A DNA stretch of 35,277 nt from an uncultured Bacteroidota bacterium (GTDB lineage: Bacteria; Bacteroidota; Bacteroidia; Bacteroidales; P3), in the NCBI GenBank assembly GCA_902784865.1, contig CACZWL010000022.1:1-35277 (forward strand), given 5' to 3'. This document shows positions 1-35,277 of this stretch, piece by piece. Below the pieces are notes generated by a model. That model was not told where the DNA came from, did no database searches, and saw only the letters and a list, made by a program, of their open reading frames with translations. A program made the position numbers and the translations under genes. Numbering within the stretch: position 1 is the stretch's first letter; each line of letters starts with the position of its first letter.

Positions 1-48
1 ATCTTCTCACTGCCTCCTCTCGCTCTTTTACACTGTGTCTTTTTCTCA

Positions 49-86
49 TAATAAAACCCCGAAAGTTTTTTGTCCAACTTTCGGGG
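49..86 (-). terminator. Rho-independent terminator behind the dnaK remnant
   Basis: Arms CCCCGAAAGTT (57-67) and AACTTTCGGGG (76-86) pair perfectly over 11 bp. On the minus strand the hairpin is followed by TTTTATT. It lies about 50 bp past the stop codon of the dnaK remnant. The intact dnaK has an unrelated terminator, so the remnant kept its own 3' flank. Confidence 0.8.
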
Positions 87-137
87 TTCATTACAAAACC
101 ATCCAGCACCCGTTTCTATTTAGTGTATTTCAGTGAA

Positions 138-874
138 TTACTTCACCTCTTCGTAGTCGACGTCGGTGACGTTGTCATTGGGGTTGCTTCCCTGCTGGCC
201 GGCACCTGCGTTGGGGTTGCCGCCCATGTTGTTGGGGTCGAATCCGGCACCGGGGTTTGCTCCATTACCAGTCGCAGACTGCTGGGCTTTGTACATGTCT
301 TCGCTGGCGGCCTGCCAGGCGGCGTTGATCTTGGCCAAGGCGGCGTCGATCTGCTGGACGTTCGCTCCACTATGGTCGCGGGCCGAAGCAGCGGCGGCGT
401 GGGCGGCCTTCAGCTCGGTGAGGGCGGCTTCGATGGCGCTCTTCTTCTCGGCGGGGATCTTGTCGCCGTAGTCCTTGAGGTTCTTCTCGCTCTAGAATAT
501 GAAGAAATGCCAGTGGCATTTCGATAGCGAAGCGGAGAACAAACAGCCGTCGGCGTTGCTCACTTCATTTTCTTTCTTTAATCGGTGTTGTCTCATCAAG
601 CCCGGCAGGCAAACCACGCAGCCATAGCAGTTGATTTTCTCTGCCTCTTCCTTGGCCTTCTTGTCCTGGTCGGCGTGGGCCTCGGCTTTCATGCGCTTGA
701 TTTCGTCCTCGCTCAGGCCGCTGCTGGCCTCGATGCGGATAACACCGCTGAATGAATCAAATGAAGTGAGCAACTCTTCGACCTTCTTCTGCACGGCGGG
801 GATACAGCTGGAGCCGCCGACGAGGATGACCTCATTCGCTCATCAAGTTCGCGGGGTACACCAGATGTCGCTGT
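138..874 (-). pseudogene. Decayed, mosaic 3' part of a second dnaK allele
   Basis: The minus strand encodes a DnaK C-terminus ([18 protein letters not shown], ending [11 protein letters not shown]) closely matching the intact dnaK at 4965-6902. Going upstream, the reading frame meets a TAG at about 492-494, where the intact gene has a CAG glutamine codon (FQSEK). Farther upstream only short dnaK blocks survive: about 547-559, 630-740, 772-832 and 864-874. They are separated by foreign stretches of about 30-70 bp. About 430 bp present in the intact gene (5428-5854) are missing between two blocks. The remnant is not a recent copy: its C-terminal lid has a longer alanine-rich insertion (AAAASARDHSGANVQQ where the intact gene has SARNVQQ) and a different Gly/Asn tail. 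It is probably the residue of a displaced or second dnaK, with no functional product. Confidence 0.85.
555..774. repeat. 16-bp exact inverted repeat inside the dnaK remnant
   Basis: GTTGCTCACTTCATTT at 555-570 is the exact reverse complement of AAATGAAGTGAGCAAC at 759-774. Both sit in or at the edge of sequence foreign to dnaK. Similarity extends beyond the arms: AACACCG lies about 10-15 bases from each arm in the matching orientation. A third foreign piece (833-863) shares CTCATCAAG with the 560-630 piece. The inserts therefore look like fragments of one repeat family. Confidence 0.7.
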
Positions 875-1100
875 TTTATAATTCCGTCGACATTCCTTCT
901 TTTTTCCTTCTTCGTGGGTTCTTGGTGCCTTCTTTTGAAATGGTTGCAACGCATTGAAAATCAATAAAAATCTAAATAAACATCACAAGGTGGTGCAAGA
1001 TGTTCATTTACAACATTTAACCCCCTCGACCCTTCGGCGATCCTTCGACAGTCTTTCAGCGGTCCCGTTGCATCCAATTTATCAAAATCAACAATAATAT
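875..1100. other. Intergenic stretch without recognisable gene
   Basis: Between the last dnaK-like block and the toxin-antitoxin promoter I see no coding region, tRNA or clear hairpin. The region is AT-rich near 950-1000 and pyrimidine-rich near 895-930. Confidence 0.5.
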
Positions 1101-1131
1101 TTTGCAGATTCAAAAAAAGTTTGTACTTTTG
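1101..1131 (+). promoter_or_regulatory. Promoter of the toxin-antitoxin operon
   Basis: TTTG at 1101-1104 and TACTTTTG at 1124-1131, separated by exactly 19 bp, match the primary-sigma promoter of Bacteroidetes. The start codon at 1153 lies about 20 bp after the -7 element, giving a short leader. Confidence 0.8.
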
Positions 1132-1152
1132 CAAAACGAAAAATATACAATT

Positions 1153-1419
1153 ATGTGCACGTATAACATAACTTTAAACGACAATCTCGTTGAGCGGGCA
1201 CGTCCGGCCATCGGTGCCGACACCGATATCGGCCAATGGATGCAACGGCAGATGGAGACTCTTCTCATTCGACTTGCTGCCAATTCGCAACGTGAAGTCA
1301 AGCATTACGCTCCAGATTTAGAGGCCATCCTTGCCATGCCGTTGGTCGACAAGGCCGATGTTGGACTCAACGGTGAACATGCACGCATGGATTATTATAA
1401 AGAAAAGTACGGCCTATGA
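1153..1419 (+). CDS. Antitoxin of a VapBC-like pair
   Basis: This is an 88-residue protein. I chose ATG 1153 over an upstream in-frame TTG because it lies properly downstream of the promoter and the product begins MCTYNITLNDNLVERARPAI, which fits an N-terminal strand followed by a helix, as in ribbon-helix-helix proteins. The N-terminal half probably binds operator DNA. The C-terminal half (a charged stretch ending MDYYKEKYGL) probably wraps the toxin. Its last codons overlap the PIN toxin start (ATGA), so the two are translationally coupled. The family assignment rests on context and size more than on a diagnostic motif. Confidence 0.7.
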   Translation: MCTYNITLNDNLVERARPAIGADTDIGQWMQRQMETLLIRLAANSQREVKHYAPDLEAILAMPLVDKADVGLNGEHARMDYYKEKYGL

Positions 1420-1835
1420 ATCGCATATTCCTCGACACAAATGTGCTGCTGGACGTGTTGCTACGCCGTGAGCCTTTTGTCGGCGATTCCGCACTGGTGC
1501 TGGACATGGGCTTCAAAGGTATGGTGGAACTTTACGCCACACCACTCACTTTCGCCACATGTCTTTTTGTGGCCCGCAAGTCGCTGGGCTATGCCAACGC
1601 TTTGGAGGCTTTGAAAATACTTGAACGATATATAAAGATAGCCTCGATGGACTCGGCTCAACTACACGAAGCCTTATACGCCACAGCTCCCGATTTTGAG
1701 GATATGCTGCAATACCATGCAGCTATGGCTGCAAATTGTAGCCATATCATCACTCGTAACGAACAACATTTCCCCAAGAACGGGATTATGGTGTTGTCGC
1801 CGACAGTATTTTTGCAGTCACCACTTGCCGAATAA
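1416..1835 (+). CDS. PIN-domain toxin, VapC-like ribonuclease
   Basis: The 139-residue protein starts MNRIFLDTNVLLDVLLRREP, the first strand of a PIN domain with catalytic Asp7 and Asn9. Acidic residues around Glu95-Asp96 (FEDMLQYHAA) and the late ITRNEQHF motif (about 112-119) are where the remaining metal-binding and fold-defining residues of Bacteroidetes PIN toxins occur. PIN toxins cleave RNA, often tRNA, when their antitoxin is degraded. The start overlaps the antitoxin stop by 4 nt. The length is normal and no residue appears broken, so the toxin is probably functional. No other toxin gene is nearby. Confidence 0.88.
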   Translation: MNRIFLDTNVLLDVLLRREPFVGDSALVLDMGFKGMVELYATPLTFATCLFVARKSLGYANALEALKILERYIKIASMDSAQLHEALYATAPDFEDMLQYHAAMAANCSHIITRNEQHFPKNGIMVLSPTVFLQSPLAE

Positions 1836-1983
1836 CACCGTCGAGCATGATAATTGAATCGAAAACAAAAAATATGACATAAAACGTAGAAATAGAATAA
1901 AGACATATTGAGCTTGACGCTCTTGTTCTCTTCCTTTGAATCCGGAAAATTCATCAGTACAGAGAATAAGTAAGCTGAAAGGT

Positions 1984-2089
1984 CACGCGTTGGCGTGAAT
2001 TATTCACTACTTATTATGTACGAGGTCTTTTCCGGAACCCAAAGGAGTAGTAAGTAGAAGATACCAAAGAATAATTCCACGCCTTTTTT
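1984..2089 (+). promoter_or_regulatory. Attenuator-like leader with mutually exclusive hairpins
   Basis: CACGC (1984-1988) can pair with GCGTG (1993-1997) across a 4-nt loop. The same GGCGTG is also the start of GGCGTGAATTATTC (1992-2005), which pairs with GAATAATTCCACGCC (2069-2083), with one bulged base. The long hairpin is directly followed by six T residues (2084-2089). CTACTTA (2008-2014) and TAAGTAG (2051-2057) can extend the long stem. The small hairpin and the terminator-like long hairpin cannot coexist. The unit ends 17 bp before the start of the coiled-coil gene. It could also serve as the terminator of the PIN gene. Confidence 0.5.
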
Positions 2090-2106
2090 AGTTAAAGAAA
2101 TAGAAT

Positions 2107-3489
2107 ATGTTTGATTTTCTAAAACGGAAAGAATTTGCAGAAATAACACGACTCAATAACGAATTACTTGCCGAGAAAAATCGTATTAAAGAGCTTCAAA
2201 ACACCCAGCAAGAAAACTCAAATAAAATAGAATCGTTAATTATTGAGTTGGAATCTCTAAAGCCATACGCAGAAATCCGCGATATTGAGCGAGAAAAAAA
2301 GCGTGTTCAAGAGGAGCTCTCTAAAGAAAAAGATTATTATAATGGTCAAATTGAAAACCATAATAAGATTGTTTCTGATAAAAAACAGGAAATAACTTCT
2401 TTAAGACAAGAAATAGACATTTTAAATGACGAAATACTGCTTCAAACATATGGGATATATACTCCTCTTTATGACTTTCAAAAACTAGAAGACTATAAAG
2501 AGAGACTATATGAAATAAGAGACCTAGAAAAACAACTGATACGTGATAAAGAAGCAAGTATTTCTTCCATTAATTGGCTTGTTGATGGCAGCTTAAGCAA
2601 AGGCCAAGCACAGACGAATCAACAAATCAAACAAATGATTCGCAATTTTAACATAGAGTGCGACTTGTTGATTAACAAGGTAAAGTTCAATAACATTGAA
2701 GCCTATATTCATAAAATTCGTCACACTGCAGAAATAATAAACAAGTTAAATGACAAATCGGGAATATCAATTTCAAATAAATATGTTGACCTTAAAATAG
2801 AAGAACTACGAGTCGCATACGAATATGCCAAAAAGAAACAGGAGGAGAAGGATAGAATAGCAGAAATTAGAAGAATACAGAAAGAGGAGGAACGTGTAAG
2901 AAAGGAGTTAGAGGAAGCCAGAAAAGACATTGTCAAAGAACAGTCTCACTATAACAATGCTTTAAAAGATATTATGGACAGAATTAACAGCGAATCTTCT
3001 GTTGAGATGGAATATTTGCTGGCGAGAAAAAACGAAATAGAGAAACACTTAAATGAATTGGACCAGGAACTAAAAGATATTGATTATAGGGAGGCAAACA
3101 AACGAGCAGGCTACGTTTATATTATCTCCAATATTGGTTCTTTTGGAGAAAACGTATATAAAATCGGGATGACTCGACGGCTTAATCCAATGGAGCGTGT
3201 CGATGAGTTAGGTGATGCCTCCGTACCGTTCAAGTTTGATGTTCATGCTTTAATTTTTTCCGATGATGCACCAACTCTCGAGACTGCTCTGCACCATGCA
3301 TTTGAGGATAAAAAAGTCAACATGGTCAATGCCCGACGAGAATTCTACCGAGTGACATTAGATGAAATAGAAGCTGTTGTAAAATCAAACTTTGACAAGA
3401 CTGTAGAATTTGTCAAAGTGCCTTTGGCAGAACAATATAGAGAAAGCATAAGGCTGTACAATCACAGCGAATTGTCGGCAACAAGTTAG
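2107..3489 (+). CDS. DUF4041 coiled-coil protein with C-terminal GIY-YIG/MUG113 (T5orf172) domain
   Basis: The 460-residue protein has two parts. Residues 1-110 and about 235-335 are heptad-rich coiled coil (for example EEKDRIAEIRRIQKEEERVR). Between them lies a region resembling DUF4041 (INWLVDGSLSKGQAQTNQQI). Residues about 336-430 form a GIY-YIG-type MUG113/T5orf172 domain: GYVYIISNIGSFGENVYKIG, then MTRRLNPMERVDELGDASVP, then the ETALHHAFEDKKVNMVNARR-EFY segment. Such proteins are common in phages and mobile islands. The domain is presumed to be a nuclease or DNA-binding module, but the biological role is unknown to me. The gene is AT-rich compared with the chromosomal genes, has its own leader (1984-2089) and terminator (3522-3559), and converges on the HNH operon. 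Confidence 0.8.
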   Translation: MFDFLKRKEFAEITRLNNELLAEKNRIKELQNTQQENSNKIESLIIELESLKPYAEIRDIEREKKRVQEELSKEKDYYNGQIENHNKIVSDKKQEITSLRQEIDILNDEILLQTYGIYTPLYDFQKLEDYKERLYEIRDLEKQLIRDKEASISSINWLVDGSLSKGQAQTNQQIKQMIRNFNIECDLLINKVKFNNIEAYIHKIRHTAEIINKLNDKSGISISNKYVDLKIEELRVAYEYAKKKQEEKDRIAEIRRIQKEEERVRKELEEARKDIVKEQSHYNNALKDIMDRINSESSVEMEYLLARKNEIEKHLNELDQELKDIDYREANKRAGYVYIISNIGSFGENVYKIGMTRRLNPMERVDELGDASVPFKFDVHALIFSDDAPTLETALHHAFEDKKVNMVNARREFYRVTLDEIEAVVKSNFDKTVEFVKVPLAEQYRESIRLYNHSELSATS

Positions 3490-3521
3490 AAACTTCCAAA
3501 TTGAGTATATCTTTCCTCAGA

Positions 3522-3559
3522 AAAGAGTATATCTTTCTGCAATAAGATATACTCTTTTT
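3522..3559 (+). terminator. Terminator of the DUF4041 gene, probably bidirectional
   Basis: AAAGAGTATATCTT (3522-3535) pairs perfectly with AAGATATACTCTTT (3544-3557) across an 8-nt loop. T residues follow on the plus strand, and a run of T also occurs on the minus strand. GAGTATATCTTTC also occurs 22 nt upstream (3503-3515). The hairpin lies between two convergent genes and could stop transcription from both sides. Confidence 0.75.
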
Positions 3560-3607
3560 ACTTCATTGGGTATATTTTTTTTTTCGAGGAACTAATCTTT
3601 AGAGCCT

Positions 3608-3889
3608 TTAGAACTGGAAATGTTTAGCATTTTTTAAAAAGCACATTTCTTCTTCCTCTTTTTGAGATAAAAGAATGATGTCAATATTCATTGAGAACAA
3701 TTCAGACAATAGTTTCCTAATCTCTCGTCTGTATTCTACAGCATCTTCTACACTGATGTTATTTTCATCATAAACAATAGCAATATCTATATCAGCAGGA
3801 GCATCAGAATAAACCGCAGAGCCAAAAACATATCTCCGGTAGTGTAGTTTTGGCTTTATATCAGTTATCTTTCTTAGACCTTGGTACAT
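3608..3889 (-). CDS. Minimal nucleotidyltransferase (MNT-type, pol-beta superfamily)
   Basis: The 93-residue protein has the nucleotidyltransferase signature GSAVYSDAPADIDIAIVYD at about residues 23-41: a GS followed by Asp33-x-Asp35. A third carboxylate, Asp70, lies in MNIDIILLS. This set of three acidic residues is what the fold needs to bind metal and transfer a nucleotide. Stand-alone MNT proteins usually modify a partner protein or tRNA, classically together with HEPN toxins. No HEPN gene is present here. Instead the gene is last in an operon behind an HNH nuclease and an unknown protein, and its start overlaps the preceding gene by 29 bp. It may be an AMP- or nucleotide-transferring regulator of those partners (inference). 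Confidence 0.8.
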   Translation of the reverse strand: MYQGLRKITDIKPKLHYRRYVFGSAVYSDAPADIDIAIVYDENNISVEDAVEYRREIRKLLSELFSMNIDIILLSQKEEEEMCFLKNAKHFQF

Positions 3890-4235
3890 AATTCATAAAT
3901 GATTTTCCTGTTCGATGAAGTGCACCCATAAACTCACTAAGGGTAAATAAGGCAAAACCATTATCTTTTGCGGTTTTTTTAGCCTCATTTGAATATTTAT
4001 CGCAGTAACCAACTAATACAATAGCATCTATGTCTTCGTTTTGTGCTGTTATCTCAAAAACATCCCCACAGCCCATAATATAAATACTTGCTATACGTAT
4101 CTTTAATGAAGGACGTTCTTCTGTTCGTTCAATCAAATATACATCATCACCTAAATGTTCAATGTATTTTACAGCACTATTTCCATGCATTACTTTTTGA
4201 AAGTTATCTCTACTTGAATCTTTTATCTCATTCAT
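3861..4235 (-). CDS. Unknown 124-residue protein in the HNH/nucleotidyltransferase operon
   Basis: I do not recognise a named family. The protein looks alpha/beta. A strand, ASIYIMGCGDVFEI, is followed by IDAIVLVGYCDKYSNEAKKT, then by NGFALFTLSEFMGALHR. This end pattern (hydrophobic strand, then S/T-x-E-A-x-x-x-A helix, then a short strand and a small helix) resembles the last part of Mrr-like restriction-endonuclease folds. A clear D...ExK active site is not obvious, so this is only a structural hint. The start codon overlaps the HNH stop (ATGA), and the 3' end overlaps the nucleotidyltransferase by 29 bp. The three genes are therefore almost certainly co-translated. The tail is basic (NYVPRSKKDN). 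Confidence 0.75.
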   Translation of the reverse strand: MNEIKDSSRDNFQKVMHGNSAVKYIEHLGDDVYLIERTEERPSLKIRIASIYIMGCGDVFEITAQNEDIDAIVLVGYCDKYSNEAKKTAKDNGFALFTLSEFMGALHRTGKSFMNYVPRSKKDN

Positions 4236-4906
4236 AAAAAAATACTATTTAATTCTCTTGGAAACATCGGTACCGCTGGATTTACATCTCCAGAAATTTT
4301 ATTATATTCAAACCCTTCCCTGTGCAATTTGAATTGATTAAAAACAGTCCGTTCCTTGTCCGTCATAAGATGTTGATTGTTGCGTAGAATTGACTCTATT
4401 TTTCTATTGTTAGGAATAATCTTTTGAACTGACAGTCGGTTCCACATGGATTCTGCATCCATCTGCCTCTTGGTTGCATTCTCTGAATCAGGACCATACA
4501 GTTCATAGATAGCCTTGTTTTCTTCCAGCAATGGAGTCAATACGTTCCGAATCTCTTCTCTATTTTGAAAAATCGGTACAGACATTATTCGACTTATGGA
4601 TTCCTCTTGTTCTTTTTTCCAATTTCTTAATAATTCATCCGTATATGTATCGGGATTATTATCAACCATTGTATGGCATGATGGACAAAGAACAATAAGA
4701 TTGTTGAAATCGTCTCTCTGCGCTAGTGGCAACTTGCTTTTCCCTCGTGGCCCTTTTTCTTTTCGACCGATTATATGTGCTATCTCACCAATGCATTTAA
4801 TTGATCCATCTTTAGATGTCTGAAACAATTCTGTATGGCAAGACGGATTGCAGCAATGACCTGCAGAAGAAGCCCACAATTTACGCTTAACACTTTCGCT
4901 TATCAT
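4232..4906 (-). CDS. HNH endonuclease with unassigned C-terminal domain
   Basis: The 224-residue protein has an N-terminal HNH domain (about 1-105). It contains zinc ligands CCNPSC (18-23), IAHIIGRKEKGPRG with His44, then DFNNLIVLCPSCHTMVDNNP with Cys74, Cys77 and His78, and the usual following helix ELLRNWKKEQE. Residues about 115-224 form a separate domain (IWN-type helices, IPNNRKIESILRNNQHLMTDKE, FKLHREGFEY, FPRELNSIF) that I cannot name. HNH domains fused to small sensor-like domains are typical of anti-phage effectors such as Cap5 of CBASS, but no cyclase or SAVED domain is present. The start lies 58 bp behind dnaK, just after its terminator hairpin, with no convincing promoter between them. 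Confidence 0.85.
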   Translation of the reverse strand: MISESVKRKLWASSAGHCCNPSCHTELFQTSKDGSIKCIGEIAHIIGRKEKGPRGKSKLPLAQRDDFNNLIVLCPSCHTMVDNNPDTYTDELLRNWKKEQEESISRIMSVPIFQNREEIRNVLTPLLEENKAIYELYGPDSENATKRQMDAESMWNRLSVQKIIPNNRKIESILRNNQHLMTDKERTVFNQFKLHREGFEYNKISGDVNPAVPMFPRELNSIFL

Positions 4907-4918
4907 AATAGCAGAAAA

Positions 4919-4946
4919 TAAATGGGCGTATTGCTACGCCCATTTA
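4919..4946 (-). terminator. Terminator of dnaK
   Basis: TAAATGGGCGTA (4919-4930) and TACGCCCATTTA (4935-4946) pair perfectly across a 4-nt loop. On the minus strand the hairpin is followed by TTTT. It lies 18 bp after the dnaK stop codon and only 12 bp before the HNH start codon, so leakage would feed the HNH operon. Confidence 0.8.
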
Positions 4947-4964
4947 TTGCTGGAATATCAAATC

Positions 4965-6902
4965 TTACTTCACCTCTTCGTAATCGACATCGGTGACGTT
5001 GTCGTCGCCGTTGGAGGACTGCTGGTTGGTGTTGGTGCCGGGGTTACCGCCCATGTTGTTGGGGTCGAAGCCGGCGCCGGGATTGGCACCGCCGGCCTGC
5101 TGCTGGGCTTTGTACATGTCCTCGCTGGCGGCCTGCCAGGCAGCGTTGATCTTGGCCATGGCCTGGTCGATCTGCTGGACGTTGCGGGCGCTGTGGGCGG
5201 CCTTGAGTTCATTCAAAGCACTTTCGATGGCGCTCTTCTTCTCGGCGGGGATCTTGTCGCCGTAGTCTTTCAGGTTCTTCTCGCTCTGGAAGATCATGCC
5301 GTCGGCGTTGTTGATTTTCTCCACCTCTTCCTTGGCCTTCTTGTCCTGGTCGGCGTGGGCCTCGGCTTCGGCCTTCATGCGCTTGATTTCGTCCTCGCTC
5401 AGGCCGCTGCTGGCCTCGATGCGGATGTTCTGGCTCTTGCCGGTGGCCTTGTCGAGGGCGCTGACGTTGAGGATGCCGTTGGCGTCGATGTCGAAGGTGA
5501 CCTCAATCTGGGGCACTCCACGCGGTGCTGGCGGAATGCCGGCCAAGTGGAAGCGGCCGATGGTCTTGTTGTCGTTGGCCATGGGGCGCTCGCCCTGCAG
5601 CACGTGGATCTCGACCTCGGGCTGGTTGTCGGCAGCGGTGCTGAAGACCTGGCTCTTCTTGGTGGGGATGGTGGTGTTGGCGTCGATGAGCTTGGTCATC
5701 ACGCCGCCGAGGGTCTCGATGCCGAGGCTCAGGGGAGTGACATCGAGCAGCAGCACGTCCTTCACCTCGCCGGTGAGCACACCGCCCTGGATGGCGGCGC
5801 CGATGGCGACCACCTCGTCGGGGTTGACGCCCTTGCTGGGCACTTTGCCGAAGAACTCTTCCACCTTCTTCTGCACAGCGGGGATACGGCTGGAGCCGCC
5901 GACGAGGATGACCTCGTTGATGTCGCTGTTGCTGAGGCCGGCGTCCTGCATGGCCTTGCGGCAAGGTTCGATGGTGGCGCGGATCAGGTCGTCGCAGAGC
6001 TGCTCGAACTTGGCGCGGCTGAGCTTCATCACCAGGTGCTGCGGCACGCCGTCGGCCACGGTGATGTAGGGCAGGTTGATTTCGGTCTCCATGCTGCTGG
6101 AGAGCTCAATCTTGGCCTTCTCGGCAGCCTCTTTCAGGCGCTGCATGGCCATGGGGTCCTTGCGGAGGTCGATGCCCTTGTCGCTCTGGAAGCTGTCGGC
6201 CATCCAGTTGATAATCTTGCGGTCGAAGTCGTCGCCGCCGAGGTGCGTGTTACCGTTGGTGCTCTTCACCTCGAAGACGCCGTCGCCGAGGTTCAGGATG
6301 CTGATATCGAACGTGCCGCCACCGAGGTCGAACACAGCGACGTTCATATCCTGGGCCTTCTTGTCGAGGCCGTAGGCCAGAGCGGCAGCCGTGGGCTCGT
6401 TGACGATACGGCGCACCTTCAGACCTGCAATTTCGCCGGCCTCCTTGGTGGCCTGACGCTGACTGTCGTTGAAGTAGGCGGGGACGGTGATGACGGCCTC
6501 GGTGACTTCCTGACCCAGGTAGTCCTCGGCGGTCTTCTTCATCTTCTGCAGCACGATGGCGCTGATCTCCTGCGGGGTGTACTGGCGGCCGTTGATGTCG
6601 ACGCAGGGGGTGTTGTTGTTGCCGCGCACCACCTTGTAGGGCACAGCCTCAATCTCCTTCTGCACCTGGTCGTAGGTCTCGCCCATGAAGCGCTTGATGC
6701 TGTAGACGGTGTTGTGGGGGTTGGTGATGGCCTGACGCTTGGCGGGGTCGCCCACCTTGCGGTCGCCATTCTCGAGGAAGCCGACCACGCTGGGGGTGGT
6801 GCGGTTGCCCTCGCTGTTAGCGATAACTACGGGTTCGTTACCTTCCATGACGCTCACACAACTGTTGGTTGTGCCGAGGTCGATTCCGATGATTTTTGCC
6901 AT
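4965..6902 (-). CDS. dnaK: Chaperone DnaK (Hsp70)
   Basis: The 645-residue protein is a complete cytosolic Hsp70. It has the phosphate-1 motif [15 protein letters not shown] at residues 4-18 and the linker/substrate-domain junction [20 protein letters not shown] near 390. The conserved [20 protein letters not shown] helix follows, and a Gly/Asn-rich tail ends [10 protein letters not shown]. It binds exposed hydrophobic segments of clients in an ATP cycle driven by DnaJ and GrpE, both encoded at 25-27 kb. The start ATG at 6902 follows an A-rich leader without Shine-Dalgarno. The gene is monocistronic apart from possible readthrough into the HNH operon. Codon use is GC-rich like the chromosome, unlike the operon behind it. 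Confidence 0.98.
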
Positions 6903-6945
6903 AATATTGTTTCCTTTCTTTTTTTGTTTTCTTGATTGGGTTTCT

Positions 6946-6976
6946 AGGATTTTCCAGGTATTCTAGGCGTCCTAGG
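6946..6976 (-). repeat. Loose CCT array in the dnaK leader (site A)
   Basis: On the coding strand CCT recurs four times at 9-10-nt spacing (plus-strand AGG at 6946, 6956, 6965 and 6974), as CCTAG or CCTGG. It lies within the probable dnaK 5' leader. It resembles the stricter 11-nt arrays before lon and grpE but lacks GAACA units, so it may be a degenerate relative. Confidence 0.45.
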
Positions 6977-6998
6977 TCTTTAGCGACACCCTACATAT

Positions 6999-7082
6999 AA
7001 CAACAACCGTGCCAACCGGCAGGTCGCGACCCGAAGTGGCCGCAATCCTGCCACACTGACACGGATGCTGACATTTTGGCAG
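6999..7082 (-). promoter_or_regulatory. Putative dnaK control region: sigma-54-like core and TGNCA palindromes
   Basis: On the minus strand 7014-6999 reads TGGCACGGTTGTTGTT, one base from the sigma-54 pattern TGGCACG-N4-TTGCW. Upstream lie two TGNCA-N3-TGNCA palindromes: TGCCA-AAA-TGTCA (about 7081-7069) and TGTCA-GTG-TGGCA (7061-7049). The same combination recurs upstream of grpE. No good TAnnTTTG promoter is visible here. Assignment to sigma-54 is inference. Confidence 0.4.
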
Positions 7083-7119
7083 TCGGGCAGCACAGCCGCA
7101 CGTCCTGCCAGGCGATGGC

Positions 7120-7908
7120 TTACAGCGAGAGGCGCAGGCCGAACTCGTGGACCGACGGGGTGCCGGCAATCGAGGTGTCGAAGGTGGGCGTCAGGCTGAA
7201 ATACAGCTCCCACCCCCAGCGGAAGATCCACCAGAGGGGGAAGGTCATGCCGACGGCCACCTCGGCGCGCCAGGTGCCGAGGGTCTCTATGTTGTTCATC
7301 ATCAGCTCCTCGTCGGGCTCCCAGTCCCCGTTCTGGCCCATGCGGTCGTAGCCGAAGGTGTTGCTCAGCGCGTAGGCGATGTTGAAGCCGAGGTAGATAT
7401 TGGTGAGGCTGTTGGTGACCACGTTGACGCGCAGGGGCACGACGATGCTGCGCTCGGAGAGGAGGCAGCGGTAGTCGCGCCAGCCGCCCAGCTCGTGCCC
7501 CACGAGGGTGTGGGACGATGTGTTGAACTGCACCGAGTTGGAGAACGAGAGCTGCGAGAGGCGGAAGCCTGCGCCTGCCGAGAGGTCCCATCGGCGGCTC
7601 AGCGGCCAGTGGAGCAGCAGCGCGGCGCCGGCGTCGAAGGCGTGGTGGTGGTAGGCACTGCCGCGCTGCGAGAGGAGGGTGTTGTAGCCCTGCCCCACGG
7701 TCGGGGCCAGCTCGAAGCGCAGGCCGCGCCCTATCTCGGCCCGGCGCTGCTCGCGGGCGGCACGCTTGGCAGCCTGCTGCGCCTCGGCATACTCGCGCTC
7801 GTAGCTGCGCTCCAGCTCCGGCGGCTCCGAAGCCACACTGTCGACCACCTGACCCGCCGCCGGCTCGGCCAGCAGCAGCGTCAGGACCAAAAACACGTAT
7901 CGTCTCAT
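7120..7908 (-). CDS. Outer-membrane beta-barrel protein, unassigned
   Basis: The 262-residue protein has a signal peptide (MRRYVFLVLTLLLAEPAAG-Q). A charged helical stretch rich in Glu, Arg and Ala follows at about 30-60 (ELERSYEREYAEAQQAAKRA). The rest is amphipathic beta-strands with alternating aromatic residues (FELAPTVGQGY, LSAGAGFRLSQLSF, WELYFSLTPTF) and ends in a hydrophobic final strand, FGLRLSL. This is the pattern of a small outer-membrane barrel (OMP_b-brl type) with a periplasmic helical lead. The substrate or function cannot be told. It is transcribed away from the dipeptidase gene and has an 11-nt repeat array in its probable leader. Confidence 0.7.
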   Translation of the reverse strand: MRRYVFLVLTLLLAEPAAGQVVDSVASEPPELERSYEREYAEAQQAAKRAAREQRRAEIGRGLRFELAPTVGQGYNTLLSQRGSAYHHHAFDAGAALLLHWPLSRRWDLSAGAGFRLSQLSFSNSVQFNTSSHTLVGHELGGWRDYRCLLSERSIVVPLRVNVVTNSLTNIYLGFNIAYALSNTFGYDRMGQNGDWEPDEELMMNNIETLGTWRAEVAVGMTFPLWWIFRWGWELYFSLTPTFDTSIAGTPSVHEFGLRLSL

Positions 7909-8008
7909 AGTCGTTTAATATTGAAACCGACATAAATAACGCGCGCGATGGCGGTTTGGTATGCGGGGGCGAAAAAAAAATCCAGCGGCCGACGGCAGGG
8001 CCACGCCT

Positions 8009-8072
8009 AGGCCACACAAGGTATCCGACAGGTATCTCCTAGGACTGTTCTATAACTGTTCCTTAACTGTTC
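8009..8072 (-). repeat. 11-nt-period array upstream of the barrel gene (site B)
   Basis: On the plus strand TGTTC occurs at 8046, 8057 and 8068, and AGG at 8009, 8019, 8030 and 8041. The spacing is 11, 11 for TGTTC and 10, 11, 11 for AGG, with 5 nt from the last AGG to the first TGTTC. In the sense of the barrel gene this is three GAACA units followed by four CCT units. It starts about 100 nt before the start codon. Confidence 0.75.
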
Positions 8073-8184
8073 TTTAACCTGAAACTTGGCCGGGAGTGTC
8101 GTTGGTGCGCCGTAAAGATAACGCATTCCGGCGGATTTTGTTACATAAAAGATGTTAAAATTTTCACTGCTCTGAAAAAAAGCG

Positions 8185-8192
8185 TACCTTTG
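8185..8192 (+). promoter_or_regulatory. Probable -7 element of the dipeptidase promoter
   Basis: TACCTTTG matches the TAnnTTTG consensus. The expected TTTG 19 bp upstream is only TTTC (8162-8165), so the promoter looks suboptimal. The start codon follows 77 bp downstream. Confidence 0.55.
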
Positions 8193-8269
8193 CAGCGCGA
8201 TGCGTCGACGCCGACACACCTGCAACCTATTATGGAACAACTATTTGTACAACAAAAAGCAAAGAACGG

Positions 8270-9064
8270 ATGAACCACGAAACCAGAACCCGCAAACTCC
8301 GCGGCCTGGCGGCCATTGCCGTCGCCGTGTTAGGCCTGGCGGCCTGCAGCAGCTGCGGCAAAGAAGAAAGTGCCGTCAGCCCCACCGACGACAGCAGCCA
8401 GTTCGTCACCCTCACCACCGCCGTGCCCGACGCCATACTGGAGATACGCTACTTCGGCACCTACAACTTCGTAGGCACCCGCATCGACGGCTACCTACAG
8501 CCCACGGCGCTCCTCACCCGGCAGGCCGCCGACAGCCTGCGCGCCGTCAGCGACGACCTCCGCGCCATGGGCTACCGCCTGAAAATCTACGACGCATACC
8601 GCCCGCAGCGCGGCGTCGACCACTTCGTCCGCTGGGCCGCCGACGTCAGCGACACCGCCATGAAACCCTACTTCTACCCCGACCTGCCGAAGAGCGTCCT
8701 CTTCGAACAGGACTACATCATGGCCAAAAGCGGCCACACACGCGGCTCGACCGTCGACCTGACACTCTTCGACATGCGCACCGAGAAAGAGGTCGACATG
8801 GGCGGCACCTTCGACTGGTTCGGCCCCGAGAGCCATCCCGACTTCTGCGGCAACCCCGAAACGGGCCAATACACCGGCGACAACAGCACCTCGCCCACCG
8901 GCCGCAGCATCACCGCCGAACAGTTCGGCAACCGCATGCTGCTGCGACGCGCCATGCTCAGCCACGGCTTCAAACCCCTCGACAGCGAATGGTGGCACTT
9001 CACCCTCCGCGACGAACCCTTCCCCGACACCTACTTCACCTTCCCCGTCAGCCAGCTGGACTAA
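8270..9064 (+). CDS. D-alanyl-D-alanine dipeptidase lipoprotein (VanX/DdpX, peptidase M15D)
   Basis: The 264-residue protein has a lipoprotein signal with lipobox LAAC (Cys26). The M15D zinc-site motifs follow: SGHTRGSTVDLTLFD with His156 and Asp163, and SEWWHF with Glu240 and His243. YDAYRPQRG (about 107-115) holds the conserved arginine. VanX-type enzymes hydrolyse free D-Ala-D-Ala. As a surface- or periplasm-anchored lipoprotein this one more likely recycles dipeptide from peptidoglycan than confers glycopeptide resistance, because no vanH/vanA genes are nearby. The last 22 bp of the coding region recur at 10309-10330, bracketing the next 1.2 kb. A strong terminator follows. Confidence 0.9.
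   Translation: MNHETRTRKLRGLAAIAVAVLGLAACSSCGKEESAVSPTDDSSQFVTLTTAVPDAILEIRYFGTYNFVGTRIDGYLQPTALLTRQAADSLRAVSDDLRAMGYRLKIYDAYRPQRGVDHFVRWAADVSDTAMKPYFYPDLPKSVLFEQDYIMAKSGHTRGSTVDLTLFDMRTEKEVDMGGTFDWFGPESHPDFCGNPETGQYTGDNSTSPTGRSITAEQFGNRMLLRRAMLSHGFKPLDSEWWHFTLRDEPFPDTYFTFPVSQLD
9041..9062 (+). repeat. 22-bp direct repeat, left copy
   Basis: The repeat begins TTCCCCGTCAGC and ends CAGCTGGACT. It forms the 3' end of the dipeptidase gene, up to the first base of its stop codon. An identical copy lies at 10309-10330. Flanking bases differ on both sides, so the match is sharply bounded. Confidence 0.85.
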
Positions 9065-9093
9065 CGGAGCAGCGCGCGTCATCCAACAACCTC

Positions 9094-9131
9094 CGTGCAG
9101 ACCTTTCCACCAGGCCTGCACGTTTTTTTTT
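9094..9131 (+). terminator. Terminator of the dipeptidase gene
   Basis: CGTGCAG (9094-9100) pairs perfectly with CTGCACG (9116-9122), followed by nine T residues (9123-9131). The T-run overlaps the TTTG element of the next promoter. Confidence 0.85.
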
Positions 9132-9159
9132 GCCATATTGGAAAAAGTTTGTATCTTTG
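9129..9159 (+). promoter_or_regulatory. Promoter of the structured RNA
   Basis: TTTG at 9129-9132 and TATCTTTG at 9152-9159 are separated by exactly 19 bp, a consensus Bacteroidetes promoter. Transcription would begin near 9166. No start codon with a plausible gene follows for about 400 bp, so its immediate product is RNA. Confidence 0.8.
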
Positions 9160-9165
9160 CACCGT

Positions 9166-9476
9166 CGTTTCCCCGACCGCCGAAACCCCTCTCGAGAGCG
9201 ACGGGCCAAGCGCGCAGGGTGCCACAACACCCCTGCAGGAAGCGGCAGGACATATAGGAAAGACGTTGTAACGGCGTTTTATCTGCGGCTGCTGAATCTC
9301 GCAAATTCAAATGGTTACCGCAATAGCGCAATGTTCCTTCGTCCATTGGTTTGGCATATAGTGTCCTCACTATATCCATAACGCGTGGGCTTCGGCATTG
9401 CTTATTCTGTAACCATAGGCAATGCGAGAGCCTCAGCAGCGGGATAAGCAAAGTGACAGATTCCCGCGCTTTTTTT
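9166..9476 (+). ncRNA. Rod-shaped structured noncoding RNA, possibly 6S RNA
   Basis: Between the promoter and a terminator (GCGGGA, 9439-9444, pairing with TCCCGC, then T-run 9470-9476) lies a series of nested helices typical of a long rod: 9279-9283/9443-9447, 9288-9295/9433-9440, 9298-9302/9424-9428, 9311-9318/9409-9416, 9328-9333/9396-9401, 9341-9345/9386-9390 and apical 9356-9363/9368-9375. The 9275-9476 part is about 200 nt. Length, rod shape and an alternative 3' hairpin (9388-9432) fit 6S RNA, the RNA polymerase regulator. The classic large central bubble is not obvious, so 6S is a guess. About 110 nt of 5' leader carries extra hairpins and may be processed off. Confidence 0.55.
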
Positions 9477-9569
9477 GTATTTCCTTGCACTATAGAACGA
9501 ATTATACAAAACGATGTCAATGGGAATCAACATCGACAAAAGTTGCGCCCGACACGTATCAGGGAATGA

Positions 9570-9914
9570 ATGATGGAACAATCGAAGATTGACATGTTTG
9601 TAATGAACAACAAGGAATGCTTTCTTCCGCAACACTGGGTTATGATAAAAGAGAAGCTCTCCAATCTGCCTGCCGACAAAGAGGCACAGGTGCTTGGCCT
9701 TTCCCCGCACAATCCAACAACCATATTGATTATATCCATTTTCCTAGGCAGCCTTGGTGTTGACCGGTTCATGCTGGGCGATACAGGCCTCGGTATAGCC
9801 AAGTTGCTGACCTGTGGCGGTTGCGGAGTCTGGACTATAATCGACTGGTTCCTGATTAAAGGTAAAACCTACGAGGCAAACTTCAAAAAATTCAACGAAT
9901 CACTAATGTTCTAA
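9570..9914 (+). CDS. TM2-domain membrane protein
   Basis: The 114-residue protein has a soluble N-terminus (about 1-48) and a TM2 domain (about 49-102). Two transmembrane helices (TTILIISIFLGSLGVDRFML and LLTCGGCGVWTIIDWFLI) are joined by a short turn with the typical GxxRFxLGxxxxGxxK pattern. TM2 proteins are small membrane proteins of unclear function. ATG 9570 and ATG 9573 are equally possible starts. The stop is 2 nt before the DUF2752 gene, a pairing often seen in Bacteroidetes. There is no obvious separate promoter, so readthrough from the RNA gene or a weak promoter near 9490 may be used. Confidence 0.85.
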   Translation: MMEQSKIDMFVMNNKECFLPQHWVMIKEKLSNLPADKEAQVLGLSPHNPTTILIISIFLGSLGVDRFMLGDTGLGIAKLLTCGGCGVWTIIDWFLIKGKTYEANFKKFNESLMF

Positions 9915-9916
9915 AC

Positions 9917-10297
9917 ATGAGATTCTTACGTCCCATACTGTTAACTGCGGTGCTGGGACTTGTCGCCCTCTGGCTATGGGCGGGTGATGCAATAGTCGTC
10001 CGCCCATTCTGTCCGTTCCATAAAATCTTTGGCATACCTTGCCCTGGATGCGGTGGGGTACGAGCTATTACCAGCCTGCTGCATGGGCAAGTGACAGATG
10101 CCTTGAAAATCAACCCCATGGCCATATTATTTTCTATCACAGTAGTGGCTGTGGCAGCCTGCTCGTGGTGGGACGCAATCCACAGGACCCAAATCGTGCA
10201 AAATATTCTTCACAAACCCTGGCCACCGCTCACTACAGCACTCGGAATCTCCGTTATTGTTGCCAATTGGATATGGAATATAGCCAAAGGTATTTAG
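9917..10297 (+). CDS. DUF2752 membrane protein
   Basis: The 126-residue protein has an N-terminal hydrophobic helix (LLTAVLGLVALWLWAG). The DUF2752 signature CPFHKIFGIPCPGCGGVRAI follows at about residues 32-51, with three cysteines, then LLHGQVTDALKINPMAI. Two more hydrophobic helices occupy about 69-86 and 105-121. The CPxCG-like motif could bind metal, but the function of the family is unknown. It is coupled to the TM2 gene. The right copy of the 22-bp repeat begins 12 bp after its stop codon. Confidence 0.88.
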   Translation: MRFLRPILLTAVLGLVALWLWAGDAIVVRPFCPFHKIFGIPCPGCGGVRAITSLLHGQVTDALKINPMAILFSITVVAVAACSWWDAIHRTQIVQNILHKPWPPLTTALGISVIVANWIWNIAKGI

Positions 10298-10308
10298 GAT
10301 AGGCAGGA

Positions 10309-10330
10309 TTCCCCGTCAGCCAGCTGGACT
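10309..10330 (+). repeat. 22-bp direct repeat, right copy
   Basis: This copy is identical to 9041-9062. Here the frame that encodes the dipeptidase C-terminus (FPVSQLD) continues open into LQPSVSIIIIKN, consistent with a leftover or duplicated gene end. Together the copies bracket the ncRNA, TM2 and DUF2752 genes. Confidence 0.85.
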
Positions 10331-10367
10331 TACAGCCCTCGGTCAGCATCATTATCATTAAAAATAA

Positions 10368-10407
10368 CGACACGGCGAAAAAAAATTTTACCGTGTCGAT
10401 TTTTTTA
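10368..10407 (+). terminator. Terminator behind the DUF2752 gene
   Basis: CGACACGG (10368-10375) pairs perfectly with CCGTGTCG (10391-10398), followed by A and a T-run. It separates the TM2/DUF2752 pair from the activase operon. Confidence 0.85.
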
Positions 10408-10409
10408 TT

Positions 10410-10458
10410 TAATTTTGCAATTTAATAAGTCTATTAAATATACATATAAAATGTACAT
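10410..10458 (+). promoter_or_regulatory. Promoter and possible operator of the activase operon
   Basis: TAATTTTG (10410-10417) fits the -7 consensus but overlaps the preceding terminator tail, and the -33 element is poor. Downstream is an AT-rich imperfect dyad centred on the palindrome ATGTACAT (10451-10458), a plausible site for the TetR regulator encoded at 14762. That link is inference. Confidence 0.35.
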
Positions 10459-10469
10459 TAAATAACTAT

Positions 10470-12245
10470 ATGTCAGAAATATACGGGGAAATAATACATC
10501 TCGGAATCGACATCGGGTCGACTACGCTGAAGCTCTGTGCCGTCGATAGCAACGGCCGCATAGTTCACACCGATTACCGGCGCCACAACGCCGGGCCTGC
10601 ACACGTGGCCGAGGAGGCCCTTGGCGCCCTGCGCACGGCCTTAGGCGACGTTGCCGTCAGCGCCACACTGACCGGCAGCGTGGGCATGGGCTATGCCGAG
10701 CGCCTGTCGCTGCCCTTCGAGCAGGAGGTGCTGGCCGCCGCCAAGGCCGTGCGCCACCTGGCCGCCGACGTCAGCACCTTCATCGACATCGGCGGCGAGA
10801 ATTCGAAGATGATCTTCTTCGACGAGGGACGCGTGCCCGACATGCGCATGAACGGCAACTGCGCCGGCGGCACCGGCTCGTTCATCGACCAGACGGCCAC
10901 CCTGCTGGGCGTGGAGACCGCCGAGCTCGACGCGCTGGCCGCCAAGGCCACCACCGTCTACCCCATCGCCTCGCGCTGCGGCGTCTTCTCGAAGACCGAC
11001 ATACAGAACCTCCTGGCACGCAACGTGAGCAAGGCCGACATAGCGGCCTCAATGTTCCGCGCCGTGGCCCTGCAGGTAGTCAGCGCCCTGGCACGCGGCG
11101 TCGAGGTCAAGCCCCGCGTGTTCCTCTGCGGCGGCCCCTTCGCCTTCCTGCCGCAGCTACGGCGCCACATCGGCGAGGTGCTGCAGCTATCCGAGGACGA
11201 CCTCGTGGTGCCGCAATACCCCCAACTTGTGCCCGCCCTGGGCTGCGCCCTGGCGCAAGCGGAGGGCACTCCGGCAAGCGTGAGCGAACTGACCGACCGC
11301 TTCCGCCTCACAGCCTCGGCCGTCAGCGACGGCACGGCGGCGACGGCCTCGGCACTCGAACCGCTCTTCGCCGACCGGGCCGACTACGACCGCTGGATAG
11401 ACAGCAAGCGCGGCTTCGAGGTGCCACAGAGCGAAGGGCTGCTCGCAGGCGACTACTACCTGGGCGTCGACTCGGGAAGCACCACCACCAAGCTGGTGCT
11501 GGTGGACGCCGAAGGGCGCATGGCCTATCGCGACTACCTCTTCAACCGAGGCGACAGCTACAGCACCTTCCGCTCCGCCATCGAGAAGCTACGCACCGCA
11601 GCCGCCGACCCCGCCGGGGTGAACATCGTGGCCTCGGCAGCCACGGGCTATGGCGAGAGCCTGCTGCGCACCGCCTTCGGCCTCGACCACGGGCTGGTGG
11701 AGACCATGGCTCACTACACCGCCGCACAGGCCGTCGACCCCGATGTCAGCTTCGTGCTCGACATCGGCGGGCAGGACATGAAGGCCATCTTCGTCGACAA
11801 CGGCTCGATACGCCGCATCGAGATCAACGAGGCCTGCTCGTCGGGCTGCGGCAGCTTCATCATGACCTTCGCCAACCAGCTGGGCTACAGCATCGGAGCC
11901 TTCGCCAAGCTGGCCTGCTTCGCACGCCATCCCTACGACCTCGGCACACGCTGCACGGTGTTCATGAACTCGAAGGTGAAGCAAGCCATGCGCGAGGGCG
12001 CCGAGGTGGCCGACATAGCGGCAGGCTTCTCCTACTCGGTTATCAAGAACTGTCTGTTCAAAGTGCTGAAACTGCGCACTATGGACGAGATGGGCAGCCA
12101 CATCGTGGTGCAGGGCGGCACGTTCAAGAACCACTCGGTGGTGCGCGCCCTCGAGCGGCTGACGGGCCACGCGGTGAGCTTCACCGACTACCCCGAGCTG
12201 GCCGGTGCCTACGGCGCAGCACTCTACGCATTGAAAAAGAGTTAA
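10470..12245 (+). CDS. 2-hydroxyacyl-CoA dehydratase activase (BcrA/BadF/HgdC ATPase), tandem domains
   Basis: The 591-residue protein contains two ASKHA ATPase modules. Module 1 has HLGIDIGSTTLKL (about 10-22) and NCAGGTGSFIDQ, whose cysteine corresponds to the [4Fe-4S] ligand in HgdC, then SRCGVFSKTDIQ. Module 2 has YYLGVDSGSTTTKLVLVD (about 327), EACSSGCGSFIM and GTRCTVFMNSKVKQ. These activases use ATP to push an electron into a 2-hydroxyacyl-CoA dehydratase under strictly anaerobic conditions. In many anaerobes this region and the next gene form one protein of about 1400 residues. Here they are two genes separated by a heptamer repeat that carries this gene's stop codon. The natural substrate is unknown. 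Confidence 0.9.
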   Translation: MSEIYGEIIHLGIDIGSTTLKLCAVDSNGRIVHTDYRRHNAGPAHVAEEALGALRTALGDVAVSATLTGSVGMGYAERLSLPFEQEVLAAAKAVRHLAADVSTFIDIGGENSKMIFFDEGRVPDMRMNGNCAGGTGSFIDQTATLLGVETAELDALAAKATTVYPIASRCGVFSKTDIQNLLARNVSKADIAASMFRAVALQVVSALARGVEVKPRVFLCGGPFAFLPQLRRHIGEVLQLSEDDLVVPQYPQLVPALGCALAQAEGTPASVSELTDRFRLTASAVSDGTAATASALEPLFADRADYDRWIDSKRGFEVPQSEGLLAGDYYLGVDSGSTTTKLVLVDAEGRMAYRDYLFNRGDSYSTFRSAIEKLRTAAADPAGVNIVASAATGYGESLLRTAFGLDHGLVETMAHYTAAQAVDPDVSFVLDIGGQDMKAIFVDNGSIRRIEINEACSSGCGSFIMTFANQLGYSIGAFAKLACFARHPYDLGTRCTVFMNSKVKQAMREGAEVADIAAGFSYSVIKNCLFKVLKLRTMDEMGSHIVVQGGTFKNHSVVRALERLTGHAVSFTDYPELAGAYGAALYALKKS

Positions 12246-12273
12246 GAGTTAATAGTTTAGAGTTAAAAGTTTT
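12239..12273 (+). repeat. Heptamer array (GAGTTAA type) at the activase gene junction
   Basis: Five 7-nt units lie in register: GAGTTAA, GAGTTAA, TAGTTTA, GAGTTAA, AAGTTTT. The first unit contains the TAA stop of the upstream gene, and the ATG of the next gene (12275) follows one base after the last unit. Confidence 0.8.
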
Positions 12274-12274
12274 T

Positions 12275-14758
12275 ATGACGATAGAGGATTTAGCGCGTGA
12301 GCGCGAATACGAGACTGGCATCGAGACCTGCCCGGGTTGCGACAACCACTGCACGGTGAAGACATTCCGCTTCGCCAACGGCCGCACATTCCACTCGGGC
12401 AACCAATGCGAACGCATCTACTCGTCCGCTGCCGAAAGCGTGGCGAAGGGGGTGAATATGTTTGCTGAAAAGAACCGGCTGCTATGGCAGCGGTCCATGA
12501 AACCCGCCGCAGGCGGCACCCTCCGCATAGGCATACCACGGGCACTGGGCATCTACGAGGACTTCCCCTTCTGGTGCACCCTGCTGGTGGAAAGCGGCAT
12601 GGAGGTGGTGCTCTCGCATGGTTCCACCAACCGCCTCTACGAGCAGGGCATCCGCACCGTGGTGGCCGACAACATCTGCTTCCCCGCCAAGCTGATGCAC
12701 GGCCATGTGATGGACCTCATCGGGCGCGGCGTCGACCGCTTACTCTACCCCTGGGTGGTCTTCGAAAAGAAAGAAGACACGCACTCCGGCAACTCGTTCA
12801 ACTGCCCGGTGGTGAGTGGCTATGCCGACGTGATACGCTCGTCGATAGACCCCGAGGGCCGGCATGGAATAGCCTTCGACGCCCCGGTGGCGAGTTTCGC
12901 CGACCGGCGGATGCTCGAGCGGTCGTGCGTCGAATACCTGGGCCGACTTGGCGTAGGCAAGCGCACCGCGCTGGCAGCGGTAGAAAAAGCCTTGGCCGCG
13001 CAAGAGGACTACCTGGCCACCCTCGAACGCCGGGGCACCGAGGTGCTGCAACAGGCCATGGCCGACGGCCGCATGGCGATACTGCTGGCGGCTCGCCCCT
13101 ACCACATCGACCCGCTGATCGAGCACAAGGTGTCGCAAGCTATAGCCGACATGGGCATCGACGTCATCACCAAGAACGTGGCCTCCACCGAAGGCAGCGA
13201 CGTCTACCGCCACATCAACGCCCTCAGCCAGTGGGCCTACCCCAACCGCATCTTCAAGGCCGCCTGGTTCGCCGGGCAGCACCCCTACCCTGGCCTCCAC
13301 ATGGTGGAGCTCACCTCCTTCGGCTGCGGACCCGACGCCTTCATCCTCGACGAGGTGCGTTCCATACTCGACCGCTTCGGCAAGAACCTCACCGTGCTGA
13401 AAATCGACGACGTGAACAACATCGGCTCGCTCAAGCTGCGCCTGCGATCGCTGGTGGAATCGGTAGGGAATCAGAGTATTCAGAATACTCAGAATACTCG
13501 GAATACTCCGAATACTCCGAACTTTCAGAACAGTTTCACCACCAAGACCTACACCGCCGAGGACCGGCGGCGCACCATCCTGGCCCCCTACTTCGCCGAG
13601 GGCTACTCCGAGTACCTGCCGACGCTGTTCTCGCTGGCGGGCTACCGCATGGTGTGCCTGCCCATGGGCAACCTCGACGACGCCGAGCAGGGGCTGCGCG
13701 AAGCCAACAACGACATCTGCTACCCCGCCACCATCGTGGTGGGCAGCCTGATGCGCGCCCTGCGCTCGGGCCAATACGACCTGAAGAATACCGCCGTCGG
13801 TATTACCCAGACTGGCGGACAGTGCCGCGCCAGCAACTACTACTCACTCATCAAGAACGCCATGGTGCGGGGCGGCTTCGCCGACGTGCCCGTCATATCT
13901 GTCGCCCTGTCCGACGGGCTGACCGACACCCAGCCGGGCTTCTCTCTGCCGTGGGGCAAGCTGTGGCGCATCACGCTGTACACCATCCTCTATGCCGACG
14001 CGCTGCAGAAGCTGTACTACCCCGCCGCAGTGCGCGAAAAGAAGGCCGGCACAGCGCGCCACCTCTACGACCACTACACCGCCGCGGCGCAGCCGCTGAT
14101 AGCCACCCGCAACTGCAAAGGCCTGCTGCGCCTGCTGGGCGAAGCGGCCGGCAACTTCAGCGCCGCCATCAACCCTGCCAAGGAGGCTCCGCGCGTGGGT
14201 CTGGTGGGCGAGATATACGTCAAATACAACTCATTCTCGAACAAGAACGTGGTATCGTGGCTGATAGAGCGCGGCGTCGAGGTGGTGCCGCCGGCGCTGG
14301 GCGCCTTCTTCCTCTCGGCGCTGCCTGCCATGCAGGGCGACAACGACCTGCACATACGGCGCCCGCAGATACCCGCCGGGCTGGCCAAAGGGGCCAACAG
14401 ACTGGCCATGGCGGTGATGCACCGCATGGACCGCATCTGCGAAGGGTTCCCCTTCTACCGCCCCTTCACAGACGTATACGACCTCTACCGCCTCTCGCAC
14501 CAGGTAATCAGCCCCGCCGCCAACTTCGGCGAGGGGTGGCTGCTGCCGGGCGAGATATGCCACCTGGCCGAGAGCGGCATCGACAAGGTGGTCAGCGTGC
14601 AACCCTTCGGATGCATAGCCAACCACATCATATCCAAGGGCATCGAGAAACGCCTCAAGGACCGCTACCCCGACCTCTCGCTGCTCTTCCTCGACTTCGA
14701 CGCCGGCACATCGGAAGCCAACGTACAGAACCGACTCCACTTCATGCTTAACCACTGA
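12275..14758 (+). CDS. 2-hydroxyacyl-CoA dehydratase-like protein (DUF2229 / CoA-activase C-terminal part)
   Basis: The 827-residue protein starts with a cysteine motif, CPGCDNHC (about 19-26). A DUF2229 region follows at about 75-390 (IGIPRALGIYEDFPFWCTLL, VADNICFPAKLMHGHV, HSGNSFNCPVVSGYADVI). The second half is HgdB/HgdC-like (TILAPYFAEGYSEYLPTLFS, NNDICYPATIVVGSL, CRASNYYSLIKNAM) and ends with a typical GCIANHIISKGIEK segment. With the upstream gene it makes up the complete long activase found in anaerobes, and presumably they form a complex. Residues 400-419 are a low-complexity linker made by a 9-nt repeat. The stop is followed 3 nt later by the TetR gene. Confidence 0.85.
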   Translation: MTIEDLAREREYETGIETCPGCDNHCTVKTFRFANGRTFHSGNQCERIYSSAAESVAKGVNMFAEKNRLLWQRSMKPAAGGTLRIGIPRALGIYEDFPFWCTLLVESGMEVVLSHGSTNRLYEQGIRTVVADNICFPAKLMHGHVMDLIGRGVDRLLYPWVVFEKKEDTHSGNSFNCPVVSGYADVIRSSIDPEGRHGIAFDAPVASFADRRMLERSCVEYLGRLGVGKRTALAAVEKALAAQEDYLATLERRGTEVLQQAMADGRMAILLAARPYHIDPLIEHKVSQAIADMGIDVITKNVASTEGSDVYRHINALSQWAYPNRIFKAAWFAGQHPYPGLHMVELTSFGCGPDAFILDEVRSILDRFGKNLTVLKIDDVNNIGSLKLRLRSLVESVGNQSIQNTQNTRNTPNTPNFQNSFTTKTYTAEDRRRTILAPYFAEGYSEYLPTLFSLAGYRMVCLPMGNLDDAEQGLREANNDICYPATIVVGSLMRALRSGQYDLKNTAVGITQTGGQCRASNYYSLIKNAMVRGGFADVPVISVALSDGLTDTQPGFSLPWGKLWRITLYTILYADALQKLYYPAAVREKKAGTARHLYDHYTAAAQPLIATRNCKGLLRLLGEAAGNFSAAINPAKEAPRVGLVGEIYVKYNSFSNKNVVSWLIERGVEVVPPALGAFFLSALPAMQGDNDLHIRRPQIPAGLAKGANRLAMAVMHRMDRICEGFPFYRPFTDVYDLYRLSHQVISPAANFGEGWLLPGEICHLAESGIDKVVSVQPFGCIANHIISKGIEKRLKDRYPDLSLLFLDFDAGTSEANVQNRLHFMLNH
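13472..13525 (+). repeat. In-frame 9-nt minisatellite coding an xNT repeat
   Basis: Six 9-nt units run in codon register: CAGAGTATT, CAGAATACT (twice), CGGAATACT, CCGAATACT and CCGAACTTT. They encode a Q/R/P-N-T type linker. Each copy change would add or remove three residues without a frameshift. Confidence 0.85.
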
Positions 14759-14761
14759 ACC

Positions 14762-15397
14762 ATGGAAACCAAAAACAAGAACATGGAGGCCAGCATACTG
14801 GCCGCCGCCAGCCGCCTCTTCGCCGAACGGGGCTACAACGCCACCTCGACCACCGACATTGCCCGCGAGGTGGGCTGCAACCAGGCACTCGTCCACTACT
14901 ATTTCCGCACCAAGGAGAACCTCTTCCAGAAGGTATTCATCTCCAAATTCGAAAGCATCGTCGGCCGCCTGCGGGTGCCGCTCGACGAGGGCTGCGACTT
15001 CTTCCCCCTGCTGCGCACCATTGTGGACACCTACTTCGACATCATCGCCGAGGCGCCGCAGACGGTGCACCTCTTCCTCAACGAGCTGGTGCTCGACACC
15101 GAGCGGCGCGAGAGCATCAAGGCGGTGTTTATGGAGAACATGGCCCGCGAGGACTTCTTCCGCCGCTTCTGCCAGGCGGCCGAGACGGCCATGCAGCATG
15201 GGCAGATACGCAAGGTGGAACCCCTGCACCTGTATGTGGACATTGTCTCGCTGGTCATCTTCTCGCACCTCTCGGCCTCGGTGCTGGGCGACCTGATGGG
15301 CATGGATGCCCAGGCCACCGGGGCCTACCTGGCCCAGCGACGCGAGGAGACCTACACGCTGCTGGTGCAGGGTCTGGCGAAAAAACAAGACGCCTGA
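14762..15397 (+). CDS. TetR/AcrR-family transcriptional regulator
   Basis: The 211-residue protein has a classic TetR N-terminal domain: ASILAAASRLFAERGYNATST then TDIAREVGCNQALVHYYFRT, the helix-turn-helix at about residues 28-50. A helical ligand-binding and dimerisation domain follows, with no motif that names a ligand. It starts 3 nt after the dehydratase gene and is probably in the same transcript. It is a good candidate for a local regulator responding to an acyl-CoA or related compound (inference). ATG 14762 gives a normal length for the family. An internal Met at residue 9 is an alternative start. Confidence 0.9.
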   Translation: METKNKNMEASILAAASRLFAERGYNATSTTDIAREVGCNQALVHYYFRTKENLFQKVFISKFESIVGRLRVPLDEGCDFFPLLRTIVDTYFDIIAEAPQTVHLFLNELVLDTERRESIKAVFMENMAREDFFRRFCQAAETAMQHGQIRKVEPLHLYVDIVSLVIFSHLSASVLGDLMGMDAQATGAYLAQRREETYTLLVQGLAKKQDA

Positions 15398-15433
15398 GAC
15401 AATAAAGCACCTGAGAAGCACGTTATTAGGGGC

Positions 15434-16849
15434 ATGATTGAGAAAATATACGACATCTACCTGCAGTCGCGCGCTGTCACCACCGACTCGCGCGCCATCA
15501 CCCCCGGGTGCATCTTCTTTGCCCTGAAGGGCGAGCATTTCGACGGCAACACCTTCGCCCCCAAAGCCTTGGAGCAGGGCGCGGCGCTCTGTGTCGTCGA
15601 CGAGAAATGGAAAGCGGACAGCGGACAGTGGAACGACGACCCGCGTCTCATAGGGGTCGACGACGTGCTGCGGACCCTCCAGGAGCTGGCCGCCCACCAC
15701 CGCCGCCACCTGCAGATACCCGTCATAGGCATCACCGGCACCAACGGCAAGACCACCACCAAGGAGCTGGTACACGCCGTGCTGGCCAAGCGCTACCGCA
15801 CCTCGGCCACACGCGGCAACTTCAACAACCACCTCGGCGTTCCGCTGACCCTGCTGGCCATACCGGCCAACGCCGAGATCGCCATCGTCGAGATGGGGGC
15901 CAACCACCCGGGCGAGATAGAGCAGCTCTGCCGCATCGCCGACCCGGACTGCGGCCTCATCACCAACGTCGGGCGCGCCCACCTCGAGGGCTTCGGCGGC
16001 TTCGAGGGGGTGGTGCAGACCAAGACCGAGCTCTACCGCTGGCTAGCGGGCAAGCACGGACTGGCATTTGTCAATTCCGGAAGCGAGCGCCTGATGCACG
16101 AGGCCGAGCGCCTGGCCACCATCCCCGGCCTGCGCTCCGTCATACCCGCCTACCAGCCCGACAACCCCGCTTTCGTCCCCACAGCCATCGAGAAGACCCC
16201 TCTGAGCCTCCTCACCTACGGCAACTCGGCCGATGCCGACGTGCACGGCAGCCACGTCAACGATAACCCCTTCATGCAGTTCTACTTCGAGGTGGAAGAC
16301 AACGTCTACAACGTCCACACGCACCTGCTGGGCGGCTACAACTTCGACAACTGCATGGCCGCCGTGGCCGTGGGCCTGCACTTCGGCGTCGAACCCTTCG
16401 ACATCAAGGAGGCCATCGAAGAGTACGTCCCCAGCAACCAGCGCTCCGAATACAAAGAGACCGCGCGCGGCAACCGCCTCTACCTCGACTGCTACAACGC
16501 CAACCCCTCCTCCATGGCCGCCGCCATCGCGAGCTTCGGGCAACTGTCCACCGCCAACAGCCCACTGCCCACCAAGCCCGTCGCCATCATCGGCGGCATG
16601 CACGAACTGGGACGCGACGAGCGCCGCGAGCACCAGCAGCTGGTCGACCTGCTGGCCGGGTGCCACCTCGACGAGTGCCTGCTGGTAGGCCCCGAGTTCG
16701 ACGGTCTGGCCCTCCCCCACCCCATGCGACGCTTCGCCGACACCGAAGCCGTGGCCCAATGGCTCAAAGCCAACCCCATCAGCGATGCCACCATCCTCAT
16801 CAAAGGCTCCAACACCAACCGCCTCTGGACCCTCGAAGAACTACTGTAA
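15434..16849 (+). CDS. murF: UDP-N-acetylmuramoyl-tripeptide--D-alanyl-D-alanine ligase (stand-alone)
   Basis: The 471-residue Mur ligase has the ATP site IGITGTNGKTTTKEL (about 99-113), VEMGANHPGEIEQL and TNVGRAHLEGFGG. The MurF-specific LDCYNANPSSMAAAI segment lies in the C-terminal half. It adds D-Ala-D-Ala to the UDP-MurNAc tripeptide in the cytoplasm. Two stretches near residues 59-68 and 371-381 are encoded by heptamer arrays (15607-15634 and 16545-16572) and look like tolerated surface insertions. A second MurF module is fused to alanine racemase at 21409-23883. Canonical motifs suggest this stand-alone copy is the main ligase. A terminator follows at 16906-16941. Confidence 0.93.
   Translation: MIEKIYDIYLQSRAVTTDSRAITPGCIFFALKGEHFDGNTFAPKALEQGAALCVVDEKWKADSGQWNDDPRLIGVDDVLRTLQELAAHHRRHLQIPVIGITGTNGKTTTKELVHAVLAKRYRTSATRGNFNNHLGVPLTLLAIPANAEIAIVEMGANHPGEIEQLCRIADPDCGLITNVGRAHLEGFGGFEGVVQTKTELYRWLAGKHGLAFVNSGSERLMHEAERLATIPGLRSVIPAYQPDNPAFVPTAIEKTPLSLLTYGNSADADVHGSHVNDNPFMQFYFEVEDNVYNVHTHLLGGYNFDNCMAAVAVGLHFGVEPFDIKEAIEEYVPSNQRSEYKETARGNRLYLDCYNANPSSMAAAIASFGQLSTANSPLPTKPVAIIGGMHELGRDERREHQQLVDLLAGCHLDECLLVGPEFDGLALPHPMRRFADTEAVAQWLKANPISDATILIKGSNTNRLWTLEELL
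15607..15634 (+). repeat. Heptamer array inside murF (first)
   Basis: Four 7-nt units lie in register: ATGGAAA, GCGGACA, GCGGACA, GTGGAAC (pattern nnGGAnn). They encode the WKADSGQWN segment, which looks like an insertion between conserved regions. Confidence 0.6.
16545..16572 (+). repeat. Heptamer array inside murF (second)
   Basis: Four 7-nt units lie in register: TGTCCAC, CGCCAAC, AGCCCAC, TGCCCAC. They encode the Pro/Ser/Thr-rich LSTANSPLPT segment, and the array has the same length (28 nt) as the other murF array. Confidence 0.6.
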
Positions 16850-16905
16850 AACCGAAAGAACCGCTGACCCGGCACAGCAGGGTGCCATAGGCAGACGATA
16901 GCCAC

Positions 16906-16941
16906 CCCCTGGGCGAACCGCTGGTGTTCTCCAGGGGTTTT
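16906..16941 (+). terminator. Terminator of murF
   Basis: CCCCTGG (16906-16912) pairs with CCAGGGG (16931-16937), followed by TTTT. It lies 57 bp after the murF stop codon. Confidence 0.75.
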
Positions 16942-16965
16942 CCTTGTATGCTCAATGTATCTGGT

Positions 16966-16986
16966 AGGACTGTTCTTCGTCTGTTC
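16966..16986 (-). repeat. Orphan 11-nt-period array behind tRNA-Pro (site C)
   Basis: On the plus strand AGG at 16966 is followed by TGTTC at 16971 and 16982. The 5-nt offset and 11-nt period match sites B and D exactly. In minus sense two GAACA units precede a CCTACC unit. No minus-strand gene follows, so the array may be a relic leader. Confidence 0.6.
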
Positions 16987-17035
16987 TTCGTCCCGGCGGA
17001 CACTTTTCTGCGCTGGAAAATGAAAGGGAACCGGC

Positions 17036-17069
17036 ATAAAACAAGGAGGACCGGGATTAAAGTCCTCCT
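17036..17069 (-). terminator. Terminator of tRNA-Pro
   Basis: AGGAGGAC (17044-17051) and GTCCTCCT (17062-17069) pair perfectly. On the minus strand the hairpin is followed by TGTTTTAT. It lies 13 bp after the tRNA 3' end. Confidence 0.8.
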
Positions 17070-17082
17070 GCTAGAAAAATTG

Positions 17083-17156
17083 TCGGGGTGAAAAGACTCG
17101 AACTTTCGACCCCTTGCACCCCATGCAAGTGCGCTAGCCAACTGCGCCACACCCCG
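17083..17156 (-). tRNA. tRNA-Pro (anticodon GGG)
   Basis: A 74-nt cloverleaf folds on the minus strand. The acceptor is CGGGGTG/CACCCCG, and the D-stem is GCGC/GCGC. The anticodon stem CTTGC/GCAAG holds loop ATGGGGT (T33, anticodon GGG, G37). The T-arm is GAAAG/CTTTT with loop TTCGAGT. The C1-G72 pair and G37 are hallmarks of bacterial proline tRNAs. CCA is not encoded. It has its own promoter (17204-17234) and terminator. Confidence 0.95.
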
Positions 17157-17203
17157 AACAATTTGGTGATTTCAATCGTTGTTTTGTCTCTCGAAATCGG
17201 GTG

Positions 17204-17234
17204 CAAAAGTACTAACTTTTCCCGATATGACAAA
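17204..17234 (-). promoter_or_regulatory. Promoter of tRNA-Pro
   Basis: On the minus strand TTTG (17234-17231) and TACTTTTG (17211-17204) are separated by exactly 19 bp. The mature tRNA begins 47 bp downstream. Confidence 0.85.
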
Positions 17235-17251
17235 ATATTTTTTAATATTTT

Positions 17252-18757
17252 TTACAATTCATTGTTTATCAGAACTGTTAGACGCGATACACCGGAGGCC
17301 GCAGTACATCCATCCTGGCCTGCGCAGAGGTTGCGGATGGTGATTTTGACCGTTGGCGGAAGCAGCGGATAGAGGTAACCCTCGAGCGACTGTATGCGGT
17401 GGTCGGTGAGGAGGCTGTTGAAAGCGCGGTCGGTGGTGAGGTCGTTGGCGAGGGTCATGTCGATGACGGTCTCGGGGTTGTCGTTGAGGAAACGGACGAG
17501 TGGGGCGAGCGTCTCGATGCCGCGCTGGCTGAGCTCGACGTCGACATTGGGGCCGAAGAGGTCGTCGTAGACAAGGCGCTCGCCGATGGGGAGGCGGTCG
17601 AGGCGGACGTCGAGACGCGCCTCGGCGATGAGGTACTCGTCGCTGTGCTTGGTGGAGTTGAAGGTTTCGAAGGCGACGAAGTAGTTGTCAAGCTGGTAGG
17701 AGAAGTCGTAGAACTGGTCGGTCTGGAGGTACATGTGGTAGTGACCCTCGCTGTCGGAGAAGGTGTTGCAGACGACGGTGTTGCTTTGGCGGGCGGAGAC
17801 CTTGACGCCTGACAGGGCGCGGCCCTGCTTGTCGGCGACGACGCCCCAGAGGTGGATGCCGTCGAGGGTGCCAGCGAAGGAGAAGAGCTGCGAGTCAGAC
17901 TCGCTGGTTTTGCGGGTGGAGAGCCAGTAGCCGAAGCCTGCGGCGGTGTCGATGGCGATGTCGTAGTCGTCGGCAGCGTCGACATTGATGGGTGCGGGCA
18001 GGCGCTGGATGCGGCAGCGGCCGATCTGGAGCATGCCGACGGTGTCGCCGACGACGCGGTCGGAGATGAGGCGCGTGGAGTAGAGGCTCATGCGGCCGAG
18101 GTCCTCCTTGTGGCCGTTGGAGGAGAAGAGGAGGCAGTCGCGGTAGACGACGGGTGCGCGCTCGTCGGACGTGGTGTTGATACGGCTGCCCAGGTTCTCG
18201 GGCTTGCCCCATCGCTTGCCGTCGAAGAGCGAGTACCAGAGGTCGTAGCCGCCCAGGCTGCGGCGCTTCTCGAGCGAGGAGAAGATCATGATGTTGCCAT
18301 CGATAGAGAAGGTCGGGTGCTCGACGGTCATGCCTTTGTTGAAGAGCGAGCCTCCGCTGAGGGTCACCGACTCGACCTTGCCCGATCCGCCGGCGGGGAT
18401 GCGGTAGAGGAAGGAGCGGCCTTTGCGGTCTCGCTTGGTGAAGTAGAGGTCGCCCGTCTGCGGGTGGCGGACAACATAGTCCACATCCTCGTCGAAGCGC
18501 ACCATGACGGTGTCGGCCAGGAAGCCGACGACCTGCTCGCCGGTGCGCTGCGCCTGGAGGAGCAGGCCTGCGGTGTAGCAGTAGAGGTTGCCGTCGAGCA
18601 TGGAGAGGCTTTTCACGTGCCCGGGGAGGACGGTGAGCTGCTGGCGCGAGGAGACGAAGGCCGACTCTTGCGCAGCCAGAAAGCCGTGGAGCGGGCACTG
18701 TGCGAGGACGAGGAGGCTTGCGCAGAGGAGGCGCTGCCAATGGCGCTTATCTAGCAT
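17252..18757 (-). CDS. PorE-like envelope protein: PD40 propeller, carboxypeptidase-regulatory-like and degenerate OmpA-like domains
   Basis: I start at ATG 18757 ([18 protein letters not shown]...), which gives 501 residues and a signal peptide (about 1-30). An upstream extension would be Arg-rich and implausible. The first half has PD40/WD40-like repeats (GGYDLWYSLFDGKRWGKPEN then LGSRINTTSDERAP, LLFSSNGHKEDLG). A carboxypeptidase-regulatory-like beta sandwich follows (LWGVVADKQGRALSGVKV, SDSEGHYHMYL). The C-terminus (LAPLVRFLNDNPETVIDMTL, then HRIQSLEGYLYP) resembles an OmpA peptidoglycan-binding domain with weakened signature. This order is known from PorE-type proteins of type IX secretion, anchored between outer membrane and peptidoglycan. 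It overlaps the lon stop by 7 bp (ATGCTAG), so it is co-transcribed with lon. Confidence 0.65.
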   Translation of the reverse strand: MLDKRHWQRLLCASLLVLAQCPLHGFLAAQESAFVSSRQQLTVLPGHVKSLSMLDGNLYCYTAGLLLQAQRTGEQVVGFLADTVMVRFDEDVDYVVRHPQTGDLYFTKRDRKGRSFLYRIPAGGSGKVESVTLSGGSLFNKGMTVEHPTFSIDGNIMIFSSLEKRRSLGGYDLWYSLFDGKRWGKPENLGSRINTTSDERAPVVYRDCLLFSSNGHKEDLGRMSLYSTRLISDRVVGDTVGMLQIGRCRIQRLPAPINVDAADDYDIAIDTAAGFGYWLSTRKTSESDSQLFSFAGTLDGIHLWGVVADKQGRALSGVKVSARQSNTVVCNTFSDSEGHYHMYLQTDQFYDFSYQLDNYFVAFETFNSTKHSDEYLIAEARLDVRLDRLPIGERLVYDDLFGPNVDVELSQRGIETLAPLVRFLNDNPETVIDMTLANDLTTDRAFNSLLTDHRIQSLEGYLYPLLPPTVKITIRNLCAGQDGCTAASGVSRLTVLINNEL

Positions 18758-21225
18758 TTTCTTTTCCTTTCTTTTTTTTCGGTTACCAGAGCCAGCGGCA
18801 GGGCCTCGCTCACCTCGCCGATGTAGTGGAAGGAGAGGTCGCTGAGGTAGGCTGGCTCTATTTCTTCTATGTCGCGACGGTTGTCGTGGCATAGGATGAT
18901 GTCGGTGATGCCGGCGCGCTTGGCGGCGAGGACCTTCTCCTTGATGCCGCCGACGGGCGTGACGTCGCCGCGGAGGGTGATCTCGCCAGTCATGGCCACG
19001 GCGGGGTTGACCTTGCTGTGCGAGAAGGCCGAGACCATGGCGACGAACATGGTGATGCCTGCCGAGGGGCCGTCCTTGGGGGTGGCGCCTTCGGGGACAT
19101 GGACATGGATGTTGCTCGACTCGAGCTGCTTGCTGTCGATGCCGAAGCGTGCGGCGTTAGACTTGAGGTACTCGAAGGCCAGGGTGGCTGACTCTTTCAT
19201 GACGTCGCCAAGGTTGCCGGTCATGGTGATGGTGCCTTTGCCCTTGCTGAGCGAGGCTTCGATGAAGAGTATCTCGCCGCCGACGGGCGTCCAGGCGAGG
19301 CCCGTGACGACACCTTCGCGGGGCTGCTTCTGGCGGCGCTCGCTGTTGTGGATGGGCAAGCCGAGGACCGCCTTCAGCTCGTCGGCGCTGACGGCTGCGC
19401 GGCTCTTGGCGCCTGTCTCGGCAAGGACGACACGGTGGCGCACAACCTTCGAGAGTTGCTTCTCGAGCTGGCGGACGCCGGCCTCGCGGGTATAGTCGTT
19501 GATGACGCAGCGCAGTATGTCGTCGGAGAACTTCAGGGTGCGGCGGTCGACCACATTGTCGGCCATGACGCGTGGCAGGATGTGCCGTTTGGCGATCTCC
19601 AGCTTCTCTTCGATGACGTAGCCGCTGAAGTCGATGACCTCCATGCGGTCGAGCAGCGCGGGGTGTATCTCGGCGAGGCTGTTGGCCGTGGCGATGAAGA
19701 AGACGCGCGAGAGGTCGTAGTCGAGGTTGACGTAGTTGTCGTGGAAATGGCAGTTCTGCTCGGGGTCGAGGACTTCGAGGAGCGCCGAGGAGGGGTCGCC
19801 GTGGAAGGAGGCATGCTGCACCTTGTCGATCTCGTCGAGGACGAAGACGGGGTTGGAGGTGCCTGCCTTGACGATTTCCTGCATGATGCGGCCGGGCATG
19901 GCGCCGACGTAGGTGCGGCGGTGGCCGCGGATTTCGGCCTCGTCGTGGAGGCCGCCGAGGGCCACACGTCGGTAGGGGCGGCCGAGGGCTTCGGCCACCG
20001 AGCGGCAGACGGAGGTCTTGCCGGTGCCCGGAGGGCCTACGAGGCAGAGCACCTGGGCCTTGGTGCGGGTGCCCTTCTGGGTCTGGCGCTTGCGGACGGC
20101 GAGGTACTCTATGATGCGGTCCTTGACCTTGGCGATGCCGAAGTGGTCGCGGTCCATCAGCTCGCGGGCGCGTTGGATGTCGTAGGTCTCACTCTCGGGG
20201 GCCATCCACGGTATGTCGAGGAGGGTCTCGAGGTAGGTGAGCTGGACGGAATAGTCGGACGACATGGGCTGAATGCGGGCCAGCTTGTCGAGCTCCTTGC
20301 CGAAGGTCTGCTCCACGTGCTCGGGCCACTGCTTGTCGGCGGCGCGGGCGCGGAGCTCGGCCAGGTCGTTGTCGGCCATGGGGTCCTTGGGTGCGCCGCC
20401 GAGTTCTTCCTGGATGACGTTCATCTGCTGGCGGAGGTAGTACTCGCGCTGCTGGCGCTCAAGCTCTTCGCGCGTCTTGTTGTCGATGGCCCGGCGCAGC
20501 TCGTCGAGGCCCTTGAGGGTGGAGAGGTGCTCGAGCATGAGCTCGACACGGCCCACGTAGTTGTCGCAGGCGAGGAGGTCGTACTTCTTGTCGGCCTCGA
20601 TGTCGAGGTGCGTAGCGGCGAAGTTGACGAATATCTTGTCGGAACCGATGCCGGTGAGCATGGAGGCTATCTCGTCGTCGCCCATGCGCGAGCGCATGAC
20701 TTCGGCATATTGCGTGCGGAGGAGCTTGATTTTGCGGCGGAAGGTCTTGGTGTCCATGCCCGCTGCCGACTCGTTGGCGATGGCGACGGTGCCGCGGAGG
20801 TAAGGCTCTTCGGAGGTAATCCAGAGGGAGTGGCAACGCGAGACGCCCTGCATGATGGCAACGGTGATATCGTCCTTGAAGTTGAAGACTTTGAGGACTT
20901 TGGCCACCACGCCGACGGGGTAGAGGTCGGCCAGCAGGGGCTCTTCGGCGTCGGTGCGCTGCGAGAAGACGGCGACGTGCTTCTGCGTGCCGCCGACGTC
21001 GGCCAGGAGGCGGCGCGACTTGGGCCGCTGGGCGGCGATGGGAATGAGGACTCCGGGGAAGAGGACCTGGTCCATGACGGGCAGCACGGCCATCTCGGGC
21101 TCGATGCTGTCGTCGGAAAGCAGGAGGTCTTCGTCGACGGTGTCGATGACGGGCACTATGTTGGCGCGGACGTTGATGTCCTTCGATATGATGTTGGCTA
21201 GGTCGTCGAGGGTCATTTTCTTCAT
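18751..21225 (-). CDS. lon: ATP-dependent protease Lon
   Basis: The 824-residue protein is a complete LonA. The N-terminal substrate-binding domain is at about 40-250. The AAA+ module has Walker A GPPGTGKT (397-404) and Walker B VFVLDEID. The protease domain has catalytic Ser721 in [11 protein letters not shown] and Lys764 in [10 protein letters not shown]. It degrades misfolded and regulatory proteins in the cytosol. The lysine/arginine-rich tail ends [11 protein letters not shown] 21225 ([11 protein letters not shown]) is preceded by an 11-nt repeat array running to within 6 nt of it. ATG 21216 is an alternative start. The promoter at 21357-21387 lies just behind the murF/alr stop, so lon is transcribed separately, with a leader of roughly 125 nt. 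Confidence 0.97.
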
Positions 21226-21231
21226 GATGGC

Positions 21232-21307
21232 AGGTGGATACTAGGTATTTTCCAGGTGTTTCGCAGGTGAGTTGTAGGTCTGTTCTTCGTCTGTTCTTCG
21301 GTTGTTC
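21232..21307 (-). repeat. 11-nt-period array in the lon leader (site D)
   Basis: On the plus strand AGG occurs at 21232, 21243, 21254, 21265 and 21276, and TGTTC at 21281, 21292 and 21303. All spacings are exactly 11 nt, with 5 nt between the blocks. In mRNA sense the order is three GAACA units, five CCT units, then the start codon. The array lies downstream of the lon promoter, so it is transcribed. Confidence 0.85.
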
Positions 21308-21356
21308 TTCGGCTTTCCCTTCCCGATGGCGGTCATCCGCGAAGGCTGGAAATTTG

Positions 21357-21387
21357 CAAAGATACGTATTTTTTCCGAGGTAGCAAA
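21357..21387 (-). promoter_or_regulatory. Promoter of lon
   Basis: On the minus strand TTTG (21387-21384) and TATCTTTG (21364-21357) are separated by exactly 19 bp. Transcription would start near 21350, giving a leader of about 125 nt that contains the 11-nt array. Confidence 0.85.
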
Positions 21388-21408
21388 ATTTATTTTCCTA
21401 AAAGTTGT

Positions 21409-23883
21409 TTATTCCTGATAATAAACGCGTTTGACGCGCGGCGAGATGGAGGTGAGGACCTCGTAGGGGATGGTGCCGGCGGCGGCGGCGTTGCGTTCGA
21501 GGAGGTCGGCATGGCCGAAGAAGACGACCTGCTGTCCCTCGTCGCAGGCGACGCCGGTGACATCGAGGAAGCACATATCCATGCAGACGCTGCCGATGAT
21601 GGGCACCTCGCTCTCGCCCACGAGGACGCGGCCGTTGCCGTAGCCTAGGTGGCGACTGAGGCCGTCGGCATAGCCGATGGGTATGATGGCTATGCGCGAA
21701 GGACGCTGGGCAACCCAACGGCGGTTGTAGCCCACGCTGTCGCCTGCGGGAATCTCTTTAATCTGCGAGATGCGCGTGACGAGGCGGCTGACCTGCTGCA
21801 ACGCCTGCTGCACCTCGGGCTGCGGGGCGATGCCGTAGAGGCCGATGCCGAGGCGCACCATGTCGAGCTGCGCCTCAGGGAAGCGGACGATGCCCGACGA
21901 GTTGAGTATATGATGCAGAATCTTCTGGCCCTGAGGGCGTTCGATGCGCGCATCGAGGTCGTCGGCCCAGCGGGTGAAGCGGTCGACCTGCTGCTGCGTG
22001 AAGTCGTCCATCTCGGGGTCCTCGCTGCAAGCGAGGTGCGAGAAGATGCTACGCACCACCAGCCTGCGCTGGGCGTTGAGGCGGCTGGCCAGGAGCGGTA
22101 TGTCGACCTCGGCGAAACCGAGGCGGTGCATGCCGGTGTCGAGCTCGAGGTGCACGGCCAGCGGCTCGTCGTGCAACTCGGCGCGCTGCAGCAGCAGGTC
22201 GAGGATGCGGAAGGAATAGACATCGGGCTCGAGGTGGAACTTGATGATATCGTCGAAGGCCTCCTCCTCGGGGTTCATGACCATGATGGGGAGGGTGATG
22301 CCGTTGCGACGCAGCTCGACGCCCTCGTCGGCGTAGGCCACGGTCAGGTAGTCGGCATGGTTGAACTGCAACGCCGAAGCGATCTCTACCTTTCCGGCGC
22401 CGTAGGACGAGGCCTTGACCATGGCCATGAGCTTGGTCGAAGGGTTGAGCCTGGCGCGGAAATAGTTGAGGTTGTGGATCATGGCATCGAGGTTGACCTC
22501 CATGACGGTCTCGTGGGTCTTGCGCTGGAGGAGCTTGGCGATGCGCTCGAAGCCGAACATGCGCGCCCCTTTGAGGAGAATGGCCTCGTTCTGGAAAGCG
22601 TTGAAATCGTAGTCGTTGAGGAAGTCCTGGGTCGAGGGGTAGAAGACCGTCGGGATGTCGCGGAAGCAAGACTGCTGCCTGCAGAGCGACGGGCCGATGC
22701 CGATGAGGCGTGTGATGCCGCGCTGCGCGAGGAGCGAGGCCACCTGCGTATAGAGTATGTCGTCGGGGATACCGGTCTGCACGAAATCACTCAGGACGAG
22801 GACTTTGCGGTAGTAGCGATGCTCATGCTGTAGGAAGTCGAGGGCGATGGACAACGAGTTGAGGTCGAGGGAGTAGCTGTCGTTGATGAGGATGCAGTTG
22901 CCGATGGCGTCGTTCATTTCGAGGCGCATCTCGACGGGGTTGAGGGCGGCGCAGCGGTTGGCGATGACGGCGGGGTCGTAGCCGAGGTAGAGCATCAGCG
23001 CTATGCAGTGCATGACGTTCTCCTGCGAGGCGCGGTCGACAAAGGGGATAGTGACCTTGAAAGTGCGACCGTTGTGCTTGACGGTCAGCTCGGAGGCACG
23101 GTCGGTGTCGGCGGTCGAGAGGAGCTGGACGGCATTGTCGTCGGCCGTGCCCCAGGTGAAGCGCTCGAGGTGGCGGAAACTCTCGATATTGGAGAGGGTG
23201 GAGTGGATCTCCTTGTGGTCGGTAGAGTAGATAAGCAACTCGCAGTGGGTGAAGAGCTGCAGCTTCTCAGCCACCTTCTGCTGGCGGGTGAGGAAGTTCT
23301 CGTCGTGGGCGTTGCCGACATTGGTGAAGATGCCAATGGTTGGGTTGATGATGCGGCGGAGGTTGTCCATCTCGCCAGTCTCGGAGATACCGGCCTCGAA
23401 GACAGCCATATCGGCCTCGGCGTTGAGTTGCCATACCGAGAGGGGGACACCGATTTGCGAGTTGTAGCTCTTGGGGCTGGCCACCAGGCGGTGGTCGGGC
23501 GAGAGGAGCTGCACAATCCAGTCCTTGACGATGGTCTTGCCGTTGCTGCCGGTGATGCCGACGACGGGCAGCGAGAACTGGGCGCGGTGGTGAGCCGCCA
23601 GACGCTGGAGGGCGTCCATGACGCTGGCCACAGGCCAGAAGTTGGAGTCGGCAAACCGCAACTCGCAGTCGGCAGGGACGACGAAGTTGCGCACACCGGC
23701 GTCATGCAGGCTCTCGATATAGCGACAGCCGCTGTTGCGCTTGGTGGGTATGGCGAAGAAGAGCACGCCGGCAGGGTCGGTGAGCTTGCGCGAGTCGGTC
23801 AGCAGGTGCAGAATCTCCTCGTCGGGGAGGGCGGCCTGGGCATCGTGGGACTTGATGACGGCAGAGAGTTCGGAAGCTTTCAT
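21409..23883 (-). CDS. Bifunctional MurF-like ligase / alanine racemase
   Basis: The 824-residue fusion is typical of Bacteroidetes. Residues 1-455 are a MurF-like ligase with P-loop GITGSNGKT (109-117) and TNVGNAHDENFL. The usual YNANPxSM signature is altered to INDSYSLDLNSLSIALDF. Residues about 460-824 are a fold-type III alanine racemase with PLP lysine 490 in MVKASSYGAG and catalytic-side segments SVGYNRRW and IPIGYADGLSR. The racemase makes D-alanine from L-alanine for the peptidoglycan stem. The ATG at 23883 overlaps the DUF2851 stop (ATGA), and an open frame extending farther upstream is antisense noise. As a stand-alone murF exists at 15434, the ligase half may be auxiliary. Confidence 0.93.
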   Translation of the reverse strand: MKASELSAVIKSHDAQAALPDEEILHLLTDSRKLTDPAGVLFFAIPTKRNSGCRYIESLHDAGVRNFVVPADCELRFADSNFWPVASVMDALQRLAAHHRAQFSLPVVGITGSNGKTIVKDWIVQLLSPDHRLVASPKSYNSQIGVPLSVWQLNAEADMAVFEAGISETGEMDNLRRIINPTIGIFTNVGNAHDENFLTRQQKVAEKLQLFTHCELLIYSTDHKEIHSTLSNIESFRHLERFTWGTADDNAVQLLSTADTDRASELTVKHNGRTFKVTIPFVDRASQENVMHCIALMLYLGYDPAVIANRCAALNPVEMRLEMNDAIGNCILINDSYSLDLNSLSIALDFLQHEHRYYRKVLVLSDFVQTGIPDDILYTQVASLLAQRGITRLIGIGPSLCRQQSCFRDIPTVFYPSTQDFLNDYDFNAFQNEAILLKGARMFGFERIAKLLQRKTHETVMEVNLDAMIHNLNYFRARLNPSTKLMAMVKASSYGAGKVEIASALQFNHADYLTVAYADEGVELRRNGITLPIMVMNPEEEAFDDIIKFHLEPDVYSFRILDLLLQRAELHDEPLAVHLELDTGMHRLGFAEVDIPLLASRLNAQRRLVVRSIFSHLACSEDPEMDDFTQQQVDRFTRWADDLDARIERPQGQKILHHILNSSGIVRFPEAQLDMVRLGIGLYGIAPQPEVQQALQQVSRLVTRISQIKEIPAGDSVGYNRRWVAQRPSRIAIIPIGYADGLSRHLGYGNGRVLVGESEVPIIGSVCMDMCFLDVTGVACDEGQQVVFFGHADLLERNAAAAGTIPYEVLTSISPRVKRVYYQE

Positions 23884-25163
23884 TTGGATTGTTTGATAAT
23901 GTTGTGGCCGATGCGGCAGTCGAGGCAGCGTCGGCCGGAGCAATAAGCGTTCTTGAGTTGCAGCAGCGCCTGCGACTGGGCGGCGTTGTCGGGCTTGATG
24001 CCGGCGGCGCACCACTGGCGGACGACGGCATTGTCCTCGGCGTCGAGCTGCTGCAGGAGCGAGAGGGCCTGATCCTTGTAGAACTGCTGCCCTATGGCCA
24101 TACCGTAGGCGAAGAGCAGCGGCACCCAGGCGTTGATAATCAGTATGTCGGCCTGCTGGTGGCCTAGGCGTTTGACGCAGGAGCGCGCCGAGGGCTTGTC
24201 GAGGTGGTAGTGGTTGTTCCAATAGGGCGCCGCCTCGCAGTCGAAGAGGTGCTCCATCTGCCTGACATCGGTGATGGTGAGCAGCGTGGAGAAGAGCGAG
24301 GGGGCGGCGGCGACCAGCGCAGCGAACTGGCTGATGCGGATGGCGGGGAAGGCCGAGGGGCGGAGGCGGAAAAGGCGCCAGAGGCTGGGGTCGATGGGCA
24401 CCAGCGCTGCACCCGACCGCAGGGCCTCGTAGTCGGCCTGGAGTTCGTTCGGGTAGTCGTCCAGGAAGGAGCCGTCGAGGAGTCCGGCCTGCCCGAGGAG
24501 AATGGCCTCGAGGCGGTGAGGATTGTCGCGCCAGCGGGCCAGCAGCCCCTTGTCGGTGGCCTTGGCCAGCAGCTCGAACGGCAGGGCGTTGACCTTGCCG
24601 CCGAAATAGCGTGCCAGAAGCCAATAGCAGGTCTTCTCCCATCCGCCGCGGCTCTCGTCGAGCAGCCGGTGGACGACCTCCAGCTTGGACTCGATGCGCT
24701 CGATCACCAGGCGGTCGAGCCACGAAGACAGCACGAGTGAGGGCACCGAGGGCAACCGCTTGGCACAGGGGATGCCGTCGTCGATGCCCGGCGACATGAG
24801 CATCTCGTAGTTGGCCGCCACAGCAGGATGGACGAAACGCCGCAACTCGAGGGTAGCGGGGATTTTGCCGTCCTCCATGAAGACCTCGGCATCGTGCTCG
24901 TAGACGACGTGGAGAACCACGTTGTTGTAGACCTTGTCGGCGGAATGGCGGTGGGCGTTCCAGTCGGAGGAGCGGAGATGGACTTCGACATTGCCCACCC
25001 ACTCGACACCGCCGATGGAGATACGGGCGTTGAAGAAGTCGGGACCGGCGTCGCGGTTAAGGTCGCCGGCCCGAATGACGACAACAGGCTGGCCATCTGT
25101 CGTGTCCAGCCTCTTGTCGAGCATCTGATGCTGCCAGAGGTAGTGCAGGAACGCCTCGGTCAT
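23880..25163 (-). CDS. DUF2851 family protein
   Basis: The 427-residue protein matches the Bacteroidetes DUF2851 family. It has an N-terminal region with LWQHQMLDKRLDTTDGQPVV, GDLNRDAGPDFFNARISIGG then VEWVGNVEVHLRSSDWNAHR-H, and DKVYNNVVLHVVYEHD. Near the C-terminus it has a cysteine cluster, YCSGRRCLDCRIGHNII. The D/N/E/H motifs around GPDFFNA and GNVEVHLRSSDW look like a nuclease-type active site, but I cannot assign an activity. It overlaps dnaJ by 1 nt (TGATG) and murF/alr by 4 nt, so it sits inside the grpE-dnaJ operon. Confidence 0.85.
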   Translation of the reverse strand: MTEAFLHYLWQHQMLDKRLDTTDGQPVVVIRAGDLNRDAGPDFFNARISIGGVEWVGNVEVHLRSSDWNAHRHSADKVYNNVVLHVVYEHDAEVFMEDGKIPATLELRRFVHPAVAANYEMLMSPGIDDGIPCAKRLPSVPSLVLSSWLDRLVIERIESKLEVVHRLLDESRGGWEKTCYWLLARYFGGKVNALPFELLAKATDKGLLARWRDNPHRLEAILLGQAGLLDGSFLDDYPNELQADYEALRSGAALVPIDPSLWRLFRLRPSAFPAIRISQFAALVAAAPSLFSTLLTITDVRQMEHLFDCEAAPYWNNHYHLDKPSARSCVKRLGHQQADILIINAWVPLLFAYGMAIGQQFYKDQALSLLQQLDAEDNAVVRQWCAAGIKPDNAAQSQALLQLKNAYCSGRRCLDCRIGHNIIKQSK

Positions 25164-26308
25164 CAGTTGAACATTTCTTTCATCTTGTCGAAGAACCCGC
25201 GCTCCTGCTTGGTGGGGTTGGGCTGGAAGTTGGGATGCTTCTGAAGGTCTTCGAGCAGTTTCTTCTCCTCCTTGGTGAGGTCTTTGGGGACCCAGACGTT
25301 GAGGCTGACGAGGAGGTCGCCGCGGCCGTAGCCGTTCATGACAGGGAGGCCTTTGCCTCGGAGCCTGACGACACGCCCGGAGGGGGTGCCGGCGTCAATC
25401 TTGATTTTGACCTTGCCGTTGAGGGTGGGTATCTCGACCGAAGCGCCCATGGCGGCATCGGCGAAGGTGATGAAGGCGTTGTAGTAGAGGTTGGATTCCT
25501 GACGCTCGAAGGTGTCGTGCTCGACTTCCTCGACGAGGACGATGAGGTCGCCGGGGATGCCGCCACGGGGAGCGGCGTTGCCCTGGCCCTGCATGGCCAG
25601 CTGCATGCCGTCCTGGACACCGGCGGGGATGTTGATGGTGATAATCTCGTCGCTCTTGACGATGCCGTCGCCGTGGCAGTCGTGGCACTTGTCCTTGACT
25701 ATACGGCCCTCGCCGCCGCAGTGCGGGCAGGCGCTCTGGGTCTGCATCTGGCCGAGGATGGTGCGCTTGATCTCGGTGACGACGCCGCTGCCGTGGCAGT
25801 GGGGGCAGGTCTCGAGCTTGCCGTCGCGCGAGCCGCTGCCGCCGCAGGTCTTGCAGGGCACATACTTGCTGACCTTGATTTTCTTCTCGCAGCCGCGGTC
25901 GATCTCCTCGAGGGTGAGCTTGACCTTGATGCGGAGGTTGGTGCCGCGCATGACACGGCGCTGGGCTCCGCCACCGAAGCCGCTGAAGCCACGGAAGCCT
26001 CCGCCACCGAAAAGGTCGCCGAAGATGCTTCCGAACTGGGAGAAGATGTCGTTCATGTCCATTCCGCCCTGGCCGTAGGCGCCGTCCATGCCTGCCATGC
26101 CGAACTGGTCGTAGCGGGCCTTCTTCTCGGGGTTGCTGAGGACGTCGTAGGCCTCGGCGGCCTCCTTGAACTTCTCCTCGGCCTCCTTGTCGCCAGGGTT
26201 GCGGTCGGGGTGGTACTGAAGGGCCAGCTTGCGGTAGGCCTTCTTCATCTCGTCGGGGGTGGCGTTCTTGTCAACCCCGAGTACTTCGTAATAGTCTCTT
26301 TTTGCCAT
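25163..26308 (-). CDS. dnaJ: Chaperone DnaJ (Hsp40)
   Basis: I start at ATG 26308 ([11 protein letters not shown]), the conserved DnaJ start, 14 nt after grpE. This gives 381 residues. The J domain has HPD at 33-35. The Gly/Phe region is at about 75-115 ([20 protein letters not shown]). Four CxxCxGxG zinc repeats follow ([32 protein letters not shown]), then the C-terminal client-binding domain. It delivers unfolded clients to DnaK and stimulates its ATPase. A seven-residue upstream extension is possible but not conserved-looking. Confidence 0.97.
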
Positions 26309-26322
26309 AACAGAATCTCTCA

Positions 26323-26886
26323 TTAGCAAGCCACTACCACCTTGGCGTAGCGCAGCACTTTGTCGTTGAGGTAGTAGCCTTTTTCCACGACGTCGATGAC
26401 GAGGCCTTTCTGGCTCTCTTCGGGAGCGGGGACCTGGGTGACGGCCTCGTGGAGGTTTTCGTCGAACTTCTCGCCCTTGACTTCCATGGCCTTGAGGCCT
26501 TTCTGCTCAAGGATTTTCATCATCTTGTTGTAGATGAGGAGTATGCCTTCTTCGTTGCCGAGGGCGGCGAGGGCGCGGTCGAAGTCGTCGACCACGGGCA
26601 GGATGGCCTTCATGAGGTCGCGGCTGCCGTTGAGCAGGAGGTCGGCCTTCTCGAGGCTGGTACGCTTACGGTAGTTCTCATATTCGGAATAGAGGCGGAG
26701 GTACTTGTCGTTGAGCTCGGCAAGTTTCTCGCCCATCTCCTGCACCTTGTCGGTCTCAGGGCAGTCTGCGGTGGCAGTGTCGGTGGCAGTCTGTTCGGTG
26801 TCCACCACCGGCTCTTCGGCGGCGGGGGTCTCGGTGGTCTGTTTTTCTTTGTCGGTCATATCTGTTTTTCTCTTTTTTATTTTCAT
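26323..26886 (-). CDS. grpE: Nucleotide exchange factor GrpE
   Basis: The 187-residue protein has an acidic, disordered N-terminus, a long coiled coil ([20 protein letters not shown] then [18 protein letters not shown]) and the C-terminal beta domain ([39 protein letters not shown]). It releases ADP from DnaK. ATG 26886 is used here. MTDKEKQ at 26859 is a reasonable alternative because the first nine residues are mostly Lys/Arg. It is the first gene of grpE-dnaJ-DUF2851-murF/alr, with an 11-nt repeat array and TGNCA palindromes upstream. Confidence 0.96.
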
Positions 26887-26938
26887 TGTCAGTATATTAA
26901 GCTTACAAATGTCTTTTTGCGGACCCTTGGCGACCCGT

Positions 26939-26984
26939 AGGCATCTGGTAGGTGTCAGGTAGGTATCTGGTAGGTATATTGTTC
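26939..26984 (-). repeat. 11-nt-period array in the grpE leader (site E)
   Basis: On the plus strand AGG occurs at 26939, 26950, 26961 and 26972, exactly 11 nt apart. The 11-mer ACCTACCAGAT (mRNA sense) is almost perfectly repeated. A single TGTTC lies at 26980, here 8 nt rather than 5 nt from the AGG block. The array ends about 50 nt before the grpE start. Confidence 0.8.
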
Positions 26985-27066
26985 GACTCTGGAGCGATTT
27001 GGATCGATTTGAACAACATGTACCTTTTCCGGGGTGCGCGGGGACGCTTTTTACAATTAGGTATAA

Positions 27067-27108
27067 TACAAAAAGACTGCCATTGGCAGTCGGACTGACA
27101 TTTTGTCA
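27067..27108 (-). promoter_or_regulatory. Putative grpE control region: sigma-54-like core and TGNCA palindromes
   Basis: On the minus strand 27082-27067 reads TGGCAGTCTTTTTGTA, compatible with TGGCAnn-N4-TTGYW and resembling the dnaK element. Overlapping it is GACTGCC-N3-GGCAGTC (27075-27091). Just upstream is the perfect palindrome TGACA-N3-TGTCA (27096-27108), which also contains the OstA-like stop codon. No TAnnTTTG promoter is convincing here. Confidence 0.4.
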
Positions 27109-28611
27109 CCATACGAAAACCTCTTCCGGTTTTTGGGGGCGACACTCGGGCATCCACTGGAAGCCGTCGAGGCGCCTCCACTCGTCGGGGAGCTGCTGGA
27201 CGGGGTAGGTCTGCATGTCGGGCTTGTCGTAGGTGACCACCCGCGAGGGGGCACGGGTGCTGTCGAAATAGATACGGATGCGTGTGCCGAGGCCCGCGTT
27301 GACGCCCATGAGCGAGGTGTGGCCCTTGGCCTTGGTCTCGGTGATGTAGTAGACCATCTGGGCGTTGCCGACGACGTCGGCATAGAGCGGCTCGCCCTTG
27401 TCGAACCAGGCTTCGCCCTGACGGCCTTTGAGCTGGTTAAACTTGTTCAGGTCGACCTGCTGGATGGAGAAGCTGTTGGAGCGGAACCAGGCGTGGCTGA
27501 CGCCGCTGGGACCGTGGAGGACCTCTATGGTGTCGGCCGTGCACTGGTAGTGCTCGTACCAGAGGACGGGGTTGTGGTAGAGCATGAGGGTCGAGTCGGC
27601 GGCGTTGTAGAAGGCCGAGTCGCACATGGCCTGCGCGTCGCGGCGGAAGGTCTTGACGTGGTAGTTGGCACGGACAGACTGCAGGCTGTTGTCGGGGGCG
27701 TTGGCGACGTGGACGGTGTCGGCATGCATGAAGAGCGAGTCGCCATTGTCGACAAGGACCACGAGGGCGCTGTCGGTGACGAAGGAGACGCCGTGGAGCT
27801 GGTTGGTCTCGCCGTAGCGTCCGGTGCAGGTCAGGTTGTTGGCCGAGTCGACGATGCGGACGTTGCCACGGGCCTTGCCGTACTGGCGGAGGTCGTCGTA
27901 GAAGAGGGTGTCGCTCGAGAGCATGTAGCCCTGCCCGTCGACCCGCGAGGCGCGGTAGGAGACGGCATAGCGGGTAGCGGTGTTGTAGTCGCCCAGGTGG
28001 CTGCGGATGACTGACGAGTCGCTGTAGATGGTGGTCGGGCTTTCGAAATGGGCCATCTCGGTTGCGGTGTTGTAGACCAGCGTGTCGGTGAAGAGGACCA
28101 TCGAGGTGTCGGTGAGGTGGACGTCGCCGTAGATATAGAACTCCTTGAACTCGGAATTGTACTGCCCCTGGCGGCTGTAGAGGGTGCGCGCGCCGCTGAC
28201 GGCGTGGCCCCAACGGGTGTAGAAGGCGGTCGAGGTGTTGCGGTCGTAGGTCAAGTGGTTGGCCAAGAGCTGCGTAGCGCCATCGACGAGGACGACGGTG
28301 TCGTCCCAGATGTCGACCACGCGGGTGTTGCCGTCGTAGAATAGGCGGTCGCCATAGATGAAAGTGGTGTCGGTGAGGGTGATGACGATGCGGCCGAAGG
28401 CGGTGAAGCTGTTCTCCACGGTGTTGAAATGCGCCGAGTCGGAACGGAGGGTCATGCCCTCGTGGCGTGCGGTGACGCCGCGATAGAGGACCCAGACATT
28501 GGCGTCGGCAGGGTCGCGCGAACCGATACCGGCCGAGTAGTCAATCATTTTCTGCGCGTTGCACAAGGCCACGTCGGCCAGCAGGGCCAGGAGGAGCAGG
28601 AGTTTCTTCAA
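27106..28611 (-). CDS. OstA-like (LptA/LptD N-terminal-like) protein
   Basis: The 501-residue protein has a signal peptide (MKKLLLLLALLADVALCNAQ). Repeating beta-strand segments typical of OstA/LptA jelly rolls follow (HEGMTLRSDSAHFNTVENSF, YGDRLFYDGNTRVVDIWDDT, LLANHLTYDRNTSTAFY, MLSSDTLFYDDLRQYGKARG). Such proteins bind lipopolysaccharide or shape its transport across the periplasm to the outer membrane. At 501 residues it matches the longer Bacteroidetes OstA-like family rather than the roughly 180-residue LptA of Proteobacteria. Two tandem OstA-like regions are visible (about 30-230 and 240-400). It is on the same strand as the GldJ/GldK-like gene but separated by a hairpin repeat. Confidence 0.82.
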   Translation of the reverse strand: MKKLLLLLALLADVALCNAQKMIDYSAGIGSRDPADANVWVLYRGVTARHEGMTLRSDSAHFNTVENSFTAFGRIVITLTDTTFIYGDRLFYDGNTRVVDIWDDTVVLVDGATQLLANHLTYDRNTSTAFYTRWGHAVSGARTLYSRQGQYNSEFKEFYIYGDVHLTDTSMVLFTDTLVYNTATEMAHFESPTTIYSDSSVIRSHLGDYNTATRYAVSYRASRVDGQGYMLSSDTLFYDDLRQYGKARGNVRIVDSANNLTCTGRYGETNQLHGVSFVTDSALVVLVDNGDSLFMHADTVHVANAPDNSLQSVRANYHVKTFRRDAQAMCDSAFYNAADSTLMLYHNPVLWYEHYQCTADTIEVLHGPSGVSHAWFRSNSFSIQQVDLNKFNQLKGRQGEAWFDKGEPLYADVVGNAQMVYYITETKAKGHTSLMGVNAGLGTRIRIYFDSTRAPSRVVTYDKPDMQTYPVQQLPDEWRRLDGFQWMPECRPQKPEEVFVW

Positions 28612-28638
28612 GGGCGGAGGGTGTGCTTTTTAAACAAT

Positions 28639-28666
28639 GTAGAGACGCGGCAAGCCACGTCTCTAC
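28639..28666. repeat. 28-bp REP-like palindrome
   Basis: GTAGAGACG (28639-28647) and CGTCTCTAC (28658-28666) are exact inverted arms. GGC and GCC pair inside them around a 2-nt loop, with one mismatch. No T-run follows on the minus strand, so it is a weak terminator at best. The core resembles dispersed GTAGAGACG palindromes known from several phyla (from memory). Confidence 0.65.
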
Positions 28667-28687
28667 TGTCATTTTCGGTTAGTTACA

Positions 28688-30268
28688 TTATTGTACGCGC
28701 GAACCAAGGCGGTCCATGGCGCAACGGAAGCCGATCCACGAGGTGGACTTGTCCTGATCGTAGTAGCGACGGGTGCTGGACTGGAGGTAGTAGGCGCGGT
28801 CCTTCCAGCTGCCGCCCTTGACGACGCGGACTTTGTTGTTGACCAGCGAAGTGGCTCTGTCGTCGCGGCTCTCGGGGGTGCGGCGGTACATCTTGTTGGT
28901 CCAGTTGTCCTCGCCGGTGAGGGTCTCCTCGGAGTCGTCGTCGCCCTCTTCGTCCTCGCTGGCATAGCCAGAGTCGTCCTCTTCGTACTCGTCTTCCTCG
29001 CCGTCGTCGCCCTTAGGCAGCCAGGACTCCTTGTTGAGGTTGGAGGCCATGTCGCCGTCGAGGTAGTTGACGTTGTCGGCCTGACGATAGTTGCGGCGGT
29101 TCATCTGGTAGTCTTCCTCTTTGTAGCGTATCATGCCGTCGTCGCCGATAAGGACACCGTCCTCGTCGTCGAGTTCGGGGGTGCGGTAGATGTTACCACG
29201 GAAGGGGTCGAGGTCGTCGGCACCGACGGGGTTGACGGTCTTACGATAGACGTCCATGCACCACTCGCTGACGTTGCCAGCCATGTTGTAGAGGCCGTAG
29301 TCGTTGGGGAAGTACCATCTGACGGGGCAGGTGTAGTCCCAGCCGTCGTTGAGGTTGCCAGCCACGCCCATGGCGTCGCCACGGGTGCGCTTGAAGTTGG
29401 CGAGGAACTGACCGTAGTATTTCTTGTTGGAGGAGCGGAGGCTCTGGCCGGCCCAAGGATAGGTCTTGTGCTCGGTGACGCGCTCGTCGTAGGTGTTGCC
29501 GATGTGGCCGAGGGCTGCGAACTCCCACTCAGCCTCGGTCGGGAGGCGATAGTAGGGGTAGAGGATGCCGTCGGACTTGCGGACCTGGCGCTCTTCGCCG
29601 CCAGCGGTGGGGTCGAGGTTGGTGATGCCCTTCTTGACTTCGCCCTCGTAGAGGCCGGCGAGGTAGACGTCGGTCTGGAAAGCTCCGGTGCCGAGGTTCT
29701 CCTGGTCAAGCATGATAACGCCCATGTCGACAAGGAGCTTCTCGTTGACGCGGTCGGTACGCCAGGTGCAGAAGGCCTGCGCCTGCTCCCAGGTGACGCC
29801 GACGACGGGATAGTCCTTGTAGGAGGGGCTCTGGAAATAATAGTCGACAAAGCTCTCGCGCCAAGCGAGTTTATCGCGCCAGGTGGCGGTGTCGGGCATG
29901 ATGGCGGTGACCTTCTCGGGATACTCGTCGCCATAAGCGCGGCGCATCCAGTAGACGAACTCGCCGTAGGACTGGTTGCTGACCTCGGTCTCATCCATAT
30001 AGAAAGAGGAGACGGTGACAGTGTGGGCGACGTTGTCCCACGAGTAACGGGTGTCTTCGGTCACGTGGCCCATGACGAAGGAGCCGCCTTCGATGAACAC
30101 AAGGCCGGGGGCAGTCTGCTGGTTGGTGCGGTCGGAGACGTCGTAGCCACCCCATTCGGTGTCGTTGAGCTTCCAACCTGTAGCGTCAGACTTGCCACTC
30201 TTGTTGGTACAAGCGGCGACCAGCAGTGTGGCGGCCAAGGCCAGGCATGCGAATCTGAGAGTTTTCAT
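28688..30268 (-). CDS. GldJ/GldK(PorK)-family lipoprotein (FGE-sulfatase/SUMF1 fold)
   Basis: The 526-residue lipoprotein has lipobox VAAC (Cys20). The SUMF1-like domain shows FIEGGSFVMG, FYMDETEVSNQSYGEFVYWM, YPVVGVTWEQAQAFCTWRTD-RVNE, LPTEAEWEFAA, YNMAGNVSEWCMDVYRK, DPFRGNIYR and VRVVKGGSWKDRAYYLQSST-RRYYDQDKS, close to GldJ and GldK. In type IX secretion, GldK/PorK forms the periplasmic ring under the outer membrane with PorN, and GldJ stabilises it. Directly upstream is a PorP/SprF gene, as in the porP-porK order, but porL, porM and porN do not follow. Residues about 420-449 form a very acidic Asp/Glu insertion just before the last conserved block, which could bind calcium or a basic partner. 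Confidence 0.8.
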   Translation of the reverse strand: MKTLRFACLALAATLLVAACTNKSGKSDATGWKLNDTEWGGYDVSDRTNQQTAPGLVFIEGGSFVMGHVTEDTRYSWDNVAHTVTVSSFYMDETEVSNQSYGEFVYWMRRAYGDEYPEKVTAIMPDTATWRDKLAWRESFVDYYFQSPSYKDYPVVGVTWEQAQAFCTWRTDRVNEKLLVDMGVIMLDQENLGTGAFQTDVYLAGLYEGEVKKGITNLDPTAGGEERQVRKSDGILYPYYRLPTEAEWEFAALGHIGNTYDERVTEHKTYPWAGQSLRSSNKKYYGQFLANFKRTRGDAMGVAGNLNDGWDYTCPVRWYFPNDYGLYNMAGNVSEWCMDVYRKTVNPVGADDLDPFRGNIYRTPELDDEDGVLIGDDGMIRYKEEDYQMNRRNYRQADNVNYLDGDMASNLNKESWLPKGDDGEEDEYEEDDSGYASEDEEGDDDSEETLTGEDNWTNKMYRRTPESRDDRATSLVNNKVRVVKGGSWKDRAYYLQSSTRRYYDQDKSTSWIGFRCAMDRLGSRVQ

Positions 30269-30332
30269 ATACTTGCTGATTTTAGTATTATTCTATTTAA
30301 ACGTAAATGTTGTCTTTTTGTTTCAATTATTT

Positions 30333-31346
30333 TTAGAAGGAGGGGCAGCGGATGGCCTTGACCTTCTTTTTCTGTTCGGGCACAGGGAGGAGGATACCGA
30401 GGGTGAGCTCGTGGGCACCGGCAGTGGCGTTAGCCAGCTTGGAGACGGTGACGTCGTAGGAGTAGCCCACCTTGAAGTAGTCGTGCTGGAAGCCGAGCTG
30501 GAAGATGAAAGCGTCGGGGTTCTCGATGCCGTGGCGGAACCACACGCCGACGAGGAAGGGCTGCCAGTCGAGGTAGAGGCCGTAGTTGAAGTAGTTGAAG
30601 CCGTTCTGGAACTGGTAGACGAGGTTGGGCGAGATGATGGGCGAACCGAGGCCGAGCGAGGACTGGCGACGGCTCTCTTCGGCCACGTTGATAAGACCGC
30701 CGGCATGGACGGTGAACTTCATGGGGACGGGGTCGTCGGAGTAGAAGGCCTGGTTGGGCTGGGTGAGGTGGGCTGCGGCGAGGCCGGCATACCACTGCGA
30801 GCCGCTGACGAGGAGACCCGCGTTGAAGTCGGCGCTCCACTGGCTGACCTTGTCAGGCTTCTGGGCACCAGTGGGATAGGCAAAGCCCATAATCTGGTCG
30901 ATCTGGTCGGGGAAGCGCAGGTATTCGTTCCAGTTGAGGTGATTGAGGACGAGCGAGGCTTGGAGGGCGGCGCTGACGTAGATGTCGCGCCCCACTTGGA
31001 AGCGGAAGGAGTACATGGCGCCGGCCATGCTGGTGGAGAGGGCGCCGTGGTCGCCCTGGCGGTCGGTGAGGATGATGAAGCCGAGGCCACCATGGAGGTC
31101 GGGGAAGTACTGGTCGTAAGAGGCTGACACCGTGGTGAAAGCACTTACCAGACCGGGCCACTGCGAACGATAGGTCAGAGAGATGCGCGGAGCCACGGCC
31201 GACCCTGCAAAGGCAGGGTTAAGATAGAGCGGATTGGCGTAGAATTGAGAGAAGCCGATATCCTGTGCACCCACCGTCGCCGAGAGGGTCAGCATGGCGA
31301 GAAGGAGCAGACTTTTGAGCTTCTTTTTAGGGTTTATTTTCGACAT
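30333..31346 (-). CDS. Type IX secretion membrane protein, PorP/SprF family
   Basis: The 337-residue protein has a signal peptide (LLLLAMLTLSATVGAQ) and the family start after cleavage, DIGFSQFYANPLYLNPAFAG. GLGFIILTDRQGDHGALSTS, LYLDWQPFLVGVWFRHGIEN and FKVGYSYDVTVSKLANATAG follow, and it ends KVKAIRCPSF. PorP/SprF proteins are outer-membrane barrels. They serve as accessory channels, or as surface anchors for sprB-like or C-terminal-domain cargo. It lies 64 bp upstream of the GldJ/GldK-like gene and is probably co-expressed with it, although an AT-rich gap could hold a second promoter. Confidence 0.9.
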   Translation of the reverse strand: MSKINPKKKLKSLLLLAMLTLSATVGAQDIGFSQFYANPLYLNPAFAGSAVAPRISLTYRSQWPGLVSAFTTVSASYDQYFPDLHGGLGFIILTDRQGDHGALSTSMAGAMYSFRFQVGRDIYVSAALQASLVLNHLNWNEYLRFPDQIDQIMGFAYPTGAQKPDKVSQWSADFNAGLLVSGSQWYAGLAAAHLTQPNQAFYSDDPVPMKFTVHAGGLINVAEESRRQSSLGLGSPIISPNLVYQFQNGFNYFNYGLYLDWQPFLVGVWFRHGIENPDAFIFQLGFQHDYFKVGYSYDVTVSKLANATAGAHELTLGILLPVPEQKKKVKAIRCPSF

Positions 31347-31434
31347 ATTATAGGCCTATTTCAAAAGGCAATATTACGAATATTTTTTCAAATAGCGCAT
31401 TTTTTAAAGAAAATATTTTATATCACTCTAATTA

Positions 31435-32133
31435 TCAGCGCGATATTTTTTCACCCTCGGGCGGGTTGGGCGACCAAAAAACGTGGCCCGAGGGCGCTGT
31501 TTTTCGGTTTTTGGCCTCTTTCATGAGCGGACATCCGTGGAAGGTTGTGGCGTCGCAGAGGGCTTCGACGGCAGCGGGCATGACCACCTCGGCGAGGCCC
31601 GTGCAGATGGCGAAGGCCGAGATGCCGATGCTCGTCACCGACCCGGGCAGCTCCATCCGCCGCAGCGAGCGGCAGTAGGCAAAGGCACCTTCGCCGACGC
31701 GCCCCAACCCGTCGGGCAACACAATGGTTTCCAGGGCGGTGCATCCGCAGAACGACTGGGTGCCGACAGCCGAGACGGCGGGCAGGACGACCGAGGTGAG
31801 GCTGTCGCAACGGTAGAAGGCCTCGGCTCCCACCTCGACAACCCGGTAGGCGACGCCGCCATGGGTGACCGACGCGGGAACGACAAGGTCGCCAACAGGC
31901 TTGTTGTCAGCATAATATGGCCATGAACGCTCGGGGTGCGTCACGCGGACGGAGGTGCCGTCGGCGAGCTTCTGGAAGTAGAGCATCTGGCCACTGGGGC
32001 AGCGCTCGGCGAAGTCATACTGCGCCCGGAGGGGTGCCTCGGCGGCAAAAACGAGCGCAAGCATCAGGAAACGAGCCAGTTGCCGAGCCCGATGCGCGAC
32101 TTTTGCAAGGGGAGTGTGCATGAGGTTTTCCAT
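31435..32133 (-). CDS. Secreted BspA-type leucine-rich repeat protein
   Basis: The 232-residue protein has an N-terminal signal (ARFLMLALVFAAEAPLRAQ). An N-terminal strand domain follows (LYFQKLADGTSVRVTHPE...LVVPASVTHGGVAYRVVEVG). Then come at least four LRR_5 repeats: AFYRCDSLTSVVLPAVSAVG, SFCGCTALETIVLPDGLGRV, AFAYCRSLRRMELPGSVTSI and AFAICTGLAEVVMPAAVEAL. BspA-like proteins bind host or other bacterial surfaces. The chain ends shortly after a broken last repeat (TTFHGCPLMKEAKN), without a type IX or sorting C-terminal domain, so it may be a short or 3'-eroded member. Confidence 0.82.
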   Translation of the reverse strand: MENLMHTPLAKVAHRARQLARFLMLALVFAAEAPLRAQYDFAERCPSGQMLYFQKLADGTSVRVTHPERSWPYYADNKPVGDLVVPASVTHGGVAYRVVEVGAEAFYRCDSLTSVVLPAVSAVGTQSFCGCTALETIVLPDGLGRVGEGAFAYCRSLRRMELPGSVTSIGISAFAICTGLAEVVMPAAVEALCDATTFHGCPLMKEAKNRKTAPSGHVFWSPNPPEGEKISR

Positions 32134-32371
32134 GTCCGTTTTTTTGCTTTTTTATGCCACCTGCGCCATCGGCGCCCCTTCCGCCCGAAAACCCACCTAA
32201 CACACTGACAACATGAACGTTGCATAACTTTTGGACACCTTAAAAAACGAAGCAGCACAACAAGCTCATTCACAGCACCTTATGGGCATCCTCTTCTTCC
32301 CTTCTTCGTCTATGGTAGGTACCCCCTTGGGGAGGGGTTACGGAGGGGCTCGCCGACCGGGTTGGCGGATG
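32134..32371. other. Long leader or intergenic region before the BspA-like gene
   Basis: No gene is visible. In minus sense it would be a leader of about 230 nt from the promoter at 32372-32402. It contains one CCTACC next to purine-rich GACGAAGAAG, which resembles the units of the 11-nt arrays but in reversed order and not periodic. Confidence 0.4.
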
Positions 32372-32402
32372 CAAAAGTACAAACTTTTTCCCATTGTCCG
32401 AA
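32372..32402 (-). promoter_or_regulatory. Promoter toward the BspA-like gene
   Basis: On the minus strand TACTTTTG (32379-32372) lies 19 bp after TTCG (32402-32399, one base from TTTG). The context AAAAAGTTTGTACTTTTGC is nearly identical to the toxin-antitoxin and RNA promoters. Confidence 0.65.
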
Positions 32403-32492
32403 ACGAATTTGCACCGAATTGATTTACAGCGCAATGGAACGTATTTTGAAAAGAATATAAAAATTATAGGCTTGCCTTCGGAATATTTTTCG

Positions 32493-32500
32493 TAACTTTG
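32493..32500 (+). promoter_or_regulatory. Promoter of the LemA-like/M23 operon
   Basis: TAACTTTG matches the -7 consensus. A CTTG near 32471-32474 lies at roughly the right distance for a degenerate -33 element. The first start codon is 40 bp downstream. Confidence 0.6.
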
Positions 32501-32540
32501 CACTTGCGAAACGAATGCCCTCGACCGCACGTAACACGCT

Positions 32541-33050
32541 ATGATTGGTTGGATTATAGTCATAATCGTCCTGGTGGTGCTGTTCCTGATTCCCATCGGA
32601 ATAGCCGCCTACGCCCTGTCGGCCCTCTACAACCGTCAGGACAAGCTGCTGCGCGACGAGGCCGAGGCCCACCGCAAGATATTGGAGGGGACCTATGACC
32701 AGATCTGGACGAACATCAAGCTGCGCGCCGGGGTGTCGGAAGAGTACCGCCGCCAGTTCAACAACATATACCCCGACCTGCTCGACAAATCGATTGACAA
32801 CGAGCACTTTATAGACTGGATTCTGGAGTGCAACCCCGACTTCGACCCGCAGGAGTATGTGCCGCTGCTGGAGATGATAGTGCAGTCGCGCGAGAAATTC
32901 ATTGACCATCAGCTCCGTATGGAGCGTCTGATACGCGAACACCGCCTGCTGGTGGCAGGATGGCCCGCGCGGTGGCTGCTGCGCGACAAGTCGGCCATCT
33001 ACTACGTGCCGATGGACACCGACTACTCTCGCTGGGGCAAGGCGATTTAG
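32541..33050 (+). CDS. LemA-like membrane-anchored helical protein
   Basis: The 169-residue protein has an N-terminal transmembrane helix (IGWIIVIIVLVVLFLIPIGI). Long amphipathic helices follow: ALYNRQDKLLRDEAEAHRKI, then QIWTNIKLRAGVSEEYRRQF and MIVQSREKFIDHQLRMERLI. The topology and the YN...R...R periodicity resemble the LemA family, whose function is unclear, but similarity is modest. The conserved-looking C-terminus (WPARWLLRDKSAIYYVPMDT) is not typical LemA. The gene stops 25 bp before the TTG start of the M23 gene, separated by a heptamer array. Confidence 0.55.
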   Translation: MIGWIIVIIVLVVLFLIPIGIAAYALSALYNRQDKLLRDEAEAHRKILEGTYDQIWTNIKLRAGVSEEYRRQFNNIYPDLLDKSIDNEHFIDWILECNPDFDPQEYVPLLEMIVQSREKFIDHQLRMERLIREHRLLVAGWPARWLLRDKSAIYYVPMDTDYSRWGKAI

Positions 33051-33052
33051 GG

Positions 33053-33080
33053 AATTGAAAATTGAAAATTGAAAATTGAA
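33053..33080 (+). repeat. Heptamer array (AATTGAA x4) at the M23 start
   Basis: Four exact AATTGAA units occupy 28 bp right after the LemA-like stop codon. The last unit contains the TTG (33076) that appears to start the M23 gene. Confidence 0.85.
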
Positions 33081-34728
33081 ATTCCGACCCTCCATACTGT
33101 TCATTGCTAGCATATTAAGCTATACCCATGCGGTGGCGCAGGAGTTGCCGCAGGGCTATTTCCGCGTGCCGATGGAGGGGGAGATGGCCCTCTCGGCCAC
33201 CTTCGGCGAACTGCGCATGAACCACTTCCACGGCGGCATCGACATGCGCACCGGCGGCGTCACCGGCAAACCGGTCTACGCTGCCGCCGACGGCTACGTG
33301 GCACGCGTCAGCGTCTCGCCCTGGGGCGGAGGCAAAATACTGTATATCAAGCACCCCAACGGATACACGAGCGTCTACATGCACCTCGACGGCTTCTGCG
33401 GCGAGATAGCAAAACGGGTGCTCGAAGAGCAGTACAGCCAGCAGTCGTACAGCATCTCGAAAGAGTTCCCCGCCGGACTGCTGAAGGTGAAGAAAGGGCA
33501 GCAGGTGGCCGTGAGCGGCAACACCGGCGGCAGCGGCGGACCCCACCTGCACTTCGAACTGCGGCGCGCCACCGCCAGCGACCAGCACACGGGCGCCCGC
33601 ACCTTCAACCCCCTGCACGCAGGCCTCCCCTACCGCGACGGCATCAAACCCACGCTGCGCGGCATACGAATCTATCCCGTTGGCGGACAACCTTTTGCAC
33701 TCGGCAAGGAGAACACCGCCAGCGTCGGCAGCCCCTTCTACCTCGGCATCTATGCCACCGACGCCGCCGAGGGGTCGACGGCCAAGAACGGCGTGGACCG
33801 CATCGAGGTGAGCGTCGACGGCACCCTGGCTTTCGCCTACACCACTGAGGCTTACGGACTGGACTCGACACGCGTGGTGAACGCCCTGATCGACTACCGC
33901 CACTACCGCCGCACCGGCGAGGCCTACCTGCTGACGCGCGCACTGCCCGGCGCCGAGGGCGAATGGATTGCCGTGCGACAGGGCGACGGCATCTTCCGCT
34001 TCGCCGCAGGCACCGAACACCGCATCGAGGTGCGCGCCTACGACGTGGCTGACAACTGCACAAAACGCTCATTCACCGTGCGTTGCACCGGCACCTCCAC
34101 CCCACCCCGAGCGGCCACCGAAATCGACTACACAAGACCCTACCGCCTTGAACGTCAGACCTTCAGCATCGACATGCCCCCCCACTGCCTCTATGCCGAC
34201 GAGCGGCTGCAGACAACCGTCGAGGCCGACACCGCCTACCGATCGGCCGTGCTGACGGTGGAACCCACGCTGAACGACATACCGCCCCACCGCAGCTTCA
34301 CCCTCTCGCTGCGCTCGCGCGGCAACCGCGACGCCGAACGGCTCGTGCTGGTACGCCTCGACGGCAAACGCACAAGCGCCTACCCCACCCGCCACGAAGG
34401 AGCCTGGCACAGCGCCGAGGTGCGCGACTTCGGACGCTTCGCACTGCTGGCCGACACCGAGGCTCCCAAGATCCGCCCACTCAACTTCACCGACGGCGGC
34501 AAGCTGAAAACCAACACCCTACGCATCAAAATCAGCGACAACCTGAGCGGCATCGAGACCTACAACTGCTACCTCAACGGACAGTGGATCCTGGCCGAAT
34601 ACGACGGCAAGAGCGCCACGCTCACCATCGCCGCCGGCAAACTCCGCGCCGGGCAGAACCGGCTGCGCGTCGAAGTGGTCGACGGCGTGGGGAACAGCAC
34701 GGACGTCACGTTTTTGATTAGGAATTAG
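33076..34728 (+). CDS. M23 (LytM/gly-gly) metallopeptidase, secreted
   Basis: The 550-residue protein starts at TTG 33076, because only this start keeps the signal peptide (MKFRPSILFIASILSYTHAVAQ). The next in-frame ATG lies past it. The M23 domain (about 36-175) has zinc ligands in NHFHGGIDMR (His52, Asp56) and GGPHLHFE (His157-x-His159). M23 enzymes cut peptidoglycan cross-bridges or act as activators of amidases. About 350 residues of beta-rich sequence follow (FTDGGKLKTNTLRIKISDNL, LRVEVVDGVGNSTDVTFL), likely Ig-like modules. The start codon lies inside a heptamer repeat, which may have overwritten an original ATG. Confidence 0.9.
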   Translation: MKFRPSILFIASILSYTHAVAQELPQGYFRVPMEGEMALSATFGELRMNHFHGGIDMRTGGVTGKPVYAAADGYVARVSVSPWGGGKILYIKHPNGYTSVYMHLDGFCGEIAKRVLEEQYSQQSYSISKEFPAGLLKVKKGQQVAVSGNTGGSGGPHLHFELRRATASDQHTGARTFNPLHAGLPYRDGIKPTLRGIRIYPVGGQPFALGKENTASVGSPFYLGIYATDAAEGSTAKNGVDRIEVSVDGTLAFAYTTEAYGLDSTRVVNALIDYRHYRRTGEAYLLTRALPGAEGEWIAVRQGDGIFRFAAGTEHRIEVRAYDVADNCTKRSFTVRCTGTSTPPRAATEIDYTRPYRLERQTFSIDMPPHCLYADERLQTTVEADTAYRSAVLTVEPTLNDIPPHRSFTLSLRSRGNRDAERLVLVRLDGKRTSAYPTRHEGAWHSAEVRDFGRFALLADTEAPKIRPLNFTDGGKLKTNTLRIKISDNLSGIETYNCYLNGQWILAEYDGKSATLTIAAGKLRAGQNRLRVEVVDGVGNSTDVTFLIRN

Positions 34729-34764
34729 GGATTGGGTATAGCCCAATACATAATACAGCAAAAA

Positions 34765-34794
34765 AAACGGATGCTCCAATAGGAGCTTCCGTTT
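34765..34794. terminator. Bidirectional terminator between the M23 and FISUMP genes
   Basis: AAACGGA (34765-34771) pairs with TCCGTTT (34788-34794), and GCTCC (34773-34777) with GGAGC (34782-34786), around AATA. Minus-strand T-run: 34767-34760. The plus side ends TTTAAT. It serves two convergent genes. Confidence 0.85.
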
Positions 34795-34856
34795 AATAGA
34801 CATCGCCCACGTCCGCCGCCTCTCTCCATTGCCCGTTGCGGGGGGACGGAACAAGG

Positions 34857-35277
34857 TCAGTTCTGAGAACGCACGGCGCGGACGGAGCGACCGCCGCTGC
34901 GGTAGTTGTAGTACACGTCCTGGTCGCCCGAAGTGAAGCCGAAGCTCCACGCGCAGTACGGGAAGTCCGCGAGGAGCGACGAGGACCAGTAGAAGCCGTA
35001 CTCGCCCGCGTAGCCGAGCTCACCGTCCCAGCGGTAGCCGGCGGCGGGCAGGAAGAGACTGTTGCCGTTGGCGGCGGTGAACTTGCGGCCTGCGACGCCG
35101 TTCAGGGTAGTCCACTCGGCGGTGGTGTTGGCGATGAGTTCTTCCCAGTCCTCCTTGGTCGGCATGCGGGCGCCGTCGCCCAGCTTCTGCGCGGCAGCGT
35201 CGTCAATCGCCTGCAAGGTGGTCAGGTTGTCGGGTGTGCCCCAAGTGGTGCTGGTGTTGTACTTGGTGAGGGTCTGC
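34857..35277 (-). CDS. FISUMP-domain (Fibrobacter major paralogous domain) protein, 5' end beyond the window
   Basis: The open frame enters from the window edge (first full codon 35276-35274, giving QTLTKYNTSTTWGTPDN) and ends at TGA 34857-34859. About 139 residues are visible. RMPTKEDWEELIANTTAEWT, LFLPAAGYRWDGELGYAGEY, GFYWSSSLLADFPYCAWSFG and RSGGRSVRAVRSQN match the C-terminal FISUMP module, in which GYYWSS and VRPV(R)-type endings are diagnostic. Such modules end secreted or surface lipoproteins in Fibrobacteres and Bacteroidetes, with unknown binding function. The N-terminal part and any signal peptide are outside the window. Confidence 0.85.
   Translation of the reverse strand, partial: QTLTKYNTSTTWGTPDNLTTLQAIDDAAAQKLGDGARMPTKEDWEELIANTTAEWTTLNGVAGRKFTAANGNSLFLPAAGYRWDGELGYAGEYGFYWSSSLLADFPYCAWSFGFTSGDQDVYYNYRSGGRSVRAVRSQN

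What the first reader, a model, noticed from the sequence alone, without database searches (positions are those of the whole stretch)
21226..21310. Leader arrays with an exact 11-nt period shared by lon, grpE and a barrel gene
Before lon the coding strand reads three GAACA units then five CCT units, every step exactly 11 nt, ending 6 nt before the ATG. The same two-block design recurs at 8009-8072 (same 5-nt joint) and at 26939-26984 (four near-perfect ACCTACCAGAT units). All lie between a probable promoter and a gene, all on the same strand sense, so they are probably transcribed. A loose version precedes dnaK. Sequence drifts but period and CCT/GAACA anchors are kept, which argues for function rather than slippage. 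Possible roles: binding sites for an RNA-binding protein or ribosomal protein S1, a rut-like platform for Rho (regularly spaced YC dinucleotides), or phased DNA binding.
Basis: seen in the sequence. Interest (0 to 1): 0.82.

Follow-up and report, generated by a model that had tools for sequence, protein, structure and literature searches.

The report
Genome-wide 11-base intergenic repeat arrays
The repeat before the lon gene is one of well over a hundred short arrays, all built on an 11-base step, that sit between genes in this gut bacterium; its relatives have such arrays too, with differently spelled units but the same step, which points to evenly spaced binding sites along DNA rather than a switch for stress genes.

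Summary
The arrays before lon, the 7120-7908 gene and grpE are real and step by 11 nt (0 of 2000 shuffles reach any of them). The 'loose version' before dnaK is not above chance. A fourth array, behind tRNA-Pro, was missed.

The interpretation changes. They are 4 copies of a genome-wide class: one core pattern has 128 matches in the genome, reversed control 0, and strict period-11 arrays were intergenic in 106 of 106 cases over four samples. They occur after stop codons and tRNAs, before promoters and in leaders, so they are not a leader code for protein-quality-control genes. Relatives keep the step with other units, some as long palindromes.

Direct arrays point along transcription in G000, G001 and G023 (tandem gaps 21:4 and 20:5), not in G011 (8:5). 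A few are old: lon in 3 species, ruvX-def in 3. The rut idea fails in G023 and G011. No binding protein was found. Period-7 arrays are about as common in the named relatives.

Best reading (0.42): phased protein-binding arrays on DNA, spread as dispersed repeats and kept at transcription-unit borders.

The parts
21226..21312 (-). lon leader array (family III): three GAACA units (21280-21312), then five CCT units (21226-21279), one 11-nt grid ending at the ATG
   Evidence: orthologous array before lon in G001 (= L109) and L110
21357..21388 (-). lon promoter by consensus (minus-strand TATCTTTG at 21357-21364; TTTTG at 21384-21388)
   Evidence: sequence; the Bacteroidetes promoter consensus is recalled
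8009..8078 (-). family III array upstream of the 7120-7908 gene (TTAAAGAACAG-type units, then CCT units)
26933..26987 (-). family I element: GTCGAACAATAT followed by ACCTACCAGAT-type 11-nt units, between the 27106-28611 gene and grpE
   Evidence: member of the family counted
27069..27091 (-). intrinsic terminator of the upstream gene (hairpin plus T-run), before the grpE element
   Evidence: sequence
18751..21225 (-). lon
26323..26886 (-). grpE
17082..17156 (-). tRNA-Pro(ggg)

Best explanation
The arrays are rows of protein-binding sites set about one helical turn (11 bp) apart on one face of the DNA. They spread through the genome as parts of dispersed intergenic repeats and were kept at borders of transcription units. 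Shown: 11-nt step; one grid across both blocks in most copies; intergenic; many copies; species-specific units; direct and inverted forms; bias along transcription in three of four genomes tested; a few old orthologous copies (lon, ruvX-def). Inferred: that a protein reads the rows, that it acts on DNA rather than RNA, and that the row in the lon leader affects expression. The likeliest action is a polar roadblock or insulator against read-through transcription.
For: In gaps, period 11 gives 20, 23, 31 and 31 arrays (G000, G023, G011, 80 named loci) against 0-3 at periods 10, 12 and 13, and 0 in five Markov shuffles of each set. Units differ between species and families yet keep 11: at the lon gap alone, 5 of 30 genomes have a period-11 array, in four unlike sequences. 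G011's palindromes are divergent in 7 of 11 gaps, convergent in 0, and in 9 of the 10 gene sides (of 18) where a strong promoter motif was found it lay between palindrome and gene. Tandem-gap orientation: 21 to 4 (p 9e-4) for family III in G000, G001 and G023; 20 to 5 (p 4e-3) for families I, II and the G023 element. Proteins that read 11-bp direct repeats are known: CarH and R1 ParR.
Against: No binding protein was found. Period-7 arrays are about as frequent in the 80 named loci (48, 35 of them intergenic) and in G011 (34, 19 intergenic), so repeat growth in general is active here. G011's direct GAACA arrays show no orientation bias (8 to 5). Families I, II and the G023 element are copies of longer repeats, so part of the sameness is descent by copying. 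Family III often lies in probably transcribed DNA: TAnnTTTG 40-180 nt upstream in 11 of 29 (G000+G001), 1 of 29 antisense, about 9% at random places. Promoters lying gene-side of a mid-gap palindrome is also what chance placement would give. Elements do not clearly stand in for intrinsic terminators (13 of 47 gaps with a sense element have one, 85 of 242 without).
Confidence: 0.42

Rival explanations
1. Selfish or neutral dispersed repeats: MITE/REP-like copies and short-repeat growth tolerated only between genes, with the 11-nt step inherited from founders and palindromes perfected by hairpin-templated repair.
For: Intergenic; placement in G000 follows gap length; copies of families I, II and the G023 element align beyond the array; period-7 arrays are common too; palindrome arms change together in 3 pairs, 9 cells, which repair could cause.
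Against: Unlike units share 11 and not 10, 12 or 13; family III copies share no obvious flanks; retention at lon and ruvX-def; orientation bias in G000, G001 and G023.
Confidence: 0.3
2. RNA element: the array in a transcript is bound by an RNA-binding protein (S1-like, RRM protein or other) and controls translation or RNA ends.
For: At lon and ruvX-def the array runs to the start codon; 9 of 41 family III matches start within 91 nt of a same-strand start codon; a TAnnTTTG box stands 111-113 nt upstream in 6 of 30 G000/G001 matches; sense bias.
Against: G011 palindromes mostly lie upstream of promoters; where a terminator and a sense element share a gap, the terminator comes first in 10 of 13; lon of G023 has no array.
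Confidence: 0.2
3. Rho utilisation (rut) platforms: C-rich, G-poor RNA with YC every 11 nt.
For: Downstream block C > G in G000 (0.33-0.35 vs 0.25-0.26, n 19) and G001 (0.39 vs 0.20 at +60, n 10); placement after tRNAs and stop codons.
Against: Reversed in G023 (C 0.24, G 0.39-0.41 at +90 to +150, n 8) and G011 (C 0.19-0.24, G 0.32-0.34 from +120 to +270, n 19); GAACA units hold few YC; other species' arrays form hairpins.
Confidence: 0.05

Closest known systems
Intergenic TAACTGA heptamer direct repeats (Beggiatoaceae, Cyanobacteria, some Bacteroidetes; PMC4679880; abstract and sections 7, 12 and 18 read)
   Same: Over a hundred short direct-repeat sets in one genome, mostly intergenic and oriented toward a gene; a post-transcriptional role was proposed
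   Different: Period 7 and one fixed heptamer, mostly at start codons; here period 11, units differ by species, two-block and inverted forms, placement not leader-specific
BrickBuilt MITE of Porphyromonas gingivalis (PMC4596501; abstract read)
   Same: Bacteroidales; intergenic multi-copy element containing a tandem repeat
   Different: 23-nt unit, 19 copies, inverted-repeat ends; family III here shows no conserved flanks
CarH operators (PMC9304148; passages read)
   Same: Tandem 11-bp direct repeats read by a MerR-type protein on one DNA face; ACA stands at a similar place in the unit (my alignment)
   Different: A few operators per genome with unit nnnnTnnACAn; ours lack that T
ParR/parC of plasmid R1 (PMC9426499; passages read)
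   Same: 11-bp repeats, at least two needed for binding
   Different: One plasmid locus; here dispersed on a chromosome
REP elements with RAYT transposases
   Same: Dispersed intergenic repeats, some palindromic
   Different: The RAYT-like genes read here mostly have other hairpins next to them

Membership tests
REP/RAYT | Y1 transposase gene flanked directly by the same repeats | tested here: not met
   Nine Y1 genes read by eye (G000 two, G023 two, G001, G011, G002, G021, G022); hairpin repeats of other sequence beside most. A scan of 20 fetched Y1 loci (about 3.3 kb each or less) finds a period-11 array in 4: G023 L206 about 1.2 kb away, G002 L211 about 340 nt away, L202 and L216 over 1.2 kb away
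MITE | Copies share defined ends or terminal inverted repeats | tested here: inconclusive
   Family III: no shared flanks seen. Families I, II and the G023 element: shared about 95-300 bp by eye. G011: palindromes of about 108 bp
MITE | Target-site duplication and empty sites | not tested
   Relatives looked too diverged for intergenic alignment; not attempted
Rho rut sites | C-rich, G-poor sense strand in every species with the array | tested here: not met
   Met in G000 and G001, reversed in G023 and G011
TAACTGA-type leader repeats | Most sets just upstream of start codons | tested here: not met
   9 of 41 family III matches
CarH-type operators | Unit nnnnTnnACAn | tested here: not met
   GAACA units have A where the T is (sequences; consensus)
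CarH-type operators | Cognate MerR-type protein | tested here: inconclusive
   0-3 MerR_1 matches in each of 37 genomes, no expansion in array-rich ones (G000 2, G001 2, G023 2, G011 1); 7 of 30 MerR loci hold a period-11 array, near my rough background estimate
Phased A-tract curvature | A-run of four or more every turn | tested here: not met
   Present in G011 unit TAAAAGAACAG, absent from G000 ACGAAGAACAG and G056 units
Phased protein-binding array | Bound protein with an 11-bp footprint | not testable with these tools
   Needs footprinting

The most novel reading that the evidence does not exclude
A genus-wide chromosomal system in which proteins coat rows of sites 11 bp apart at transcription-unit borders; the sequence dialect turns over between species, in direct and inverted forms, while the geometry stays fixed: a bacterial boundary code defined by spacing rather than by motif.
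Probability: 0.25. Interest if true: 0.85.

Novelty: new variant of a known kind. Interest (0 to 1): 0.6.

Why it matters
Short-repeat families in bacteria are usually defined by sequence. Here the sequence changes between species and the 11-base step does not, over well over a hundred loci in one genome. If a protein reads that step, it would be a boundary or roadblock system in common, mostly uncultured rumen and hindgut Bacteroidales, and the lon and def copies give concrete loci to test. If none does, the case shows how far dispersed repeats can hold a period without function.

Tried and rejected
Slippage alone: judged insufficient, because GAACA anchors are never 10 or 12 apart in the samples, the two blocks share one grid in most copies, and unlike units share the period. 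Leader code for protein-quality-control genes: rejected. dnaK version: not above shuffles. REP/RAYT. MerR: no sign of a link; the likeness of a G011 unit (CAAGTCGAACT) to HspR's HAIR half-site is recalled and was not followed. Rut. Terminator substitution: no clear difference. Rfam at gathering scores: only the tRNA in the window. A fixed small-RNA family behind family III: four G001 copies share a promoter stretch, the other eight aligned rows do not clearly join them. FopS sRNAs of Bacteroides (PMC11697453, passages read): a lead only.

Literature: searches showed no report of 11-bp intergenic arrays in Bacteroidales; two returned no paper, and of the longer lists I saw 30 of 125 (32), 10 of 12 (61) and 8 of 11 (78). 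The library lacks most subscription journals.

Limits: genes were called by a home-made ORF and codon scorer that misses some genes. The G000 sample includes the window, which was chosen for its arrays. The 80 named loci are not all independent (L133, L156 and L171 carry the same array). The loose two-anchor search behind the family III counts admits doubtful hits, such as C1:189725, which counts as 'same'. One search printed several lon loci on the wrong strand; redid all 30. One search looked for family I in 12 loci of G001 and found none; one search found one copy, with CCCTAGAGAAC units, in nine further stretches.

Full report
OBSERVATION. The lon, 8-kb and grpE arrays are in the sequence as described and far outside shuffles (0 of 2000 each). 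The lon array has three GAACA and five CCT units on one 11-nt grid that ends at the ATG. The dnaK version is not supported (220 of 500 shuffles). A fourth, shorter array lies about 90 nt behind tRNA-Pro (7 of 2000 shuffles). The 7120-7908 gene has no Pfam or NCBIfam match, so 'barrel' is unproven.

GENOME-WIDE CLASS. CTGTTCTTCGG twice (up to 3 mismatches) has 23 matches in the own genome, reversed control 0. The core GTCGAANNANNNACCTACCA (up to 1 mismatch) has 128, reversed control 0. In samples of 433 kb (G000, window included), 368 kb (G023) and 400 kb (G011), strict period-11 arrays number 21, 23 and 31, all counted as intergenic (less than half in called genes); in 80 named relative loci (1.55 Mb) 31, all intergenic, in 23 of 80 loci. 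Within gaps the counts are 20, 23, 31 and 31, against 0-3 at periods 10, 12 and 13; five shuffles of each set give 0. Period 11 is not the only repeat length: period 7 gives 21, 2 and 34 arrays in the three samples (7, 2 and 19 intergenic) and 48 (35 intergenic) in the 80 loci; periods 8, 14, 16 and 21-24 also occur there. What sets 11 apart is that all 106 lie between genes and that its neighbours are nearly empty.

FAMILIES. In G000: family III (GAACA units, then CCT units; no obvious shared flanks), family I (a short left part, GTCGAA, then ACCTACCAGAT units) and family II (a hairpin of TGTTAATAGATGTTAAAC type, GTCGAA, ACCT units, then a longer shared stretch before the next gene's promoter) (by eye). 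In G023 a related element with ACCTACAGGAT-type units has 19 copies in the sample, none in called genes. The core with two ACCTA units (up to 2 mismatches) has 138 matches in G000 and 116 in G023; of 99 genus genomes 11 have any, the other nine with 1-2. That pattern is tied to one dialect: G001 has at least one copy with CCCTAGAGAAC units. GAACAG triples (up to 1 mismatch) occur in 9 of 61 relatives, own genome included: G023 60, G011 47, G056 17, G001 12, G000 10, the other four 1-3; the reversed control also has stray hits (2 in G001, 3 in G028, 1 each in G008 and G018). In 295 genomes of the order 5 have one, more than two only in G000 and G056. G056, from another family, carries CTGTTCCCCTC arrays beside CCTCTCCCTAT blocks; 9 of 10 fetched places lie near contig ends.

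INVERTED FORMS. G011 has eleven near-perfect palindromes of about 108 bp with 11-nt arms in 400 kb, one of them shortened. Seven lie in divergent gaps and none in convergent ones; divergent gaps hold about 22% of G011 gap length. Among 18 gene sides a strong promoter motif was found in 10, and in 9 it lay between palindrome and gene; mid-gap placement alone would favour that. On ten full copies 95.8% of cells pair, 41 of 52 pairs never vary, 3 pairs show changes on both sides (9 cells), and breaks occur; shuffles reach the covariation score in 9 of 500 but the number of such pairs in 430 of 500. Hairpin-templated correction could give this without selection. Inverted 11-nt arrays occur in other relatives too.

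PLACEMENT. By gap type (tandem/divergent/convergent, expected from gap length in brackets): G000 13/3/3 (12.6/4.1/2.3), G023 9/4/5 (11.6/3.9/2.6), G011 13/11/6 (19.9/6.6/3.4), 80 loci 14/9/2 (17.0/5.2/2.8). In tandem gaps family III points with transcription 21 to 4 over G000, G001 and G023 (further: 6 divergent, 5 convergent, 5 edge, 2 inside called genes), p 9e-4; families I, II and the G023 element 20 to 5, p 4e-3. G011's GAACA arrays do not (8 to 5). Where the preceding gene is on the same strand, family I starts 34-126 nt after its stop (9 of 14 copies) and the G023 element 26-335 nt (13 of 19). A TAnnTTTG box stands 40-180 nt upstream of family III in 6 of 19 (G000) and 5 of 10 (G001), 0 and 1 antisense, about 9% at random places; 2 of 8 in G023 and 0 of 19 in G011. 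Four tRNA genes are followed by family III within about 50-95 nt: Pro in the window, Arg (L195), Gln (L226) and His (L228).

AGE. Of 30 lon loci of the genus, 5 have a period-11 array within 400 nt upstream: GAACA/CCT in G000 and G001, other units in G008, G006 and G011; 25 have none at this threshold, G023 among them. The array between ruvX and def is in G000, G001 and G023. One more G000 copy (C1:170752) shares its downstream neighbour with a G001 copy.

MECHANISM. Because unlike units share 11, and because part of the class probably lies in untranscribed DNA, phased binding to DNA is the most economical reading. Direct 11-bp rows are read by proteins in CarH operators and R1 parC. Copying of elements explains sameness within a species. 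The lon copy forms most of the 5' leader; an effect on lon expression is plausible and untested. The species is an unnamed Bacteroidales; named relatives are rumen, horse and other gut MAGs, including Candidatus Colimorpha.

RESULTS AGAINST. No protein; no MerR expansion; no clear terminator substitution (13 of 47 against 85 of 242); rut composition reversed in G023 and G011; G000 placement by gap type near random; no orientation bias in G011; period-7 arrays about as common in relatives; no array at lon in 25 of 30 loci.

Noticed in passing
G000 C5:112.6-113.6 kb and C5:127.7-128.4 kb (loci L024, L025): Two RAYT-like Y1 transposase genes with REP-type hairpins beside them (CCCCTACGGGGC, CCGTGGGC...GCCCACGG at the first).
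   Followed up: partly
window 492-794 (-): The ORF carries a stretch nearly identical to part of DnaK ([21 protein letters not shown]...), apparently a broken partial duplicate of dnaK; no Pfam match.
   Followed up: no
window 13471-13521: TCAGAATAC repeated 5.7 times inside the 12275-14758 gene.
   Followed up: no
window 33053-33081: Heptamer AATTGAA repeated 4.1 times; period-7 arrays are common in G000, G011 and the named relatives, in genes as well as gaps.
   Followed up: no
G000 family II, e.g. C1:136818, C5:52587: A repeat of roughly 250-300 bp with a hairpin, in one orientation upstream of unrelated genes; 7 of 9 sampled copies have their GTCGAA core 283-341 nt before a start codon.
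   Followed up: partly
L206 (G023) 180-303: An unusually long array of about ten ACCT-type 11-nt units, about 1.2 kb from a RAYT-like gene.
   Followed up: no
G056 contig ends (L179-L188): Composite 11-nt block elements near contig ends in 9 of 10 fetched places, suggesting longer unresolved repeats in that genome.
   Followed up: partly
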